Assembly (NCBI RefSeq): GCF_036634175.1
Contig: NZ_JAZIFX010000001.1
Location: 4,340,001-4,404,000 of the forward strand
Length of the DNA: 64,000 bases
Source of the DNA: Streptomyces sp. P9-A2
Lineage (GTDB): Bacteria > Actinomycetota > Actinomycetes > Streptomycetales > Streptomycetaceae
Reading direction: 5' to 3'
Shown here: piece after piece, positions 1 to 64,000 of the stretch
Position numbering within the stretch: the stretch's first letter is position 1
Layout: the number at the start of each line of letters is the position of its first letter
The notes under the pieces: model-generated
What the model saw: the letters and a program-made list of their open reading frames with translations, nothing else
Databases searched by the model: none
Told to the model about the DNA's origin: nothing
Translations under genes and position numbers: made by a program

Positions 1-582
1 CTGCGGCTGGCCCGCCACGACCCCGCCCTGTCCGCGCTGAACGGCCACGCCCTCGACGACCCGCGCGTACGCGTCACCACCGAGGACGCCTTCGACTGGC
101 TGCGCGGGGCGCCCCCGGCCGCGTACGACGTGGTGGTGTCCGACCTGCCGCACCCGGAGATCACCGCGAGCACCAAGCTGTACTCGCGGGAGTTCTACGG
201 TCTGACCCGGCGGGTGCTCGCCCCCGGCGGGCGGCTCGTGGTGCACGCCGGGCAGGTGACGTCCCTGCCCGAGACGTACTGGACGGTGGAGTCGACGCTC
301 CGCTCGGCCGGCTTCCGCACCGTCCCGTACGGCACGGGCGGGCGGCCTGCCGGTCTCGTCACCGGACCCGCCCGCACCCCGGCGGACACCACCCGCGCCC
401 TGCGCGACCGGGGTTTCGTCCTCGCCGCCCGTACGGACCCCGAGCTGCGCCTGGACCCGTCCGGCCCTCGCCCGCGCACCCTCACCGACAACTCCCTCGC
501 CGCCGGAGCGCGGGCCGCCGAGCGCACTCGTGTCCCCGGTCTCCCGGCGTCGACGCTGATCCATCCCCGGTACGCGCGGTGA
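1..582 (+). CDS. Spermidine synthase-like aminopropyltransferase, 3' part only
   Basis: The reading frame is open from the first base, so the 5' part lies outside the window. About 193 codons remain. They contain a Rossmann methyltransferase-type stretch: an acidic segment around [16 protein letters not shown], then [10 protein letters not shown], which resembles the conserved D-x-x-DP region of the spermine/spermidine synthase family. Streptomyces carries a membrane-anchored version with N-terminal membrane helices, and this tail fits it, but the helices are not visible here. Whether it truly makes spermidine cannot be told from this piece. The stop codon at 580 is the first TGA of a 14-bp tandem array. 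Confidence 0.7.
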
Positions 583-663
583 GCCGCGACCGCTGAGCCG
601 CGACCGCTGAGCCGCGGCCACTGAGCCATGACCACTGAGCCATGACCACTGAGTCACGGCCGC
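580..663 (+). repeat. 14-bp tandem array starting at a stop codon (6 units)
   Basis: Six consecutive 14-bp units begin exactly with the TGA stop of the upstream gene: TGAGCCGCGACCGC twice, TGAGCCGCGGCCAC once, TGAGCCATGACCAC twice and TGAGTCACGGCCGC once. Because 14 is not a multiple of three, the TGA falls in all three forward frames. A similar array lies at 49388. Confidence 0.9.
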
Positions 664-762
664 CGGTCCGTGCCCCTCGGACGGGTGTCCGAGTCGTGCC
701 CGCTGCGCCTTTCGTGCCGACGGGGATACAGTCCGGCGTTCCCGTGGGTAGGCTCCGCAGTC

Positions 763-1659
763 ATGGAGCACGAGGTGTTCGTTCCGGTTCCGGTGGAGCG
801 GCTCAGGGAGGCGCTGGACGATCCCGCACGGGTCGCCCGCGCGGTGCCGGGGCTCCAGCACGACGCCGGAGCCGATCCGGTCACCGGCCGGCTGAAGGTC
901 CGCATCGGCAGCCACTCCATCACCTATCGGGGCGCCGTCCGGGTGACCCGGCGGGACGACGGTTCCTACGCCGTCGAGGGCGACGCCGTCGAGACCCGCG
1001 GCACCGGCACCGTGAAACTGGCGCTGCGGCTGAGGCTGCGGGACACGGAGGGCGGTGCCACACTCGCCGTCGACGGCACGGCGACAGCCGACGGCCGGGT
1101 CACGGGACTGCCGCCGGACGCGGTGGCCTCGACGATGGCCCGCCTGCTGAACCGCTTCGCGGCGAACCTGGGGACGACTGCGGGTACCACGGCGGAGGAG
1201 GATCCCGGGAAGGGAACGCCCGACGAGGAGACGCCCGACGAGGGGACGTCGTCCTCGGAGGAGCCCTCAGCCCCGGAGTCGCCTTCGGTTCCCTCGGTTC
1301 CCTCGGTTCCCTCGGCTCCCTCCGTCCCCGACGCGGAGATCTCCCTGCCGTCCCCCGGACCCGGGCTGCCGAACGATGTGGACGACGTGGACGAGACAGT
1401 GGACGGGCCGGTGGGTGAGGAGGACGGGGAGGACGGCGCCGACGAGGACACCGTCGCCGAGGCCGCGCACGCGCGCCGCACCATGATCGGCCGCAGCGCC
1501 GAAGAGGTGGACCACGCTCCGCCCCGGGGCCGCTACGCGCCCGTCCCCGTCCCCCAGACCGTCTCCGTCTCCACTCCGCTGCGCTGGGCCGCCCCGGCGG
1601 CCGCCCTGGCGGTGGCCTCGGCGATCGTCGCGGTGCGGGTCCTCCGCAGGCGCGGCTGA
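763..1659 (+). CDS. SRPBCC (CoxG-like) domain membrane protein
   Basis: A protein of 298 residues. Residues 1-135 resemble the SRPBCC/CoxG lipid-binding fold: the start MEHEVFVPVPVERLREALDD is followed by alternating strands and a helix with SxMARLLNRFAANL. Residues 140-225 are an acidic and Pro/Ser-rich linker with a PSVPSVPSVPS repeat. A single hydrophobic segment near the C-terminus is followed by RVLRRRG, giving a tail anchor with a basic cytoplasmic or wall-facing end. The ATG at 763 was chosen over upstream in-frame starts because the SRPBCC fold begins there. CoxG itself recruits CO dehydrogenase to the membrane, but no cox genes are nearby, so the role is unknown. Confidence 0.75.
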   Translation: MEHEVFVPVPVERLREALDDPARVARAVPGLQHDAGADPVTGRLKVRIGSHSITYRGAVRVTRRDDGSYAVEGDAVETRGTGTVKLALRLRLRDTEGGATLAVDGTATADGRVTGLPPDAVASTMARLLNRFAANLGTTAGTTAEEDPGKGTPDEETPDEGTSSSEEPSAPESPSVPSVPSVPSAPSVPDAEISLPSPGPGLPNDVDDVDETVDGPVGEEDGEDGADEDTVAEAAHARRTMIGRSAEEVDHAPPRGRYAPVPVPQTVSVSTPLRWAAPAAALAVASAIVAVRVLRRRG

Positions 1660-1728
1660 GGCCGTGTCCGGGAGGCGGGACCGGCCCGGCAGGCGGGGCA
1701 CTCTTGATCACCCCAGTAGGGTCGTCCC

Positions 1729-2526
1729 GTGAGTGACGAAGACATCACGCTGACCGCGGGCGACGCGGAGGTGACCGTACGGCCGGGGAACGGCGGGCGG
1801 GTCTCAGGACTGCGGGTCGGGGGAGTGGAACTGCTGCGGCAGGGCGACCGTTTCGGGTGCTTCCCGATGGTCCCCTGGTGCGGGCGGACCAGGGACGGCC
1901 GGTTCCGGGACGGGGCGACGGTCCGGCAGTTGCCGTTGAACGCACCGCCCCACGCCATCCATGGCACCGCCCGTGACGCGGCTTGGCGCACCGCCCGCAA
2001 GAGCGCCGACGAGGTCGTGCTCACGTACGACCTCGTGGAGCCGTGGCCGTACCCCGGGCGGGTGACGCAGCAGTTCACGCTCGGCGAGGACGCGCTGACG
2101 CTGACCATGGCCGTGGAGACGTACGAGTCGTCCTTCCCGGCGCAGATCGGCTGGCACCCCTGGTTCAACCGCAGCCTCGGCGGCGCGGACGCCCAGGACG
2201 TACGCCTCGACTTCACCGCAGCCTGGCAGGAGGAGCGCGGTGACGACCACCTGCCCACCGGCAACCGGGTCGACCCCCGCCCCGGGCCCTGGGACGACTG
2301 CTTCGGCATGCCCGACGGGGTCGACGTCACCCTCACCTGGCCGGGGCGGCTGGAGCTGAAGGTGACCAGCCGTGAGAAGTGGGTGGTGGTCTACGACGAG
2401 CAGCGCGAGGCCGTCTGCGTGGAGCCGCAGACCGGGCCGCCCAACGGGCTGAACACCCACCCGCGTCTGGTCACCCCGCTGGAGCCGCTGGAGGCCACGA
2501 CCACCTGGACCTGGCGGCGGCTCTAG
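1729..2526 (+). CDS. Aldose 1-epimerase family protein
   Basis: A 265-residue protein of the galactose mutarotase-like fold, which interconverts alpha and beta anomers of aldoses. The family signature is seen in PMVPWCGRTRDGRF, in the catalytic-type histidine context APPHAIHGTARD, in QIGWHPWFNRSL, and in the C-terminal VEPQTGPPNGLNT segment, where the catalytic glutamate normally lies. The GTG start at 1729 gives the usual N-terminus. It stands alone, with a 69-nt gap behind the SRPBCC gene, and is followed by a hairpin and pyrE. The exact sugar is unknown; D-hexose-6-phosphate epimerase is an alternative. Confidence 0.85.
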   Translation: MSDEDITLTAGDAEVTVRPGNGGRVSGLRVGGVELLRQGDRFGCFPMVPWCGRTRDGRFRDGATVRQLPLNAPPHAIHGTARDAAWRTARKSADEVVLTYDLVEPWPYPGRVTQQFTLGEDALTLTMAVETYESSFPAQIGWHPWFNRSLGGADAQDVRLDFTAAWQEERGDDHLPTGNRVDPRPGPWDDCFGMPDGVDVTLTWPGRLELKVTSREKWVVVYDEQREAVCVEPQTGPPNGLNTHPRLVTPLEPLEATTTWTWRRL

Positions 2527-2542
2527 GCGGCAGGCTCCGGGG

Positions 2543-2575
2543 CGTGCCCTGCAAGGCACGGCCTTACAGGGCACG
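2543..2575 (+). terminator. Hairpin after the epimerase gene
   Basis: CGTGCCCT at 2543-2550 pairs with AGGGCACG at 2568-2575, and variants of TGCAGGGCACG repeat through about 2590. There is no T-run. It is a plausible factor-independent or Rho-assisted end for the epimerase transcript, just upstream of pyrE. Confidence 0.45.
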
Positions 2576-2629
2576 CTCTGCAGGGCACGACCTGCGGGGC
2601 ATGTCCCGGGGCCGTCTACCCTGGCTGTC

Positions 2630-3178
2630 ATGAGTGACGTACGTGGCGCGCTGCTGCAGCAGATCAAGGACAAGGCCGTGGTGCACGGCAAGGTGACCCT
2701 CTCCTCGGGGCTCGAGGCCGACTACTACGTCGATCTGCGCCGCGTCACCCTCGACGGCGAGGCCGCCCCGCTGGTCGGCCAGGTGCTGCTGGACCTCACC
2801 GCCGAGCTGGACTTCGACGCGGTCGGCGGTCTCACCATGGGCGCGGACCCGGTGGCCGGTGCCATGCTGCACGCCGCCGCGGCGCGCGGCCGGCGGCTGG
2901 ACGCGTTCGTGGTCCGCAAGGCGGCCAAGGCACACGGCATGCAGCGGCGGGTGGAGGGCCCGGACATCAGAGGGCGCCGGGTCCTGGTCGTCGAGGACAC
3001 CTCCACCACCGGCGGCTCCCCGCTCACCGCTGTCGAGGCCGTGCGCGAGGCCGGCGGCGAGGTCGTGGCCGTCGCGACCATCGTGGACCGGGCGACCGGC
3101 GCCGCCGAGAAGATCCAGGAGGGCGCCGGGGTGCCGTACCTGTTCGCCTTCGGCAAGGACGAGCTCGGCCTGGACTGA
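2630..3178 (+). CDS. pyrE: Orotate phosphoribosyltransferase
   Basis: Transfers the phosphoribosyl group of PRPP to orotate, giving OMP in pyrimidine synthesis. The 182 residues match the short actinobacterial form. Visible motifs are the N-terminal LSSGLEADYYVDLRR, the VGGLTMGADPVA region and the PRPP-binding loop VLVVEDTSTTGGS near residue 120. The ATG at 2630 gives a complete N-terminus. As in other Streptomyces, it is not beside the main pyr operon. The aldolase gene follows after 283 nt. Confidence 0.95.
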   Translation: MSDVRGALLQQIKDKAVVHGKVTLSSGLEADYYVDLRRVTLDGEAAPLVGQVLLDLTAELDFDAVGGLTMGADPVAGAMLHAAAARGRRLDAFVVRKAAKAHGMQRRVEGPDIRGRRVLVVEDTSTTGGSPLTAVEAVREAGGEVVAVATIVDRATGAAEKIQEGAGVPYLFAFGKDELGLD

Positions 3179-3461
3179 CCGGCCGGCCGCACCACGCCGG
3201 CAGCACCCACCACACCGGCCGGTGTCTCGGCCACCGGCCCTCGGCCACCGGCCACCGGCCACCGGCCCCCGACCCTCGGCCCCCGGAACCCGTGTTCCGG
3301 ACCCCTTGGCATCCCCCGCATAACGACTCGACCAGCGCCGTCGCCGGGCGGGACAAGTCTGGGAGGATGGCCCCGACAACGACGTCGCATCCAAGGTTCC
3401 AGGTCAGGGCCGACAGTACGCAGTACGCCAACCCGCACGCGCTTGCATAAGGAGCGGACAG
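3179..3461 (+). other. Intergenic region pyrE-fba with GC-rich repeats
   Basis: About 280 nt without a gene. From 3225 to 3275 it holds short tandem copies of CCACCGGC and CCCTCGGC. The last 20 nt carry AAGGAG, a strong ribosome-binding site for the aldolase at 3462. I see no clear promoter hexamers. Confidence 0.6.
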
Positions 3462-4493
3462 ATGCCCATCGCAACTCCCGAGGTCTACAACGAGATGCTG
3501 GACCGGGCGAAGGCAGGAAAGTTCGCCTACCCGGCCATCAACGTCACCTCGTCCCAGACCCTGCACGCGGCACTGCGCGGCTTCGCCGAGGCGGAGAGCG
3601 ACGGCATCGTGCAGATCTCCACGGGCGGCGCCGAGTTCCTGGGCGGTCAGCACAAGAAGGAGATGGTGACCGGTTCGGTCGCCCTGGCCGAGTTCGCGCA
3701 CATCGTCGCCGAGAAGTACGACGTCAACATCGCCCTGCACACGGACCACTGCCCGAAGGACAAGCTCGACGGCTACGTCCGTCCGCTGCTCGCGATCTCG
3801 GAGGAGCGCGTCAAGGGCGGCCGCAACCCGCTGTTCCAGTCCCACATGTGGGACGGCTCCGCGGAGACCCTCGCCGACAACCTGAGCATCGCCCAGGAGC
3901 TTCTGGAGCGCGCCCGCGCCGCGAAGATCATCCTCGAGGTCGAGATCACCCCGACCGGCGGTGAGGAGGACGGCGTCTCGCACGAGATCAACGACTCCCT
4001 CTACACCACGGTCGACGACGTGATCCGCACCGCCGAGGCGCTCGGCCTCGGCGAGAAGGGCCGCTACCTGCTGGCCGCGTCCTTCGGCAACGTGCACGGT
4101 GTGTACAAGCCGGGCAACGTCGTCCTGCGCCCGGAGCTGCTCAAGGAGCTGAACGAGGGCACCGCCGCCAAGTACGGCAAGCCGGCCGGCTCGCAGCCGT
4201 TCGACTTCGTCTTCCACGGCGGCTCGGGTTCCTCGCCGGAGGAGATCCTCACCTCGCTGGAGAACGGCGTCGTGAAGATGAACATCGACACGGACACGCA
4301 GTACGCCTTCACGCGTCCGGTCGCCGACCACATGCTCAAGAACTACGACGGCGTCCTGAAGGTCGACGGCGAGGTCGGCTCCAAGAAGACCTACGACCCG
4401 CGCACCTGGGGCAAGCTGGCCGAGGCGTCGATGTCCGCCCGCATCCTGGAGGCCTGCCAGAACCTGCGTTCCACGGGCACGAAGATCAAGTAA
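3462..4493 (+). CDS. fba: Class II fructose-1,6-bisphosphate aldolase
   Basis: Cleaves fructose-1,6-bisphosphate to dihydroxyacetone phosphate and glyceraldehyde 3-phosphate in glycolysis; in gluconeogenesis it runs the other way. The 343 residues fit the zinc-dependent class IIA family. Visible signatures are HTDHCPKDKLDGY (a metal-ligand histidine region), EVEITPTGGEEDGV, a second histidine segment in ASFGNVHGVYKPGNV, and VFHGGSGSSPEE followed by NIDTDTQYAF near the C-terminus. The ATG start is preceded by AAGGAGCGG. Monocistronic; codon use is very biased, as expected for a highly expressed gene. Confidence 0.96.
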   Translation: MPIATPEVYNEMLDRAKAGKFAYPAINVTSSQTLHAALRGFAEAESDGIVQISTGGAEFLGGQHKKEMVTGSVALAEFAHIVAEKYDVNIALHTDHCPKDKLDGYVRPLLAISEERVKGGRNPLFQSHMWDGSAETLADNLSIAQELLERARAAKIILEVEITPTGGEEDGVSHEINDSLYTTVDDVIRTAEALGLGEKGRYLLAASFGNVHGVYKPGNVVLRPELLKELNEGTAAKYGKPAGSQPFDFVFHGGSGSSPEEILTSLENGVVKMNIDTDTQYAFTRPVADHMLKNYDGVLKVDGEVGSKKTYDPRTWGKLAEASMSARILEACQNLRSTGTKIK

Positions 4494-4518
4494 CCCGGCG
4501 GTTCACCGGCAGCGCGCA

Positions 4519-4593
4519 GCCGAGCCCGGTACCCCTTCCGTCACGTCCGTCCGCACCCGTTGCGGCGCGTGCGCAGGGGGTGCCGGGCTCGGC
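4519..4593 (+). terminator. Long hairpin between fba and the MFS gene
   Basis: A 17-nt left arm (4519-4535) and right arm (4577-4593) pair with one mismatch, with a 41-nt loop. It lies 26 nt after the aldolase stop and ends 21 nt before the MFS start codon, so it can act as the fba terminator and also sits in the MFS leader. Confidence 0.6.
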
Positions 4594-4614
4594 CCGCTTC
4601 CGTATGCTCCGAGC

Positions 4615-6093
4615 ATGCCCGATGTCCGGCTGGCCTCACCGCAGGGCAAGTGGATCCTGCTCACCACGGTGCTCGGTTCGAGCATGGCCATGCTGGACTC
4701 CACCGTCGTCAACGTCGCCCTGCCGCGCATCGGCCGTGACCTCGACGCGGACCTCGCCGCCCTGCAGTGGACGGTCAACGCGTACATGGTCACGCTGGCC
4801 GGCCTGATCCTGCTGGGCGGGGCGCTGGGTGACCGGTTCGGGCGCCGGAAGGTGTTCGTGGTCGGGGTGCTGTGGTTCGCCGCGGCCTCCCTGCTGTGCG
4901 GTATCGCGCCGAACTCCGGTGTGCTGATCGCCGCCCGAGCCCTGCAGGGGATCGGCGGCGCGCTGCTCACGCCCGGCTCCCTCGCCCTGATCCAGGCCTC
5001 CTTCCACCCCGACGACCGGGGCCGGGCGGTGGGCCTGTGGTCCGGCTTCGGCGGGATCGGCGCGGCGGTCGGCCCGTTCCTGGGCGGCTGGCTGGTGGAC
5101 GGGCCGGGCTGGCGCTGGGTGTTCCTGATCAACGTGCCGCTGGCCCTGCTGTGCGCCCCGATCGCCGTCCGTCACGTACCGGAGTCGGACAGCGGGGAGG
5201 AGGCCCCCGGCCGCTTCGACGTGCTCGGCGCGGTGCTCGGCGCGCTCGCCCTCGCCCTGGTGACGTACGCGCTGATCGAGGCCGGTGAGGACTCCCTCGT
5301 GGTCGCGGCCGCCGGACTGGTTGCGGCCGTCGCCTTCGTGCTCGTCGAGAAGTACCGACCGCACCCGATGATGCCGCTGGACATCTTCGCGTCCCGGCAG
5401 TTCACGGTGATCAACGTGGTGACCCTGTGCGTGTACGCGGCGTTCGGCGGCTTCTTCTTCCTCGCCGCGCTCCAGCTCCAGGTCGCCGTCGGCTGGTCCG
5501 CGCTCGCCGCCGGTACGGCGCTGCTGCCCACGACCGTGCTGATGCTGCTGCTCTCCGCCCGCTCCGGCGAGCTCGCCGTCCGGATCGGGCCGCGCATCCC
5601 GCTCACCGTCGGACCGCTGCTGTGCGCGGCCGGGATGCTGCTGATGACGCGGGTGGGGCCGGGCGCCTCGTACCTCACCGAGGTGCTGCCCGCTCTGCTG
5701 GTGCTGGGCCTGGGCATGGTCACCCTGGTGGCGCCGCTGACCGCCACCGTCCTGGCGGCCGTGGAGACCACACGGGCGGGTCTGGCCAGCGGTATCAACA
5801 ACGCGGCGGCCCGCGCGGCCGGCCTGCTGGCGGTGGCCGCGCTGCCGCTGCTCGTCGGGATGGGGCCGGAGGCGTACCGGGAGCCGGACGCCTTCGATGA
5901 GGCGTTCGGCCGGGCGATGGTGCTGTGCGCCGCCGTCCTGGTGGCCGGCTCGGTCATCGCCTTCGCGACCGTACGGCGTCCCGCACCGGGCTGCCGCCGT
6001 CCCGAATGCCGTACGCACGGCAGTGTGGCCGTACCCCCACTGGAACCCGAGACCGCAGTGGGGCCGGCCGGTGGTGTTTCACGTGAAACGTGA
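4615..6093 (+). CDS. MFS transporter of the DHA2 (EmrB/QacA) family
   Basis: A drug or metabolite:H+ antiporter in the cytoplasmic membrane. The 492 residues and hydrophobic pattern fit the 14-helix DHA2 group. Typical motifs are MLDSTVVNVALPRIGRDL in helix 1, the motif A-like GGALGDRFGRRKVF, and the motif C-like GIGAAVGPFLGGWLV with GWRWVFLINVPLAL. The ATG at 4615 gives the standard start. No regulator adjoins it, so the substrate is unknown. Its last codons contain a perfect parS site (6076-6089) that encodes VSRE. It converges on the DUF3151 gene. Confidence 0.9.
   Translation: MPDVRLASPQGKWILLTTVLGSSMAMLDSTVVNVALPRIGRDLDADLAALQWTVNAYMVTLAGLILLGGALGDRFGRRKVFVVGVLWFAAASLLCGIAPNSGVLIAARALQGIGGALLTPGSLALIQASFHPDDRGRAVGLWSGFGGIGAAVGPFLGGWLVDGPGWRWVFLINVPLALLCAPIAVRHVPESDSGEEAPGRFDVLGAVLGALALALVTYALIEAGEDSLVVAAAGLVAAVAFVLVEKYRPHPMMPLDIFASRQFTVINVVTLCVYAAFGGFFFLAALQLQVAVGWSALAAGTALLPTTVLMLLLSARSGELAVRIGPRIPLTVGPLLCAAGMLLMTRVGPGASYLTEVLPALLVLGLGMVTLVAPLTATVLAAVETTRAGLASGINNAAARAAGLLAVAALPLLVGMGPEAYREPDAFDEAFGRAMVLCAAVLVAGSVIAFATVRRPAPGCRRPECRTHGSVAVPPLEPETAVGPAGGVSRET
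6076..6089 (+). promoter_or_regulatory. parS site (ParB-binding centromere)
   Basis: GTTTCACGTGAAAC is a perfect 14-bp palindrome identical to the Streptomyces parS consensus. ParB loads here and spreads, and ParA then segregates the chromosome. The site lies inside the last codons of the MFS gene. In S. coelicolor such sites cluster around oriC, so this one supports an origin-proximal location. Confidence 0.9.
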
Positions 6094-6153
6094 CCACCGT
6101 CCGGCACTGGCAACCCGGAGCCCAGGCCCTGAGGGCAGGCCCTGGTGCAGGCT

Positions 6154-6576
6154 TTAGGCCCGCTTCAGCTCCTCGTACGCCTCGGCGCTGCTGTCCTGGA
6201 GGAACTGCGTGCAGCGCTCCGCCTCGTCCTTCTCGTCGATCGCCTCGGCGGCGCGGGCGAGGGCGGCGAGGCAGCGTAGGAAGCCGCGGTTGGCGCGGTG
6301 GCTCCACGGGATCGGTCCATGGCCCTTCCATCCGGCCCGGCGCAGCGAGTCGAGTCCCCGGTGGTAGCCCGTCCGGGCGTACGCGTACGACTCGACCACT
6401 CGCCCCGCCTCGAAGGCGTCGTCGGCGAGCATGGCCCAGGCCAGTGAGAACGTCGGGAACTTCGCCACCACCTCGGCGGGCGGCAGGGACTCCTCGCCGA
6501 GCAGGCGGTACGCCTCCTCGTTCTCGGGCAGATGGGTCGGGTCCGGGCCGCCGAGCAGGTTCTTCTGAGTGGTCAT
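6154..6576 (-). CDS. DUF3151 family protein
   Basis: A 140-residue soluble protein matching the actinobacterial DUF3151 family along its whole length. The family-like core includes LLGGPDPTHLP, FPTFSLAWAMLADDAF, YAYARTGYHRGLDSLRR and PWSHRANRGFLRCLAALARAAEAI. It looks all-helical, with a tetratricopeptide-like feel. No catalytic motif is evident and its role is unknown. It converges with the MFS gene across 60 nt and is divergent to nothing; the phosphatase gene upstream has the same orientation, 60 nt away. Confidence 0.9.
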   Translation of the reverse strand: MTTQKNLLGGPDPTHLPENEEAYRLLGEESLPPAEVVAKFPTFSLAWAMLADDAFEAGRVVESYAYARTGYHRGLDSLRRAGWKGHGPIPWSHRANRGFLRCLAALARAAEAIDEKDEAERCTQFLQDSSAEAYEELKRA

Positions 6577-6636
6577 GACGCCAGTCTGCCACCTGGCGGG
6601 GGGCCGTTCGGCCGGGCCGCGGTGCCGCGTCGCGGG

Positions 6637-7797
6637 CTACGTGCCGTGCCCGGGGCGGGGAGCCCGGGCGGTGTCCGAGGGTGGGACGGCGGTATTCGTC
6701 TCCGTGTCCGCGTCCAGGGTGACGGCGAAGAGCGCCGCGTCGTCCTGCAGCGCGCTTCCGGTGTGCCGGGAGACAGCGGAGAGCACGGTGTCGAGTACCG
6801 CCTCGGGATCGGGCGGGAAGCGCTGGGACAGCACCGGAACGGGGTCGAAGAAGACACCGTCCGTGTCGCGGGCCTCGTTGATGCCGTCGGTGTAGAGCAC
6901 CAGAGTGGCCCCGGCCGGCAGCTCGAACCGGTCGACCGGGACGTCGGCGCCGTCCGGATCGCTGTTGAGCGCGCCCAGGCCCAGGGGCAGGGACGGGACG
7001 GCCGGTTCCAGCGGGAGCGCCTTGCCGTCGTGCACCAGCAGGGGCGCCGCGTGTCCCCGGACGGCGATACGGAGTTCGGAGTAGTCATGGGTGAGCTCCA
7101 CGACGACGGCCGTGGCGAACGACTCGGCCTCCGCACCGCTCGCCTCCTCGATGCCGGCCCGCATCCGGTCCTCCAGTTGCCGGACGACACTCGGCAGATC
7201 CGGCTGGTGGAGGCAGGCCTCACGGAACGATCCGAGCAGGGCGTTCACCGTGCGGATCGCCTCCAGTCCCTTGCCGCGCACATCGGCGATGAGCATGCGG
7301 ATGCCGTGCGGCGTCTGGTGGATCGCGAAGAGGTCACCGCCGATGGCTGCCTCCGCGTGGGCGACCTCGTACCGGGAGGCCACGGTCAGCCGTCCCACCC
7401 GGTGCGGCGGGTCCGGCAGGACCGCGCGCTGCACCGCCGCCGCCACCTCGCGGCTCGTCCTCAGCTGCTGCCGGTCGCGTGTCAGCAGCACATTGAGGCC
7501 TGCCGCGATGAGGGTGAGCACGACCAGGCTGGTGAACGCGGTGACATCGGCGCGGGTCGGCTCTCTTTCCAGTTCCACCAGAAGGAGCCCGACGGCATTC
7601 GCCGCCACGCCGGTGGCGATCGTCCCGCGCAGGGAGAGGATCGGCGCGGCCAGGACGGGGGCCGACGCGAGCAGGGGGAACGTGCTGACGTTGTTCAGGA
7701 GGACCAGGTCGAGGACGAAGGCGCTCGCGAGCAGCGCGGCGGGCAGCCACCGGAGCCGCCGCTCGCGCTCCCCCGCTTCCTCGCGCCTGTTTCGCAT
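6637..7797 (-). CDS. Membrane PP2C (SpoIIE-type) serine phosphatase
   Basis: A 386-residue protein. Residues 15-110 hold three or four hydrophobic segments. From about residue 145 the SpoIIE phosphatase domain begins: SRYEVAHAEAAIGGDLFAIH with the metal-binding GGD, MLIADVRGKGLEA, the SFREA region, and DGINEARD near the C-terminus. Such proteins dephosphorylate anti-sigma-factor antagonists in partner-switching pathways. No PAS or GAF sensor domain is seen, so the membrane part is the likely input module. No anti-sigma or antagonist gene adjoins it, and the partner is unknown. Confidence 0.9.
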   Translation of the reverse strand: MRNRREEAGERERRLRWLPAALLASAFVLDLVLLNNVSTFPLLASAPVLAAPILSLRGTIATGVAANAVGLLLVELEREPTRADVTAFTSLVVLTLIAAGLNVLLTRDRQQLRTSREVAAAVQRAVLPDPPHRVGRLTVASRYEVAHAEAAIGGDLFAIHQTPHGIRMLIADVRGKGLEAIRTVNALLGSFREACLHQPDLPSVVRQLEDRMRAGIEEASGAEAESFATAVVVELTHDYSELRIAVRGHAAPLLVHDGKALPLEPAVPSLPLGLGALNSDPDGADVPVDRFELPAGATLVLYTDGINEARDTDGVFFDPVPVLSQRFPPDPEAVLDTVLSAVSRHTGSALQDDAALFAVTLDADTETNTAVPPSDTARAPRPGHGT

Positions 7798-8099
7798 TCG
7801 ATTCCGCGTTCCTGAGGTGGTCGTCCCGTCAGTGCGGCCGGCACTCAGTCTCTGACAGGCTTCTGGTGACGGCTACCGGAGGATCTCCGCGGGCACGGAC
7901 CGGAACCGGCGGCCACGGCATTCCCTGGCCCACGGCCCCTGGCCCGTGACCCAGGCCCGTGACCCGTGGCCCGTCCGTGATCGGGCGGGCCTTGCGAGGC
8001 CGGGGGATCATTGCGGAGGATGCAGTACGGGGACCGGGGCCCCCGTGTCGGTAACGGCAGGGGCGGACCGCTACCCGGAGCACACTTCAGGAGACAGCG
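7798..8099. other. Divergent intergenic region, phosphatase / kynA
   Basis: About 300 nt. From 7925 to 7975 it contains repeated CCCGTGACCC/GGCCCGTG blocks. Toward kynA there is a possible promoter: TTGCGA at about 7994 and GAGGAT at about 8018, with 18 nt between. A ribosome-binding site AGGAGA lies just before kynA. No other gene is visible. Confidence 0.5.
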
Positions 8100-8930
8100 A
8101 TGTCCCACGAGGCTTTTGAGCCGGAGACCCCGCATCTCGACTTCGAGGGCACGACCCCCTACGAGGACTACGTCAGGGCCGACGTCCTCACCCACCTCCA
8201 GCACACCCTCTCCGACGATCCCGGAGAGATGGTCTTCCTGGTCACCACCCAGGTGATGGAGCTGTGGTTCACCGTGATCGTGCACGAGTGGGAGACGGCG
8301 GCGAACGCGCTGCGGGGCGACGACATCCCCACCGCGGTCGACGCGCTGAAGCGGTCCGTACGGGAACTGGAGGCGCTGAACGCCTCCTGGAAGCCGCTCG
8401 GACAGCTCACCCCGGCACAGTTCAACGCCTACCGCGGCGCGCTCGGCGAGGGCTCCGGCTTCCAGTCGGCGATGTACCGGCGCATGGAGTTCCTGCTGGG
8501 CGACAAGTCCGCGTCCATGCTCGTCCCGCACCGGGGCGCGCCGCGGACGCACGCCGAGCTGGAGAAGGCGCTGCACGAACCGAGCCTGTACGACGAGGTG
8601 CTGCGCCTCCTCGCACGCCGCGGGCACGCCGTCCCCGACGAGGTGCTGCGCCGCGACGTGTCCCGGCGGTACGAGCCGTCGCCGCGGGTGGAGGAGGTCT
8701 GGACGGCCGTCTACTCGGGTGACGAGCGGGACGAGGTCGCCCGGCTGGGTGAGGCGCTCACCGATGTCGCCGAGCTGGTGTGGCGCTGGCGCAACGACCA
8801 CCTGGTCGCCACCCGCCGCGCGATGGGCGCCAAGGCCGGTACGGGCGGTTCCGCCGGGGTGGCCTGGCTGGAGAAGCGGGCACGGAACAACGTGTTCCCC
8901 GAGCTGTGGACGGCGCGCTCCTATGTCTGA
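8100..8930 (+). CDS. kynA: Tryptophan 2,3-dioxygenase
   Basis: A heme enzyme opening the indole ring of L-tryptophan to N-formylkynurenine. The 276 residues have the family shape: TPYEDYVRADVLTHLQ, then FLVTTQVMELWFTVIVHEW (the heme-pocket helix region), GSGFQSAMYRRMEFLLG, and the C-terminal WRWRNDHLVATRRAMGAKAGTGG, a conserved signature. The ATG is preceded by AGGAGACAGCG. The gene overlaps kynU by 8 nt, and a hydrolase follows, so the three form one tryptophan-degrading unit. Confidence 0.95.
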   Translation: MSHEAFEPETPHLDFEGTTPYEDYVRADVLTHLQHTLSDDPGEMVFLVTTQVMELWFTVIVHEWETAANALRGDDIPTAVDALKRSVRELEALNASWKPLGQLTPAQFNAYRGALGEGSGFQSAMYRRMEFLLGDKSASMLVPHRGAPRTHAELEKALHEPSLYDEVLRLLARRGHAVPDEVLRRDVSRRYEPSPRVEEVWTAVYSGDERDEVARLGEALTDVAELVWRWRNDHLVATRRAMGAKAGTGGSAGVAWLEKRARNNVFPELWTARSYV

Positions 8931-10230
8931 ACCGAAGCTCAGGGCGAAGGAACTGGACGCGGCCGACGGGCTGGCCGCCCAGCGCGCCGAGTTCGTGCTG
9001 GACGAGGGCGGCGGCGGGAGCGGCGGCGAGGGTGGCGGTGCGGGCGGTGACGCGGTCTACCTCGACGGCAACTCGCTGGGCGCGCTGCCCGTCGCCGTCC
9101 CCGGCCGGGTCGAGGACGTCGTCCGCAGGCAGTGGGGCGAGCTGCGCATCCGGTCCTGGACGGAGAGCGGCTGGTGGACGGCGCCCGAGCGGATCGGCGA
9201 CCGGATCGCCCCGCTGGTGGGCGCGGCGGCCGGGCAGATCGTCGTCGGCGACTCCACCAGTGTCAACGTCTTCAAGGCGGTGGTGGGCGCGGTGCGCCTG
9301 GCCCGGTCGGCGGACCCCGCCGGTGGGTCTGCCGGGCCCACCGGGCCCACCGGCCCCGCCCGTGACGAGATCGTGGTCGACGCGACCACGTTCCCCACGG
9401 ACGGCTACATCGCCGAGTCGGCGGCCCGGATGACCGGCTGCACCCTGCGTCCGGTGGCGCCGTCCGAGGTCCCGGACGCGCTCGGCGACCGTACGGCAGC
9501 CGTGCTGCTCAACCACGTCGACTACCGCACCGGCCGGCTGCACGACCTGCCCGCGCTCACCGCCGCCGTGCACGCGGCGGGGGCGTACGTCGTCTGGGAC
9601 CTGTGCCACAGTGCGGGCGCGCTGCCGGTCGGACTGGACGAGCACGGCGTGGACCTGGCGGTCGGCTGCACCTACAAGTACCTCAACGGCGGCCCCGGTT
9701 CACCGGCGTACCTCTATGTGCGCGCGGAGTTGCAGGACCGCTTCGACTCCCCGCTGCCCGGCTGGAACTCCCACGCGGAGCCCTTCGGCATGCGCCCGGA
9801 GTACGCACCGGCGCCGGGTGCGCTGCGCGGGCGGGTCGGCACCCCGGACATCCTGTCCATGCTCGCCCTGGAGGCGGCACTGGACGTCTGGGACGGCGGC
9901 GGCGTCACGATCGAGGCGGTACGGGCCAAATCCCTCGCCCTGACGGACTTCTTCCTGGAGTGCGTCGAGGCGTACGTCCCCGAGGGCCGGGTCGAGTGTC
10001 TGACCCCGAGGCCGCACGGGGAGCGGGGCAGCCAGATCGCCCTGCGCTGTCAGGATGCCGGGGACGTCATGCGGCGGCTGATCGAGCGCGGGGTGGTCGG
10101 CGACTTCCGTCACCCGGACGTGCTCCGCTTCGGCTTCACCCCGCTGTACGTCGGCTTCGCGGACGTGGAGCGGGCGGCGCGGGTGCTGGCGGAGGTGCTG
10201 GCGGAGGTGTCGGCGGAGACCGGGGTTTAG
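8923..10230 (+). CDS. kynU: Kynureninase
   Basis: A PLP enzyme splitting kynurenine into anthranilate and alanine. It has 435 residues from the ATG at 8923, which overlaps the end of kynA. Seen: VYLDGNSLGALP, the phosphate-binding DSTSVNVFKAV, DLCHSAGALPVGLDEHGVDLAVGCTYKY with the PLP lysine at about residue 252, then LNGGPGSPAYLYV. Two low-complexity insertions are unusual for the family: a Gly-rich run near residues 27-43 and a GPTGPTGP run near residue 140. Neither touches a catalytic motif. Confidence 0.93.
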   Translation: MSEPKLRAKELDAADGLAAQRAEFVLDEGGGGSGGEGGGAGGDAVYLDGNSLGALPVAVPGRVEDVVRRQWGELRIRSWTESGWWTAPERIGDRIAPLVGAAAGQIVVGDSTSVNVFKAVVGAVRLARSADPAGGSAGPTGPTGPARDEIVVDATTFPTDGYIAESAARMTGCTLRPVAPSEVPDALGDRTAAVLLNHVDYRTGRLHDLPALTAAVHAAGAYVVWDLCHSAGALPVGLDEHGVDLAVGCTYKYLNGGPGSPAYLYVRAELQDRFDSPLPGWNSHAEPFGMRPEYAPAPGALRGRVGTPDILSMLALEAALDVWDGGGVTIEAVRAKSLALTDFFLECVEAYVPEGRVECLTPRPHGERGSQIALRCQDAGDVMRRLIERGVVGDFRHPDVLRFGFTPLYVGFADVERAARVLAEVLAEVSAETGV

Positions 10231-10411
10231 GGCGCTGCGGAGGCGGCCGGCGGGCCCGTGAAAGGGGCGGGATCCGCCTGCCGCCTCCCGGGAGGTTCAC
10301 CGAGTGTGATAGGCCCATGTCCGCGCACATGATCGTCCTGATACCGTCCCGGCCAACGGTCGAACACTTCTCCGGTCCGCCACATACGTTTCATTGCTGA
10401 GAGGTTGGAGC

Positions 10412-11290
10412 ATGACGGACGACGCCGCAGCTGCCCGGGCCGCCGCCGAAGAGGAGTCGGTCTTCTCCCATCCGCCGGTCGAGCCCGACGCCACGGCGGC
10501 CTACGGCGACGACCCGGACCAGCTGATCGACTTCTACGTCCCGCGTGCCACGGGCGGCCCCGGAGGCCCCGCGCCCGTGGTCGTCGTCCTGCACGGTGGT
10601 GCCTGGCGGGCGCCCTACGACCGGCGGCACATCAGCCCGTTCGCCGGCTTCCTGGCCCGCCGGGGCTTCGCCGTGGCCAGTGTCGAGTACCGGCGCGGGG
10701 CGGGGGCGACGGGCGGCGGGGACCCGGTCGCGGGGCGCTGGCCCGACACCTTCGACGACGTGGCCGCCGCGCTCGACGCGCTGCCCGGGCTGGCCCGCCG
10801 GCATCTGCCCGGCGCCGACCCGCGCCGCACGGTGGCCACCGGCCACTCGGCCGGCGGCCATCTGGCGCTGTGGGCCGCCGCCCGTCACCTCCTCCCCGCC
10901 GACGCCCCCTGGCGCACCGACGGTCCCGTGCCCCTGCGGGGCGTGGTCGCCCTCGCTCCGATCGCCGACCTGGCGGTCGCCGACAAGCTGGACGTCTGCG
11001 GCGGTGCGGTACGCCAACTCCTGGGCGGTGACGAGGGGTTCGCCGAGCGGCAGCCGTACGCCGACCCCACGCTGCTGCTGCCCACCGGAATCGCCACCAC
11101 CATCGTCCAGGGCCGTTGCGACGCCGACGTCCCGCAGGCGGTCGCCGAGGCGTACGCGGACGCGGCGGCCAGGGCGGGTGAGGTGGTGGGGCTGACGTTG
11201 CTGGAGGACGTCGGCCACTTCCCGCCGATCGACCCGGCGGCGGACGCCTGCGCGGTGGTGGCGGAGGAGATCGCCCAACTCGCCTGGTGA
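10412..11290 (+). CDS. Alpha/beta hydrolase, probable kynurenine formamidase
   Basis: A 292-residue alpha/beta-hydrolase with the oxyanion motif VVVLHGGAWRAPYDRR and the nucleophile elbow GHSAGGHLALW (Ser at about residue 146). The late LLEDVGHFPPIDP segment carries the likely catalytic histidine. This is the BNA7/KynB-like type of arylformamidase, which removes formate from N-formylkynurenine. The function is inferred from position: it lies 181 nt after kynU and would complete tryptophan to anthranilate. The ATG at 10412 has GAGAGGTTGGAG upstream. A general carboxylesterase is the alternative. Confidence 0.75.
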   Translation: MTDDAAAARAAAEEESVFSHPPVEPDATAAYGDDPDQLIDFYVPRATGGPGGPAPVVVVLHGGAWRAPYDRRHISPFAGFLARRGFAVASVEYRRGAGATGGGDPVAGRWPDTFDDVAAALDALPGLARRHLPGADPRRTVATGHSAGGHLALWAAARHLLPADAPWRTDGPVPLRGVVALAPIADLAVADKLDVCGGAVRQLLGGDEGFAERQPYADPTLLLPTGIATTIVQGRCDADVPQAVAEAYADAAARAGEVVGLTLLEDVGHFPPIDPAADACAVVAEEIAQLAW

Positions 11291-11352
11291 TCCCGGTCCG
11301 TTGATGGTGTCTGGTGGGACCCTCTCCCAAGTACCTCCGGTCGTACCCGTCA

Positions 11353-11361
11353 TACCTGAGA
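11353..11361 (+). promoter_or_regulatory. TACCTGAGA motif, copy 1
   Basis: TACCTGAGA lies 110 nt before the first gene of the DUF1023 / acyltransferase / two-component unit. The same nonamer occurs upstream of the second two-component pair (15806). It is a candidate site for the encoded response regulators; this is inference only. Confidence 0.35.
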
Positions 11362-11470
11362 GCCACCCCGGAGGTGAGCTCCCCGGTGGGACGCGGACCA
11401 CCTGCGCCGATCCGTAACTTCCTTCCCTGAACGGCCCGATGAGCGGGCGGACGGACAGGGGGGAACAGTC

Positions 11471-12436
11471 ATGGGGTACCGGTGGCGCCGCGCCGCACTC
11501 GCCGTGCTGGTCGCATCGGCGGTGACGCTCCCCGTGGTCGGGGCGGCCCGGCCCCGGGTCCCCGCCCCGCCACCGGTCACGCTCGCCGCGCCGACCGCGG
11601 CCACCCTCGACGCCACCTACGCCGCCCACCGGGCCAATGCCGGGGAAGCGGCCCGGATGGCCGCGGACCACGGCGACCGGCGGCGCGCGGCGGCCGACCG
11701 GTCCCTGGCCGGCCCCGCCCGGCAGTTGCTCTCCTTCGACGGCCGCGGCGCCGGGCTGGTGACCGAGGTCCTGGGCGACCTGGCGCACGCCGATCGGGTC
11801 GCCGTCCTGGTACCCGGATCCGACACCGGTATCGACACCTACGGCCGGTTCCGCGCCGCCGCCCGGGCCCTGCACATCCGGCTCACCCGTGAGGCCCCGG
11901 CGGGCACCCGTACGGCGGTCGTCGCCTGGCTCGGCTACGAGACGCCCCCGACGATCGGCCTCACTGTCGCCACCACCGACCGCGCGGACCGGGCCGCGCC
12001 CGAACTGCGCTCCCTCGTGGCGGACTTGCGGGCGGTCATCGGTCCGCGCCCGCGCATCTCCCTGCTCTGCCACTCCTACGGCTCGGTCGTCTGCGCCCGC
12101 GCCGCCCCCGGTCTGGATCCCGACGACGTCGACGACATCGCCGTCGTCGGCAGCCCGGGCACCGGTGCCGACACCGCCGCTGCCCTGCGCACCCGCGCCC
12201 GGATCTGGGCGGCCCGGGGCTCCGGCGACTGGGTGGAGGACGTTCCGCACCTCGCCGTCGACCTGTTCGGCACCCGCGTCGGCTTCGGCACCGACCCCGT
12301 CTCCCCGGCGTTCGGCGCCCGGGTCTTCGCGGCCGGCGGCGGCGGCCACAGCGACTACTTCGCACCCGGCTCCACCTCCCTGACCAACCTGACCCGGATC
12401 GTCCTGGGCGAGACCGAGGCGGTGACCCATGACTGA
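11471..12436 (+). CDS. Secreted alpha/beta hydrolase (DUF1023)
   Basis: A 321-residue protein with an N-terminal signal sequence (basic GYRWRRAA, then a hydrophobic stretch ending around GAARP), so it is probably exported. The DUF1023 domain fills the C-terminal half: VAVLVPGSDTGIDTYGRF, AWLGYETPP, the nucleophile elbow LLCHSYGSVVC (Ser about 202) and a C-terminal GGGGHSDYF with the probable histidine. This actinobacterial esterase-like family has unknown substrates. It overlaps the acyltransferase by 8 nt and heads a four-gene unit ending in a two-component system. Confidence 0.85.
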   Translation: MGYRWRRAALAVLVASAVTLPVVGAARPRVPAPPPVTLAAPTAATLDATYAAHRANAGEAARMAADHGDRRRAAADRSLAGPARQLLSFDGRGAGLVTEVLGDLAHADRVAVLVPGSDTGIDTYGRFRAAARALHIRLTREAPAGTRTAVVAWLGYETPPTIGLTVATTDRADRAAPELRSLVADLRAVIGPRPRISLLCHSYGSVVCARAAPGLDPDDVDDIAVVGSPGTGADTAAALRTRARIWAARGSGDWVEDVPHLAVDLFGTRVGFGTDPVSPAFGARVFAAGGGGHSDYFAPGSTSLTNLTRIVLGETEAVTHD

Positions 12437-13688
12437 CCCGACCCTCCAGAGTCCCCGGCGCGGCATACGGCACGGGATATGGCACGACATGGGCCACGGC
12501 GTACGGCACGGCGTACGGCGAGGTGCCGAGCGCGTCGACGCGGCCACCCCCGCCCACCGCGACCGCGCCGTGGACGCCCTGCGCGCCGTCGCCGTCCTCG
12601 GGGTCGTCCTCGGCCACTGGCTGGTCACCGCGCTGGTCGCGGACGGCCGCACCCTGCGCACGGCCAGTCCGCTGCAGCACCTGCCCTGGCTGACCCCCGT
12701 CTCCTGGCTGTTCCAGACCCTCGCCGTGTTCTTCCTGGTCGGCGGTCATGTGGCGACCCGCGGGTATGCCTCGGCCCGCGCCCGCGGCGTCCCGTACCGC
12801 CAATGGCTGCGCGGCCGTCTCGCCCGGCTGTTCGGGCCGGTCGCCGCCGTCCTCACCCTGTGGACCGTGGTCACGTTCGTGCTGCTGCTCTCCGGAGCGG
12901 AGTTCGCCACCGTCCGCACCCTGGTGAAACTCGCCCTGTCCCCGCTCTGGTTCCTGCTGGTCTTCGCCGCCCTCACCGCCGCGACCCCGCTGCTGACCCG
13001 GCTCCACCCGCTGTGGCCGCTCGCCGTCGTCCTGCACGTGGACGTACTGCGCTTCGGTCTCGGCGGCCCCGCCTGGCTCGGCTGGATCAACCTCGCGGCC
13101 GGCTGGCTGGTCCCCTACACCCTGGGTGCGGCCTGGACCCGGGGCGAGCTGGAGCACCGCCGGGCGGGCCGGTTCCTCCTCGTCTCCGGCACGGCGGCCA
13201 CGGCCGCGCTCGTCGCCTGGGGCGGCTACCCGGCCTCCATGGTGGGCGTCCCGGGCGCCGCCGTCTCCAACCTCAACCCGCCGACCCTGGCCGCCGTCAC
13301 CTTCGGCCTGGCCCAGTGCGGACTGGCGCTGCTGCTGCGGGAGCGGCTGCGGGGCGCGATGCGGAGGCCGATCGTCTGGGCGGCGGTGGCGCTGGTCAAC
13401 CTCTCCGCGATGACGGTCTTCCTCTGGCACCAGACGGCCCTCATGGGGACCACCGCCACCGGGCTGCTCGCCGGCCGGCTGCCCGGACTGCACACCGTCC
13501 CCGACGGCCTCGGCTGGGTCGCCGCCCGGCTGGCCTGGCTGCCGGTGCTCGCCGTCGCCCTCGCGGTCTGCTGGGCGGCCTTCCGGTCCTGGGAGCGGGG
13601 CGGCGGGCGGCGCGGACGGTCCCGGGTGGTGCGCGCCCACCGACCGGCGGCGGACCGGAGTACCCGCAAGGGAGTACGACATGTATAG
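12429..13688 (+). CDS. Membrane acyltransferase family 3
   Basis: A 419-residue polytopic protein of the OafA/acyltransferase-3 family, which transfers acyl groups to sugars or envelope molecules. The diagnostic start is RDRAVDALRAVAVLGVVLGHW, followed by roughly ten hydrophobic segments, with FFLVGGHVATR and MTVFLWHQTAL typical of the family. The start ATG overlaps the hydrolase stop. The first 35 residues are His/Arg/Gly-rich, with a repeated GVRHGVR pattern. It overlaps the histidine kinase gene by 8 nt, so it is co-translated with the sensor pair and may act on the cell envelope the sensor monitors. Confidence 0.88.
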   Translation: MTDPTLQSPRRGIRHGIWHDMGHGVRHGVRRGAERVDAATPAHRDRAVDALRAVAVLGVVLGHWLVTALVADGRTLRTASPLQHLPWLTPVSWLFQTLAVFFLVGGHVATRGYASARARGVPYRQWLRGRLARLFGPVAAVLTLWTVVTFVLLLSGAEFATVRTLVKLALSPLWFLLVFAALTAATPLLTRLHPLWPLAVVLHVDVLRFGLGGPAWLGWINLAAGWLVPYTLGAAWTRGELEHRRAGRFLLVSGTAATAALVAWGGYPASMVGVPGAAVSNLNPPTLAAVTFGLAQCGLALLLRERLRGAMRRPIVWAAVALVNLSAMTVFLWHQTALMGTTATGLLAGRLPGLHTVPDGLGWVAARLAWLPVLAVALAVCWAAFRSWERGGGRRGRSRVVRAHRPAADRSTRKGVRHV

Positions 13689-15063
13689 GACAGGATCTAG
13701 GCTGGCGCGGATGATGGAATCGAGGGTCGTGCGGGTGGTGGTCGGCCGGGTACGGCGCACCTGGGACGTGCTGCGGGACGACCTCGGCACCGTCCGCACC
13801 GACCCGCTGCCCCCGTCCACCTGGCTGCGCTGGCTGCCGCACGGGGCTCTGTGTCTGATCGCGTTCGGGACGTTCAGCGGTGGTCTGCCCCAGCTCATGG
13901 ACCATGCGTCCCTAGTGGTCGGATACGCCGTCGTGATCACGCTCGGGCAGAGCGGCGCCGTGGTCGTCGCGCTGCGCCGGCCGGTCGTCGCCTGGTGGCT
14001 GTCGATGGCGGCCACGGTGCTGGGCGCGGTCGTGGTCCATCACCAGTTGTACGGCCCGGCGGCCGGGTTCCAGTGGCCCTGGACCGTTTCCGGCATCGTC
14101 TCCCATCTGTTCGTCCTGCTGCTGGTCGCGCTGCGCGTGCCCACCCGTGTCGCGGTCGAGGTACTGGCCCTGACCGCGCTGGTCACCTACGTCCTCCAAG
14201 GTCTGTGGGGCGGGCCGGACTACGAGTCCACCGGCATGGTCGCCGTCGTCCTGTTCGCCACCGCCGTCCTCCTCGGCATCGCCCTGCGCGGCCGCCGCGA
14301 GGCCCGCGCGGAACTGCGGCAGCAGACCACGCTCACCGCCGAGGAGCGGGCCCGGCGCACCCTGCTGGAGGAACGCAGCCGCATCGCACGCGAGTTGCAC
14401 GACGTGGTGGCCCACCACATGTCGGTCATCTCCATCCAGGCCCAGGTCGCCCCGCACCTCGTCGAGAACCCGTCCGACGAGCTCAGGGAAAACCTGGCCG
14501 GCATCCGGCAGAACGCCCTCGACGCGCTCACCGAACTACGACGCGTCCTGGGCGTACTGCGCTCCGAACATCCCGACTCCCCCGGGCACGAGGACGGTTC
14601 CGGCACCGCCCCGCACGCCCCGCAGCCCACCCTGGACCGGATCGAGGCGCTGGTGGAGAACACCAGGGTCGCCGGACTCACCGTGACCACCGAAGTCACC
14701 GGTGAGCGGCGGCCGTTGCCGCCCGGCGTCGAACTGTCGGCGTACCGGATCGTGCAGGAGGCGCTGAGCAACGTGCTGCGTCACGCACCCGGCGCCACCG
14801 CCCATGTCGTCCTCACCCACGAGCCGCACGGGCTGGGGGTGGAGGTGACCAACACCCGGCCCACGGGCGAGGCGCCCCCGTCCGCCGGTGCCGGGCACGG
14901 GCTGCTCGGCATGCGGGAGCGGGCCGCGATGCTCGGCGGCAACCTCACCGCCCGCCCCCGGTCCGACGGCGGCTACCTGGTCACCGCCCGCCTTCCCGCC
15001 GACTCCCGCACCGGCACCGCCGACCCGGCCCTTCAGTACAAGCACAAGGACGGCACCCCATGA
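13681..15063 (+). CDS. Sensor histidine kinase (NarL-type, HisKA_3)
   Basis: A 460-residue membrane sensor. About five hydrophobic segments lie in residues 50-205. The dimerisation/phosphoacceptor domain reads RIARELHDVVAHHMSVISIQ, with the histidine at about 240. The HATPase_c domain follows: YRIVQEALSNVLRHAP (N box), then GHGLLGMRERAAMLGG. No large extracellular loop is obvious, so it may sense the membrane itself. It overlaps the acyltransferase before it and the response regulator after it (4 nt), and is the first of two similar pairs in tandem. Confidence 0.92.
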   Translation: MYRTGSRLARMMESRVVRVVVGRVRRTWDVLRDDLGTVRTDPLPPSTWLRWLPHGALCLIAFGTFSGGLPQLMDHASLVVGYAVVITLGQSGAVVVALRRPVVAWWLSMAATVLGAVVVHHQLYGPAAGFQWPWTVSGIVSHLFVLLLVALRVPTRVAVEVLALTALVTYVLQGLWGGPDYESTGMVAVVLFATAVLLGIALRGRREARAELRQQTTLTAEERARRTLLEERSRIARELHDVVAHHMSVISIQAQVAPHLVENPSDELRENLAGIRQNALDALTELRRVLGVLRSEHPDSPGHEDGSGTAPHAPQPTLDRIEALVENTRVAGLTVTTEVTGERRPLPPGVELSAYRIVQEALSNVLRHAPGATAHVVLTHEPHGLGVEVTNTRPTGEAPPSAGAGHGLLGMRERAAMLGGNLTARPRSDGGYLVTARLPADSRTGTADPALQYKHKDGTP

Positions 15064-15722
15064 TCCGCGTACTCGTCGCCGACGACCAGCAGATGGTCCG
15101 GCAGGGCTTCACCGTGCTGCTGAACACCTACCCCGACATCGAGGTGATCGGCCAGGCGGTGGACGGTCTCGACGCGGTCGCGCAGGTCGCCGACCTCGCC
15201 CCGGACGTCGTCCTGATGGACATCCGCATGCCCGAACTCGGCGGCATCGAGGCCACCCGCCGCATCACCGCCGCCACCCCGCACATCCGGGTGCTGGTGC
15301 TGACCACCTTCGACCTCGACGAGTACGTGTACGAGGCGCTGCGGGCCGGCGCCTCCGGCTTCCTGCTGAAGGACGCCTCCAGCGACCAGCTCGCCGAGGC
15401 CGTACGAGTGGTGGCGGCCGGCGAGGCGCTGCTCGCGCCCGGCATCACCCGGCGGCTGATCGCCGAGTTCGCCCGCCTGGAGGACAGACCCCGCCCCCCG
15501 CTCAGGGAGCGCGTCGGCGCTCTCACCGAGCGGGAGACGGAGGTGCTCGGGCTGATCGCACAGGGCCTGTCCAACGCGGAGATCGCGGCGCGGCTGGTGG
15601 TCGCCGAACAGACCGTGAAGACCCATGTGGGCCGCATCCTGGTGAAGCTGGGCCTGCGGGACCGCACCCAGGCGGCGGTCTTCGCGTACGAGTCGGGGCT
15701 GGTCCGGCCGTCGGGGTACTGA
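15060..15722 (+). CDS. LuxR/NarL-type response regulator
   Basis: A 220-residue regulator with an N-terminal receiver domain (VLVADDQQMVRQGF; phosphoacceptor Asp at about 54 in VVLMDIRMPE; TTFDLDEYVYEALRAGASGFLLKDA) and a C-terminal helix-turn-helix (LTERETEVLGLIAQGLSNAEIAARLVVAEQTVKTHVGRIL). Cognate to the kinase that overlaps it by 4 nt. It closely resembles the second regulator at 17235, which suggests tandem duplication of the pair. Confidence 0.94.
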   Translation: MIRVLVADDQQMVRQGFTVLLNTYPDIEVIGQAVDGLDAVAQVADLAPDVVLMDIRMPELGGIEATRRITAATPHIRVLVLTTFDLDEYVYEALRAGASGFLLKDASSDQLAEAVRVVAAGEALLAPGITRRLIAEFARLEDRPRPPLRERVGALTERETEVLGLIAQGLSNAEIAARLVVAEQTVKTHVGRILVKLGLRDRTQAAVFAYESGLVRPSGY

Positions 15723-15805
15723 CGTGAGGGGCGGCCCGCCGGGTGCTCCCGTGGGCCGGGGGCGTCACGGACCGTCGGCGGTCCTCCCCGTACGGCCCCT
15801 TGTAG

Positions 15806-15814
15806 TACCTGAGA
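15806..15814 (+). promoter_or_regulatory. TACCTGAGA motif, copy 2
   Basis: The second copy of the nonamer, 60 nt before the start of the second kinase. See the copy at 11353. Confidence 0.35.
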
Positions 15815-15873
15815 CGGAGGCCCGGGAACCCCTCTCAGCGGGGACGCCCCCGACCACCCGGTCGGCCTAACGT

Positions 15874-17238
15874 GTGACCGTGACTGAGACGACCCACGCC
15901 CACCCCGCGGCCCCGCCGCCCGGGGACGGGGCCAAGACCCGCAGCCCGGAGTACCGGCTGGCCCAGAACTCCCTGCGCGGGCTGCGCCACGACCTGTTCG
16001 ACGAGGCCTTCGCCTACCGACCGCTGCCGCGCCGGCGGACGGACGGCCCGTTCGTCCGCCGGCTGCCCGGCCGGCTGAGGTCCTCCGCGGAACACCTCCC
16101 GCACGCGCTGGTGGGGGCGGTCGCGCTGCTCACCCTGTGCGCCGGCGCGCTGGCGGGCGGCCTGCCCGGCGGGGACGTACTGGCCCTGCTGGCCGGCCTG
16201 CTGTGCGCGGTCCCGGTGCTCGCCACGCTGGTCCGGCCGGTCGGCGCGTTCTGGCTGTCGCTGGCGGTGACCCCGGTGGTCGCGGTCCTCAACGGCAGCG
16301 GAACCGAATGGCCGTGGATGCCCGGCGCGTTCATCTGCCACCTGGCGGTGCTGGTCGTCGTGGCGCTGCGCACCCGGCCCCGCACCGCCGCCTGGATGTG
16401 GGTCCTGACCGTCGTGTACGCCTTCCTCTCGGACATCATTTTCGGCGGGTCGTACTACTACACGAACAGCGGGCCCATGATGGTGACGTCCGCCTTCGCC
16501 CTGCTCCTGGTCTCCCTCCGGCACGTCCGTCACACCGCCCAGCAGGAGGTGACCGCCCAGCAGACGGTCACCGCGCACGAACGCTCCCGGCGCACGCTCC
16601 TCGAGGAGCGCACCACCATCGCCCGCGAGCTGCACGACGTGGTCGCCCACCACATGTCAGTCGTCGCCATCCAGGCCGAGGCCGCGCCCTACCGGGTGGA
16701 GAACCCGCCGCCCGAGCTGGAGCGAGCCTTCGTCACCATCCGCGAGAACGCGGTGGCCGCCCTCACCGAGCTGCGCCGGGTCCTCGGCGTGGTCCGCGCC
16801 GAGGACTACGAGGTCCCCGACGCCCCGCAGCCCACCCTCGCCGACCTGGACGCCCTGCTCGCCAATGTGCGGGACACCGGTCTGGACGTGGAGAAGGCGG
16901 TGACCGGGGCGGTGCGCGAGCTGCCGCAGGGCGTGGAGCTGTCGGCGTACCGGATCGTGCAGGAGGCGCTGAGCAACAGCCTGCGGCACGCGCCCGGGGC
17001 GAGCGCCCGCGTCGAGATCGGGTACGTCCTCGGCGGCCTCGGCCTGCGCGTGGTCAACGGCCCGGCGCCCGCACCGAACCTGCTGAAGCCCTCGCCCGGC
17101 GCCGGGCACGGCGTCACCGGTATGCGCGAGCGGGTCACCATGCTGAACGGCGAGATGACGGTCGGCCCGACCGACGACGGTGGCTACGAGGTCGCGGTGT
17201 TCCTGCCGGTCGCCTCGGTGAACGAAGGTGACGCATGA
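15874..17238 (+). CDS. Sensor histidine kinase (NarL-type, HisKA_3)
   Basis: A 454-residue membrane sensor like its upstream neighbour. The N-terminus is soluble (about 70 residues), then five or so hydrophobic segments run to about residue 215. The phosphoacceptor helix is TIARELHDVVAHHMSVVAIQ, with His about 254. YRIVQEALSNSLRHAP and GHGVTGMRERVTMLNG form the ATP-binding part. A GTG start at 15874 gives MTVTETTH; a second GTG two codons later is possible. It overlaps its response regulator by 4 nt. Confidence 0.92.
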   Translation: MTVTETTHAHPAAPPPGDGAKTRSPEYRLAQNSLRGLRHDLFDEAFAYRPLPRRRTDGPFVRRLPGRLRSSAEHLPHALVGAVALLTLCAGALAGGLPGGDVLALLAGLLCAVPVLATLVRPVGAFWLSLAVTPVVAVLNGSGTEWPWMPGAFICHLAVLVVVALRTRPRTAAWMWVLTVVYAFLSDIIFGGSYYYTNSGPMMVTSAFALLLVSLRHVRHTAQQEVTAQQTVTAHERSRRTLLEERTTIARELHDVVAHHMSVVAIQAEAAPYRVENPPPELERAFVTIRENAVAALTELRRVLGVVRAEDYEVPDAPQPTLADLDALLANVRDTGLDVEKAVTGAVRELPQGVELSAYRIVQEALSNSLRHAPGASARVEIGYVLGGLGLRVVNGPAPAPNLLKPSPGAGHGVTGMRERVTMLNGEMTVGPTDDGGYEVAVFLPVASVNEGDA

Positions 17239-17915
17239 GTGACGACGACCGCACCATCCGCGTTCTGATCGCGGACGACCAGATGATGGTGCGCGAGGGC
17301 TTCTCGGTCCTGTTGAACGCGATGCCGGGCATCGAGGTCGTCGGCGAGGCCGTCAACGGCCGGCAGGCGGTGGAGCGGGTCCGTGAACTCGCCCCCGACG
17401 TCGTCCTGATGGACATCCGCATGCCCGAGCTGAACGGTATCGAGGCGACCCGCGAGATCGTCGCCGCCGACAGCGCCGCGAAGGTGCTGGTGCTGACCAC
17501 CTTCGACCTCGACGAGTACGTCTACCAGGCGCTGCGCGCGGGCGCCTCCGGCTTCCTCCTCAAGGACGCCTCCGCCCGCCAACTCGCCGACGGGGTGCGG
17601 GTGGTCGCCTCCGGAGAGGCGCTGCTCGCCCCCGCGGTGACCAAACGCCTGATCACGGAGTTCTCCAAGCTGTCCGAGGCCCCGCGCCTGATGCCGTCCG
17701 CGCAGGCGGCCTACGGCGACCTGACCGAACGCGAGACGGAGGTCCTGGTGCTCATCGCACAGGGCCTGTCGAACGCGGAGATCGCCGGCCGCCTGGTGGT
17801 CGCCGAGTCGACGATCAAGACGCATGTGAGCCGTATCCTGGTGAAGTTGGGCCTCCGCGACCGCACCCAAGCAGCCGTCTTCGCCTACGAGGCCCGGCTG
17901 GTGACACCGGGCTGA
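17235..17915 (+). CDS. LuxR/NarL-type response regulator
   Basis: A 226-residue regulator with a receiver domain (VLIADDQMMVREGF, Asp about 60 in VVLMDIRMPE) and a LuxR-type helix-turn-helix (LTERETEVLVLIAQGLSNAEIAGRLVVAESTIKTHV). Partner of the kinase at 15874. Its 3' end overlaps the convergent ATP-binding protein gene by 31 nt. The stop codon starts three 9-bp units TGACC(T/G)GGC. Confidence 0.94.
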   Translation: MSDDDRTIRVLIADDQMMVREGFSVLLNAMPGIEVVGEAVNGRQAVERVRELAPDVVLMDIRMPELNGIEATREIVAADSAAKVLVLTTFDLDEYVYQALRAGASGFLLKDASARQLADGVRVVASGEALLAPAVTKRLITEFSKLSEAPRLMPSAQAAYGDLTERETEVLVLIAQGLSNAEIAGRLVVAESTIKTHVSRILVKLGLRDRTQAAVFAYEARLVTPG

Positions 17916-18334
17916 CCTGGCTGACCGGGCTGACCGGCGAGTTCGCACCACACGTACTTGCCCCGGTTGCCGAACCTGGAGAGCGGATGCCAGCCCCACA
18001 GGTCGGAGCAGGCCCTGACCAGGGCAAGCCCCCGGCCGCCCTCATCGGTGGTGCTGCCGTTCAACTCCGTTGAAGTGTCAGGTGGTTCGGGGTTGGCGTC
18101 CCACGCGCCGATCCGCAGCACGCCGGCCGACCAGCGCACCCGCAGCGCGGCGGGCCCCTTGGTGTGCGTCACGGCGTTGGTGATCAGCTCCGCCGCCAGC
18201 AGTTCGGCGACGTCGACCAGGCGGATCAGGCCGTGCATCGTGAGGATCAGGCGGAGGGTGCGGCGACTGATGGCCACGGCGCGCGGATCGTTCGGAATGT
18301 ACAAGGAGTACTCCCAGGACTCGTTTTCGGGCAT
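17885..18334 (-). CDS. ATP-binding protein (HATPase_c, anti-sigma-like)
   Basis: A 149-residue GHKL-type ATPase domain protein: AVAISRRTLRLILTMHG, ELLAAELITNAVTHT (N box), GAWDANPEPP (G1-like) and DEGGRGLALVRACSDLWGW (G2). Streptomyces has many such single-domain proteins, often paired with XRE and DUF397 genes as here (compare the abaA and whiJ loci). They may act as anti-sigma factors or signalling adaptors. The start MPENESWEYSL at 18334 was chosen over an upstream ATG that would add a Cys/Arg-rich stretch. Divergent to the XRE regulator across a palindromic operator. Confidence 0.85.
   Translation of the reverse strand: MPENESWEYSLYIPNDPRAVAISRRTLRLILTMHGLIRLVDVAELLAAELITNAVTHTKGPAALRVRWSAGVLRIGAWDANPEPPDTSTELNGSTTDEGGRGLALVRACSDLWGWHPLSRFGNRGKYVWCELAGQPGQPGQPGVTSRAS
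17913..17939 (+). repeat. 9-bp tandem repeat at a stop codon (3 units)
   Basis: TGACCTGGC, TGACCGGGC and TGACCGGCG follow directly from the regulator's stop codon. On the other strand they encode the GQPGQPGQPG tail of the ATP-binding protein. Confidence 0.8.
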
Positions 18335-18470
18335 GCGTCGACTCCGTTCGGTGAGGTGGGGGTGCCGCAGCCGCCGGGCGGTGTCTCTGCCGCAGCCGTC
18401 AGAACAGGACGGAGCGGTGCACTTCCGGTGCCCCGGGGTTTCGCAGCGTGTGCGTCGCGTCACTGACGGT

Positions 18471-18490
18471 ACGGCAATAATTATTGCCGT
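18471..18490. promoter_or_regulatory. 20-bp perfect palindrome in a divergent promoter
   Basis: ACGGCAATAATTATTGCCGT is a perfect palindrome in an otherwise GC-rich spacer between the ATP-binding protein and the XRE gene. It overlaps a possible -35 (TTGCCG, 18484-18489) whose -10 would be TAGTCT at 18506-18511 (16-nt spacer), so binding here should repress the XRE gene. The likeliest ligand is the XRE protein itself. Confidence 0.75.
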
Positions 18491-18513
18491 TGCAAGGTGC
18501 TGTCGTAGTCTGG

Positions 18514-18527
18514 CACTCGAATGAGTG
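18514..18527. promoter_or_regulatory. CACTCGNNNGAGTG palindrome, copy 1
   Basis: CACTCGAATGAGTG lies 28 nt upstream of the XRE start codon. Similar palindromes lie upstream of ybaB (32653) and of the HTH gene (56294). Confidence 0.5.
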
Positions 18528-18555
18528 GTGCCGGCAAGTGGGTTGAGGAGGGTGA

Positions 18556-19407
18556 ATGCCGCCGAGGAGTCATGCCACCGGGCGACAGGTGCGTCTGGGT
18601 GCCGAGCTGCGACGTCTGCGTGAGGTGGCTGGGCTGAAGGCGCGCGAGGTAGCCGGGTTGCTGAATTCGACCTCGGCTCAGATCAGCCAGATGGAGCTGG
18701 GCTTCGCCGGTGTCAGCGAAGAGCGGGTGCGGCGGCTCGCGGCTCACTACGCCTGCACGGACGAGGCATTGATCGATGCGCTTGTTGCCATGGCGACCGA
18801 CCGTACGCGTGGTTGGTGGGAGGAGTACCGGGGAGTGCTGCCACCGGTGTTCCAGGACACCGCTGAAGTCGAGCACCATGCGACGTTCCTGCGGGAGGTC
18901 GTGATCACGCATGTTCCAGGGCTGCTGCAGACTGCTGACTACGCACGCGCGATCTACACATATGTGCATCCCGGCTTGCCCGAAAGCGAGTTGACCACCC
19001 GTGTGGAGCACCGGATGAAGCGACGTGCTGTGGTCGCAGGCGACAACGCGACCCCGTACGAGACGCTGATCCACGAGTGCGCTCTTCGTGTCCGCGTGGC
19101 GGACCGCAGTGTTTCTCGCGCTCAACTCCAGCAGATCCTGTACCAAATCGAGCAAGGACAGGCCAAGGTGAGGGTCATCCCGTTCGATCAGGACGGCTTT
19201 GGCGGCGCCGGGATCTCGATGATGTACGCGGGTGGTCCGGTCCCTCAATTGGACACCGGTCTTCGGGACGCCCCCACCGGGGTTGCCTTCATCCATGCGA
19301 ACGCACAACTGAAGCAGCTTCGAACGCTTTTCCTTAGAATGCAGGACGCGTCGCTGACTCCCACCGCGTCGCGGGACTTCATCCACCGCTTGACGAAGGA
19401 ACTGTGA
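18556..19407 (+). CDS. XRE-family regulator with DUF5753 (Scr1-like) domain
   Basis: A 283-residue protein. Residues 10-70 form a helix-turn-helix (LGAELRRLREVAGLKAREVAGLLNSTSAQISQMELG). The rest is the DUF5753/Scr1-associated domain: FQDTAEVEHHATFLREVVITHVPGLLQTADYARAI, LIHECALRVRV, and VIPFDQDGFGG. These proteins partner with DUF397 proteins and ATP-binding proteins in Streptomyces development and antibiotic control. The gene is less GC-rich than its neighbours, hinting at more recent arrival. It overlaps the DUF397 gene by 4 nt if the GTG at 19404 is used. Confidence 0.9.
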   Translation: MPPRSHATGRQVRLGAELRRLREVAGLKAREVAGLLNSTSAQISQMELGFAGVSEERVRRLAAHYACTDEALIDALVAMATDRTRGWWEEYRGVLPPVFQDTAEVEHHATFLREVVITHVPGLLQTADYARAIYTYVHPGLPESELTTRVEHRMKRRAVVAGDNATPYETLIHECALRVRVADRSVSRAQLQQILYQIEQGQAKVRVIPFDQDGFGGAGISMMYAGGPVPQLDTGLRDAPTGVAFIHANAQLKQLRTLFLRMQDASLTPTASRDFIHRLTKEL

Positions 19408-19616
19408 GGCGAGACATGACTGAGGCCATGCGTTGGCGTAAGTCCACTTACTCGGGCGGCGGCGACGGCGACACCTGCGTAGAGATCGCGGAGTCGCACC
19501 CCCGCATAGCCATACGCGACTCCAAGGCCCCCGCCCGCGCCGTCCTTTCCGTCCCCGCCCTCTCCTTCGCGGCCTTCGTCGAGCACGTGAAGCGGAACGC
19601 TCGACCAGGGGCGTGA
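19404..19616 (+). CDS. DUF397 family protein
   Basis: A 70-residue protein (66 if started at the ATG at 19416) with the standard DUF397 layout: MRWRKSTYSGGGDGDTCVEIAE, a middle IAIRDSK, and ALSFAAFVEHVK at the end. DUF397 proteins are small partners of the XRE/DUF5753 regulators and probably modulate their DNA binding. The GTG at 19404 overlaps the regulator stop, supporting translational coupling. Confidence 0.9.
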   Translation: MRRDMTEAMRWRKSTYSGGGDGDTCVEIAESHPRIAIRDSKAPARAVLSVPALSFAAFVEHVKRNARPGA

Positions 19617-20230
19617 TCCCGGGCGTTCAGCGGCCTCGCCGGTTCTCGACACAGGGGCCCGTTCCCGGCCGGGGCTCGGGGCGGGACATGTCGTTCCAAA
19701 AGCGTGAGCACTTCGGCCGCAAGTGTCCCAATGCCGCTCATCTGAGCTCTCACGTGACACTTGCCCACCAAGTGCTCACGCTTTTCAATAAGGCACCCGT
19801 CTCCGGCCCGCAACCACGGTGTCGGGAACCACGGCGCCGGGACCGCGGGAATCCGGTACACCACTCGACGGGCTGCATCGGACGGACGCTTCGGCGCTGC
19901 TGCGGGGTCGGCCTCCGGGGGACTCATCCGTAACGGGGCATCACCCAGGGGTATGGCCCAGGAGGTCCTCGACGGCGTGGATCATCCTCCGGAAGGATCT
20001 GCTTCCCTCCCTCGCGGCGTTCAAGCCGATCAACGCGGAGAACTTCGCCCGACGGAGGGTCTCCTTGCAGGACTCGCACATCACCGATTCCAGTCGGCTC
20101 CTGGCTCCCCGCTCGGCTTCCGGATCCGAGGGTGCGCAGGCGTCGTCGCGGACGGCCGGGTGGCTGCGGAGCGAGCCGGCCGGACGGACGCCTCTGGGCA
20201 CAAACCCGGTCGGCGCCCTATGGTCCGTCC
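19617..20230. other. 614-nt intergenic region with palindromic element
   Basis: No convincing gene. It contains the 88-nt palindromic repeat (19698-19785). On the minus strand an open frame at 20081-19941 could encode a 46-residue peptide starting MCESCKETLRR, but it has no recognised family and no clear ribosome-binding site. The last 150 nt form the P450 upstream region, without clear promoter hexamers. Confidence 0.5.
19698..19785. repeat. 88-nt palindromic intergenic element, copy 1
   Basis: Outer arms of 16 bp match perfectly (AAAAGCGTGAGCACTT at 19698-19713 and its complement at 19770-19785). Nested 9-bp arms GCAAGTGTC (19719-19727) and GACACTTGC (19756-19764) are separated from them by a symmetric 5-nt internal loop. 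At the apex GCTC/GAGC can pair. A related element of the same length lies inverted at 34454-34541; by hand I count about 68 of 88 identical positions. Confidence 0.85.
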
Positions 20231-21448
20231 ATGACGGCTGAATCCGACCTTGCGTTCGACCCGTGGAACCCGGCGTTCCTCGCCGACCCGTATCCCGCCT
20301 ACGCCGAGCTGCGGGAACGGGGGCGGGTGCACTGGTTCGAGCCGACGAACCAGTGGCTGGTTCCCCACCACGCGGACGTCTCCGCGCTGCTGCGGGACCG
20401 GCGGCTGGGGCGGACGTACCAGCACCGCTTCACCCACGAGGAGTTCGGCCGGACCGCCCCGCCACCAGAGCAGGAGCCGTTCCACACCCTCAACGACCAC
20501 GGCATGCTCGACCTGGAACCGCCGGACCACACCCGCATCCGGCGGCTGGTGTCGAAGGCGTTCACCCCGCGCACCGTGGAGCGGCTGAAGCCGTACGTGC
20601 GGGGGCTCGCGGACGACCTGGTGTCCCGGCTGGTGGCGGCGGGCGGCGGCGACCTGCTGGGGGACCTGGCCGAACCGCTCCCGGTCGCCGTCATCGCCGA
20701 GATGCTGGGCATCCCGGAGTCCGAGCGTGCGCCGCTGCGCCCCTGGTCGGCGGACATCTGCGGAATGTACGAGCTGAACCCGTCCGAGGAGACGGCGGCG
20801 AAGGCGGTCCGCGCGTCGACCGACTTCTCGGACTACCTGCGCGAGCTGATCGCGGCCCGCCGCAAGGAGCCGGGCGACGACCTGATCTCGGGGCTGATCG
20901 CGGCCCACGACGAGGACGACCGCCTCACCGAGCAGGAGATGATCTCGACCTGCGTGCTGCTCCTGAACGCCGGTCACGAGGCCACGGTGAACGCCACGAC
21001 CAACGGCTGGCTGGCCCTCTTCCGTAACCCGGACCAGCTGGCGGCCCTGCGGGCCGACCACTCCCTCGTCCCGACGGCCGTCGAGGAGCTGATGCGCTAC
21101 GACACCCCGCTCCAGCTCTTCGAACGCTGGGTCCTGGACGACATCGAGATCGACGGCACGGTGATCCCCCGGGGCGCGGAGATCGCCATGCTCTTCGGCT
21201 CCGCCAACCACGACCCGGCCGTTTTCACCGACCCCGCCCGCCTGGACCTCACCCGCGCGGACAACCCGCACATCTCCTTCAGCGCGGGCATCCACTACTG
21301 CATCGGCGCCCCCCTGGCCCGCATCGAACTGGCGGCGTCCATGACGTCCCTGCTGGAGCGGGCCCCGACACTCCGGCCGGCGACGGAACCGGAACGGAAT
21401 CCGAACTTCGTGATGAGAGGCCTGGCGGGACTACACGTGGAACTCTGA
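20231..21448 (+). CDS. Cytochrome P450 (CYP107-like)
   Basis: A soluble 405-residue class I P450. Visible motifs: the I-helix oxygen-binding LLLNAGHEATVN, the ExxR in the K helix (AVEELMRYD), and the heme loop FSAGIHYCIGAPLARIE with the axial Cys at 357. The ATG at 20231 starts MTAESDLAFDPWNP. No ferredoxin or reductase gene adjoins, so electron donors must come from elsewhere. The position matches the CYP107P1 locus of S. coelicolor as I recall it. The substrate is unknown. The 3' end overlaps the convergent small gene by 18 nt. Confidence 0.93.
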   Translation: MTAESDLAFDPWNPAFLADPYPAYAELRERGRVHWFEPTNQWLVPHHADVSALLRDRRLGRTYQHRFTHEEFGRTAPPPEQEPFHTLNDHGMLDLEPPDHTRIRRLVSKAFTPRTVERLKPYVRGLADDLVSRLVAAGGGDLLGDLAEPLPVAVIAEMLGIPESERAPLRPWSADICGMYELNPSEETAAKAVRASTDFSDYLRELIAARRKEPGDDLISGLIAAHDEDDRLTEQEMISTCVLLLNAGHEATVNATTNGWLALFRNPDQLAALRADHSLVPTAVEELMRYDTPLQLFERWVLDDIEIDGTVIPRGAEIAMLFGSANHDPAVFTDPARLDLTRADNPHISFSAGIHYCIGAPLARIELAASMTSLLERAPTLRPATEPERNPNFVMRGLAGLHVEL

Positions 21449-21688
21449 CCTCCGCCTCCGCCGCAGCACCCGCGCGCCCAGCCACCAGAGCAGAGCGGGC
21501 AGAACGGCTCCGGCGAGAAAGACGAGCGGCAGCTCGGTGAGGACGGCGCCGAAATCCATCCCCTCGTTCTCGAACCCGTTGCCGAGATGCCGCTGCGTAC
21601 GGTCCGACGTCCCCCAGGCGAGCACGGCCCCCACGGCCCCCGCCACCGACACCAGACACCCTCCGCACGTCATCGCGTCCCGTTCCAT
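21431..21688 (-). CDS. Small membrane protein
   Basis: An 85-residue protein with two hydrophobic segments, around GGCLVSVAGAVGAVLAW and LPLVFLAGAVLPALLWWLGARVL, and a basic C-terminus RRRRRSEFHV. I recognise no family. The ATG at 21688 was chosen because upstream sequence in frame is low-complexity Pro/Arg. It converges with and slightly overlaps the P450 gene. Confidence 0.65.
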   Translation of the reverse strand: MERDAMTCGGCLVSVAGAVGAVLAWGTSDRTQRHLGNGFENEGMDFGAVLTELPLVFLAGAVLPALLWWLGARVLRRRRRSEFHV

Positions 21689-21867
21689 ACCCACCAGGAC
21701 GCCCTCACCCCGGCTCCCGGTTTCCCCGCCCTGCCGGATATCGGCAGGCAACCGCGCGGGTCGTCTGCCGGGTCCGGCAGATGAAGGAGCGGCCTCCGGA
21801 CGATCATGATGTTCACTCAGCGGTCCCGGCGTTGCGGGGGCTGCGGGAAGTGGGAGGGGAGGCGCGG

Positions 21868-22230
21868 ATGTTCGGGAGCGTGAACGGGGTGCTGGAAACG
21901 GCCGTGTATGTGCTCGCCGCGGGCATGGGGCTGGGTTGTGCATGGCTGGGCTGGCAGGCGGTGCGCCGGCCGCGACGGCCACCGGGGTCGGTGATCCAGG
22001 GGTCCGTACGGGTGGTCCGTGCCTGGGGGTTCAGCTTTGCGCTGCTGGGGGTCCTCTTCGCCGTGAAGGCGGTGACCATGGCGGCCGGTGGGAACCCGGG
22101 CCGTGTGACGGACCTGATCACGTGGGTCGCCGGGCCGCTCGTGGTCGGCTCGGTGCTGGCAGCGGGTGTGTCCCGGGGGCGGGAACGCCGTCGGGCCCGG
22201 GCCGCCGCGAACAAGGCGGGGCAGGAGTGA
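21868..22230 (+). CDS. Small membrane protein
   Basis: A 120-residue protein with three hydrophobic segments (VLETAVYVLAAGMGLGCAWLG, AWGFSFALLGVLFAVKAVTM, VAGPLVVGSVLAAGV) and a basic tail rich in RR and A. No family recognised. The ATG at 21868 follows GGGAGGGGAGG. Its stop overlaps the GTG of the next small membrane protein, so the two are probably co-translated and may interact. Confidence 0.65.
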   Translation: MFGSVNGVLETAVYVLAAGMGLGCAWLGWQAVRRPRRPPGSVIQGSVRVVRAWGFSFALLGVLFAVKAVTMAAGGNPGRVTDLITWVAGPLVVGSVLAAGVSRGRERRRARAAANKAGQE

Positions 22231-22598
22231 GCCGGTTCGTCCCCTGGAGCGAGGCGGTGCTCGTGGCTGCCGCCTGCTGGACGGTCTGCGGTCTGGGATA
22301 CGGGGTCCTCGCCGTGTTCGACGAGCCGCATGTGCCCGTTGCTCCCCTCGTCGGCATGGGACTCGTCCGGTGGTTCTTCACGCGCCACCGCTCCTGGCCG
22401 GCCGCGTTCGCGGCCGGTCCGGCGGGGGCCGTGACGCTGTTCGGTCTCGTCGACGTCCTGCGCCCGGCCCTGAACCACTACGTCGCGGACGCGCTGGCCA
22501 CGGGGGCCGCGGCGTCGGTCGCCCTGACCGTCTTCACCCTGGTCGGGCGAGGAGGAAGAGGACACCGCCCCGATACCGGCACGCGGACGATGCCGTAG
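22227..22598 (+). CDS. Small membrane protein
   Basis: A 123-residue protein with three hydrophobic segments (AVLVAAACWTVCGLGYGVLAV, WPAAFAAGPAGAVTLFGLVDVL, ALATGAAASVALTVFTLVG). The GTG start at 22227 overlaps the upstream stop. No family recognised. Convergent with the lipid-kinase-like gene; the gap holds a repeat array of 16-bp period. Confidence 0.65.
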   Translation: MSRFVPWSEAVLVAAACWTVCGLGYGVLAVFDEPHVPVAPLVGMGLVRWFFTRHRSWPAAFAAGPAGAVTLFGLVDVLRPALNHYVADALATGAAASVALTVFTLVGRGGRGHRPDTGTRTMP

Positions 22599-22612
22599 CC
22601 GCCGGCCAGGTC

Positions 22613-22680
22613 TGCGTCATCCGTCCCGTGCGTCATCCGTCCCGCGGGTCGTCCGTCCTATGGGTCGTCCGTCCCGCGCG
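22613..22680. repeat. 16-bp-period tandem repeat
   Basis: About four units resembling GCGTCATCCGTCCCGT lie between two convergent genes, with drift toward GGGTCGTCCGTCC. No gene is present. They may contribute to transcription end. Confidence 0.65.
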
Positions 22681-23577
22681 TCACCTGGCCGGCAGCGTCA
22701 GCCCCCAGGCGTCCTCCCGGGCCACCCACGTCCGGGTGCCCACCGGCCCGGACACCAGGGCGTCCGCCCGGTAGCGGAAGTGCGCTCCCGACACCGTCAC
22801 CGTGTGTCCCTCGGCCAGCAGCAGCGACGCTTCCGCGCCGACGGACACCGGCCGCACCTCGACCCGGGCGATCCCGCCGGGCCCGGGGACGATGGAGACG
22901 GACTCCACCGGCTGACGCAGGTCGACGAGGGTCTTCCCGTCGACCTCCACCCGCAGCCGGACCGGCCCGCCCTCGAGGGCGGAGGCGACCCGGGGCGGCC
23001 GGACCGGCACCAGGGTCCGTACCAGGGACTGGCAGGTCCGCAGCCATGGACGCTGCCCCGCCCAGGGGGCCCTGTAGGGGTCCTCCGGGTCCTCGGCCTC
23101 TTCGGCGTCCTCCTCCCGTACCCGGTCGGCGCCGACCGGCGGAATCCGCACCGCGCCGAGCACCACGCCGTCGCTGTCGTCCACCAGCAGGTTCATCCGC
23201 CGCTCGGCGCCGTCCAGCACGGCGCGCGCCGCGGCCACCGCCCCCGTGGGCACCCCCAGCGACCGGGCGAGCGACAGCGTGCCCCCGACCGGCACCAGGG
23301 ACAGTGCGCAGCCGGTCAGCTCCCGCTGCCGGTGCAGCAGTCCCACCGCCCGCATCAGGGCCCGGTCGTCACCGACCAGCACCGGGCGCCTCGAGCCCCG
23401 CCGGGCGAGCGCGCGGGCGAACTCCTCCGGCCCGTCCGGCAAACACACTTTCGTCGTCGCACCCCCGCTGAGCACGTCTTTCGCGATACGTACGGACTCG
23501 CCGTCGCTGCGGCGGGCGACCGGATCGATGACCACCAGGAGCTGATCGGACGTCGGGGAAGTCGCCACCTCGGCCAT
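22681..23577 (-). CDS. Diacylglycerol kinase-like protein, degenerate active site
   Basis: A 298-residue protein with the layout of the DAGK/sphingosine kinase family (LLVVIDPVARRSDGESVRIAKDVLS at the start, a C-terminal beta-rich domain with VEVDGKTLVDLRQPVESVSIVPGPGG). The usual nucleotide motif GGDGT is replaced by VGDDRALM, and the usual GTGNDFARSLG by GGTLSLARSLG. It is therefore probably not a normal lipid kinase. The ATG at 23577 was chosen as it begins the Rossmann-like strand region. Divergent to purA. Confidence 0.75.
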   Translation of the reverse strand: MAEVATSPTSDQLLVVIDPVARRSDGESVRIAKDVLSGGATTKVCLPDGPEEFARALARRGSRRPVLVGDDRALMRAVGLLHRQRELTGCALSLVPVGGTLSLARSLGVPTGAVAAARAVLDGAERRMNLLVDDSDGVVLGAVRIPPVGADRVREEDAEEAEDPEDPYRAPWAGQRPWLRTCQSLVRTLVPVRPPRVASALEGGPVRLRVEVDGKTLVDLRQPVESVSIVPGPGGIARVEVRPVSVGAEASLLLAEGHTVTVSGAHFRYRADALVSGPVGTRTWVAREDAWGLTLPAR

Positions 23578-23593
23578 GCCTCGCTTCCTCGGG

Positions 23594-23637
23594 TAGCATC
23601 TTTGTGCAAGAGCCCCTTGCGCTGTTGCGCAGGGGCT
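23594..23637 (+). promoter_or_regulatory. Possible purA promoter with 5' hairpin
   Basis: TAGCAT at 23594-23599 looks like a -10; the -35 is unclear. A hairpin follows at once: AGCCCCTTGCGC (23611-23622), loop TGTT, GCGCAGGGGCT (23627-23637), with one bulged base. If transcription starts near 23606, the purA mRNA has a leader of about 157 nt beginning with this stem. Confidence 0.45.
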
Positions 23638-23762
23638 TCGTCTATTCCGGGGCATACGGTCCGACGGTTGGCGGCCACGGTGGTCGCGGTGTGTGCGCGG
23701 TGGAGATCCTCCGCGTATGCCCTTGACCCTGGACATGCCCCGCCCGGAAGGGGTGTACGCGC

Positions 23763-25046
23763 GTGCCCGCACTTGTGCTGCTCGGTGCTCAGTGGGGTGA
23801 CGAAGGCAAGGGAAAGGCGACGGACCTGCTCGGCGGATCCGTCGACTACGTGGTGCGTTACCAAGGCGGCAACAACGCCGGCCACACGGTGGTCGTGGGC
23901 GACCAGAAGTACGCCCTCCACCTGCTCCCTTCCGGAATCCTGTCTCCTGGTTGCACTCCCGTCATCGGCAACGGTGTCGTCGTCGACCCCTCTGTCCTGT
24001 TCTCCGAGCTGAGCGGGCTGAACGAGCGCGGCGTCGACACGTCGAAGCTCCTGATCAGCGGCAACGCCCACATCATCACGCCGTACAACGTGACGGTGGA
24101 CAAGGTGACGGAGCGCTTCCTCGGCAAGCGCAAGATCGGCACCACGGGCCGCGGTATCGGCCCGACCTACGCCGACAAGATCAACCGCGTCGGCATCCGG
24201 GTCCAGGACCTGTACGACGAGTCGATCCTCACCCAGAAGGTCGAGGCGGCCCTCGACGCCAAGAACCAGATGCTCACCAAGTTCTACAACCGGCGCGCGA
24301 TCGCCGTCGAGCAGGTGGTCGAGGAACTGCTGGGCTACGCCGACAAGCTGGCGCCGTACGTCACCGACACCGTCCTGGTCCTCAACCAGGCCCTCGACCA
24401 GGACAAGGTGGTCCTCTTCGAGGGCGGCCAGGGCACCCTGCTCGACATCGACCACGGCACGTACCCCTTCGTCACCTCGTCGAACCCGACCGCGGGCGGC
24501 GCCTGCACGGGCGCCGGCGTGGGCCCGACGAAGATCAGCCGGGTCATCGGCATCCTCAAGGCGTACACGACCCGCGTCGGCGCCGGCCCGTTCCCGACGG
24601 AACTTTTCGACGAGGACGGCGAGGCGCTGCGCCGCATCGGCGGCGAGCGTGGCGTCACCACCGGCCGCGACCGCCGCTGCGGCTGGTTCGACGCGGTCAT
24701 CGCCCGCTACGCGACCCGCGTGAACGGCCTGACCGACTTCTTCCTCACCAAGCTCGACGTCCTCACCGGCTGGGAGCAGATCCCGGTCTGCGTGGCCTAC
24801 GAGATCGACGGCAAGCGCGTCGAGGAGCTCCCGTACTCCCAGACGGACTTCCACCACGCGAAGCCCGTCTACGAGATGCTCCCCGGCTGGTCCGAGGACA
24901 TCACCGGCGCGAAGTCCTTCTCCGACCTGCCGAAGAACGCCCAGGCGTACGTCAAGGCCCTGGAGGAGATGTCCGGCGCCCCGATCTCCGCGATCGGTGT
25001 GGGTCCGGGCCGCGACGAGACGATCCAGATCAACTCGTTCCTCTAG
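23763..25046 (+). CDS. purA: Adenylosuccinate synthetase
   Basis: Joins IMP and aspartate using GTP, the first committed step to AMP. The 427 residues match the family throughout: [17 protein letters not shown] (P-loop-like GTP site), [17 protein letters not shown] [39 protein letters not shown] and the C-terminal [11 protein letters not shown]. Starts with GTG at 23763 after GAAGGGGTG. Monocistronic, with a leader hairpin upstream and a strong terminator downstream. Confidence 0.97.
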
Positions 25047-25076
25047 TCCGCTCCCGCCGTACCCCGCCGCACCCCG

Positions 25077-25114
25077 ACGTCCCGGTGGCCCGTCCAGGGC
25101 CGCCGGGACGTTTT
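25077..25114 (+). terminator. purA intrinsic terminator
   Basis: ACGTCCCGG (25077-25085) pairs with CCGGGACGT (25103-25111), with GGCCC/GGGCC pairing inside, followed by TTTTC. It sits 30 nt after the purA stop. Confidence 0.85.
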
Positions 25115-25174
25115 CATGTCCGGGCCGTCCGGGGCGTTCAGGCCGTCCGGGACGAGCCTGCCGCCGCCCGGGGC

Positions 25175-25912
25175 TCAGCTGAAGACGATCATCGAGCCCT
25201 GGGCCAGGCTGCGGGTGGCCGCCGCGTGCAGGCCGAGCCAGACGTGGCGTTCGCGGGCGAAGGGGCTGGGATCGTACGGCGCGGGGACGGCGGGTTCCTC
25301 CAGCTCGGTCGGTCCCTGCGGAGGCTGCGGTGCGGCCGGCGGGTTCGCGGGGTCGATGCCGAGGGCCGGGGCGACGACCTCCAGTTCCCGCAGCAGCGCG
25401 TGGGAGGAGCCCAGCGGGCCGCCTCCGGCGAGGAGTTCGTCGCTGGAGAGCGGGTGCGGGAAGTCCACGGGCACGTAGGCCCCCGCGTGGTCGTAGTGCC
25501 AGACCAGGTGCGACTGCTGGGCCGTCGACTCGAACATCTCCAGCAACTGCTCGTAGTCGCCGCCCAGCTCGCCCACCGGCGTGACCGGCAGTCCGCACAC
25601 CTGGAGCAGATACGTGCGCCGCAGGAAGTGCAGCGCGTCGTAGTCGAAGCCCGCGACCGGGGCGACCTCGCCGGACAGGCCCGGCATGTACTGATACACC
25701 GGAACCGGCGGCAGCCCGGCCCCGGCCAGTACCTCGTTGTACTGCGCGAGTTCCTCGGCGAACGGATTGTCGGGGGTATGGCACAACACGTCGACGAGCG
25801 GTACCAGCCACAGGTCACAGGCCAAAGAGGGCTCCTCGCATAGCGCGTCCACCACATCCGGTACGTCCGGTGCGTCCAGTACGGAGGTCAGGGAAGGGTA
25901 CCGGCGGGGCAC
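25175..25912 (-). CDS. Conserved hypothetical protein
   Basis: A 245-residue soluble protein without a family I can name. It has an acidic, all-helical look, with NPFAEELAQYNEVLAGAGLPPVPVYQYMPG, FDYDALHFLRRTYLLQVCGLPVTPVGELG, and a Pro/Ala-rich stretch around residue 195 before FARERHVWLGLHAAATRSLAQGSMIVFS. I believe it is conserved at this place in Streptomyces, next to purA. No signal peptide or membrane segment. Confidence 0.7.
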   Translation of the reverse strand: MPRRYPSLTSVLDAPDVPDVVDALCEEPSLACDLWLVPLVDVLCHTPDNPFAEELAQYNEVLAGAGLPPVPVYQYMPGLSGEVAPVAGFDYDALHFLRRTYLLQVCGLPVTPVGELGGDYEQLLEMFESTAQQSHLVWHYDHAGAYVPVDFPHPLSSDELLAGGGPLGSSHALLRELEVVAPALGIDPANPPAAPQPPQGPTELEEPAVPAPYDPSPFARERHVWLGLHAAATRSLAQGSMIVFS

Positions 25913-26008
25913 GAGGGTGACACCCCTCGTGCAGATCCTCTACCCATACCAACACAGACGACGCGGGCCCCGGCCCCCGGGCTCCACTTCGCGCTCGCTC
26001 CGGGCCGT

Positions 26009-26716
26009 TCAGTCCGCGGGGAGCTGTTCGACGAGGGCCAGGGAGTGGGCGTTGTACGACGCGACGACCGCGCGGGCGGAATCGGTGTCACGGCGCACCA
26101 GCGCGTCGACCAGCTCGGTGTGTTCGGACCACAGCTGCCCCCGCAGATCGGGCAGGCGCCGCAGGTGCTGGACCACGCAGACCCAGGTCTGGACGCGGAT
26201 CCGGTGCAGGAAGGCGGTGAGGTGGGGGTTGCCGAACAGGGTCACGAGCTCGCGCCAGAAGCGCAGGTCGTAGCCGATCACCACGGTGAGGTCGCCGGCG
26301 AGGGCGGAACGCTGGGCCTCCTCCCCGCGTCGCCGGACTCCGGCGAGCGCGGCGGCGACCCGTGGTTCCTCGGGCCGCAGGCGCGCCAGGCGGCCGTTGA
26401 CGTCGGACAGGGCCCGGAACATCCCGTCGATCACCAGCGTGCGGGCCTCGATCATGCCGCGGAAGTCGTCGACGGAGTACTCGTGCACCCGGAAGCCCCG
26501 GTGCTGGTCGGAGTCGAGCAGCCCCTGCGCCGACAGGTCGACCAGCGCCTCCCGTACGGGGGTCGCGGACACCCCGTACTGGTCGGCGATCTCCTTGACG
26601 GTGAACTCCTGCCCCGGCTCCATCCGCCCGGCCAGCACCTCGTCCCGGAGCGCGTCGGCGATCTGCTGCCGCAGCGTGCTGCGCGTCACCGCGCCGTTGC
26701 CGCTGATGCCGGGCAT
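26009..26716 (-). CDS. GntR-family regulator (FadR/FCD subgroup)
   Basis: A 235-residue regulator. Residues 10-80 are a GntR winged helix (LRQQIADALRDEVLAGRMEPGQEFTVKEIADQYGVSATPVREALVDLSAQGLL). The rest is an FCD effector domain with conserved metal-ligand type residues (EARTLVIDGMFRAL, DLRFWRELVTLFGN, WSEHTELVDALVRRD). It likely binds a carboxylic acid. The aminotransferase gene lies directly upstream in the same orientation, and repeats in the 200-nt gap are candidate operators. Confidence 0.9.
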   Translation of the reverse strand: MPGISGNGAVTRSTLRQQIADALRDEVLAGRMEPGQEFTVKEIADQYGVSATPVREALVDLSAQGLLDSDQHRGFRVHEYSVDDFRGMIEARTLVIDGMFRALSDVNGRLARLRPEEPRVAAALAGVRRRGEEAQRSALAGDLTVVIGYDLRFWRELVTLFGNPHLTAFLHRIRVQTWVCVVQHLRRLPDLRGQLWSEHTELVDALVRRDTDSARAVVASYNAHSLALVEQLPAD

Positions 26717-26735
26717 GGTCGGGCGTCTCCCTTGT

Positions 26736-26905
26736 CGTGTTCGAGTGGCGTGACCGTCCCACGTGTGGGGGCGGGCGGTGCGTGTGTCCCGGGCGCCGGC
26801 CGGACGCATCCAGCGCACGCACCCAGCGCACGTGTTCGGCGCACGTGTCCGTCCACGGTCACGCCACTTTACGTGTTCGAGTGGCCTACGCCTGTTCGAA
26901 TGACC
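26736..26905. promoter_or_regulatory. Repeat-rich control region upstream of the GntR gene
   Basis: CGTGTTCGAGTGGC occurs identically at 26736-26749 and 26872-26885, and a weaker copy (CCTGTTCGAATGACC) lies at 26891. In addition AGTGGCGTGACCGT (26744-26757) has its perfect reverse complement at 26855-26868. The region spans the GntR promoter and the end of the aminotransferase gene, and probably carries its operators. Confidence 0.6.
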
Positions 26906-26916
26906 GGGTCATCTCC

Positions 26917-28293
26917 TCACGGCCGGTCCACGAACTCGTCCGCCGCCGACAGCGCCGAGTCCAGCGCGGCCAGGCCCTCCTTCAGCTCGGCCTCGCTCAC
27001 GGTGCACGGCGGGACGACGTGGGTGCGGTTCATGTTCACGAACGGCCACAGTCCCGCCGCCTTCGCGGCGGCGGCGAAGGCGGCCATGGGGGCGCCCGCC
27101 TCACCGGTCGCGTTGTAGGGGACCAGCGGCTCCCGGGTCTCCCGGTTCCGCACCAGTTCCAGCGCCCAGAACATGCCGACCCCGCGGACCTCGCCCACGC
27201 TGGGGTGCCGCTCCGCCAGTTCACGCAGCGCCGGCCCGACGACGGACGCCCCCAGCCGTGCGGCGTTCTCGACGATGCCCTCCTCGGCCATGGCGTTGAT
27301 CGTCGCGACGGCCGCGGCGCAGGCCAGCGGATGCCCGGAGTAGGTGAGCCCGCCCGGGTAGGGCCGTTTCGCGAACGTCTCGGCGATCGCGCCCGAGATC
27401 GCGACGCCGCCGAGCGGTACGTAGCCGGAGTTGACGCCCTTCGCGAAGGTCATCAGATCCGGCACGACGTCGTACAGGTCCGCCGCGAACCAGGTGCCGG
27501 TCCGGCCGAACCCGGCCATCACCTCGTCCAGGACGAAGACGATCCCGTGCTGGTCGCACAGCTCCCGCACCCCGGCGAGATAACCGGGCGGCGGCGGCAT
27601 GATGCCCGCTGTCCCCGGGATGGTCTCCAGGATGATCGCGGCGATCGTCGACGGCCCCTCGAAGGCGATCGTCGTCTCCAGGTGCTCCAGCGCCCGCGCG
27701 CACTCCTCTTCCTCCGTCCGCGCGTAGAAGCGGGAGCGGTACAGGAAGGGCGCCCAGAAGCGCACGACCCCGGCCGTACCACTGTCGGAGGCCCAACGGC
27801 GCGGGTCGCCGGTGAGGTTGATCGTCTGCTGGGTGCCGCCGTGGTACGAGCGGTACGCGGAGAGCACCTTGGGCCGTCCGGTGTGCAGCCGCGCCATGCG
27901 GACGGCGTGCTCGACGGCGTCCGCGCCCCCGTTGGTGAAGAAGACCTTGTCCAGGTCGCCCGGTGTCCGCTCGGCGATCAGCCGGGCCGCCTCCGACCGC
28001 GCCTCGACGGCGAACGCGGGCGCGAACGTCGTCATCCGGCCGGCCTGCTCCTGGATCGCGGCGACGACCTTGGGGTGCTGGTGGCCGACGTTGGTGAAGA
28101 CGAGCCCACTGGTGAAGTCGAGGTAGCGCCGGCCCTCGTAGTCCCAGAAGTACGACCCCTGGGCCCCGGCGACGGCGAGCGGGTCGATCAGCTCCTGCGC
28201 GGACCAGGAGTGGAAGACGTGGGCACGGTCGGCGGCCTTCACGGAGACCCCGGTCTCGGGGTTCGGCTGTGCGGTCATCGGCTGGGCAGTCAT
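26917..28293 (-). CDS. Class III (PLP) aminotransferase
   Basis: A 458-residue omega-aminotransferase type enzyme. Family marks: YLDFTSGLVFTNVGHQHPKV, FFTNGGADAVEHAVRMARLHTGRPKVLSAYRSYHGGT, then VFVLDEVMAGFGRTGTWFAADLYDVVPDLMTFAKGVNSGYVPLGGV with the PLP lysine in FAKGVNSG. Members take omega-amino acids, beta-alanine, GABA or taurine with pyruvate or 2-oxoglutarate; the substrate here is unknown. The start is the ATG at 28293. Probably regulated by the GntR protein downstream or by the palindrome at 28326. Confidence 0.9.
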   Translation of the reverse strand: MTAQPMTAQPNPETGVSVKAADRAHVFHSWSAQELIDPLAVAGAQGSYFWDYEGRRYLDFTSGLVFTNVGHQHPKVVAAIQEQAGRMTTFAPAFAVEARSEAARLIAERTPGDLDKVFFTNGGADAVEHAVRMARLHTGRPKVLSAYRSYHGGTQQTINLTGDPRRWASDSGTAGVVRFWAPFLYRSRFYARTEEEECARALEHLETTIAFEGPSTIAAIILETIPGTAGIMPPPPGYLAGVRELCDQHGIVFVLDEVMAGFGRTGTWFAADLYDVVPDLMTFAKGVNSGYVPLGGVAISGAIAETFAKRPYPGGLTYSGHPLACAAAVATINAMAEEGIVENAARLGASVVGPALRELAERHPSVGEVRGVGMFWALELVRNRETREPLVPYNATGEAGAPMAAFAAAAKAAGLWPFVNMNRTHVVPPCTVSEAELKEGLAALDSALSAADEFVDRP

Positions 28294-28325
28294 ACGGGCG
28301 AGCGTAAGTCGCGACCCTCCATTTT

Positions 28326-28360
28326 TGACAGCATGCTGCACATCTGTCAGCATGCTGTCA
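28326..28360. promoter_or_regulatory. 13-bp inverted repeat in a divergent promoter
   Basis: TGACAGCATGCTG (28326-28338) and CAGCATGCTGTCA (28348-28360) are perfect inverted repeats. Each half also contains the 10-bp palindrome CAGCATGCTG, with 19 bp between copies. Placed between the aminotransferase and DJ-1 genes, it is a strong candidate operator for the GntR or MarR regulator of this cluster. Confidence 0.75.
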
Positions 28361-28436
28361 TGAGGGTCGGTCGGGGTCGGCCCGGCCGGCCGCCGTCGCG
28401 GCAGCCTCATTCACCGGCGCACGCCAGGGAGCGGTC

Positions 28437-29042
28437 ATGACCCGCAAGCCCGTCCATCTCGCCGTCTACGACACCTTCGCCGACTGGGAGACCGGTCACA
28501 CCACCGCGCACCTCGCCCTCGCCGGGTACGAGGTCCGTACCGTCGCGCCCACCGGGGCGCCCGTCACCAGCGTCGGCGGGCTGCGCGTGCTGCCCGACCT
28601 CGCGCTCGACGAACTGCGGCCCGAGGACAGCGCGCTGCTGATCCTCACCGGCGCCCGCCTCTGGGACGAGGGCGACGACCTCGCCCCCTTCGCCCGCGCG
28701 GCCCGCGCCTTCCTCGACGCCGGTGTGCCCGTCGCCGCCATCTGCGGCGCCACCGCCGGACTCGCCCGCGAGGGACTGCTCGACGAGCGGGCGCACACCA
28801 GTGCCGCCTCCTTCTACCTGGCCGCGACCGGTTACGCCGGCGGCGCTCGGTACGCGGAGGCCGACGCCGTCACCGACGGCGGACTCGTCACCGCCGGACC
28901 CACCGAACCCGTCGCCTTCGCCCGCGAGGTCTTCCGGCTGCTCGGCGCCTACGACGAACCGGCGATCGACGCCTGGTACCGGCTCTTCCACGACTCCGAC
29001 CCCCAGGCGTACGCCGAGCTCGAGAAGGCCCTGGGCCGGTGA
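28437..29042 (+). CDS. DJ-1/PfpI family protein
   Basis: A 201-residue member of the class I glutamine amidotransferase-like DJ-1/PfpI family. VHLAVYDTFADWETGHTTAHL starts the fold. VPVAAICGATAGLAREGLL holds the nucleophile elbow, with Cys near residue 102. HTSAASFYLAATG and PTEPVAFAREVFRLLG follow. Such proteins include proteases, glyoxalases and isonitrile hydratases; this one is not assigned. It overlaps the MarR gene by 4 nt, so the two are co-expressed. Confidence 0.9.
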   Translation: MTRKPVHLAVYDTFADWETGHTTAHLALAGYEVRTVAPTGAPVTSVGGLRVLPDLALDELRPEDSALLILTGARLWDEGDDLAPFARAARAFLDAGVPVAAICGATAGLAREGLLDERAHTSAASFYLAATGYAGGARYAEADAVTDGGLVTAGPTEPVAFAREVFRLLGAYDEPAIDAWYRLFHDSDPQAYAELEKALGR

Positions 29043-29497
29043 GCCGCGAACAGCGGGATCTGCTCAGCCGCGGCGCGCTCGGTGCCTTCCGGCTGAACGG
29101 CGAGTTCCTCGCGGTCGCCGAGGAACTCGCCCGGCCCGCCGGACTCACCGCCGCCCGGTGGCAGGTGCTCGGCGCGGTCCTCCGCGAACCCCTGCCGGTC
29201 TCCGGCATCGCCCGCGTCATGGGCATCACCCGGCAGAGCGTGCAGCGCGTCGCCGACCTGCTGGTCGAGCGCGGTCTCGCCGAGTACCGGCCCAACCCGG
29301 CGCACCGCCGCGCCAAGCTCCTCGCCGTCACCGAGCGGGGGCGCGCGGCCGTCGCGGGGATCGGCCCCGGCCACGCGGCCTACGCGCAACGCCTCGCGGA
29401 GGCGTTCGGCGAAACCGAACTCGCACAGGCGGTCCAGACGCTGGAACGCCTGTGCGCGGTGCTCGACGACCTCGGACCTCCTGTTACGGAACCGTAG
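29039..29497 (+). CDS. MarR-family regulator
   Basis: A 152-residue winged-helix protein: AARWQVLGAVLREPLPVSGIARVMGITRQSVQRVADLLVERGLAEYRPNPAHRRAKLLAVTERG is the DNA-binding part with the typical DxRxxK-like wing. Flanking helices give the dimer interface. The GTG start at 29039 overlaps the DJ-1 stop. It probably controls its own operon through the 28326 palindrome, possibly in response to small phenolic or electrophilic compounds. Confidence 0.9.
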   Translation: MSREQRDLLSRGALGAFRLNGEFLAVAEELARPAGLTAARWQVLGAVLREPLPVSGIARVMGITRQSVQRVADLLVERGLAEYRPNPAHRRAKLLAVTERGRAAVAGIGPGHAAYAQRLAEAFGETELAQAVQTLERLCAVLDDLGPPVTEP

Positions 29498-29574
29498 ACA
29501 ACACCCGGCTCGCCCCGGACCGTGCCCGGCTTATCCTCAGGCTGTTGCTCACGGCGGGGGAAGGCGGCAGAGCG

Positions 29575-31569
29575 ATGGACAAGCACGGACCGGGGGCGGG
29601 GGACGCGATGGGAAACCAGGACGCCCGGCATCCCGGCAGCATCGGCGCGTACCGGCTGCTCGCGCGGCTCGGAGCCGGCGGGATGGGGGAGGTCTACCTC
29701 GCCCGTTCCGACCGGGGACGCACCGTCGCCGTCAAACTGGTGCGCGAGGAGCTGGCCCAGCAGGAGGAGTTCCGGGCCCGCTTCCGCCAGGAGGTGCAGA
29801 ACGCCCGGCAGGTCGGCGGCGACTGGACCGCGCCGGTACTGGACGCGGACACCGAGGCCCCGGTGCCCTGGGTCGCCACCGGATATGTCGCCGGACCCAG
29901 CCTCCAGCAGGTCGTCGGGAACGACCACGGCGCACTGCCCGAGCGGTCGGTCCGCATTCTCGCCGCCGGTCTCGCGCACGCCCTGAAGGACATCCACGCC
30001 GCCGGCATCGTGCACCGCGACCTCAAGCCGTCCAACGTGCTCGTCACCATCGACGGGCCGCGCGTCATCGACTTCGGGATCGCACGGGCCATGGAGACCG
30101 TGACCGACGGCGGCCTCACCCGCACCGGGGCGCTGGTCGGCTCGCCCGGGTTCATGGCGCCGGAGCAGGTGCGCGGCGATCGCCTCACCCCCGCCTGCGA
30201 CGTCTTCTGCCTCGGCTCGGTGCTCGCCTACGCCGCCACCGGCGAGCTTCCCTTCGGCACCGCCAACAGCAGCGTGCACGCCCTGATGTTCCGTATCGCC
30301 GAGGAGGAACCCGACCTCGGCCGGGTCCCCGAGGGCCTCGCCGGCCTCGTGAAGGACTGCCTCAGGAAGGACCCCGCCCAGCGGCCCACCCTCGACCAGA
30401 TCCTGCTGCGCACCGGCGCCGAGGAGACCGTCGCCGACGGCCGTTCCCGTGATCCCTGGCTGCCGGCCGCGCTGGTCGCCCAGCTCGGCCGGCACGCCGT
30501 ACGGCTCCTGGACGCGGAGGACCCCCAGGCGCCGCCGCCCGCGCGGGACGGTTCCGCGCCCGAGGGCCCCGCTCCCGCCGCCACCCCCGAACACGCCCCC
30601 GCCGCCGACGACTCCGCGCCGCCCGTGCCCGGCACGCCCGGTGGCGGCGCGCAGGTGAACCACCTGCCCACCCTGGTCGTCGGCCCGAATGGCCCGAACG
30701 GCCCGAACGGCCCCACCGCACCCCCGGGCCCGGCCCCGGGCACCCCGGCGGCCGGGCAGAGTCCCGCCGCCTACGGCCATCCCCAGCCGCACCCCCAGCC
30801 GTACTCGCACCAGCACCCCCAGCCGTACTCGCACCAGCACGCCCAGCCGCACGCCCAGTCCCCCGGCTACGGCTACCCCTACAACGGCTACGGGGCCGCC
30901 GGCGCCACCCCTCCCTACGGCCCGCCGCCCTTCGGTACGAATCCGACGCCGTACGGCCCGCCGCAGTCCCCGCGCGACAACCGTTCCACCGCGCTGCTCG
31001 TCGTGATCGCGCTGGTCGTCGCGCTCGCCGCGGGCGGCACGGTGTACGCGCTGATGCAGGGCGGCGACGGCAACACCGCGGGCGGCGATCCCTCGGGCAC
31101 ACCGACCGACGGCACGTCCCAGGGCGGCAACCCCTCACCCGACGGGAAGTCCTCGACCGGGACGGACGGAACAGACGACCCGGGCGGCGTCGCCGGGACG
31201 GATCAGCCGTCCGCCGACGGGGCGATCCCGACCGGGTACCTCGGCAGCTGGTCGACGACCATCGACAACGCGAGCGGGCTGCACAGCCGCACGCTGACCA
31301 TTCAGCAGGGCGAGGCCGGTGACACGGTCATGTCCCTCGTCGCCGACGGGCCCACCGGCAACGGCGCCTACCACTGCGTGTTCGAGGGCGACCTCACCAG
31401 CGCGGGTTCCGGCGGCCGGCTGGAGATCGGCCCGACCACCGTGACGGTCGGCCGACCGCGGAGCGCCTGCACCCCGGGAGCCGCCAGCGCCGTCACCCTC
31501 CTGCCCGACGGCTCCCTGAAGCGCGTGAACACCAGCAGCGGCGAACAGTTCACCTACACGCGGGACTGA
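29575..31569 (+). CDS. Membrane Ser/Thr protein kinase (PknB-like)
   Basis: A 664-residue kinase. Catalytic domain residues 20-285: glycine loop LGAGGMGEVYLA, Lys54 in VAVKL, HRDLKPSN with Asp149, then DFGIAR and GSPGFMAPEQ. Residues 310-465 are a Pro/Gln/His-rich linker with YSHQHPQP repeats. A single transmembrane helix lies around residues 471-492. The outer part (to 664) is a Ser/Thr/Gly linker and a beta-rich domain beginning IPTGYLGSWSTTID, with two cysteines; there are no PASTA repeats. The ATG at 29575 follows GGGGGAAGG. Its targets are unknown. Confidence 0.93.
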   Translation: MDKHGPGAGDAMGNQDARHPGSIGAYRLLARLGAGGMGEVYLARSDRGRTVAVKLVREELAQQEEFRARFRQEVQNARQVGGDWTAPVLDADTEAPVPWVATGYVAGPSLQQVVGNDHGALPERSVRILAAGLAHALKDIHAAGIVHRDLKPSNVLVTIDGPRVIDFGIARAMETVTDGGLTRTGALVGSPGFMAPEQVRGDRLTPACDVFCLGSVLAYAATGELPFGTANSSVHALMFRIAEEEPDLGRVPEGLAGLVKDCLRKDPAQRPTLDQILLRTGAEETVADGRSRDPWLPAALVAQLGRHAVRLLDAEDPQAPPPARDGSAPEGPAPAATPEHAPAADDSAPPVPGTPGGGAQVNHLPTLVVGPNGPNGPNGPTAPPGPAPGTPAAGQSPAAYGHPQPHPQPYSHQHPQPYSHQHAQPHAQSPGYGYPYNGYGAAGATPPYGPPPFGTNPTPYGPPQSPRDNRSTALLVVIALVVALAAGGTVYALMQGGDGNTAGGDPSGTPTDGTSQGGNPSPDGKSSTGTDGTDDPGGVAGTDQPSADGAIPTGYLGSWSTTIDNASGLHSRTLTIQQGEAGDTVMSLVADGPTGNGAYHCVFEGDLTSAGSGGRLEIGPTTVTVGRPRSACTPGAASAVTLLPDGSLKRVNTSSGEQFTYTRD

Positions 31570-31664
31570 CACACCCTCTCGACCGCACATCCGCTCCGCG
31601 CCGACGCACACTCGGCGAACTCCGCTCCACGGGACTCGCCGCGGCCCTTCTGCCCGGGGCCGGC

Positions 31665-32417
31665 TCACCTCGGCTCCGGCGGCCGCTGCCGGGGCATGTT
31701 CGGGCGGGTGGCCCCGGGCGCGGACGAGAAGCGGCCGTGGGGCCGGCCGTCCGGCTCGGGGCGGCCCGTGCCCGCCGGCGCCCCCTGGATGCCCGGCGGC
31801 ACGCTCGCGCCCGTACGGAAGTCCATCATCCAGTCCGCCGTCTCGACCCGCACCAGCTCGCTCACGTCCTCCGAGAACCGCCGCAGCACCGACAGGCACC
31901 GCTCGGCCGCCTCGCTCGCGGTGCCCTCGGCCGGTCCCAGTACCTCGCGGACGCACTCCGACGCCCAGTCGAACTGGAACGCCTGCAGCCGCCGCTGCAC
32001 GGCCTGCGCGGTCGCCACGTCCCGCATCCAGCCGGAGGTCACCCCGAAGAACCGGTCCGCGGCCACACAGACGACCGCGAGCAGCAGCGACAGGTACCCC
32101 CAGGGGGCGACACCGTCGGTCGCTCCGGTCAGATCCAGCAGCGGCAGCGCCGCCCCGGCGGCCACCCCCGCCGCGGCCCCCGTACGCAGCGCCCGCGCGC
32201 ACCGGCGCTTCCAGGCCCGCTCGGTGAGATACCAGGCGGCGGTGTCCAGCGCCCCGCGCTCCACCCACCGGTACAGCTCGTCCAGCCGGGGAGCGGGTTC
32301 GCCCCAGTCCCCGAGCGGGAACACCCGCCCGGTCAGATCACCCGGCCGCAGCCCGGCCGCCCCCTCGCCGACCCCGTCCTGCGGACGGCCCTCGGGCTGC
32401 ATCTCCGGCTGAACCAC
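31665..32417 (-). CDS. SLATT-domain membrane protein
   Basis: A 250-residue protein with the SLATT/DUF4231-type pattern: YRWVERGALDTAAWYLTERAWKRRCARALR, two hydrophobic helices (TGAAAGVAAGAALPLLDL and YLSLLLAVVCVAADRFFG), then SGWMRDVATAQAVQRRLQAFQFDWA. The tail is Pro/Gly-rich. SLATT proteins are often pore-forming effectors in nucleotide-signalling conflict systems, but this copy has no cyclase or SLOG neighbour. The GTG at 32417 has AGGGAG upstream; an ATG at 32402 is possible. Confidence 0.7.
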   Translation of the reverse strand: MVQPEMQPEGRPQDGVGEGAAGLRPGDLTGRVFPLGDWGEPAPRLDELYRWVERGALDTAAWYLTERAWKRRCARALRTGAAAGVAAGAALPLLDLTGATDGVAPWGYLSLLLAVVCVAADRFFGVTSGWMRDVATAQAVQRRLQAFQFDWASECVREVLGPAEGTASEAAERCLSVLRRFSEDVSELVRVETADWMMDFRTGASVPPGIQGAPAGTGRPEPDGRPHGRFSSAPGATRPNMPRQRPPEPR

Positions 32418-32652
32418 CCGCTGCTCCCTACTTACCTCGGAATCCGATTCCGATCTCCCGGCCTGACCTCCACTGGCCCCCTGTGAGCGCCTGCCCGGCG
32501 CCTGCCCAACCCCTGCGCGGGCCCCTGCTCGGGTGCCGGACGCGGACGTGCCGGGCCCCTTCCTACCTCCCAAAGGGTGGCCGCGTCGGGGGTTCGAGCG
32601 CCGCTTCCGCCCGGAAGAGGGCTGTGATCAGGTATAGGGCGCGAGGGCGAAT

Positions 32653-32666
32653 CACTCGAAAGAGTG
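32653..32666. promoter_or_regulatory. CACTCGNNNGAGTG palindrome, copy 2
   Basis: CACTCGAAAGAGTG lies about 85 nt before the ybaB start. As RNA it would form a 5-bp stem with a GAAA tetraloop; as DNA it matches the palindromes at 18514 and 56294. Confidence 0.5.
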
Positions 32667-32749
32667 CTGGGGCGACGGCCGCCCGGACCACGTAGGCTCG
32701 TGCCGAACGGGAAAGTCCCGTACGTACGGACCGACCAAGGAGCCGAATC

Positions 32750-33091
32750 GTGATCCCCGGTGGTGGCCAGCCCAATATGCAGCAGCTGCTTCAGCAGGCC
32801 CAGAAGATGCAGCAGGACCTGGCCCAGGCGCAGGAGGAACTCGCGCACATGGAGGTCGACGGTCAGGCGGGCGGTGGCCTGGTGACGGCCACTGTCACCG
32901 GTTCCGGTGAGCTCCGCGCCCTGAGGATCGACCCGAAGGCGGTGGACCCGGAGGACACCGAGACCCTCGCGGACCTCGTCGTCGCGGCCGTCCAGGCGGC
33001 CAACGAGAACGCGCGGAACCTCCAGCAGCAGAAGCTCGGCCCGCTGGCTCAGGGGCTGGGCGGCGGCGGCATTCCCGGTCTGCCCTTCTAG
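32750..33091 (+). CDS. ybaB: YbaB/EbfC nucleoid-associated protein
   Basis: A 113-residue DNA-binding protein that coats or bends DNA. An N-terminal Gln-rich helix ([22 protein letters not shown]), a central sheet ([24 protein letters not shown]) and a C-terminal helix give the tweezer dimer. GTG start at 32750 after AAGGAG. As in most bacteria it precedes recR by a short gap (59 nt), forming a recombination-linked unit with it and the DUF5063 gene. Confidence 0.93.
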
Positions 33092-33150
33092 GACGGGCCG
33101 AAGGCCTCTACGGTACGTACTGAAGGAACCTCAGGAAGGACGGCAGTCCG

Positions 33151-33750
33151 TTGTACGAAGGCGTGGTACAGGACCTCATCGACGAACTCGGGCGGCTGCC
33201 CGGCGTCGGTCCCAAGAGCGCCCAGCGGATCGCCTTCCACATCCTCCAGGCGGAGCCGACGGACGTACGGCGTCTCGCCCACGCCCTCATGGAAGTGAAG
33301 GCGAAGGTCCGCTTCTGCGCCACCTGCGGCAACGTGGCGCAGGAGGAACTGTGCAACATCTGCCGCGACACCCGCCGCGACATCGCCGTCATCTGTGTCG
33401 TGGAGGAGCCCAAGGACGTCGTCGCCGTCGAGCGCACGCGCGAGTTCCGGGGCCGCTACCACGTCCTGGGCGGCGCGATCAGTCCGATCGACGGGGTGGG
33501 CCCCGACGACCTGCGCATCCGGGAACTGCTGGCCCGGCTGGCGGACGGCACGGTCACCGAGCTGATCCTGGCCACGGACCCGAATCTGGAGGGCGAGGCC
33601 ACGGCCACGTACCTCGCCCGCATGATCAAGCCCATGGGGCTGAAGGTCACCCGCCTGGCCAGTGGCCTCCCGGTGGGCGGAGATCTGGAGTACGCGGACG
33701 AGGTCACCCTCGGCCGCGCCTTCGAGGGGAGACGACTTCTAGATGTCTGA
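33151..33750 (+). CDS. recR: Recombination mediator RecR
   Basis: Helps load RecA on gapped DNA within the RecFOR pathway. The 199 residues show the N-terminal helix-hairpin-helix ([17 protein letters not shown]), the zinc finger [16 protein letters not shown], and the Toprim domain ([38 protein letters not shown]). The start codon is TTG at 33151, after AGGAAGG. It overlaps the DUF5063 gene by 8 nt. Confidence 0.96.
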
Positions 33751-34402
33751 CGCCACGCTGCACGCCATCGACCGGGACCCGGACGACTTCTCGGTCCAGA
33801 TCGCGGATCAGGTCGAGAGCTTCCTGGTCGCCGTCACGGAGGTCGCCAAGGGCGACGAGCCGGACTCGGCGGTCCCCTTCCTCCTGCTGGAGGTCTCCCA
33901 GCTCCTGCTGGCCGGCGGCCGGCTGGGCGCGCACGAGGACATCGTCCCCGACGAACGCTACGAGCCCGACCCGGGCCCCGAGGCCGACGTGGACGACCTC
34001 CGCGAGAACCTCGCCCGCCTCCTGGAGCCGGTCGACGTCTACTCCGAGGTGTTCGACCCGTACGAGCCCCGTACGGCGCCCGTGCCGGCCCGGATCTCCG
34101 ACGATCTCACCGACGTCATCACCGATCTCCGCCACGGCATGGTCCACTACCGTGCCGGCCGCACCACGGAAGCCCTGTGGTGGTGGCAGTTCTCCTACTT
34201 CTCCAACTGGGGCTCCACCGCCTCCGCCGCCCTGCGCGCCCTGCAGTCCGTCGTGGCCCACGTCCGCCTCAACCAGCCCCTCGCCGCCCTGGACGGCCTC
34301 GACACCGACCAGGGCATGGGCGACGACACCCTGGAGATCGAGGCGGGCAGGGTCATGGTCGAGGAAATCGGGGAACCGCTGGGCCTGCGCCCGGTCACAT
34401 AA
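33743..34402 (+). CDS. DUF5063 family protein
   Basis: A 219-residue acidic protein matching DUF5063. It is all-helical in appearance, with [62 protein letters not shown] and [26 protein letters not shown]. It is coupled to recR by overlap in actinobacteria, so a role in DNA repair or nucleoid work is plausible but unproven. Confidence 0.9.
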
Positions 34403-34876
34403 ACGCATGTCCCCGATACCGCGGTCGTGCGGGCCGAGATCTGTGCCTTGATGAAAAGCGTGAGCACTCAGCAGGAAAGTGTTGTTTGAGCGCTCAGAAG
34501 AGCGCTATGTGGACAGTGTTGGCCGAAATGCTCACGCTTTTTTGGGTAGGTGTGCCGCATGGCGACAGCGTGTACGTCGGCAACGCGGGCAAGGGCGCGG
34601 CGCCGGCCCGAGGTGTCCGACGCCGAGCGGGAGTTCCGCGGGCAGGCCGCACGCACGGCGACCGGGGCTCACATAGTGGCCATGAGGGTGTGACGCGGGG
34701 CACTTTCCGAGTGGTCCGCGTCGCCCTGGGCATGAGCTCCCCTGCGCGGGTGCCCGGAAGTCTCACGATGCGATATCGAGGAGGCGTTTTCCGGGTGCTC
34801 GATAGAATGAGCCGACCGCGCCGGGCGCACCCGTGCGCACAGCGTGGGACAACGACGGAATGAGCGAGGAGCGCAC
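34403..34876. other. Intergenic region DUF5063-ask with palindromic element
   Basis: About 470 nt. It holds the second 88-nt palindrome (34454-34541). Toward ask there is TAGAAT at 34803-34808 as a possible -10, with no good -35. No gene of its own is supported. Confidence 0.5.
34454..34541. repeat. 88-nt palindromic intergenic element, copy 2 (inverted)
   Basis: Outer arms AAAAGCGTGAGCA (34454-34466) and its complement (34529-34541) match perfectly. The apex AGCGCTC (34489-34495), loop AGAA, GAGCGCT (34500-34506) forms a 7-bp stem. Its reverse complement aligns with the element at 19698 without gaps. Confidence 0.85.
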
Positions 34877-36154
34877 GTGGGCCTTGTCGTGCAGAAGTAC
34901 GGAGGCTCCTCCGTAGCCGATGCCGAAGGCATCAAGCGCGTCGCCAAGCGGATCGTGGAAGCCAAGAAGAACGGCCACCAGGTGGTCGTCGTGGTTTCCG
35001 CGATGGGCGACACGACGGACGAGTTGATCGATCTCGCCGAGCAGGTATCCCCGATCCCTGCCGGGCGCGAGCTCGACATGCTGCTGACCGCGGGAGAACG
35101 GATCTCCATGGCCCTGCTGGCCATGGCGATCAAAAACCTGGGCCACAACGCCCAGAGCTTCACCGGCAGCCAGGCGGGTGTCATCACCGACTCGGTCCAC
35201 AACAAAGCCCGCATCATCGACGTCACGCCCGGCCGGATCCAGGCCTCGGTGGACGACGGGAACATCGCCATCGTCGCCGGTTTCCAGGGCGTCAGCCAGC
35301 AGGGCAAGAACATCACCACACTCGGCCGGGGCGGCTCCGACACCACCGCGGTGGCCCTGGCGGCCGCCCTCGACGCCGAGGTGTGCGAGATCTACACCGA
35401 CGTCGACGGTGTGTTCACCGCCGACCCGCGGGTGGTGAAGAAGGCTCGGAAGATCGACTGGATCTCGACCGGCGACATGCTCGAACTGGCGGCCTCCGGG
35501 TCCAAGGTGCTGCTCCACCGCTGTGTGGAGTACGCCCGCCGGTACAACATCCCGATCCACGTCCGCTCGTCCTTCAGCGGACTGCCGGGCACGTGGGTCA
35601 GCAGTGAGCCGATTCAGCGAGGGGGCAAGAAGGTGGAGCAGGCGCTCATCTCCGGTGTCGCGCACGACACCTCCGAGGCCAAGGTCACGGTCGTCGGTGT
35701 GCCGGACAAGCCGGGCGAGGCGGCCTCGATCTTCCGCACGATCGCCAATGCCGAGATCAACATCGACATGGTCGTGCAGAACGTGTCCGCCGCCTCCACC
35801 GGCCTCACGGACATCTCGTTCACGCTGCCGAAGACCGACGGCCGCAAGGCCATCGACGCCCTGGAGAGGAACAAGGGCTCCATCGGTTTCCAGTCCCTGC
35901 GCTACGACGACCAGATCGGCAAGATCTCCCTGGTCGGCGCCGGTATGAAGACCAACCCCGGGGTCACGGCCGACTTCTTCACCGCGCTGTCCGACGCGGG
36001 CGTGAACATCGAGCTGATCTCGACCTCCGAGATCCGTATCTCGGTCGTCACCCGCAAGGACGTCGTGGACGATGCCGTCAGCGCCGTGCACACCGCCTTC
36101 GGGCTGGACTCCGACAGCGACGAGGCCGTCGTCTACGGGGGTACCGGCCGCTGA
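34877..36154 (+). CDS. ask: Aspartate kinase (alpha subunit)
   Basis: Phosphorylates aspartate, the first step to lysine, threonine, methionine and, in Streptomyces, diaminopimelate and some antibiotics. It has 425 residues: [54 protein letters not shown] in the catalytic half, and two ACT domains in the C-terminal half ([30 protein letters not shown] and [33 protein letters not shown]). The GTG at 34877 was chosen by family length. It overlaps asd by one base. Likely subject to concerted Lys/Thr feedback. Confidence 0.96.
35633..36154 (+). CDS. ask: Aspartate kinase beta subunit (internal in-frame start)
   Basis: An in-frame GTG at 35633 with GAGGGGGCAAG just upstream would start a 173-residue polypeptide ([12 protein letters not shown]) consisting of the two ACT domains. 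Related actinobacteria and Bacillus make such a beta subunit from the same gene, giving an alpha2-beta2 enzyme. The site and frame are seen here; use in this organism is inferred. Confidence 0.6.
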
Positions 36155-37215
36155 TGACGCGGTCCGGGCGACCGGCGCTCGCGGTCGTGGGGGCGACCGG
36201 AGCCGTCGGCACGGTCCTGCTCCAGATCCTGTCCCAACGCGCGGACGTCTGGGGCGAGATCAGACTGATCGCCTCCCCGCGCTCGGCCGGCCGCAAGCTG
36301 ACCGTGCGCGGCGAGGAGACCGAGGTCGTGGCGCTCACCGAGGAGGCCTTCGACGGGATCGACGTCGCGCTGTTCGACGTCCCCGACGAGGTCGCCGCCC
36401 GGTGGGCGCCCGTCGCCGTCGCGCGGGGCGCGGTGGTGGTCGACAACTCCGGTGCCTTCCGCATGGATCCACAGGTGCCCCTCGTCGTCCCCGAGGTCAA
36501 CCCGCACACCGCGCGGATCCGCCCGCGCGGGATCCTCGCCAACCCGAACTGCACCACCCTGTCGATGATCGTCGCCGTGGGTGCGCTGCACGCCGAGCTC
36601 GGGCTGCGCGAGCTGGTCGTCTCCTCGTACCAGGCGGTCAGCGGCGCCGGGCACGCGGGCGTGCGGACCCTGCGGGAGCAGCTCTCCCTGGTGGCGGGCA
36701 CGGAGCTGGGGACCGGCCCCGGTGACGTACGCCGGGCCGTGGGGGACAACACCGGGCCGTTCGCGGAGCCGGTCGCGCTGAACGTCGTGCCATGGGCCGG
36801 GTCGCTGCGCGAGGACGGCTGGTCCTCGGAGGAGATGAAGGTCCGCGACGAGTCCCGCAAGATCCTCGGCCTGCCCCGCCTCCCGGTCGCCGTGACCTGT
36901 GTACGGGTGCCGGTGATCACCGTGCACTCGCTCACCGTGCACGCCCGCTTCGAGCACGAGGTCACCGTCGACGGGGCCCGCGAGATCCTCGCCACCGCAC
37001 CCGGTGTCGTGCTGTACGACAATCCCGCCGCGGGTGAGTTCCCCACGCCCGTCGATGTCGTCGGCACCGACCCGACCTGGGTGGGGCGGGTGCGCCGTGC
37101 CCTGGACGACCCGACGGCGCTCGAGCTCTTCGTCTGCGGCGACAACCTCCGCAAGGGCGCCGCCCTCAACACCGCGCAGATCGCCGAGTTGGTGGCGGTG
37201 CAGGGCCGGCCTTGA
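36154..37215 (+). CDS. asd: Aspartate-semialdehyde dehydrogenase
   Basis: Reduces aspartyl phosphate with NADPH, the second step of the aspartate pathway. 353 residues: [16 protein letters not shown] (NADP site), [26 protein letters not shown] with the catalytic Cys, and [22 protein letters not shown]. The ATG overlaps the ask stop (TGATG), so the two genes are translationally coupled. Confidence 0.95.
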
Positions 37216-37237
37216 TCTTCCGTATTGTAAATAACCC

Positions 37238-37265
37238 TTGGTCACAGCATTTATTTTTGTAGGAT
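37238..37265 (+). promoter_or_regulatory. Candidate vegetative promoter
   Basis: TTGGTC (37238-37243) and TAGGAT (37260-37265) with a 16-nt AT-rich spacer resemble an HrdB-type promoter. It would drive the leader of the sigma-factor operon about 430 nt before its start codon. Confidence 0.5.
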
Positions 37266-37373
37266 CTATGCAAGTGATGTGAACCGGTCATGTGTCTCGG
37301 ATCTCTTGATCCCGAACGGTTTGCGGTCAAGGATTTACCTTTCGCCCCACGCAACCGCGTGCCGGGCGAAGAG

Positions 37374-37427
37374 CGTCTCTGCGGGCATCCCCTTCGGGGT
37401 GCTCTTGAGGGGCGAGACGGTCTTTTT
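37374..37427 (+). terminator. Terminator- or attenuator-like hairpin in a leader
   Basis: CGTCTC (37374-37379) pairs with GAGACG (37414-37419), enclosing a smaller GCATCCCC/GGGGTGC stem, and is followed by GTCTTTTT. A T-run after a stem is rare in this genome. Because a promoter candidate lies upstream, it may be a leader attenuator as well as an end. Confidence 0.55.
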
Positions 37428-37465
37428 CGGACGTGGGGACGTCCGGAGCGGACGTGGGACGTCCG
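37428..37465. promoter_or_regulatory. Tandem operator-like palindromes
   Basis: CGGACGT-N4-ACGTCCG (37428-37445) and CGGACGT-N3-ACGTCCG (37449-37465) lie 21 bp apart, two helical turns. This is typical of cooperative protein binding; each could also fold as an RNA hairpin. The sigma factor gene is downstream. Confidence 0.65.
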
Positions 37466-37688
37466 TTCATATGAGGCATAGGGGAAGAGCGGGACGCATG
37501 AGGGCATTCGGTGTGCTGTCGGTGGTGCTGCCCGGCGTGAACGAGGCGCAGTCGTCGAGGGGCGGCGTACGACCGGCACGGGGCGGTGATCGGCGGGGCC
37601 CGGGCGATGCGGAACGGTCTGTACCGGGCGCCGTGAACATCACGTCCGGCACGTACAACCCTCGTGGGGGGAAGCGTGTCCAACTGGC

Positions 37689-38363
37689 GTGGCTGAGGTA
37701 CTCGATTTCGCAACGCCGCGCGGCCCGGCTCTACGGCCGCCACGCCAGGCTCTCCGACCCCGCAGGGCCGGTGCGTCCGGTGGCATGCCGGTGATCGCGC
37801 CGATGCCCGCAGCGCGGCCTGCCCGCATACCCAGTCAGCGTGACGGCGGTGCCGACGACGTAGTGGCGGCCGGCACGACCGTCGACCATCTCACCGAGAC
37901 CTATCGCGCGCACTACCGCTCGCTGTTGGGCCTCGCCGCGCTCCTCCTCGACGACACCGCCTCCTGCGAGGACGTCGTCCAGGAGGCGTTCATCCGCGTT
38001 CACTCCGCACGCAAACGCGTCCGGGACCCGGAGAAGACCCTGGCGTATCTGCGCCAGACGGTCGTCAACCTCTCCCGTTCCACGCTGCGCCGCCGCATCA
38101 TCGGCCTCAAGCTGCTCTCCAAGCCCATGCCCGACATGGCCAGCGCGGAGGAAGGCGCGTACGACCTGCTGGAACGCGACTCCCTCATCAAGGCCATGAA
38201 GGGGCTGCAGCGCCGTCAGCGCGAGGTGCTGGTGCTGCGCTACTTCGCCGACATGACCGAGGCGCAGGTCGCGTCGACGCTCGGCGTTTCGCTGGGCTCG
38301 GTGAAGGCGTACGGCTCGCGCGGGATAGCGGCGCTGCGGGTGGCCATGGAGGCGACCGTATGA
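37689..38363 (+). CDS. RNA polymerase sigma factor (ECF, SigE-type)
   Basis: A 224-residue sigma-70 family protein. After a Pro/Arg-rich N-terminus (about 60 residues) comes region 2 (LTETYRAHYRSLLGLAALLLDDTASCEDVVQEAFIRVHSARKRVRDPEKTLAYLRQTVVNLSRS) and region 4 (LQRRQREVLVLRYFADMTEAQVASTLGVSLGSVKAYGSRG). The start is uncertain: GTG at 37689 or ATG at 37785. It overlaps by 4 nt a membrane protein that may be its anti-sigma partner. Tandem palindromes lie upstream. Confidence 0.88.
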   Translation: MAEVLDFATPRGPALRPPRQALRPRRAGASGGMPVIAPMPAARPARIPSQRDGGADDVVAAGTTVDHLTETYRAHYRSLLGLAALLLDDTASCEDVVQEAFIRVHSARKRVRDPEKTLAYLRQTVVNLSRSTLRRRIIGLKLLSKPMPDMASAEEGAYDLLERDSLIKAMKGLQRRQREVLVLRYFADMTEAQVASTLGVSLGSVKAYGSRGIAALRVAMEATV

Positions 38364-39922
38364 GCGCCGGCAAGGACGTGCGCGGCGAGGAGCGCGAGCA
38401 GGAAGGACGCGGGGCGGAAGGACGCGGGGCGGAGGGGCGCGCGGCGGAGGAAAGCACTCCCGTGCGTACCCCCGGGAGTGAACAGTGTGACCCCGAGGGC
38501 GACGAGCGGGAACCAGAGGGAAGCGAACCCGAGGAACGGGAGCCCGAAGTGCGTGCGGCCGGGGAGCGCGAACCCGAAGAGGGCGCGCCCGAGGGGCGGA
38601 CGGTCGGGGAACGGACGGCTGAGGAGCAGGCGGCCGAGAAGCGGACGACCGGGGAGCGGACGGCTGGGGCGCATGCGTCCGATGGCACGTCCGAGTCCGA
38701 CGGCACGTTCGACGCCGAGGGCGTGACCGGAGCCGACGGCCCGGGATCCCCCGGCGTGGACGGTCCGCGCGCGCCGCGTGGGCCGGTGTCGCCGCTCGGA
38801 CAGCAGATGAAGCAATCGCACGCTGGGAACGGAACTGTGAACGACGGCAGCGACCGCAACGCCGGTCCGAACGCTCAAGGACCCGAGCAGGAAGCGGGGC
38901 AGGGAACCGGCCTGCTCGCCCCGGACGAGCTGGAGCTGCGCAGCCTGCTGCACAGCTCGGTGCGCGTGGTGGAGCCGAGCGAGGGCTCGCTGGACTACCT
39001 GCGGCGCGCCGTGCCGGCCCGCCGGGCACGCAAGCGGCAGGTCCTCGTCGGCGCGGCGGCCGCCTTCCTCTTCGTCGGCACGGGCGTACCGGCTCTCGTC
39101 CACGTTTCCAACTCCGCCGACGCCGACCCGTCCGCCGTCGGTCATGCCTCGCAGGCCCAGGGCGGCACCGGCGAGGGCCTGGACCCCGAGGGTGGCGAGA
39201 CCACCGCGGGCGGCACCTCGGACCAGGTCGAGAAGGAACGGAAGGACGGCGGGAAGGACAAGGAGAAGGAAGCCGACACCGGGGCGAGCACCGGCGTGAC
39301 GGAGGGGGCGGACCCCTCGGCGAGCGCGGCCTCGGGGTCACCCGTCTGTACGGCCGCACAGCTCGGTCCGGCCGTCGCGAGCAGCGACGCCCCCGACTCC
39401 ACCGGCGCGGTCTACGGCTCCTTCCGGGTCGCCAACGTGTCCACCACCGGCTGTACCGTCGGCGGCCCGGGAAGCCTGGGCGTGACGCCGCTGGGCGCGG
39501 CCGACGCCACCAAGGTGGGCTCGGCCCGGCACATGGCCGGGGACGCGGCGGCGGGCCTGCCGGACCCGTCCCTGGAGGCCGGGCAGCTCGTGCTCAAGCC
39601 GGGTGAGTCGTACGACGTGAAGTTCGCCTGGGTGCCCTCCGAGACCTGCCCCACCGACGGCGGGGGCGGCGACAACGGCGGTACCGGCGAGCCCTCGCCC
39701 GACCCCAGCCCCTCCGATGACCCGACGGCCGGCGACGGCACGTCCACGGGCGGCGACACGGGTATCGTGACCCAGCTCCTCACGGCGGACGGCACGGCCG
39801 ACGGCAGCGTGACGCTGACGTACACCCCGGTGTCGGGAACGGGCGCGGTGACCGTCACGGTGTCCAACGCCTGCGCGGGGACCGTCTACTGGACGGGACT
39901 GCTGCCGACCACGGCGAGCTGA
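38360..39922 (+). CDS. Membrane-anchored protein, likely partner of the sigma factor
   Basis: A 520-residue protein. Residues 1-135 are a Glu/Gly/Arg-rich low-complexity cytoplasmic stretch with many EREPE-type repeats. Residues 185-215 carry ELELRSLLHSSVRVVEPSEGSLDYLRRAVPARRARKRQ. One transmembrane helix (VLVGAAAAFLFVGTGVPAL) follows, then a Glu/Lys/Gly-rich linker. The C-terminal outer domain resembles DUF4232 (CTAAQLGPAVASSD, GSFRVANVSTTGCTVGGPG, cysteine pairs). Overlap with the sigma gene suggests an anti-sigma or sensor role, but no canonical zinc anti-sigma motif is seen. Confidence 0.75.
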   Translation: MSAGKDVRGEEREQEGRGAEGRGAEGRAAEESTPVRTPGSEQCDPEGDEREPEGSEPEEREPEVRAAGEREPEEGAPEGRTVGERTAEEQAAEKRTTGERTAGAHASDGTSESDGTFDAEGVTGADGPGSPGVDGPRAPRGPVSPLGQQMKQSHAGNGTVNDGSDRNAGPNAQGPEQEAGQGTGLLAPDELELRSLLHSSVRVVEPSEGSLDYLRRAVPARRARKRQVLVGAAAAFLFVGTGVPALVHVSNSADADPSAVGHASQAQGGTGEGLDPEGGETTAGGTSDQVEKERKDGGKDKEKEADTGASTGVTEGADPSASAASGSPVCTAAQLGPAVASSDAPDSTGAVYGSFRVANVSTTGCTVGGPGSLGVTPLGAADATKVGSARHMAGDAAAGLPDPSLEAGQLVLKPGESYDVKFAWVPSETCPTDGGGGDNGGTGEPSPDPSPSDDPTAGDGTSTGGDTGIVTQLLTADGTADGSVTLTYTPVSGTGAVTVTVSNACAGTVYWTGLLPTTAS

Positions 39923-39940
39923 GCCGGCAACGCCTGCCCG

Positions 39941-40777
39941 TCAGACCCCTGACGGGCTGGGCTGGTCCTGCTGGTCCTGCTGGTCCTGCTGTCGGCCCGG
40001 CTCGGGCTTCGCATCCTCGTCCGGGACCAGGCCCAGTTCCGTGTCCCGGACGAGTTCCGCCTCGCGGCGCACCAGCCGGAACCACATGAAGATCACGAAG
40101 CCCACGAAGGCGAACCACTCGGCGGTGTAGCCGAGGTTCTGGAAGGCCTTGAGGTCCAGCCCGGTACCGCTGGGTGCGACCGCGGGCACCGCCCGCATCC
40201 CCGAGTCGCCCTGGTCGAGGGTGATCCACGCGTCGTACAGGTCGTGGGGCACCAGGTTCACCAGGGACGCCGAGCTGATCGCGCCGGTCTGTCCCCCGGG
40301 CAGGCCGCTGAGAGCGGGGACGCCATTGCTGCCGGGAGTCTCGGACGCCTGGAGCGCCCCGGTGACGGTGACCTCGCCGTCCGGCGGCGCGGGCGTGCCG
40401 GCCAGCTCCGGATCGCCGGGCAGCCAGCCCCGTACGACGGGCAGCACCTTGCCGGTGTCGGTGTGCAGCAGCGTCAGGACGTAGTGACCGGGTTCGCCGT
40501 CGAGGTCGCGGTGGGGCACGAGGAGCTGTTCCTCGTAGCGGCCGCTCGCGGTGGCCGGCTTGCCGGACGTCTCCTTGGTGACCGGCAGCAGCGCCTCCAG
40601 CGGCCGGGCTTTCTCCTGCCGGCCGGAGGTGACGTTCTCCTCGGCGCCGCGGTGGTTCTCGACGCGGTCCTCGAACCGGCCCAACTGCCATGAACCCATG
40701 AAGATGCAGAAGGGGATGGCGAGCAGCACGAAGACGTTGATCCCCCACCATCGGGGCGTCAGCAGAAACCGGTACAC
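39941..40777 (-). CDS. SURF1 family cytochrome oxidase assembly protein
   Basis: A 278-residue protein with one membrane helix at each end (WWGINVFVLLAIPFCIFMGSWQLGRFEDR and WFAFVGFVIFMWFRLVRREAEL) and the SURF1 core between them: SGRYEEQLLVPHRDLDGEPGHYVLTLL, VVRGWLPGD and LVNLVPHDLYDAWITL. SURF1 helps insert heme a into cytochrome c oxidase. The GTG at 40777 begins at VYRFLLTPRWW, after GGTGGGGG. The C-terminal tail has a QQDQQDQQDQ repeat. Confidence 0.9.
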   Translation of the reverse strand: MYRFLLTPRWWGINVFVLLAIPFCIFMGSWQLGRFEDRVENHRGAEENVTSGRQEKARPLEALLPVTKETSGKPATASGRYEEQLLVPHRDLDGEPGHYVLTLLHTDTGKVLPVVRGWLPGDPELAGTPAPPDGEVTVTGALQASETPGSNGVPALSGLPGGQTGAISSASLVNLVPHDLYDAWITLDQGDSGMRAVPAVAPSGTGLDLKAFQNLGYTAEWFAFVGFVIFMWFRLVRREAELVRDTELGLVPDEDAKPEPGRQQDQQDQQDQPSPSGV

Positions 40778-40848
40778 ACCCCCACCGTACGGTGCCGCGT
40801 CCGGAAACCGTCCCGCGGGGCAGCCTCGGAGACCCGGGATTTCGCCGG

Positions 40849-40904
40849 TGGTCCACAGGTTGAGGATCCCGTTGTCCACAGGCTGGGGACCTCGGTTGTC
40901 CACA
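40849..40904 (+). promoter_or_regulatory. Cluster of three DnaA boxes
   Basis: TGGTCCACA (40849-40857), TTGTCCACA (40872-40880) and TTGTCCACA (40896-40904) lie in the same orientation, 23 and 24 bp apart. TTGTCCACA is the preferred Streptomyces DnaA box. They fill the 178-nt divergent promoter between SURF1 and the S9 peptidase, so DnaA could be titrated here or regulate these genes. Confidence 0.8.
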
Positions 40905-40955
40905 GGCTGATGGTCTCGGCGGCGCGACACCCGTCGGGAAGGGCACTATGGGGCC

Positions 40956-43001
40956 ATGACTGAGAGCAACGGGTCCGGCGCATCGGCGGGTCGGACGGAC
41001 CGGACCGAGCGAGTACATCAGGGCGAGCGGATGCCCGACTGGGAGAAGCGCTTCCGGGCACCCCGGGTGTCCCTGCCCGACTGGGCGGAGGACGCCCCCG
41101 ACCGTTCCCTGTTCGTGTCGAACGCGACGGGGACGTACGAGCTGTATGCCTGGGACCGGTCGACCGGTGAGCAGCGCCAGGTGACGGACCGGCCCAACGG
41201 CACCACGGACGGCGTGCTCTCGCCGGACGGCGAGTGGATCTGGTGGTTCGACGACAAGGACGGCGACGAGTTCGGCGTCTGGCGCCGCCAGCCGTTCGCG
41301 GGTGGTCCCGACGAGCTCGCCGCTCCGGGGCTGGACGCCTCGTACCCGGCCGGTCTCGCCCTCGGCAGGGACGGACGCACGGCCGTCGTGGGCCGTTCCA
41401 CGGACGAGGACGGTACGACGATCCATCTGGTGCGGACCGTCCCACGAGCCGAAGGGACCAAGGGGGCCGAGGGGGCTGAGGGGACCAAGGGGGCCGAGGG
41501 GACTGAGGGGGCCAAGGGGGCCGAGGGGACTGAGGGGGCTGGAGAAGCCGAAGGGGCCGAGGAGCCCGTGGTGCCGGTGGTGCCGGTGGTGCCGGTGGTG
41601 CCGGTGGAGATCTACCGGCACCGTGAGTCGGCGGGCGTCGGGGACCTCTCGCACGACGGATCGCTGATCGCCATCGAGCACACCGAGCACGGCGACGCGA
41701 TGCACTCCGCGCTGCGCGTGCTGCGCCCCGACGGCACCACGGTCGCCGAGCTGGACGACACCAAGGGCGGCACCGAGGAGCTGGGCCTGGAGGTGCTGGG
41801 CTTCGCTCCCGTCGACGGTGACACGCGTCTGCTCATCGGTCACCAGCGGCGCGGCCGCTGGGAGCCCCTGGTGTGGGACGTGGCGACGGGTGAGGAGACG
41901 GACCTCTCCCTGGAACTGCCGGGTGACGTGAGTGCCGAGTGGTTCCCGGACGGCACGGGTCTGCTCGTCGCGCACGGCTTCGAGGGCCGCAGCGAGCTGT
42001 TCCGCTACGACCTGGCGGGCCCTGAGCTGGTGGAGATCGACACCCCGCGCGGCACCGTCTCGGGCGCGACGGCCCGGCCGGACGGCAGTGTGGAGTACCT
42101 GTGGTCGTCGTCGGCCCAGCCGTCGGCGGTCCGCTCCACGACCGGCGAGGTCGTCCTGGACCCGCCGGGGATGCGCTCGCCCGGTTCGGTGCCGGTGGAG
42201 GACGTCTGGGTGGAGGGCCCCGGTGGCCGTATCCACGCCCTGGTCCAGAAGCCCGAGGGCACGACCGGTCCGCTGCCCACCGTCTTCGACATCCACGGCG
42301 GCCCCACCTGGCACGACAGCGATTCCTTCGCCGCCGGCCCGGCCGCCTGGGTCGACCACGGGTACGCGGTGGTCCGCGTCAACTACCGGGGCTCCACGGG
42401 CTACGGCCGCGCCTGGACCGACGCGCTGAAGCACCGGGTCGGGCTGATCGAGCTGGAGGACATCGCCGCGGTCCGCGAGTGGGCGATCGGCTCGGGCCTC
42501 GCGGACCCCGACCGCCTGATCCTCACCGGCGGCTCCTGGGGCGGCTACCTCACCCTGCTCGGCCTGGGCGTCCAGCCCGACGCGTGGACGCTGGGCATCG
42601 CGGTGGTCCCGGTCGCCGACTACGTCACGGCGTACCACGACGAGATGGAGGCGCTGAAGGCGATGGACCGCACGCTGCTCGGCGGCACGCCCGAGGAGGT
42701 GCCCGACCGGTTCGCGGCGTCCTCCCCGATCACCTACGTCGACCGGGTGAAGGCGCCGGTCTACATCTCGGCCGGGGTGAACGACCCCCGCTGCCCGATC
42801 CGGCAGATCGAGAACTACGTCCACCGCCTCCAGTCCCGCGAAGCCCCCCACGAGGTCTACCGCTACGACGCGGGGCACGGCTCCCTGGTGGTCGACGAGC
42901 GGATCAAGCAGGTCCGCCTGGAACTGGACTTCGCGGAAAGGCACTTGGGGACGAGGGCGGGGACGGGGACGGGGACAGAACGAGGACAGAGGCAGGAGTA
43001 G
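40956..43001 (+). CDS. S9 family prolyl oligopeptidase / acylaminoacyl peptidase
   Basis: A 681-residue serine peptidase. The N-terminal half is a beta-propeller with repeats such as TGTYELYAWDRSTGEQRQVTD. The hydrolase domain has HGGPTWHDSD, nucleophile Ser527 in LTGGSWGGYLTL, Asp610 in SAGVNDPRCP and His641 in YDAGHGS. A striking low-complexity insertion near residues 167-213 (TKGAEGAEG units then VVPVVPVVPV) sits in a propeller loop and is not typical of the family. Probably cytoplasmic; no signal peptide. Confidence 0.93.
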   Translation: MTESNGSGASAGRTDRTERVHQGERMPDWEKRFRAPRVSLPDWAEDAPDRSLFVSNATGTYELYAWDRSTGEQRQVTDRPNGTTDGVLSPDGEWIWWFDDKDGDEFGVWRRQPFAGGPDELAAPGLDASYPAGLALGRDGRTAVVGRSTDEDGTTIHLVRTVPRAEGTKGAEGAEGTKGAEGTEGAKGAEGTEGAGEAEGAEEPVVPVVPVVPVVPVEIYRHRESAGVGDLSHDGSLIAIEHTEHGDAMHSALRVLRPDGTTVAELDDTKGGTEELGLEVLGFAPVDGDTRLLIGHQRRGRWEPLVWDVATGEETDLSLELPGDVSAEWFPDGTGLLVAHGFEGRSELFRYDLAGPELVEIDTPRGTVSGATARPDGSVEYLWSSSAQPSAVRSTTGEVVLDPPGMRSPGSVPVEDVWVEGPGGRIHALVQKPEGTTGPLPTVFDIHGGPTWHDSDSFAAGPAAWVDHGYAVVRVNYRGSTGYGRAWTDALKHRVGLIELEDIAAVREWAIGSGLADPDRLILTGGSWGGYLTLLGLGVQPDAWTLGIAVVPVADYVTAYHDEMEALKAMDRTLLGGTPEEVPDRFAASSPITYVDRVKAPVYISAGVNDPRCPIRQIENYVHRLQSREAPHEVYRYDAGHGSLVVDERIKQVRLELDFAERHLGTRAGTGTGTERGQRQE

Positions 43002-43080
43002 GGGCAGGGACGGAGACGGGGACGGAGACGGGGACGGAGACGGGGACGGAGAACGGGGACGGGGACGGGGACGGGCAGGC
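42947..43080 (+). repeat. G-rich 6/12-bp repeat tract
   Basis: From the end of the peptidase gene onward, GGGGAC and GGAGAC units repeat for about 130 nt. Four or more G-runs close together give quadruplex potential on the + strand. The tract runs on into a 300-nt space with no gene before the convergent channel gene. Confidence 0.75.
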
Positions 43081-43307
43081 GGGGCTGAGGGGTTCCGGCG
43101 CAGGTCTTTTTCCGGGCTCCGGCCCGGGGAGCGCCTGTGGGTGGCCCTCCTGGCCGCCGGCTCGCGCCCCGTCAGGTTGCGCTCCCACCGGCTCGTGCCC
43201 CCGCCGGCTAGTGCCCCCGCCAGGTCGCGCCCCCGGCCGGTTGTTCCGGTCGGTCGCCTTGGCCGGTCAGCCTGGCCGTTGCCCCGGCCGGTCACCTTCC
43301 CGGCCGG

Positions 43308-45413
43308 TCACCTCTCCGGCCGTCCCCTTCCCCTGCGCCCGAGCAGTTCCGCCAGCCCTCGCCGGGTGGCGCCCAGCACCACCCGGTCCTCGTTCCGCAG
43401 GACGTACGTGTCGGGCAGGTCCCAGACCAGCCCCGACGGCCCCTGCGGCTCACCGGCCACCGTGGCGCCGCCGGCCCCGCCACCGCGGCCGGCTCCGGTG
43501 TCGGCCCCACTGCCGGCTCCGGTGTCGGCCCCACTGCCGGCTCCGGTGCCGGCACCGGAGCCGGCACCGGCGGCGTTCCCGAAGCCGTTCCCGAAGCCGT
43601 TCCGGAGGCCGCTCCCGTGCGCGCCCGGCGCCGCCGCCCGGGTCGCCGCCGTGTCCAGGGCCAGCACCCGCCACGCCCCGGCCCGGAACGCCTCGCCGAC
43701 CGTCTTCCCCTCCAGTTGCGGATGCCCGCCCACGGTCAGCGCCGCGAACAGCAGCACCCGCCGCTCGACCGGGATGGCTCCCAGGATCTGCCGGCCCATC
43801 ATCGCCCCGGCGAAGGCGGGCGCGGCCAGGTGGGAGACGCTGCGGCTCCGGGTCACCGCGTCGGGGTGCGCGGCCCGCAGGGTGCGGTACACGGCCGTCG
43901 CGAACTCGTCGTCGTACAGCCGCAGGACGACCCGCAGGTCGGCGCGGAGGGCCCGCCCGTACAGCACGGCCTCCAGGTTGGTGGTGTCGACGCTGGTGAG
44001 CGCGAGGAGCGCGTCGGCCCGGTGGATCTTCGCGGCCTCCAGTACGCCCTCCTGCGTGACGTCCCCGAGCACCACCGGTACACCCAGTCGCCGTGCCGTG
44101 GCCATGCCCCGCGCCTCCGGGTCGGCCTCGACGCACACCACGGGGATGTGCAGTTCACGCAGCCGGGTCAGCACCCGCGTACCGATCTTGCCGAGCCCGA
44201 GCAGCACCACATGCCGGCTCAGCCCGCGCGGCGGCTTGCGCAGCGCCGACACGGTGCGGAAGGTGCCCAGCGCCTCGAGGACCGCCGCCAGCATCACCGG
44301 CAGCAGCAGCAACCCGACCAGTCCGGAAAGCAGTTGCAGGATCTGCCGGCCCATGGAGTCGTTGTGCGCGGGCTCGTTGATCGCGAAGAGGTCGAGCAGG
44401 GTGACGTAGGTGGCGTGCAGCGGGTGGTCGCCGGTGACCAGGGTCAGCACGACCGCCAGCGCCACCACCGCCGCCGCGAGACCCGCCAGCGACCACCGCA
44501 GCCGCTGTGAGAACAGCGAGGCGAACGGCGGGACCTGGGCCCTGACGGCGGGCAACGGTGTTCCGGAGTACGACACCTGTTCCAGCACCATCGTGCCGCG
44601 TCCGGTCGCCGCCGCGACGGCCGCCGCGTCGGGCAGCATCTGCGGCCCCTGGTCGCCACTTTCCTCCGAACCCTCCGAGCCCGCCGGGTCGTTGCTCGTC
44701 GCGGACAGCAACGCCAGCGTGCACAGTCCGGGGTCGGCGACCTCGCCGGGGCGCGGGGGACGCCGTTCCACCGCGCGCAGCATCAGCCCGTCGGTGTCGA
44801 CGATCTTGCTGGTGCCGACGAGGGCGGTGGCGACCAGGGCGGGGGCGGCCGTGTCGGCGTCGGACAGCACGGTGGTGGAGGTGTCGGCCCTGGGGTACCC
44901 CCGCCCCTGCGTGTCACCGCCGGACAACTCGGCTGCCTGGTCGAGCAGTTCCTCGATGTGCCGGCCCAGGCGCCGGTTGTAGAGGCGCAGGACGAGACGG
45001 ATCCTGGGGTTGATCCGGCGGGCGTTGAGGGCGGCGCGGATGTTGGTCTCGTCGTCGTCGTACACCAGGGCCAGCGCGGCGGCCCGCGCCACGCCCACCT
45101 CGACGAGTACGGCGTCGGTGGGTTCGGCGGCCTCCACCAGCCGCTCGTCGGACACGTCGTCCGAACCGCCTTGGACACCCGCGCGGTTGACGGTGGCGTT
45201 CACGAACCGGTCGAGCAGCGCGGCCGACGCGGCACGGGCCCGCCCCACCACCGGCTCCCGCACCCGGAGCCCGGAGGGCGGCACGACGAGTGTGACCTGT
45301 TCGCCGTACACGCCCCGGAGTTCGGCGGCGAGGCGGTGCGCGAGTCCGTCGTCACCGCACACCACCATGTGCGCGGGGGGAACGACCGGCAGGGTCTGAT
45401 TCGGAAGGCTCAC
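43308..45413 (-). CDS. TrkA/RCK-domain ion channel-like protein
   Basis: A protein of about 701 residues. An N-terminal NAD-binding domain (HMVVCGDDGLAHRLAAELRGVYG) is followed by a second partial one with VLVEVGVARAAALALVYDDDETNIRAALNAR. Two hydrophobic segments flank a pore-like loop (WSLAGLAAAVVALAVVLTLVTGD ... TYVTLLDLFAINEPA ... LLSGLVGLLLLPVMLAAVLEAL). Then a TrkA-N domain reads HVVLLGLGKIGTRVLTRL. A GAGSGADTGAGSGADTGAG repeat lies near the C-terminus. It resembles bacterial RCK-regulated potassium channels. The GTG start at 45413 is uncertain. Confidence 0.78.
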   Translation of the reverse strand: MSLPNQTLPVVPPAHMVVCGDDGLAHRLAAELRGVYGEQVTLVVPPSGLRVREPVVGRARAASAALLDRFVNATVNRAGVQGGSDDVSDERLVEAAEPTDAVLVEVGVARAAALALVYDDDETNIRAALNARRINPRIRLVLRLYNRRLGRHIEELLDQAAELSGGDTQGRGYPRADTSTTVLSDADTAAPALVATALVGTSKIVDTDGLMLRAVERRPPRPGEVADPGLCTLALLSATSNDPAGSEGSEESGDQGPQMLPDAAAVAAATGRGTMVLEQVSYSGTPLPAVRAQVPPFASLFSQRLRWSLAGLAAAVVALAVVLTLVTGDHPLHATYVTLLDLFAINEPAHNDSMGRQILQLLSGLVGLLLLPVMLAAVLEALGTFRTVSALRKPPRGLSRHVVLLGLGKIGTRVLTRLRELHIPVVCVEADPEARGMATARRLGVPVVLGDVTQEGVLEAAKIHRADALLALTSVDTTNLEAVLYGRALRADLRVVLRLYDDEFATAVYRTLRAAHPDAVTRSRSVSHLAAPAFAGAMMGRQILGAIPVERRVLLFAALTVGGHPQLEGKTVGEAFRAGAWRVLALDTAATRAAAPGAHGSGLRNGFGNGFGNAAGAGSGAGTGAGSGADTGAGSGADTGAGRGGGAGGATVAGEPQGPSGLVWDLPDTYVLRNEDRVVLGATRRGLAELLGRRGRGRPER

Positions 45414-45634
45414 CACGAGAGGAAAGACTGCCGTATACACGCAGACGGTTCCAGGAGTACGCGGTGCCCGGTGCCGAACGATGCCCAACGGTGTCCAACG
45501 ATGCCCAACGGTGCTGAACACGACCGCCCTTCGCTCCGTATCCACGGGGACGGGAGGGGAGACGCGCGTCCCCGCCCGGCTGACGTCCCCGCTGCCGCTC
45601 CGTGCGCGATTCCGGAGGTACCCGGCCCGTGGCC
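45414..45634. other. Divergent spacer with imperfect direct repeats
   Basis: About 220 nt between the channel and permease genes. At 45479-45525 it holds two copies of CGATGCCCAACGGTG separated by a few bases. These could be regulator sites for the metal-permease pair; I see no Zur-like A/T palindrome. Confidence 0.4.
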
Positions 45635-46765
45635 ATGACCAAGCCGACTCCGCGGGGAAGCGGGATGAGGCACAGGCCGACCGGACCGGGACCCGGGCCG
45701 GAGGGCGGGCCGGGGAGCGGGGCCGACGGTGACATGGCGCCCGGTGGCGGCGGCAACAGTGACAGCGGCAACGGTGGCGGCGGTAACGGTGACGGCGGCG
45801 GGGTGCCCGAGGAGTCCCGGCACCTCGACTCCCCTCCTCTCCTCGTCCTGTTCCTGCTCTCCGCCATGATGCTCCAGGACCCGATCCGCCGAGCCCTGGG
45901 CGCCCCGGTGATGCAGAGCTGGACGACGGTGTTCGTGGCGGTGATGATCCAGGCGCTGCCCTTCCTGGTACTCGGCGTCCTGCTGTCCGCGGCGATCGCG
46001 GTGTTCGTCCCGCCGTCCTTCTTCGCCCGCGCCCTGCCGAAACGTCCGTCCCTGGCGGTCCCGGTCGCGGGCGCGGCGGGCGCGGTGCTCCCCGGCTGCG
46101 AGTGCGCGTCCGTCCCGGTGGCGGGGGCGCTGGTGCGCAGGGGAGTGGCCCCGGCGGCGGCCCTGGCGTTCCTGCTGTCCGCCCCCGCGATCAACCCGAT
46201 CGTGCTGACGGCGACCGCGGTCGCCTTCCCGAACGATCCCATGATGGTCCTCGCCCGGTTCGTGGCGAGCCTGCTGGTGGCCTGCCTGATGGGCTGGCTG
46301 TGGCAGCGCCACGGGCGCGCGGACTGGCTGCGTCCGCCGTCCCGCTCGGCCTACGAGGGGCAGAGCCGGGGCGCGGCGTTCTGGGGGTCGGTCCGGCACG
46401 ACGTGATGCACGCCGGCGGCTTCCTGGTGGTCGGTGCGATGGCCGCGGCGACGCTGAAGGCGGTCGTCCCGGCCCACTGGCTGCAACGGGCGGCCGATCA
46501 CCCCGTGCTGTCGGTGCTGGTACTGGCCGCGCTGGCCGTTCTCCTGTCGATCTGCTCGGAGGCGGACGCGTTCGTCGCCGCGTCCCTGACCCAGTTCTCG
46601 CTGACGGCCCGGCTCACCTTCCTCGTCGTGGGCCCCATGGTCGACCTCAAGCTCTTCGCCATGCAGGTGGGCACGTTCGGCCGCGGATTCGCCCTGCGCT
46701 TCGCCCCGGCGACCCTCGTTCTCGCGGTGGCGGTCTCGGTCCTGACAGGAGCGGTGCTGCTGTGA
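45635..46765 (+). CDS. Permease of the DUF318/UPF0718 (ArsP-like) family
   Basis: A 376-residue protein. The N-terminal 60 residues are Gly/Asn/Asp-rich, then about eight hydrophobic segments follow. Characteristic pieces are ALPFLVLGVLLSAAIAVFVPPSF, AGAVLPGCECASVPVAGALVRRGV with the paired cysteines, LLSAPAINPIVL and SICSEADAFVAASLTQFSL. Members move metal or metalloid compounds. It overlaps the next gene by 4 nt, and the pair recurs across actinobacteria. The start is uncertain: ATG at 45635 or an upstream codon. Confidence 0.82.
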   Translation: MTKPTPRGSGMRHRPTGPGPGPEGGPGSGADGDMAPGGGGNSDSGNGGGGNGDGGGVPEESRHLDSPPLLVLFLLSAMMLQDPIRRALGAPVMQSWTTVFVAVMIQALPFLVLGVLLSAAIAVFVPPSFFARALPKRPSLAVPVAGAAGAVLPGCECASVPVAGALVRRGVAPAAALAFLLSAPAINPIVLTATAVAFPNDPMMVLARFVASLLVACLMGWLWQRHGRADWLRPPSRSAYEGQSRGAAFWGSVRHDVMHAGGFLVVGAMAAATLKAVVPAHWLQRAADHPVLSVLVLAALAVLLSICSEADAFVAASLTQFSLTARLTFLVVGPMVDLKLFAMQVGTFGRGFALRFAPATLVLAVAVSVLTGAVLL

Positions 46766-47595
46766 ACCGGTTGCGTCGAAACCTGAATCTGAACCGGCAG
46801 GCGCAGGCGGCCCTGCTGTTCCTCCTGGGCGCGACCGTGCTGCACGCCGCACTGACCGACCTCCATCTGCGCTACGTCAAGGCCGGCCTGCGCCCGCTGC
46901 TCCTGCTGTGCGGAGCAGTACTCGTCGTGACGGCGATGGCGACGGTCTGGTACGAGTGGCGCGAAGCCTCTGGAAAGCGCGCCCGCGACGGGAGCGGGAG
47001 CGGAAGCGGTGACGGTGGTGAGAGCGGCGACGGGAGCGGGAGCGGTGACGGTGGTGGCGGCGAGCATGATCACGACCGGGGGCATCGCGAGCCCCGTATC
47101 TCCTGGCTCCTGGCCCTCCCCGTCCTCGCCCTGATCCTGGTGGCGCCGCCGGCCCTCGGCTCGTACAGCGCCACCCATACGGGTACGGCCCTGCAGAAGC
47201 CGTTCGGCTTCCCGGACCTCCCCGCGGGTGAGGGCCCACTTCGCCTCGGGGTGGGGGAGTACGCGGCCCGCGCGGTCTACGACGACGGCCGCGACCTCCG
47301 TGACCGGCCCATCGAGATCACCGGCTTCGTCGCCCTGGACGCGTCCGGCACCCCCTACCTGGTCCGCATGTCCCTCAACTGCTGTGCGGCGGACGGACAG
47401 CCGGTGAAGATCGCCCTGACCGGCGAGGTCCCCCCGGTGCTGCAACCGGACGCCTGGCTCGAGGTCGGCGGCACCTACAGCCCGCGCCGGACGAAGGACC
47501 CGGTCAACGACGGTCCCGTCCCCTACTTCGAGGTCACGTCGGCGAAGCCGGTCCCCACCCCGAACGACCCGTACGACGACATCTGGAACGGCTGA
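46762..47595 (+). CDS. TIGR03943 family putative permease subunit
   Basis: A 277-residue protein with membrane helices at the N-terminus (AALLFLLGATVLHAALTDLHLRY, LLLLCGAVLVVTAMATVWYEW) and one after residue 115. A Gly/Ser/Asp-rich loop with a His cluster (EHDHDRGHRE) follows the second helix; such loops often bind zinc. The C-terminal outer domain contains EITGFVALD and MSLNCCAADGQPV. The GTG at 46762 overlaps the permease stop. It is almost certainly a partner of that permease in metal handling. Confidence 0.85.
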   Translation: MNRLRRNLNLNRQAQAALLFLLGATVLHAALTDLHLRYVKAGLRPLLLLCGAVLVVTAMATVWYEWREASGKRARDGSGSGSGDGGESGDGSGSGDGGGGEHDHDRGHREPRISWLLALPVLALILVAPPALGSYSATHTGTALQKPFGFPDLPAGEGPLRLGVGEYAARAVYDDGRDLRDRPIEITGFVALDASGTPYLVRMSLNCCAADGQPVKIALTGEVPPVLQPDAWLEVGGTYSPRRTKDPVNDGPVPYFEVTSAKPVPTPNDPYDDIWNG

Positions 47596-47616
47596 ACGGG
47601 CTCGCTGCCGCTACCG

Positions 47617-47919
47617 TTACCGCTGGGTGCGGCTGCCGTCGGCGGCCGTGTCCCGGGCGAGGGTCTCGCCCTTGATGACGGTCTCGCCCTGAATGACACG
47701 AGGGGCGTCCGACTGCTCCCCCTGGGGCTGGTGCGGCTGCTGGGACGGGGACCGCCGCTCGTCCTCCTCCGCCTGCGCCTCCGCCTTCGCCGCGCGGGCC
47801 TCGGCCTTGAGGATGCGGGCGGACTTTCCGGCCGAGCGGGCCAGGTCGGGCAGTTTTTTCGCCGCGAGCACGGCTATGAGGACGATGAGGATGATCGCGA
47901 TTTCGCTCAGTCCGAACAT
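47617..47919 (-). CDS. tatA: Sec-independent translocase TatA/E-type protein
   Basis: A 100-residue protein: one N-terminal transmembrane helix (LSEIAIILIVLIAVLAAKKLPDLAR), the FG/KLP hinge, then an amphipathic helix rich in Ala/Lys/Glu, and a polar tail. This is the TatA architecture, which forms the pore of the twin-arginine pathway. It is not near tatBC, so it is an extra TatA-like copy. Divergent to the BlaI gene. Confidence 0.85.
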   Translation of the reverse strand: MFGLSEIAIILIVLIAVLAAKKLPDLARSAGKSARILKAEARAAKAEAQAEEDERRSPSQQPHQPQGEQSDAPRVIQGETVIKGETLARDTAADGSRTQR

Positions 47920-47970
47920 GGGGGTCCGTCCGTCCTTCTCGTGAGCCGTTGCCGGATGCCGCCCGTAGAA

Positions 47971-47986
47971 TCTACAGCAATGTAGA
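47971..47986. promoter_or_regulatory. BlaI-type operator
   Basis: TCTACAGCAATGTAGA is a perfect inverted repeat with TACA/TGTA half-sites like BlaI/MecI operators. Just downstream is TTGACG (47991-47996) with TACGAT (48012-48017) as a possible promoter with a short 15-nt spacer. It sits between tatA and the blaI-type gene, which probably autoregulates here. Confidence 0.7.
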
Positions 47987-48058
47987 GAATTTGACGGTGT
48001 CCGCTCGTCTGTACGATGACCGCCCGGGAACGGGAGGGCGACGGAAGGAAGGCAGGCC

Positions 48059-48448
48059 GTGGTCGAACACAGTCAGGGTCACCGACGGCGTCGGCAGGGC
48101 GAGTTGGAGGCTCTGGTGCTGTCGGCGCTGCGGGAGGCGGACGGCCCCGCGACGGCCGGCCGGGTCCAGGAGCGCCTGGGCCAGGACCTCGCCTACACGA
48201 CGGTCATCACGATCCTCACCAGGCTGCTCGCGAAGGGCGCGGTCACCCGTGAACGCGCGGGCCGCTCCTTCGCCTGGACCCCCGCCTCCGACCACGCCGG
48301 CCTCGCCGCCCACCGGATGCGCAGGGTGCTGGACGCCGAGAGCGACCGGGAGGCGGTCCTGGCCAGCTTCGTCACCGGCCTCGGCCCGGACGACGAACGA
48401 CTGCTGCGGGAACTGCTGCGTCAGCCCCGGAGCGACGGGGAAGACTGA
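48059..48448 (+). CDS. BlaI/MecI/CopY-family repressor
   Basis: A 129-residue winged-helix protein: GELEALVLSALREADGPATAGRVQERLGQDLAYTTVITILTRLLAKGAVTRERAGRSFAWTP is the DNA-binding half. The C-terminal part is a dimer helix. In the classic system an M56 membrane protease senses beta-lactam and cleaves BlaI. Here an M56 gene follows after 6 nt. The GTG start at 48059 lies just after an AAGGAAGGCAGGCC leader. Confidence 0.9.
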   Translation: MVEHSQGHRRRRQGELEALVLSALREADGPATAGRVQERLGQDLAYTTVITILTRLLAKGAVTRERAGRSFAWTPASDHAGLAAHRMRRVLDAESDREAVLASFVTGLGPDDERLLRELLRQPRSDGED

Positions 48449-48454
48449 AGCCTC

Positions 48455-49390
48455 ATGGGGGTGTTCGTCTTCCTGCCGCTCGTCCTGCCGTTGACGGCAT
48501 GGCCGATCGCCCGGCTCGCCGCACAGCATCTCCACCCGCGCACCGCGACGCGGATGCTGACCTGGGTGGCGGCGGTGATGGCGGTGTGCAGCACGGTGTG
48601 CCTGTGCCTGGTGATGGTGGTCGGCACCGCCACCCTGCCCGGCAACCCGTTGCCCGACGGCTGGTCGGATCCGGAGGTGCGGGAGGCGGTCCCGTACGAC
48701 GAGATCGTGGGGAAGGCCGCCATCCCGGCGCTGTGCGCGGTGCTGCTGGCCTGCGCCCGGACCCTGTGGCGGCACGTCCGCACCCGCCGCCGCGCCCACC
48801 GTGCCCTGGACGGTCTGCCGGACACGGAGGTGGCGGTCCTGCCCGACGGCACCCCGTACGCGTACGCCCTTCCGGGCAGCGGACCGCGCCGCGACCGCGT
48901 CGTGGTCACCACCGCGCTCCTGGACCACCTGGCCCCCGCCGAACGCCGCGCGCTGTTCGCCCACGAACGCGCCCACCTCACCGCGCGCCATCACCGGTTC
49001 CTGCTGGCCGTACGGCTGGCCGCGCACGCCAACCCGTTCCTGCGCCCCCTGCACACGGCGGTGTCGTACGCGGCGGAGCGCTGGGCGGACGAAGAGGCGG
49101 CCCGTACGATCGGCGACCGCCGTACCGTCGCCACCGCCATCGGCAAGGCGGCCCTCGCCTCCCGGGCCGGCGGCCCGCCCCTGCCCGCGTTCGCGGCGCC
49201 GGGACCGATTCCCCGCCGGGTGGCGGCCCTGCTCGCCCCGGCTCCCGCGAACCGGCCCTGGCCGGAGGTGTTCACCTCGGCGGGTCTCGCGGCCTGGGGA
49301 GCGGCCGCCGGTACGGCCGCGTCGGCGATGTCGTCCGCCAACGCGGCGGTGACCCTGTTCTGGATCCTGTGGACGGCGACACCGCTGTGA
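48455..49390 (+). CDS. M56 family membrane metallopeptidase (BlaR1-like)
   Basis: A 311-residue membrane peptidase. Three hydrophobic segments precede the zinc site ALFAHERAHLTARHH (His170, Glu171, His174), and another segment ends the protein (LFWILW). There is no extracellular penicillin-binding domain, so it is the short M56 type seen in many Streptomyces. It probably inactivates the BlaI-type repressor encoded just upstream. The stop codon begins a tandem array of 14-bp units. Confidence 0.9.
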   Translation: MGVFVFLPLVLPLTAWPIARLAAQHLHPRTATRMLTWVAAVMAVCSTVCLCLVMVVGTATLPGNPLPDGWSDPEVREAVPYDEIVGKAAIPALCAVLLACARTLWRHVRTRRRAHRALDGLPDTEVAVLPDGTPYAYALPGSGPRRDRVVVTTALLDHLAPAERRALFAHERAHLTARHHRFLLAVRLAAHANPFLRPLHTAVSYAAERWADEEAARTIGDRRTVATAIGKAALASRAGGPPLPAFAAPGPIPRRVAALLAPAPANRPWPEVFTSAGLAAWGAAAGTAASAMSSANAAVTLFWILWTATPL

Positions 49391-49499
49391 CGACACCGCT
49401 GTGATGGCGCCGCTGTGACGACACCGCTGTGACGACACCGCTGTGACGACACCGCTGTGATGGCGCCGCTGTGACGACACCACTATCGTGGCGCCGCTG
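49388..49499 (+). repeat. 14-bp tandem array starting at a stop codon (7-8 units)
   Basis: Beginning with the peptidase stop codon, units TGACGACACCGCTG alternate with TGATGGCGCCGCTG (pattern A B A A A B), ending with TGACGACACCACTA and a degenerate unit. Seven clear units of 14 bp. It lies between convergent genes. Compare the array at 580. Confidence 0.9.
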
Positions 49500-49524
49500 C
49501 AAGGCGGTGGCGGGAGCCGGGCTC

Positions 49525-50460
49525 TCAGCCGATACCCGGCCCGGAGGAGTGCGGTCCGCCGTGCCCGTACGCACTGTCGCTGCCGTACGCCTCCCGGTGC
49601 TCGACCAGCTCGCGCACCCAGCCGTCGACCTCGGTGACCCAGTCACGGGCGTCGTCGTGGCCCACGGTGAACCGGCTGAGCGCGTCGTGCCCGGTGTCGT
49701 CGTCGCCGCCAGCGTTCCCGCCGCCCCGTTTGTCGGCCTCCAGGACGATGTCGATGCCGCCCGGGCGGGTCAGGAAGGTCAGCTCGATCTCCTCCACCCG
49801 GTCCGTGTACGGGGGCGCCGGGGTGAGCCCGATCTCCTGGTGGAAGGGCAGCCGCTGCCCGGTGCCGCCGATGCGGCCGTGCTCGAGACCGGCGGACCGC
49901 AGCCCGTACCCGAGCTGCCGGAACGCGCCGAGGATCGCCTCCTGGGCGGGCAGCGGTCCGACACCGAGCGGATCGAGGCCGGAGTCGGGGTCGAGGCCGG
50001 GGTCGAGGTCGGGGGCGGAGTCGGGGTTGTGGGCGGGGTCGGGGTTGTGGCCGGGGTCCCGGTCGTTGCCTGCCCCCGGATTCTGCGGCCCGGCGACCTC
50101 CACCTCGGTCCGCACACCGAGGCGGACGTTCAGTTCCAGGCCGTCCAGCTCGGTGACGGGTGTCTCCCACGGCAGCGACACCCCGAACGGCACGGTGCGC
50201 GCCTCACCCTCGTCCAGCCGGAACCCGCCACCGACGGCGAAGCGCTCGAACGGCACGGCGACCCCTCTCCCGTCCTCCCGGTCCCGCACCCGGGCCACGA
50301 GTTCAAGGGCCACCTGCTCGACGTCGAACGCGGTGTCGCCGCCCACGAGCCGCACCTGCCCGGCGAGCGTCCCGCCGGGCCGGAAGGGCCCCGGCTCCAG
50401 AACCGTGTCGACCGAGGGCCCGCCCACACCCGGCGAACCGAGCAGCCGCTTGAACACCAT
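49525..50460 (-). CDS. Spo0M-like sporulation-control protein
   Basis: A 311-residue protein of the arrestin-like Spo0M family: MVFKRLLGSPGVGGPSVDTVLEPGPFRPGGTLAGQVRLVGGD begins the first beta-domain. PFGVSLPWETPVTELDG and IGLTPAPPYTDRVEEIELTFLTRPGGIDIVLEADKRGG lie in the second. An Asp/Pro-rich insertion (DPGHNPDPAHNPD type) separates the two halves. Spo0M controls sporulation and cytoskeletal functions in Bacillus; here a developmental role is likely. Its 3' end faces the 14-bp array. Confidence 0.85.
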   Translation of the reverse strand: MVFKRLLGSPGVGGPSVDTVLEPGPFRPGGTLAGQVRLVGGDTAFDVEQVALELVARVRDREDGRGVAVPFERFAVGGGFRLDEGEARTVPFGVSLPWETPVTELDGLELNVRLGVRTEVEVAGPQNPGAGNDRDPGHNPDPAHNPDSAPDLDPGLDPDSGLDPLGVGPLPAQEAILGAFRQLGYGLRSAGLEHGRIGGTGQRLPFHQEIGLTPAPPYTDRVEEIELTFLTRPGGIDIVLEADKRGGGNAGGDDDTGHDALSRFTVGHDDARDWVTEVDGWVRELVEHREAYGSDSAYGHGGPHSSGPGIG

Positions 50461-50588
50461 CGAGGCATCCGCTCCTTACCTGCCACACCTGCCACACCTG
50501 CCACTTGACCTGCCGCTTGACCTGTCGCGTGGAGCATAGATGGGTTGCCCGGAAGGGTCCGTGCAGCCGATGTGACTATCATCCGGCC

Positions 50589-51206
50589 ATGACCCTGCCC
50601 GACCGAGTGCTCGACGCAGGCCGCTTCGGTACCAGGGCGAAGTGGCTGCTCGTCGGCGCCCTGGTGCTCCTGTGGGTGTCGGCGCGGTACGTGGCGATTC
50701 CGGGGATCTGGAGCCTCCTCGACCGCGCCGAGGTGCTGGGAGCGGCGGCGACCTCGGGCGCGCCCTCGGCGGAGGCCGGTGACGGGGCGTACACGAAGGT
50801 CTACACGGCTGCGTATGCGGTGTCGGTCGTTCCGGCGGTCACGGGGGTGGTCCTCTACCTGCTGTGGCGTGTGCGGCACACGGTGGAGGAACGATTCCCC
50901 ACACCCGTCCTCCTCGTCCTCGCGGCCCTGGCGACCTGCCAGGTGGCGTCCGTGGCGGCCGGCTGGGGTGATCCGTACACGGGCAGCGCGATCGAGGAGC
51001 AGTTGGAGGGCACCGGCATCAGCCTGTGGGCGCGGGGCGCCGTCGAACGCGGCTGGTACGCCGGTTACGCGGCGCTCGTCCTGGGCGCGGCGGCCCTGAC
51101 CTTCGCGTTCACCCGCCCGCCCCGCCACCAGCCCCGCTGGATCCTGGCTCTGGTCCCCGTCGCCGTGGCCGCCCCGTGGGCCGCCCTCGCGGGCCCGTAC
51201 TTCTGA
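50589..51206 (+). CDS. Membrane protein of unknown function
   Basis: A 205-residue protein with four hydrophobic segments: WLLVGALVLLWVSARYVAI, YAVSVVPAVTGVVLYLLW, VLLVLAALATCQVASVAAG and YAALVLGAAALTFAF, plus one at the end (ILALVPVAVAAPWAALAG). No family recognised. The ATG at 50589 starts at MTLPDRVLDAGRFG. Upstream (50480-50530) is a short run of CCTGCCACA and TTGACCTG repeats. Confidence 0.7.
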   Translation: MTLPDRVLDAGRFGTRAKWLLVGALVLLWVSARYVAIPGIWSLLDRAEVLGAAATSGAPSAEAGDGAYTKVYTAAYAVSVVPAVTGVVLYLLWRVRHTVEERFPTPVLLVLAALATCQVASVAAGWGDPYTGSAIEEQLEGTGISLWARGAVERGWYAGYAALVLGAAALTFAFTRPPRHQPRWILALVPVAVAAPWAALAGPYF

Positions 51207-51226
51207 GGGCCGGCGGGGTCGCGGCG

Positions 51227-51529
51227 TTACTGCTGGTACGGCTGCTGGTGCTGCTGGGACGGCTGTCCGTACGGCTGCCCGCCGCCGGGACCGCCCGAGG
51301 CCTGCGCCTGCAACTGCTCGGCCTGCTCCGCGGTCACCTTCGACTCGGCGCCGCAGAAGGTGCACTGCGTCGCGTACTTCGTCGAGACCGGGAACAGCGG
51401 CACGAAGAACAGCGTGAACTTCGTGACCCGCTTCCTGAGCGTGTGCGCGGAGGGGTTCCCGCACTGGGAGCACACCAGCGTGAGTATCGCGAGCTGGTAG
51501 AGGTACCCCTTGGTGCCGAAAATGATCAT
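51227..51529 (-). CDS. Zinc-ribbon domain protein
   Basis: A 100-residue protein. MIIFGTKGYLYQLAILTLVCSQCGNPSAH and ATQCTFCGAESKVTAEQAEQL give two CxxC pairs of a zinc ribbon. VTKFTLFFVPLFPVSTKY between them is hydrophobic. The tail is Gln/Gly/Tyr-rich (QPYGQPSQQHQQPYQQ). This matches the small zinc-ribbon proteins common in actinobacteria; the role is unknown. Confidence 0.8.
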   Translation of the reverse strand: MIIFGTKGYLYQLAILTLVCSQCGNPSAHTLRKRVTKFTLFFVPLFPVSTKYATQCTFCGAESKVTAEQAEQLQAQASGGPGGGQPYGQPSQQHQQPYQQ

Positions 51530-51815
51530 TTCATCGCTCCTGTCCCGGGCCCTCGCCCATCGAACCGTCCACGGTCACTGCCACTGCCACTGCCACTGCT
51601 ACGAAAGTACTGGCCGCGAACCGTCGGCGGGCGATCGGCGAGTGATCAGTGGAGGATCGGCGATGTGACGGCTCGAATACCGCCGCACTCCGAGGACGGC
51701 CCGCCCGGCCGCGACGCGGTCAGGGTTCGTTTTGGATCGCTTAAGTGCACGAACAGACGCAGAATGCGGTAAACGGTCTCCATGTATCGATGCGGGTCGT
51801 GGAGGAGTGGTCGGT
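51530..51815. other. Divergent intergenic region before the TerC-like gene
   Basis: About 285 nt. It contains four CCACTG/TCACTG units at 51570-51600. The TerC start is preceded by GGAGG at 51801-51805. No gene is apparent. Confidence 0.45.
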
Positions 51816-52889
51816 GTGCTCGAGGTCCCGCTTTGGCTGTGGGTGGCGTTCGCCGCGACGGTGGTGGTGTCGCTGACGGTGGACCTGCTGGCCCACCGCA
51901 CCGCGCACGTCATCGGCTTCAAGGAAGCCGGCGCCTGGAGCGTTCTGTGGGTGGGCCTCGCCCTGACCTTCGGTGCGGTCGTCTTCCTGGTCCTCGGGGC
52001 GACAGCGGGCACGGAGTACATCACCGCATGGCTCCTGGAGAAGAGCCTGTCGGTCGACAACCTCTTCGTCTTCGCCGTGATCTTCGCGTACTTCAAGGTG
52101 CCCCGCGCCTACCAGCACCGTGTGCTGTTCATCGGGGTCATGGGCGCCCTGGTCTTCCGCGGGATCTTCCTCTCCCTCGGCGTCGCCGTGGTCAGCCGCT
52201 TCACCGCCGTGCTCTTCGCCTTCGCCGCCGTCCTCTTCTACAGCGCCTACAAGCTCCTCAAGGACGAGGAGGAGAGCTTCGACCCGGGCAGAAGCTTCGC
52301 CGTACGGCTGCTCCGCAAGATCATGCCGGTCCGCGACGAGTACGCCGGGGCGAAGTTCTTCGTCAAGGAGGCCGGCAAACGCGTGGCCACCCCGCTTCTG
52401 GCGGTGGTGGCCGCCATCGAGGCGGCCGACCTGATCTTCGCCGTCGACAGCGTTCCCGCCGTTCTCGCCGTCAGCGACGACGCTTTCGTCGTCTACACCA
52501 GCAACGCGTTCGCCATTCTCGGCCTGAGGGCCCTCTACTTCCTGCTGGCCGGTCTCCTGGACCGGTTCCACTACCTGAGCAAGGGCCTCGCGATCATTCT
52601 CGCCTTCATCGGCGTCAAACTCGTCCTTCAGGCATCCCACAAGACGATCAGCACCGGCGTCCCCGAGATCCCCTCACCGGTCAGCCTCGCGGTCATCGTC
52701 GTCGTCCTGGCCGGTTCCGTGGCCCTCAGCCTGCTCCGGCCCGCCCCGCCCCACCCGGTGCCCGCCGCTCCGGACGAGAAGGCGGCCCCGCCGCCGGAGT
52801 CGGCGACCACCGAGAACCCCGGCCCGGACCGAGGCGCGCACACCGAGCAGGACCAGGAGGGGAAGGACCCCCCTCGACCGGCGGGCTGA
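51816..52889 (+). CDS. TerC-family integral membrane protein
   Basis: A 357-residue protein with about nine hydrophobic segments of the TerC/Alx type: TAWLLEKSLSVDNLFVFAVIFAYFKVP with the acidic SVDNL motif, VLFIGVMGALVFRGIF, and the matching second half AAIEAADLIFAVDSVPAVLAV. The C-terminal 45 residues are Pro/Glu-rich. TerC proteins handle metal export, often manganese, and relate to tellurite resistance. The GTG at 51816 follows GGAGG at 8-nt spacing. Confidence 0.9.
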   Translation: MLEVPLWLWVAFAATVVVSLTVDLLAHRTAHVIGFKEAGAWSVLWVGLALTFGAVVFLVLGATAGTEYITAWLLEKSLSVDNLFVFAVIFAYFKVPRAYQHRVLFIGVMGALVFRGIFLSLGVAVVSRFTAVLFAFAAVLFYSAYKLLKDEEESFDPGRSFAVRLLRKIMPVRDEYAGAKFFVKEAGKRVATPLLAVVAAIEAADLIFAVDSVPAVLAVSDDAFVVYTSNAFAILGLRALYFLLAGLLDRFHYLSKGLAIILAFIGVKLVLQASHKTISTGVPEIPSPVSLAVIVVVLAGSVALSLLRPAPPHPVPAAPDEKAAPPPESATTENPGPDRGAHTEQDQEGKDPPRPAG

Positions 52890-52943
52890 TCGGCGCCGGA
52901 GGGCGCGCGCACGCTCCCGATGTCCTTATAAGCCCGAAAAGCC

Positions 52944-52949
52944 TAGTAT
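52944..52949 (+). promoter_or_regulatory. -10 element of a leaderless transcript
   Basis: TAGTAT ends 6 nt before the ATG at 52956, in an AT-rich stretch, with no ribosome-binding site between. This spacing predicts that transcription starts at the start codon, a hallmark of leaderless mRNAs. Confidence 0.6.
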
Positions 52950-52955
52950 TAAAGA

Positions 52956-53156
52956 ATGAGCAAAGCAGAACGCGAGACCGGTCCCCAGGGAGCGCTTGTC
53001 TGCCCGGTCTGCAAGCAGCCAGTGACCACGATGGTGAAGGGGCGGCACAAGACTCTCGGAATCGTCGTGCCCGTGTGGCGCCCCGGCCCCTGCCACAACA
53101 CCGAGTGCTCTGAACACCTGAAGGAATCGAAGCAGCTCGGACGCCAGAAGTACTGA
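52956..53156 (+). CDS. Small zinc-ribbon-like protein
   Basis: A 66-residue protein with CPVC and CHNTEC pairs (LVCPVCKQPVTT and PCHNTECSEHL), so a zinc knuckle is likely. The N-terminus is polar (MSKAERETGPQG). No family recognised. Coding sequence is less GC-rich than the neighbours, and it abuts the transposable element, so it may belong to accessory DNA. The mRNA is probably leaderless. Confidence 0.6.
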   Translation: MSKAERETGPQGALVCPVCKQPVTTMVKGRHKTLGIVVPVWRPGPCHNTECSEHLKESKQLGRQKY

Positions 53157-53439
53157 CCCGGCCGAGCCGAGCGTCGGTCGCCTGCCTCCGTTCCCGAAGG
53201 TCTTCCGCGGCGCTTGTTCAGCCTGTTCTTGCGAGGAACCCCGGGGCTTCAGCCCCGGGAGGAATCGCATCCTCGTGTATCGCGGCGCGGAGCGCCGCGG
53301 TGTCGCTGTGTCTGTCCGGCCGTGGAGCAGCCGGGTCTCGCCAACGGGCGCGGTGAGTCGGGCCAGGGGGCCGGGTTTCACTCGATGGGGTGGCCGGTGG
53401 GGAACGCGTGGTGCGGTGTCGTGCGGGTGCCTACGATCG

Positions 53440-54684
53440 GTGATCGTGAAGCTGGTGGTGCAGGTCAGGCTGCTGCCGACGCCCGTGCAGGCGGCGGCTC
53501 TGGAGGCGACCCTGCGCGCCTGCAACGAGGCCGCCACCTGGGTCAGCGAGGTCGCCTTCGAGCGCGGGGAGTTCAAGAACTTCGCCCTGCGCAGACTCAC
53601 CTACGGGCAGGTCAGGCCGCGGTGGAACCTGGGCGCCCAGGCGGCCCAGCACACGATCAAGAAGACCTGCGACGCCTACGCCACCCTGCGGGCGAACCTG
53701 ACGGCGGGCCACCTGGGCCGTCCCGGCTCGGCGCGCCACCGCCGCGCGACACAGAAGCCCGTTGTCTTCCGTCCCCTCGGCGCGCAGCCCTTCGACGACC
53801 GGATGCTCTCGTGGCAGCTCGCCGGGCGGACGGTGTCGGTGTGGACCACCGGCGGGCGGATGAAGGACGTGGCTTTCACCGCGTCTCCCGCACAGCTGGC
53901 CACGCTCGCCCGGTACCGCAGGGGCGAGTCCGATCTCATCTGCCGGGACGGCAGGTGGTTCCTGAACGCCACCTGCGAGGTCCCCGAAGCGCCGCTGAAC
54001 ACGGACCCGGTGGACTTCCTCGGCATCGACCTCGGTGTTGTGAACATCGCCACCACCTCCGATGGCGAGATCATGGCCGGGCGCGGACTCAACCGGATCC
54101 GGGCCCGCGAGCGCGGCCTGCGCACCAAGCTGCAGCAGAAGAACACCCCGTCCGCCCGGCGGCGGCTGAAGAAGCGCCGCCGCAAGGAGGCCCGGCGGGC
54201 CAAGGACATCAACCACAAGATCGCGAAACATGTGGTGGCCGAGGCAGAACGCACCGGTCGCGGAATCGCCCTGGAAGACCTGACGGGCATCCGCGGACGG
54301 GTACGGCTTCGCAAGCCCCAACGGGCCACCCTGCACTCCTGGGCCTTCCATCAGCTCGGGCAGTTCATCGCGTACAAGGCCCGCCGGGTGGGGGTGCCGG
54401 TGGTGCACGTCGATCCGGCGTACACCTCCCGCACCTGCGCCGAGTGCGGGCACATCGACCAGGCGAACCGGGCGAGTCAGGCCCGGTTCGCGTGCCGGAA
54501 CTGCGGATTCGTTGATCACGCAGACCGGAACGGCTCCCGCAACATCCGCGCCCGGGCGTGGGAGTTGTGGCGACGCGGGGCCCTGTCAACGGCCCCCGCC
54601 CCGCCCCCGCGCCAGCGGGGTGGGGCTGGACGCAAACGCAGCATCACCGCCAGTGGTGCCCGTTGTGCAAGCCCGTCACTTTAG
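53440..54684 (+). CDS. tnpB: RNA-guided nuclease TnpB (OrfB)
   Basis: A 414-residue TnpB, ancestor of Cas12: an RNA-guided DNA endonuclease that retains its element at the donor site. The RuvC residues are all present: Asp in FLGIDLGVVNIAT (about 197), Glu in IALEDLTGIR (about 279), Asp in DHADRNGSRNIRA (about 362). A zinc ribbon CAECGHIDQANRASQARFACRNCG lies between the last two. The GTG at 53440 was chosen; an in-frame extension upstream to 53275 is low-complexity. No tnpA nearby. Confidence 0.92.
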   Translation: MIVKLVVQVRLLPTPVQAAALEATLRACNEAATWVSEVAFERGEFKNFALRRLTYGQVRPRWNLGAQAAQHTIKKTCDAYATLRANLTAGHLGRPGSARHRRATQKPVVFRPLGAQPFDDRMLSWQLAGRTVSVWTTGGRMKDVAFTASPAQLATLARYRRGESDLICRDGRWFLNATCEVPEAPLNTDPVDFLGIDLGVVNIATTSDGEIMAGRGLNRIRARERGLRTKLQQKNTPSARRRLKKRRRKEARRAKDINHKIAKHVVAEAERTGRGIALEDLTGIRGRVRLRKPQRATLHSWAFHQLGQFIAYKARRVGVPVVHVDPAYTSRTCAECGHIDQANRASQARFACRNCGFVDHADRNGSRNIRARAWELWRRGALSTAPAPPPRQRGGAGRKRSITASGARCASPSL

Positions 54685-54699
54685 CGACGGGTAGTTGAC
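54560..54699 (+). ncRNA. Putative omega-RNA (right-end guide RNA) of tnpB
   Basis: In IS605-type elements the omega-RNA scaffold covers the 3' end of tnpB and the right end, and the guide is the flank just beyond it. Here the right-end hairpin and GTTGAC end near 54699, so a guide would read from 54700 into the flanking gene. The 5' end is a guess. Confidence 0.4.
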
Positions 54700-55104
54700 G
54701 TAGCGGAGGTAGTCGGAGACCACCTCGTGGATGGGGGCCTGACCGTCCCGGGCCCTGCGGAGGTGCCCCAGCCCGTGCTCGACGAAGATGTCCACGCCGT
54801 CCGTCGCGATCCGCTTCGAGACGAGGCCGTAGGGGGTGTCGAAGGTGTCCCGTACGGCGGCGGCGGCTTCCCTGATCTCACTCATCCGCAGCCCCAGGGT
54901 GCGGAGGGAACGGAGAACGTGCGCCTCGGCCACCGCGATGAACGGCACCGAGGGCTGTCCCTTGCCCAGTGGTTCCACCTGGTGGACCAGCGGCGCCCCG
55001 GCAGCCCTGCTCTTCAGCCAGGAGATGAGCGTCGACTCCGGAATCTCCAGGTAGGAGGCTGTTTCCGTGGGAGTCAGGAGCCCGTCCGTGAACCGGTCGG
55101 CCAT
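54676..55104 (-). CDS. DUF433-type (antitoxin-like) protein, 3' end replaced by IS
   Basis: A 142-residue protein: LLTPTETASYLEIPESTLISWLKSRAAGAPLVHQVEPLGKGQPSVPFIAVAEAHVLRSLRTLGLRMSEIREAAAAVRD is a MerR-like N-terminal part, ending VSDYLRYVNYPSLK. The last residues (VNYPSLK and the stop) are read from the transposon right end. Family members I recall run on for some 70 more residues into a DUF433 domain. The gene is therefore probably truncated. The ATG at 55104 follows GGAGGTGGGG. No partner toxin gene is visible. Confidence 0.7.
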   Translation of the reverse strand: MADRFTDGLLTPTETASYLEIPESTLISWLKSRAAGAPLVHQVEPLGKGQPSVPFIAVAEAHVLRSLRTLGLRMSEIREAAAAVRDTFDTPYGLVSKRIATDGVDIFVEHGLGHLRRARDGQAPIHEVVSDYLRYVNYPSLK

Positions 55105-55201
55105 GCCCCACCTCCTCCGTCTGTCGAGTCCGTTGCCGGGTTTCGCATCGTCGCACATCAAGTCTGCCGTCCGGGGATCGATCGCACACCCGCCCATCGG
55201 C

Positions 55202-56158
55202 TCAGCCGGCCGCACGAAGAGGGCCCTGGACGAGACGGCCTCGGCAGTCCCGGCAGTGCCCGGGCTCCGGTGCGCGGAAGGCGCGCTCGCAGCCGTCGCA
55301 GGTCTGGAACGGCAGGAGGGCCGGGCGTTCGGCGAACGACGGGAGCGGTGCCGGAGGGGGCGCGGGCAGGGGCGTTTCCCGGAGGCGGAAGGCGAGGATG
55401 CCCGCCGGGCGGGTCAGGAGGTGGTCGGGGAGCCGTGCCGTGAGATGCGCGGTGATCCGGGAGGGCGCGACACCTGCCGCGAGCCACTGCCCGACGGCCG
55501 GCGCCAGCCGCACGGCCTCCCGCTCGGACAGGACGAGACGCGGATCGAGGCGGCGGAGCGAGGTCAGCACGGCGATTGCCTGCGGGTCGGCGTCGGAGAG
55601 CGACGCCGGTTTCTCGGGCTGGTCCGGAACGAGGGCGGGCGCCGCTTCCTCCGTGACGGTCGTGACGGTCACCGAAGAGGGCGTGGTCGGCTCGGCTGAG
55701 GACGCTTGCCGGGGCCGGGGCCGGGGCGGCTTCGGCGGTTCCGGGGGTTCCGGTGGTTCCGGGGGCCCGTCGGGGTCTGGAGCCCCGTCCGGGTCCGGGT
55801 CCGGGCCGCCGCCGGGGACGTCGTAGAAGTACGTCCGGGTACGGATCTGCCCGGACGGCCGGCGCTCACGGCGCCGTTCCAGGTATCCGGCGGCCTCCAG
55901 TTCCCTGAGCGCCCGCGAGATCAGGATTTCGCCCTCGCTGAAGTGCGCGCACAGGGCGGCGATGGACACGGGGGTGCCGGTGGGCAGGGAGAGGATGTAC
56001 ACCCCCACTCCGACGGTGACCGCGCTGCCGCGCCGCTGCGCGAGGGCGTTGGAGATCACGGTGAAGTCGGCGGTGAGCCGGGTGCGTACGTGGATCACGC
56101 CGGAGGTCGGAGCTCCGGCGTCGGCGCGCAGGCGCGCGTTAGACTGCGAGTCAGCCAT
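55202..56158 (-). CDS. Helix-turn-helix DNA-binding protein
   Basis: A 318-residue protein. The N-terminal winged helix reads DFTVISNALAQRRGSAVTVGVGVYILSLPTGTPVSIAALCAHFSEGEILISRALRELEAAGYLERR. A PPEPPEPPEPP-type linker follows, then ERPALLPFQTCDGCERAFRAPEPGHCRDCRGR at the end with two CxxC pairs. Such proteins are common in Streptomyces accessory regions; the targets are unknown. The ATG at 56158 was chosen. A CACTCG-type palindrome lies about 135 nt upstream. Confidence 0.75.
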   Translation of the reverse strand: MADSQSNARLRADAGAPTSGVIHVRTRLTADFTVISNALAQRRGSAVTVGVGVYILSLPTGTPVSIAALCAHFSEGEILISRALRELEAAGYLERRRERRPSGQIRTRTYFYDVPGGGPDPDPDGAPDPDGPPEPPEPPEPPKPPRPRPRQASSAEPTTPSSVTVTTVTEEAAPALVPDQPEKPASLSDADPQAIAVLTSLRRLDPRLVLSEREAVRLAPAVGQWLAAGVAPSRITAHLTARLPDHLLTRPAGILAFRLRETPLPAPPPAPLPSFAERPALLPFQTCDGCERAFRAPEPGHCRDCRGRLVQGPLRAAG

Positions 56159-56292
56159 TGGGAAGGTTGAGGCTTCCTGATCGGTGAGGCCCTCGTTCGG
56201 GATTGCCGTCCCGGCCGGGGGCCGTATCTGTTTGCGGTTGTCGAGCTTGTTGCGGTGAACGTAACCGCCCGAATCCCGCCCCCGCAAGCCGG

Positions 56293-56308
56293 TCACTCGC
56301 ACGAGTGA
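56293..56308. promoter_or_regulatory. CACTCGNNNGAGTG palindrome, copy 3
   Basis: TCACTCGCACGAGTGA, a perfect 16-bp palindrome, lies about 135 nt upstream of the helix-turn-helix gene at 56158. Similar 14-bp cores occur at 18514 and 32653. Confidence 0.55.
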
Positions 56309-56448
56309 CGCGAGCCTTCCGGCGGGGAGGGTGGGTGGGCGGGTAGTTCTTTCTCCCGGTTCTTTCAGGAGGTCAGCGGCCCGCCGGACCCTCGCGGACA
56401 AGGACCCGGCGGACCCGGCGGGCGGACGGCTGCCGGGGCCCGGCCGCC

Positions 56449-57357
56449 TCAGGGACGGTAGGGGCGGTGCTGCACGTCGCCCTTCAACTCGCCTATGAAG
56501 GCGGCCCAGGAGGCGGCTTCGAAGCACAGCGCCGGACCGTGCGGCACCTTGCTGTCACGGACGGGCACGACGGCCCGGAACCCGTCGGCCACCTCCACGC
56601 AGTCGCCCCCGCCTGATTGCTGTAGCTGCTCTTGCGCCAGGCGACGCCGGTCGGATCGGGATGGGAGATTCGAGCCACGGTAGTCGCCCTCCATCGTGGA
56701 CCGGATCATGTCGAGTGACATGATCGGGGGCAGGGCTGCCGCCCGTAGCCGATCGTAAATCACCTTGTAGCGTCCGACATCGGTTGGTTCCTCAATGAGT
56801 TGACCGTAGTCGGCACCCTCGGTGTAGGCCATCTCCGAGCCGTCCGGCAGGGCCAGGACCGTCAGCGAACCGCCCATCGCCTCGTGCCCGCCTTGGTCGA
56901 ACGGCAGTACTTGTACGGTGATGTGCCGCTCCACCGCAGCGTCGATCAGGCGCGCCAACTGCTGTCGCATTACGGCATGGCTGCCGATCGGACGCCTCAG
57001 TACCGCTTCATCCAGCACCACGCACAGCTCTGGCCGGTCGGGTGAACTCAGCCGCCCCTGCTGTCCCCTACGGGCTGTGACACGTTCCTCCAACTGCTCG
57101 TCGCTCTCCAATAGGGCGTCCAGGCTCAGCACCGCCCGCGCATAGTTCTCCGTCTGCAACAGGCCCGGCACCACATGGGCCGCGTACTGCCGGATGACCA
57201 CCGCCCGCTCCGAGTACTGCATGAACTTCCGTGACCAGTCCGGAAACGCCTCCCGGTACACGTACGGCCACAACTCGATCAGCAGGTCGTCCGCACCGAG
57301 GATCGTGTCCAGCGCACGGGCCAGCTCCAGCGTCGGCTTCGCGCCGGACGCCCGCTT
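56449..57357 (-). pseudogene. XRE/DUF5753 regulator fragment fused to frameshifted DUF397
   Basis: The frame from 57357 downward reads KRASGAKPTLELARALDTILGADDLLIELWPYVYREAFPDWSRKFMQYSERAVVIRQYAAHVVPGLLQTENYARA..., the DUF5753 part of an XRE regulator, but its helix-turn-helix is missing. It then runs into DUF397 sequence (GGGDCVEVADGFRAVVPVRDSKVPHGPALCFEAASWAAFIGELKG). The front half of DUF397 (MARISHPDPTGVAWRKSSYSNQ, from 56678) lies in another frame. One base is missing in the G-run near 56606-56611. Both genes are therefore broken. Confidence 0.75.
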
Positions 57358-57481
57358 AGACCGGCGAGGTGCAGGCGGGCGCGGCGGAGGCGGGCGTGGC
57401 GACGGTGGTGAGCAGGCCGCCCGCGGTGGCGAGCACGATCGCGGCCGCGGCCGCGGAGGTCGTGCGTCTGGCTGGGTTCAT
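57356..57481 (-). pseudogene. Signal-peptide remnant of a secreted protein
   Basis: A 41-residue frame, ATG at 57481, TAA at 57356-57358. It is a basic start, a long Ala/Leu-rich hydrophobic stretch and ASAAPACTSPV, a signal peptide with an Ala-x-Ala cleavage site. I recall CTSPVYKRQ as the start of large PA14-domain proteins in Streptomyces; here the sequence breaks exactly after SPV and continues with AGCGG of the regulator. Only the export signal of the original gene survives. Confidence 0.6.
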
Positions 57482-57735
57482 TCGGTCCTCTGATCGGATC
57501 AGGACGCAAAAGAGCGTTCATGACCACGACATGCGAGGTCGGGATGAGGTTGTGCCGATCTCTACGGTGCGCGGCGATGGCGCTGACCGTCGGCGCATGT
57601 CGGAGGGCCCCACCGCGAACGGTGGGGCCCTTCGACATCGTGCCCGGTGAGGCACTGGTGGAGGATACGAGATTCGACGCCTTCCCCGATGGGCCGCCGA
57701 CAGACAGCTGCGCCAGATCGTCAGCATGGCCGACG
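57482..57735. other. Spacer between the secreted-protein remnant and the DUF2252 gene
   Basis: About 250 nt with no gene. It contains CTGATCGGATCAG (57489-57501), a palindrome in the probable old promoter, and the strong hairpin at 57605-57630. Confidence 0.5.
57605..57630 (-). terminator. Strong hairpin downstream of the DUF2252 gene
   Basis: GGGCCCCACCG, loop CGAA, CGGTGGGGCCC: an 11-bp perfect stem. On the minus strand it lies about 105 nt after the DUF2252 stop, and probably ends that transcript. Confidence 0.7.
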
Positions 57736-59154
57736 TCAGGCCGCTTCGGCAGGGACCCGTCCGGCTCGGACGGCATCGACGAGGGCTTGGTGGTCCCTCT
57801 CGTTCTGGTCCGCGTACAGCTCGGCGAAGGTCGCCAGCGCGCGGTCGAAGACGTCGCTGCCGCCCAGGTACGCGGCGATGGCGATGCGGTCCCCGGACCT
57901 GGCGTGGGCGCGGGCCAGTGCGGCGCCGCACAGTCGGCCGAAATTGGCCATCCGCTTCGGTGACATGTCCTCGGCTACGGCGATGCCCTTCCAGTCCCGC
58001 AGTTGGCGTACGTAGAAGTCCCGCCGTTGGCCGTCGATGCCCTGGGCGCGTTCCCATCCCAGGAAGATGTCGCTGGTGGCCTGCATGAGCCGTTGGCCGG
58101 CGACGACGCGCTCGCCCTGCGTGCGGAAGGTGCTGCCGCCGACGTAAGGCGCCAGAACCGACTCGTCGGCCTCCTTGGCCTGGAGGAACAGGGGATCCTC
58201 GTCGTCCTTGCCGAGCAGCAGGATGATCCAGCAGCGGGTTCCCACACTTCCCACACCGACGACCTTGCGGGCCATGTCGGCGACGCGGTAGCTCTCCAGC
58301 AGGAATCGGCGGTCCGTCTGCAGGGTCTGGCCGTAGCGCTCGAGCAGCCGGTTGAGCTCTTTCTCCATCGTGCCGCGTTCAGCGGTCGGCAGCAGATCAT
58401 GGAGCCGTACCAGCAGCGGCGGATCGGGAGAGACCAGACGCTTTCCATCGAGGATGTGCGTGAGCTTGTCGAAGACCTGCAGCGTGTCATGCGCACGGGC
58501 CCGTTCCGCGGCGCGTTCCCAGCGAGCACGCTGTCCCGCGCCCACGACCGGGCCCCACTGCTCCAGAAGCTCGTCCGTGTCGTAGCTGGTGTACCAGACG
58601 TCGAGATTGCTCATTTTGGCGAAGTTCCGCATGCGCTCGCGGTACGACCCCACGGCCGCCCGCACCACCGACGCCCGTTCCTTGGAGCTGAAGCCGTTCG
58701 CCCGGCCCGCGATGACGAGGCTGGCCGACAGCCGCTTGACGTCCCATTCCCATGGTCCGGGCAGTGTTTCGTCGAAGTCGTTGATGTCGAACATCAGGCG
58801 GCGTTCCGGCGAGGCCAGCAGCCGGAAGTTCAGCATGTGCGCGTCGCCGCAGCACTGCACCCTGATCCCGCTGACCGGTGTCTCCGCGAGATCCGAGGCC
58901 ATGATGGCGGCGGCCCCGCGGTAGAAGCGGAACGGTGCCTCGCTCATCCTGGCGTAGCGGATCGGTACCAGTTCCGGCACCCGCTTCGCGGACTGCTTCT
59001 CGATGATCTCCACCGGGTCCGGGCGCTTCGGCGAGGGCCTGAACTCGGCGTGGCTGGAACGGGGCGCGTCCGAGCGGGCGGCCCTGCCGCGAGCGACCCG
59101 CTCCTGCGGGGTGAGGTGCCGTGTCTCCTCGCCGGAGAGATGGTTCTCGGTCAT
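57736..59154 (-). CDS. DUF2252 domain protein
   Basis: A 472-residue protein of the uncharacterised, kinase-like DUF2252 family. Landmarks: RFYRGAAAIMASDLAETPVSGIRVQCCGDAHMLNFRLLASPERRLMFDINDFDETLPGPWEWDVKRLSASLVIAGR, with the conserved GDAH and FDINDFDE segments, and LGKDDEDPLFLQAKEADESVL. The function is unknown; the pattern suggests a phosphotransferase-like fold. The ATG at 59154 overlaps the original stop of the frameshifted GMC gene (ATGA), so the two once formed an operon. Confidence 0.88.
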   Translation of the reverse strand: MTENHLSGEETRHLTPQERVARGRAARSDAPRSSHAEFRPSPKRPDPVEIIEKQSAKRVPELVPIRYARMSEAPFRFYRGAAAIMASDLAETPVSGIRVQCCGDAHMLNFRLLASPERRLMFDINDFDETLPGPWEWDVKRLSASLVIAGRANGFSSKERASVVRAAVGSYRERMRNFAKMSNLDVWYTSYDTDELLEQWGPVVGAGQRARWERAAERARAHDTLQVFDKLTHILDGKRLVSPDPPLLVRLHDLLPTAERGTMEKELNRLLERYGQTLQTDRRFLLESYRVADMARKVVGVGSVGTRCWIILLLGKDDEDPLFLQAKEADESVLAPYVGGSTFRTQGERVVAGQRLMQATSDIFLGWERAQGIDGQRRDFYVRQLRDWKGIAVAEDMSPKRMANFGRLCGAALARAHARSGDRIAIAAYLGGSDVFDRALATFAELYADQNERDHQALVDAVRAGRVPAEAA

Positions 59155-59370
59155 TGCGGACGCTCCACGAAGTGGTCGCCGACGCGCAGCGCGTTGAACG
59201 TTGGCGATGGCGGTCAGCGAGGGAGTGATGGCCTCGGTCCCGAGGAAGAGGCTCATATCGACGACATGGAGGTTGTCGCGGCCATGAGCCGGGGCCTTGC
59301 AGGTGACGTCGAGGGCGGAGCCGCCGCGTACCTGTCCGAAGCGGAGCGCGCCCGCCCGCCCGATGTCCCG
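59151..59370 (-). pseudogene. C-terminal remnant of a GMC oxidoreductase
   Basis: Reading down from about 59370: RFGQVRGGSALDVTCKAPAHGRDNLHVVDMSLFLGTEAITPSLTAIANV. This is the classic GMC C-terminus (DNLxVVDxSxFPxxxAxNPxLTxxAN). The frame is then lost, but in the next frame NALRVGDHFVERPQ and a TGA stop follow. An extra 7 nt (AACGTTC, repeating AAC) near 59190 explains the shift. The gene is truncated and broken. Confidence 0.75.
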
Positions 59371-59656
59371 ATGTGGTGCTTCCTTTTCAACGTATCTCCG
59401 GACGGCGTCCCCAGCGACTCGGGCCGGACCCGGCCTCCGCGCCGGACGGGGTTCCTGTGCGATGACCGCGCCGGCGGTGATGCCCGGCACCACGACGATC
59501 GTCAGCACGTCGCCACCGGCCCCGGTCACCGGCGACTCCTCGCCTGCCGCCAGGGCCGCGCCTACCAGTACGGGGGCGCTCCGGCCTCTTGTGCCGTTGC
59601 CCGGGATGCGAGTGCCCGGGATGCGAGGTGGTCACCTGCCGTTGGATGGTGGAGTC

Positions 59657-59935
59657 ATGAACCATCACCAGCCCCTGCAATCGATCGACATCGACACCCG
59701 GCTCGTCACGACCGGTGCCGTGCTCACCGCGGCCGGTGCCGTGGTGGCGGGCACCGGCATGGTCATCGCGGCCGTCGCCGTGTTCGCCGCAGGTCGGCGC
59801 ATGATCCGCGACATGGACGTGCCTCCGGCCCAGCAGGCGGCCATGAAGTGGCAGCAGGCCAAGGAGGCGTCCCGAGCGGGCATGCAGGCGTGGCAGTCCG
59901 CTTCCGACACCCGGAACGGGTCGCTCGCCCGCTAG
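59657..59935 (+). CDS. Small membrane protein
   Basis: A 92-residue protein with one long hydrophobic segment (TTGAVLTAAGAVVAGTGMVIAAVAVFAA) and a charged amphipathic C-terminal half (MKWQQAKEASRAGMQAWQSASD). No family recognised. The ATG at 59657 has TGGTGGAG upstream. Its orientation differs from its neighbours. Confidence 0.65.
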   Translation: MNHHQPLQSIDIDTRLVTTGAVLTAAGAVVAGTGMVIAAVAVFAAGRRMIRDMDVPPAQQAAMKWQQAKEASRAGMQAWQSASDTRNGSLAR

Positions 59936-60088
59936 CCCAGGCCCGGCCCATGGCTGTGTGAGGCGCGGAAGGAGAATTGCTGCAACCGCCGACGCCTGCG
60001 GAAGCACTCGGAGCGGGGCTGTCTCGTACAGCCTGGGGTTCGCCATCGGCGAGCTCGAACGCCACGGGTGGCACAGTCGCCGTGTTCG

Positions 60089-61393
60089 TCAAGGGCTGTG
60101 GGGGCCTCGTACGCCGGGGGCGTTGTCGGCGCCGAGTGCGTTCTCCCGCAGGCCCGGTTCGGTGCGGAGCGTCCTGGTGAACCAGTCGCCGTAGCGGTTT
60201 CCCAGAAACGGGGCCGTTGCGCCGTGGAGGAGAACGCTCAGGCCCACGGTCACGGCGATGACGCCGTTCAGCAGCGTCGTCCCGGGCAGGCGCTCCTCGA
60301 AGGCCAGCAGGCCGAAGACCAGGGAGGCGAGCCCGCGCGGACCGAACCACCCGATGTAGGCGACGGAGGCGGCCCGCAGGCCGGTGCCGGCCAGGGCCAG
60401 AGCGACCGGCAGCATCCGGACCGCGGTCAGGCTGATCAGCGCGTAGACCACCATCCGCCACGTCAGGTGCTGAAGGACCGGCCCCAGGATGACCGCGCCG
60501 AAGACCAGGAAGCTCACCGAGGCGAGCAGGAGCCCGAGCCGCTCGCTGAACTTCGCGCTCTGCGTGGGACCCGGGCCTTCGGCCCGAGCGACACGTCCTG
60601 ACGACGCGTCACGCAGCCGGCTTCCGAAGGCCAGACCGGCGACCCAGGCACCGATGAAGCCGCTGCCTTCGACCGCGGCACACAGCCCGTAGGTGATCAC
60701 GGGAACGGCGAACGTCAGGAACTGTCGCCACGCAGGAGTGCTCCAGTCCCGAGCGGCCGACCAACGCAACACACCCGCCCCGGCCCAACCGGCGACGAGT
60801 CCGATCGCACCGCTCAGCAGCAGCGCACGCAGGAACGTCACGGCAACGCCCGGATGCCCCTCCCCCTCACCCGCCGCCGCCAGCGCCAGCACGAAGAACG
60901 GAAGCGCCAGACCGTCGTTCAGACCCGATTCGACGCCCAGGCCGCCTCGGACCAACGCCGGGACCCGCTCGTTGGAGAAAGCCTGCTGCCCGAGCGCGGC
61001 ATCCGTCGGAGCCAGGATGACGCCGACCAGCGCCAGTTCCCACACACCCAGACCGGGCAGGAGGGGCCAGGCCACCAGCCACCCCAGCGCCATCGTGACG
61101 GGCAGCCCGACCACGAGCAGCCGCAACGGCAGGAACCCCTCCCTGCGCAGGTCCCCGATCCTGATCGCCGCCGCGTCCGTGAACAGCACAAGGGTGAGCG
61201 CGCTCTCCAGCAGCGTCCGGATGACCTCCGGATCCCGGTCCGCGTTCAGCAGGTCCAGGCCCAGAGGCCCGATCGCCAGCCCGCACACGACGAACACCAA
61301 GGGACCGGACAGCACCGTCGTCGACAGCCGCCGCGAGAGGGCCCCGTAGCCGACGACCACGCCACCGGCCACCACCACACCCCACTGGCTCAT
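60089..61393 (-). CDS. Cation:proton antiporter (CPA1/NhaP-like)
   Basis: A 434-residue protein with about twelve hydrophobic segments. The CPA1/CPA2 core motifs appear: FVVCGLAIGPLGLDLLNADRD, LVLFTDAAAIRIGDL, GVILAPTDAALGQQAFSNERVP (the transport-site region with TD), and GVESGLNDGLALPFFVLALA (the second acidic site, NDG). It exchanges Na+ or K+ for protons, for pH or osmotic homeostasis. It sits in a stress-like gene group with DUF2252 and DUF5994. Confidence 0.9.
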   Translation of the reverse strand: MSQWGVVVAGGVVVGYGALSRRLSTTVLSGPLVFVVCGLAIGPLGLDLLNADRDPEVIRTLLESALTLVLFTDAAAIRIGDLRREGFLPLRLLVVGLPVTMALGWLVAWPLLPGLGVWELALVGVILAPTDAALGQQAFSNERVPALVRGGLGVESGLNDGLALPFFVLALAAAGEGEGHPGVAVTFLRALLLSGAIGLVAGWAGAGVLRWSAARDWSTPAWRQFLTFAVPVITYGLCAAVEGSGFIGAWVAGLAFGSRLRDASSGRVARAEGPGPTQSAKFSERLGLLLASVSFLVFGAVILGPVLQHLTWRMVVYALISLTAVRMLPVALALAGTGLRAASVAYIGWFGPRGLASLVFGLLAFEERLPGTTLLNGVIAVTVGLSVLLHGATAPFLGNRYGDWFTRTLRTEPGLRENALGADNAPGVRGPHSP

Positions 61394-62465
61394 CCGTACT
61401 CCTCACCCGGGACCGGGGCGACCGCCCGGGCAGCTGTACCGGGGCGACGCGCCACGTGCCCGACCACCCGATCACGCCATCCGTCACGGTCACGCAGTGA
61501 CATGATTGCTCACCCTACGTGTCGGTCCGGTCGGGCTGGGGACCTTCGGTCCTGGCGCGCAGAGCCGGGGAGGGGGGTTCTGGGGTCGCTCTCCGGGAGT
61601 GGCCACTCGGAGGCACTGCCGAAGCGATCGGGGCGGACATGGCCATCCGGCGCTGTCCTGGCGCCGCCCGTTACGGGCGCCGCGCCGCCATTTGGGCCAC
61701 TCCCCGTCCTGCCCGCCGGTCGCGGCGTCAGGGGCGGGGCATTCCGCGATACCGGACGGAGAGGCTGATACCGGACGGAGGGGCTGGTGCCGTGGGTGCA
61801 CCCGAATGCGGTGCTCACGGTGCAAGGCATCCTCGGAGCCAACGGCGCGAGTGGGCGGCGATGGCGGGCATCGGTGTCACGGAGCGGACCCTGCCTCTTC
61901 CCTCACGCTGACGGCGAGTGCCTGACGTCGCTTTCCTCTGCTGCTCATGGGCAAGTGGCATGTGAGCGATGCCGGGCCCTGCGCCAGTAGACGGTGGTGC
62001 CCCACGTAGGAGGGGGAGGTTGGCCGGTCGGCCGGCCGGACCGCCTCTTCACCGGACGCGGGGCTCCGCATCCTGAGGGGGCAAGGTCGGCGCCGAGCAC
62101 AACCACCACGTGAGCAGTAGAGGAAACAGCACCACGTCAGCCTCCCGGCATCAGCGGTGGGCCAGTCGCTGTCCGCCGCCGTCCATGTAGACGGCGCGCT
62201 GGCCTCTCGGCCCTTCGGGTCAACGACGTCGCAGTTGCGTCACTCGCGGAAGATCGACCGAGTGGATCACACCTTTTCCCTGCGGCGTTTGCCGGTGACG
62301 CAACGGCCCCGGCGTATACACACCGGGGCCGCCCTTCCGGGTCGTTGCACGTGAGAGTGCGCAGGCCCACTCACCAGGGTATGCCCGGGGTGCCATTTCA
62401 GGCATATGGGATGAGGTGAGGCCGTCATGTGGCCGGCCGGAGCCCTGAGGGCGGCCTGTGCCGGG
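61394..62465. other. 1.07-kb region without a supported gene
   Basis: Several open frames cross this stretch on both strands but all are Arg/Pro/Gly-rich with no recognised motif and no good start site. It may hold decayed genes. The only clear structure is the hairpin at 62305-62330. Confidence 0.5.
62305..62330. terminator. Hairpin at the end of the small-gene cluster
   Basis: GGCCCCGG (62305-62312) pairs with CCGGGGCC (62323-62330) around CGTATACACA. On the minus strand it lies about 135 nt after the winged-helix gene, so it may end that cluster's transcript. Confidence 0.5.
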
Positions 62466-62738
62466 TCAGTCACTGTCCTTCTCCTCGGTCTCCATGAGCC
62501 GGACCCCCTTGTGCGTCAGTGTGACCATCGCGGGTGTGTTTCCTCGCGCCCAGTCGACCTGGACCAGTCCCTCGGCCGCCAAGTACGTGCAGGCGGCGGC
62601 CAGGTCCTCCTCGGGCATGACGAGATCCTCGCGCAGCCGCGCCCCGGTGAGGCCGAGGAGGCGATTGCCTTCGATGGCCTCGTACAGGGTCCTCATGATC
62701 GCCTCGCGGTAGTGCTGCCGCTCGTGCAGTGTCGCCAT
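62466..62738 (-). CDS. Small winged-helix protein
   Basis: A 90-residue protein: REAIMRTLYEAIEGNRLLGLTGARLREDLVMPEEDLAAACTYLAAEGLVQVDWARGNTPAMVTLTHKGVRLMET reads as a winged-helix DNA-binding domain with a beta-wing. It is probably a regulator or a DNA-binding adaptor of the surrounding small-gene cluster. Not assigned to a named family. Confidence 0.7.
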   Translation of the reverse strand: MATLHERQHYREAIMRTLYEAIEGNRLLGLTGARLREDLVMPEEDLAAACTYLAAEGLVQVDWARGNTPAMVTLTHKGVRLMETEEKDSD

Positions 62739-62820
62739 GGTCGCCTGTCTCTCGTGCCGGTACCGACGGAAACCCGTACGTCTGGGGCGGTGTCACCCTT
62801 CCCCGCTGAGGGCCGTCTCC

Positions 62821-63081
62821 TCAGATTTCGTCCGGCTGTGCGTGATCGTCCCCGGAGGACTGGCTGGTCGACAGCCAGGAGCGCACCGGCTCCGCCATGC
62901 GCGTGGTGTCCACGGTGAGGTGGAGGCGTGTTCCGCCGTCAGCGCCTGCGGGGTAGCTGCGCGCTTCGGTGGCGGCGTAACAACGGCGGAGAATCTCCGC
63001 GACATGGCGAGCCGCCTCCGGGTCCGCGGCGACGATACGAACCTCCGCGTGCCCGGCCGACGGCAGTTCCGGTGACTTCAT
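62821..63081 (-). CDS. Conserved hypothetical protein
   Basis: An 86-residue protein: HAEVRIVAADPEAARHVAEILRRCYAATEARSYPAGADGGTRLHLTVDTTRMAEP looks like a beta-alpha-beta unit. No family recognised. The ATG at 63081 lies in the same orientation as the flanking small genes. Confidence 0.6.
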   Translation of the reverse strand: MKSPELPSAGHAEVRIVAADPEAARHVAEILRRCYAATEARSYPAGADGGTRLHLTVDTTRMAEPVRSWLSTSQSSGDDHAQPDEI

Positions 63082-63187
63082 GGTGAGCCCTTGCTCATAC
63101 AGGACGACGTGCGTCAGGGGGCGACGTGTCGGCGTGTGTGACGGCCGTCGCCCCCTGCTCGCACCGGCTGGAAGCAGGTCTGCGTCA

Positions 63188-63412
63188 TCAGCGGCTCCCC
63201 TCTCGGTGCTCACGGCGTGCGGCGTCGGCAGGAGGACCCTCCGGCGCGGTCGCACGTGGGTTCTTACGGGTCCGCCGACCGATTCCCGGTAGGGCGTCGC
63301 TGTAGCGGAACACCTTGATCCTTTCGTCATGCTGCGCGTTGAGCCGGTGGATCAGGAACATCCCCGCGATGATCACGAAGACGAACACGGCGACGGTGAC
63401 GACTGTCTCCAC
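63188..63412 (-). CDS. Small membrane protein
   Basis: A 74-residue protein with one N-terminal helix (VVTVAVFVFVIIAGMFLIHRL) and a basic, polar tail (GRRTRKNPRATAPEG). No family recognised. It starts 4 nt after the DUF5994 gene, so it is probably co-transcribed with it. Confidence 0.65.
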   Translation of the reverse strand: METVVTVAVFVFVIIAGMFLIHRLNAQHDERIKVFRYSDALPGIGRRTRKNPRATAPEGPPADAARREHREGSR

Positions 63413-63416
63413 GTCC

Positions 63417-63977
63417 TCACCTCCTCGGGGCGGAACTCAAGATCCCGATCGCGGCTCCGGCCGCCGAAGCGGCTCCGCCGTCGGACTCCCATTCCTCTTC
63501 CCGGCTCCGAGCCTCTTCCGCGTCGTGACTCATGGCCTCGTCGGCCATCAGACCGCTGGCGGTGCGGATACCTTCCGGAACGGTTGCTGCTGTCATCAGC
63601 CGGGCGGCGGCGGCCGGCTCCGTCTCCGGAGGGATCACCAGCAGGTCCAGGCGGCCCACCGTGTAGGAGAAGAGGATCACTTTGTTCGGGTCCTGCTCGT
63701 CGGCGAACCAGCCGACATGCACCGTGTGCCCCGTGACGGGGACCTTGCGCGGGATGACGGGCCAGTGGGCCGGGTTCACGGTGACGTGGGTGATCCGACC
63801 CCAGCACGCGTCCAGCGCGTCCGTCAGAGTGGGGATCTCCCGGAGGAGATCACGGGAGCGTGGCCACCAGGCACCGTCCAGGAGACCTGGAACCGAGCCG
63901 GTCGGGGCCAGGGACAGCCGGGCCGACGCCGAAGGCGGGCGTTCTTCGATGATCGTGGGTTCGATGGTCGCGGTCAT
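63417..63977 (-). CDS. DUF5994 family protein
   Basis: A 186-residue protein. RLSLAPTGSVPGLLDGAWWPRSRDLLREIPTLTDALDACWGRITHVTVNPAHWPVIPRKVPVTGHTVHVGWFADEQDPNKVILFSYTVGRLDLLVIPPETEP is the DUF5994 domain, with its typical GAWWPRSRDL motif. The C-terminal part is Ala/Glu-rich. The family is common in Streptomyces stress gene groups; the function is unknown. It is the first gene of the four small co-oriented genes. Confidence 0.88.
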   Translation of the reverse strand: MTATIEPTIIEERPPSASARLSLAPTGSVPGLLDGAWWPRSRDLLREIPTLTDALDACWGRITHVTVNPAHWPVIPRKVPVTGHTVHVGWFADEQDPNKVILFSYTVGRLDLLVIPPETEPAAAARLMTAATVPEGIRTASGLMADEAMSHDAEEARSREEEWESDGGAASAAGAAIGILSSAPRR

Positions 63978-64000
63978 GACGCGGACCTGTCCCCGAGCCT

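Follow-up and report, generated by a model that had tools for sequence, protein, structure and literature searches.

What is an 88-bp, nearly palindromic element doing twice within the 64,000 nucleotides of Streptomyces sp. P9-A2 DNA analysed here (the window), and is it a non-autonomous mobile palindrome, a structured RNA or an array of protein-binding sites, the three options that the original prediction offered? The positions and the 88-nt length claimed for the two elements are correct (Table 1), as are the 68 identities over 88 ungapped positions between copy 1 on the forward strand and copy 2 on the reverse strand, and the identical 13-bp ends. The inverted orientation likewise holds, with 68/88 identities in the inverted arrangement against 56/88 in the opposite one. 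A two-arm pattern locates the element at those two places only (4 matches, both strands counted) and at none in 100 shuffles, while copy 1, aligned without gaps to the rest of the window, reaches at most 42/88 (mean 23.1). The comparative evidence presented below favours the third option, such that the element is probably a protein-binding DNA array that is linked to a TetR-like regulator and has multiplied in some Streptomyces, with a MITE-like repeat as the vehicle in one clade.

Table 1. Positions of the two 88-bp elements, their boxes and their flanks in the window; strands give the family orientation.
Feature	Position	Strand	Basis
Element copy 1	19698..19785	+ (family orientation)	97.6 bits with model R1; 88 bp
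Copy 1 outer left box CGTGAGCA, family columns 6-13	19703..19710	+	column conservation
Copy 1 inner left box TGTCC, columns 27-31	19724..19728	+	column conservation
Copy 1 central box, family type CGCTCANNTGAGCG, columns 38-51	19735..19748	+	column conservation
Copy 1 inner right box TGACA, columns 58-62	19755..19759	+	column conservation
Copy 1 outer right box TGCTCACG, columns 76-83	19773..19780	+	column conservation
Copy 1 with flanks still resembling the MITE-like repeat of the clade (degenerate)	19630..19830	+	similarity of L020 to L081 and L108, together -67..+133
Element copy 2	34454..34541	- (family orientation on - strand)	88.4 bits with model R1; 88 bp
Copy 2 outer left box CGTGAGCA	34529..34536	-	column conservation
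Copy 2 central box	34491..34504	-	column conservation
Copy 2 outer right box TGCTCACG	34459..34466	-	column conservation
Copy 2 with flanks, residual similarity to other copies	34407..34610	-	similarity of L026 to L030 (-68..+113) and L085 (to +135)

The two elements are members of a larger family, as covariance-model searches for further copies returned many. The 8.39-Mb genome contains the arm AAGCGTGAGCA 16 times and its reversed control once, and model R1, built from 11 copies, finds at least 14 strong copies there (61.7 bits or more), all of which cover model positions 1-88. With a broader, sequence-only model, the same genome yields 37 matches, both strands counted; the 14 strong copies account for 28 of these, and therefore 5 to 9 weaker places remain. 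Both searches of this genome scored 150 first-look candidates and their counts are lower bounds, while the R1 surveys of other genomes applied stricter filters and scored 72 candidates per genome (60 relatives) or 11 (392 Streptomyces). With those settings, no copies were found in the 60 other relatives at E 0.01, and at least 12 of the 392 sampled Streptomyces genomes, the window's own included, were element-positive, the survey having overlooked a degenerate site in genome G394. The exact box pattern matches 61 stretches among 84,980 species genomes, all titled Streptomyces, of which R1 upholds 55 at E 0.001, the pattern loci without such a match (L064, L066, L071, L078, L101 and L104) being left out. 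The resulting 90 element rows, from which L033, L034, L044, L045, L051, L052 and L055 were omitted as duplicates of named loci (G154, G166), comprise 88 distinct sequences after removal of 2 further duplicates, with L092 extended by hand to full length. Seventy-seven of these are 88 bp long, 5 are 87 bp and 6 are 86 bp, a distribution that is informative only for the model-found copies since the exact pattern itself fixes the spacing of the boxes. Copy number ranges from 1 place to at least 14 among genomes. In the S. flaveus copy L112 (6465-6552), the left half is now a near-perfect palindrome itself, as if one of its arms had been copied inward. A full-text literature search, mostly covering journals outside subscription, gave no description of an 88-bp repeat of this kind in titles or the openings of abstracts.

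The anatomy of the family is that of short fixed boxes separated by variable spacers. The conserved columns form boxes at 6-13 (CGTGAGCA), 27-31 (TGTCC, replaced by TGTTC in some species), 38-51 (CGCTCANNTGAGCG), 58-62 ((T)GACA) and 76-83 (TGCTCACG), in an order that is mirror-symmetric around position 44.5, and the A/T runs at both ends of the element are also well kept. These columns were first picked by eye from their conservation, and the pattern used to find many of the copies presupposes them, a bias that is removed in part by two samplings. The left flank of one clade repeat, used as a query against four genomes, returned 21 rows, of which 17 were used (the other four being further pieces of the same copies); all 17 copies adjoin an 88-mer that aligns without gaps, and their mean pairwise identity is 0.955 in the boxes compared to 0.763 in the spacers, 0.766 in the left flank and 0.749 in the right flank, a box-spacer difference reached by 0 of 20,000 column permutations. 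The same difference appears within each genome, with box and spacer identities of 0.973 and 0.821 in G166 (8 copies) and, at 3 copies each, 0.964 and 0.764 in the window's genome, 0.955 and 0.740 in G154 and 0.910 and 0.683 in G416. As the boxes are defined from the same family, the least circular version ranks the columns solely from 12 elements that lie upstream of a TetR-like gene (those of 86 and 87 bp and L132 being left out): in the MITE copies, identity is 0.953 over the top 20 columns and 0.804 over the remaining ones, or 0.913 and 0.783 when the top 37 are taken. Among the 14 strong copies of the window's genome, identities are 0.912 in the boxes, 0.877 in the central boxes and 0.603 in the spacers. 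In eight orthologous pairs of copies, partly found via the boxes, mismatches number 20 over 296 box positions and 102 over 328 spacer positions; a ninth pair was dropped for unequal length and those with known indels (L047, L058, L091) were not included. Boxes that are kept while spacers drift like flanks fit selection on a protein-DNA array.

A candidate for the bound protein is encoded beside the element itself. A gene for a TetR-like protein of about 205 residues lies directly downstream of the element in ten neighbour-table rows, two of which represent one strain. A protein search at E 1e-20 finds this protein in 8 of the 392 Streptomyces genomes, seven of which belong to the 12 element-positive genomes (Fisher p 2e-11), and the eighth, G394, bears its degenerate element in the same place. 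Element-bearing genomes reached via the named loci, and thus chosen for carrying the element, possess the gene in 10 of 11 cases; three of these were already counted (S. hirsutus as G154, S. ureilyticus as G401 and strain NWU339 as G166, the last without the gene), and all eight new genomes have it. In each of the 15 testable distinct genomes, the element lies 14-17 bp upstream of the TetR-like start codon, with the contig-edge locus L184 outside this set and two elements, of 86 and 87 bp, left out of the identity means. Four TetR genomes (G156, G263, G301 and G394) show one place only, seen as 1 or 2 broad-model matches of which the second is the other strand, compared to 13-36 matches, both strands counted, in the other 12; five controls free of both gene and element (G005, G007, G009, G012, G013) gave no broad-model matches, nor was an element found upstream of the distant homologs L148, L149, L150 and L186 at E 0.5 (best 14.5 bits, E 0.64). 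The Pfam family TetR_N matches two members weakly, at E 0.001 and 0.008 and in both cases below the curated cut-off, and the protein is predicted to have the TetR fold, its modelled structure (pLDDT 73) resembling TetR-family repressors such as 4za6 (TMq 0.63). The genes neighbouring this locus, labelled by eye, are often of the XRE type upstream and glycosyltransferase-like downstream. The linkage is incomplete, as four element-positive genomes (G166, G303, G358 and G362) have no ortholog by protein search and the window's genome has none either, its best profile match being E 6e-6 at 0.27 Mb. Despite this, the window's genome and G166 retain many well-kept copies, and in such carriers the gene may be a recent loss, or the array may be bound by a different protein.

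Fixed boxes and spacing, the conservation of boxes over spacers and flanks, and the linkage to the TetR-like gene together make a protein-binding array, as judged from sequence comparison, the best supported of the options originally proposed. The element would then be a double-stranded DNA site, a symmetric array of CGTGAGCA, TGTCC and CGCTCANNTGAGCG followed by their mirror image at fixed spacing, to which several copies of one protein would bind. We infer that this protein is the TetR-like one, which would control its own gene through the copy upstream. The site would have been copied to many intergenic places in several lineages, in the clade of the window's genome by riding inside a MITE-like repeat, and the dispersed copies would stay bound and act mainly away from promoters, perhaps as extra or titrating sites or as chromosome-bound ones.

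The claim of a non-autonomous mobile palindrome proved true of only part of the family, namely one clade comprising the window's genome, S. hirsutus, S. prasinopilosus and strain NWU339, in which long flanks are shared around many copies and the 88-mer sits inside a MITE-like repeat of about 300-400 bp with a common interior and terminal inverted repeats of about 34 bp by eye. In four copies (L022, L065, L076 and L115), which span 297-399 bp, each end fits a single terminal-repeat pattern with 3 mismatches or fewer, while other copies of the clade have one end only or degenerate ends; around most copies of other clades, terminal repeats were not recognised by eye. It is these shared ends and interior, together with the variable copy number and an intergenic placement whose avoidance of divergent gaps (see below) fits the purging of harmful insertions, that speak for a purely selfish, MITE- or REP-like palindrome, useless to the cell and with boxes kept solely for a transposition machinery. 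The boxes, however, occupy the middle of the MITE instead of its ends, and the same terminal inverted repeats enclose two shorter repeats near 1.485 and 2.040 Mb of the window's genome that lack the 88-mer (L158, 1500-1698, and L167, 1500-1805) and constitute a separate MITE-like family there, so that the 88-mer looks like cargo. The selfish reading also has to account for the eight orthologous, settled pairs that keep boxes over spacers and for the four TetR genomes whose only site seen is the one before the regulator gene. We regard it as unlikely on this evidence, and the protein-binding array as the better account of the boxes.

The right flank of the repeat resembles, by eye, the leader of the S. 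hirsutus TetR-like gene, which suggests that the 88-mer may have been captured from that locus. No consistent target-site duplication was seen by eye at L152, L167 and L168, and a 6-bp candidate occurs at L158. Inspection of 15 loci from 25 terminal-repeat places in 3 genomes gave no clear autonomous parent and no transposase. A RAYT/REP partner was rejected, as PF01797 (RAYT, Y1 transposase) does not track the element, being absent from the element-bearing G330 and G358 and present as fragments in the element-free G012. Carriage of copy 1 by plasmids or phages was likewise rejected, neither the plasmid nor the phage collection having a match. A second group of copies (L089, L109, L038 and L049, from NTH33 and G303) shares flanks from about -136 to +131 and a start-codon-like ATGAGCC remnant, with inverted repeats that by eye resemble the terminal repeats of the clade in opposite order.

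The placement of the copies bears on what the dispersed ones might do. In all 90 rows, overlaps between elements and called genes amount to 10 bp at most. For the 76 sites with usable neighbours (12 of the 88 have no usable flanking gene pair), the gaps are 33 convergent, 35 tandem and 8 divergent, compared to 27, 98 and 74 among 199 control gaps of at least 90 bp in the same loci, giving an enrichment of convergent gaps (p 4e-7) and a depletion of divergent ones (p 7e-6); these gap types are approximate, as the gene calls come from a rough script trained on the genes of the window, and the gaps of two-site loci are counted twice. Of the 76 elements, 19 lie within 150 bp of a start codon, and 39 end no more than 100 bp from a stop codon. 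Given that convergent gaps are preferred and divergent ones avoided, the majority of dispersed copies are not operators of the ordinary promoter type. It is conceivable, if rather improbable in our view, that the protein and its arrays form a lineage-specific chromosome-bound system of SlmA- or Noc-like logic, in which a MITE would have carried an autoregulatory site to convergent intergenic positions throughout the chromosome core, the spread copies being kept by selection for nucleoid organisation or division and not for promoter control. On the 8.28-Mb contig, the 14 strong elements are all confined to 1.70-6.97 Mb, with dnaA at 4.079 Mb, and 11 of them point against the replication fork, from which no orientation bias is claimed (two-sided p 0.057).

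Within the window, copy 1 is flanked on one side by a DUF397 gene (19416-19616) and on the other by what we take, from its translation, to be a cytochrome P450-like gene; copy 2 presumably lies between a 219-aa gene that follows a recR-like gene and an aspartokinase-like gene, again by the look of the translations. The DUF397 gene belongs to an XRE-DUF5753 and DUF397 pair (18556-19616), and the neighbour clusters of these two protein types hold 17 and 11 proteins, respectively. Such genes, at first sight a likely partner of the element, were rejected as one, since they make up 29 of 246 near genes (ranks 1-3) compared to 11 of 182 far ones in the same loci, a modest excess only.

The claim of a long hairpin was borne out for single sequences, since both copies fold strongly (z -5.1 to -8.9 vs shuffles, both strands), but the long hairpin is largely a property of copy 1, which matches its own reverse complement at 64/88 positions compared to 54/88 for copy 2, and the family pairs mainly through its short boxes. 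In a test on 73 sequences, retained from 77 of full length after a 92% identity cut, boxes 7-13, 27-30 and 38-42 are paired in 94-97% of cells without excess over column shuffles, because they are fixed, and spacers 14-26/63-75 are paired in 38.6% of cells against 38.8% in shuffles. Small excesses appear at columns 31-37/52-58 (38.2% against 32.5%, z 4.7) and 1-6/83-88 (81.3% against 77.4%, z 4.0), as measured against shuffles that ignore relatedness; they are what a hairpin predicts and count against the reading as a protein-DNA array. Rfam covariance models at their gathering thresholds match neither 88-bp element; the sole Rfam match of the window is the Streptomyces sRNA scr4677 at 56159-56391 on the reverse strand (77.5 bits). 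A covarying RNA hairpin is thus unlikely, its pairing stemming from short fixed boxes and its spacers pairing no better than shuffles, and the option of a structured RNA that was raised at the outset is poorly supported. On balance, the pairing pattern suits a multi-site protein-DNA array better than an RNA hairpin. That the element acts as a structured RNA or as a bidirectional terminator with A- and T-tracts at gene ends is very improbable, for its folds, its well-kept end runs, its slight pairing excess and its frequent position in convergent gaps and near stop codons are offset by long spacers that pair no better than shuffles, the lack of an Rfam match and the constant place of one copy just before the TetR-like start codon, which would be an odd one for a terminator.

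Several known systems share single aspects of the array. Autoregulated TetR-family repressors, such as CprB of S. coelicolor, share the TetR-like fold and the location of a palindromic site immediately before the regulator gene. The operators of this family are usually a single short palindrome, whereas the site described here is an 88-bp array of several boxes, amplified to many, mostly non-promoter places. The occlusion factors SlmA and Noc offer a likeness in the TetR family (SlmA), the many dispersed sites, the half-site GTGAG and the independence of those sites from promoters, the SlmA site being GTGAGTACTCAC; here, by contrast, the sites are 88-bp arrays, in 12 of the 392 sampled Streptomyces genomes, and four TetR genomes show a single one. 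REP/BIME elements, which are accompanied by RAYT transposases, are similarly intergenic, palindromic and present in many copies, but no link between PF01797 and the element described here was seen in the genomes named above. Correia elements of Neisseria, MITEs that carry protein-binding sites, are similarly short, non-autonomous and intergenic, with terminal inverted repeats and an internal protein-binding site (a putative one in the present family). The internal site here is nevertheless conserved beyond the MITE, being found before the regulator gene also in species that showed no such MITE, and no transposase was found for the repeat.

The family seems to capture the multiplication of a bacterial regulatory site, in one clade through a mobile element, followed by retention of the copies mostly off promoters. 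With one small regulator gene and one 88-bp site before it, the system would be compact enough to serve as a test case, and the genomes offer a range that extends from a single site, through ten or more, to sites kept without the gene.
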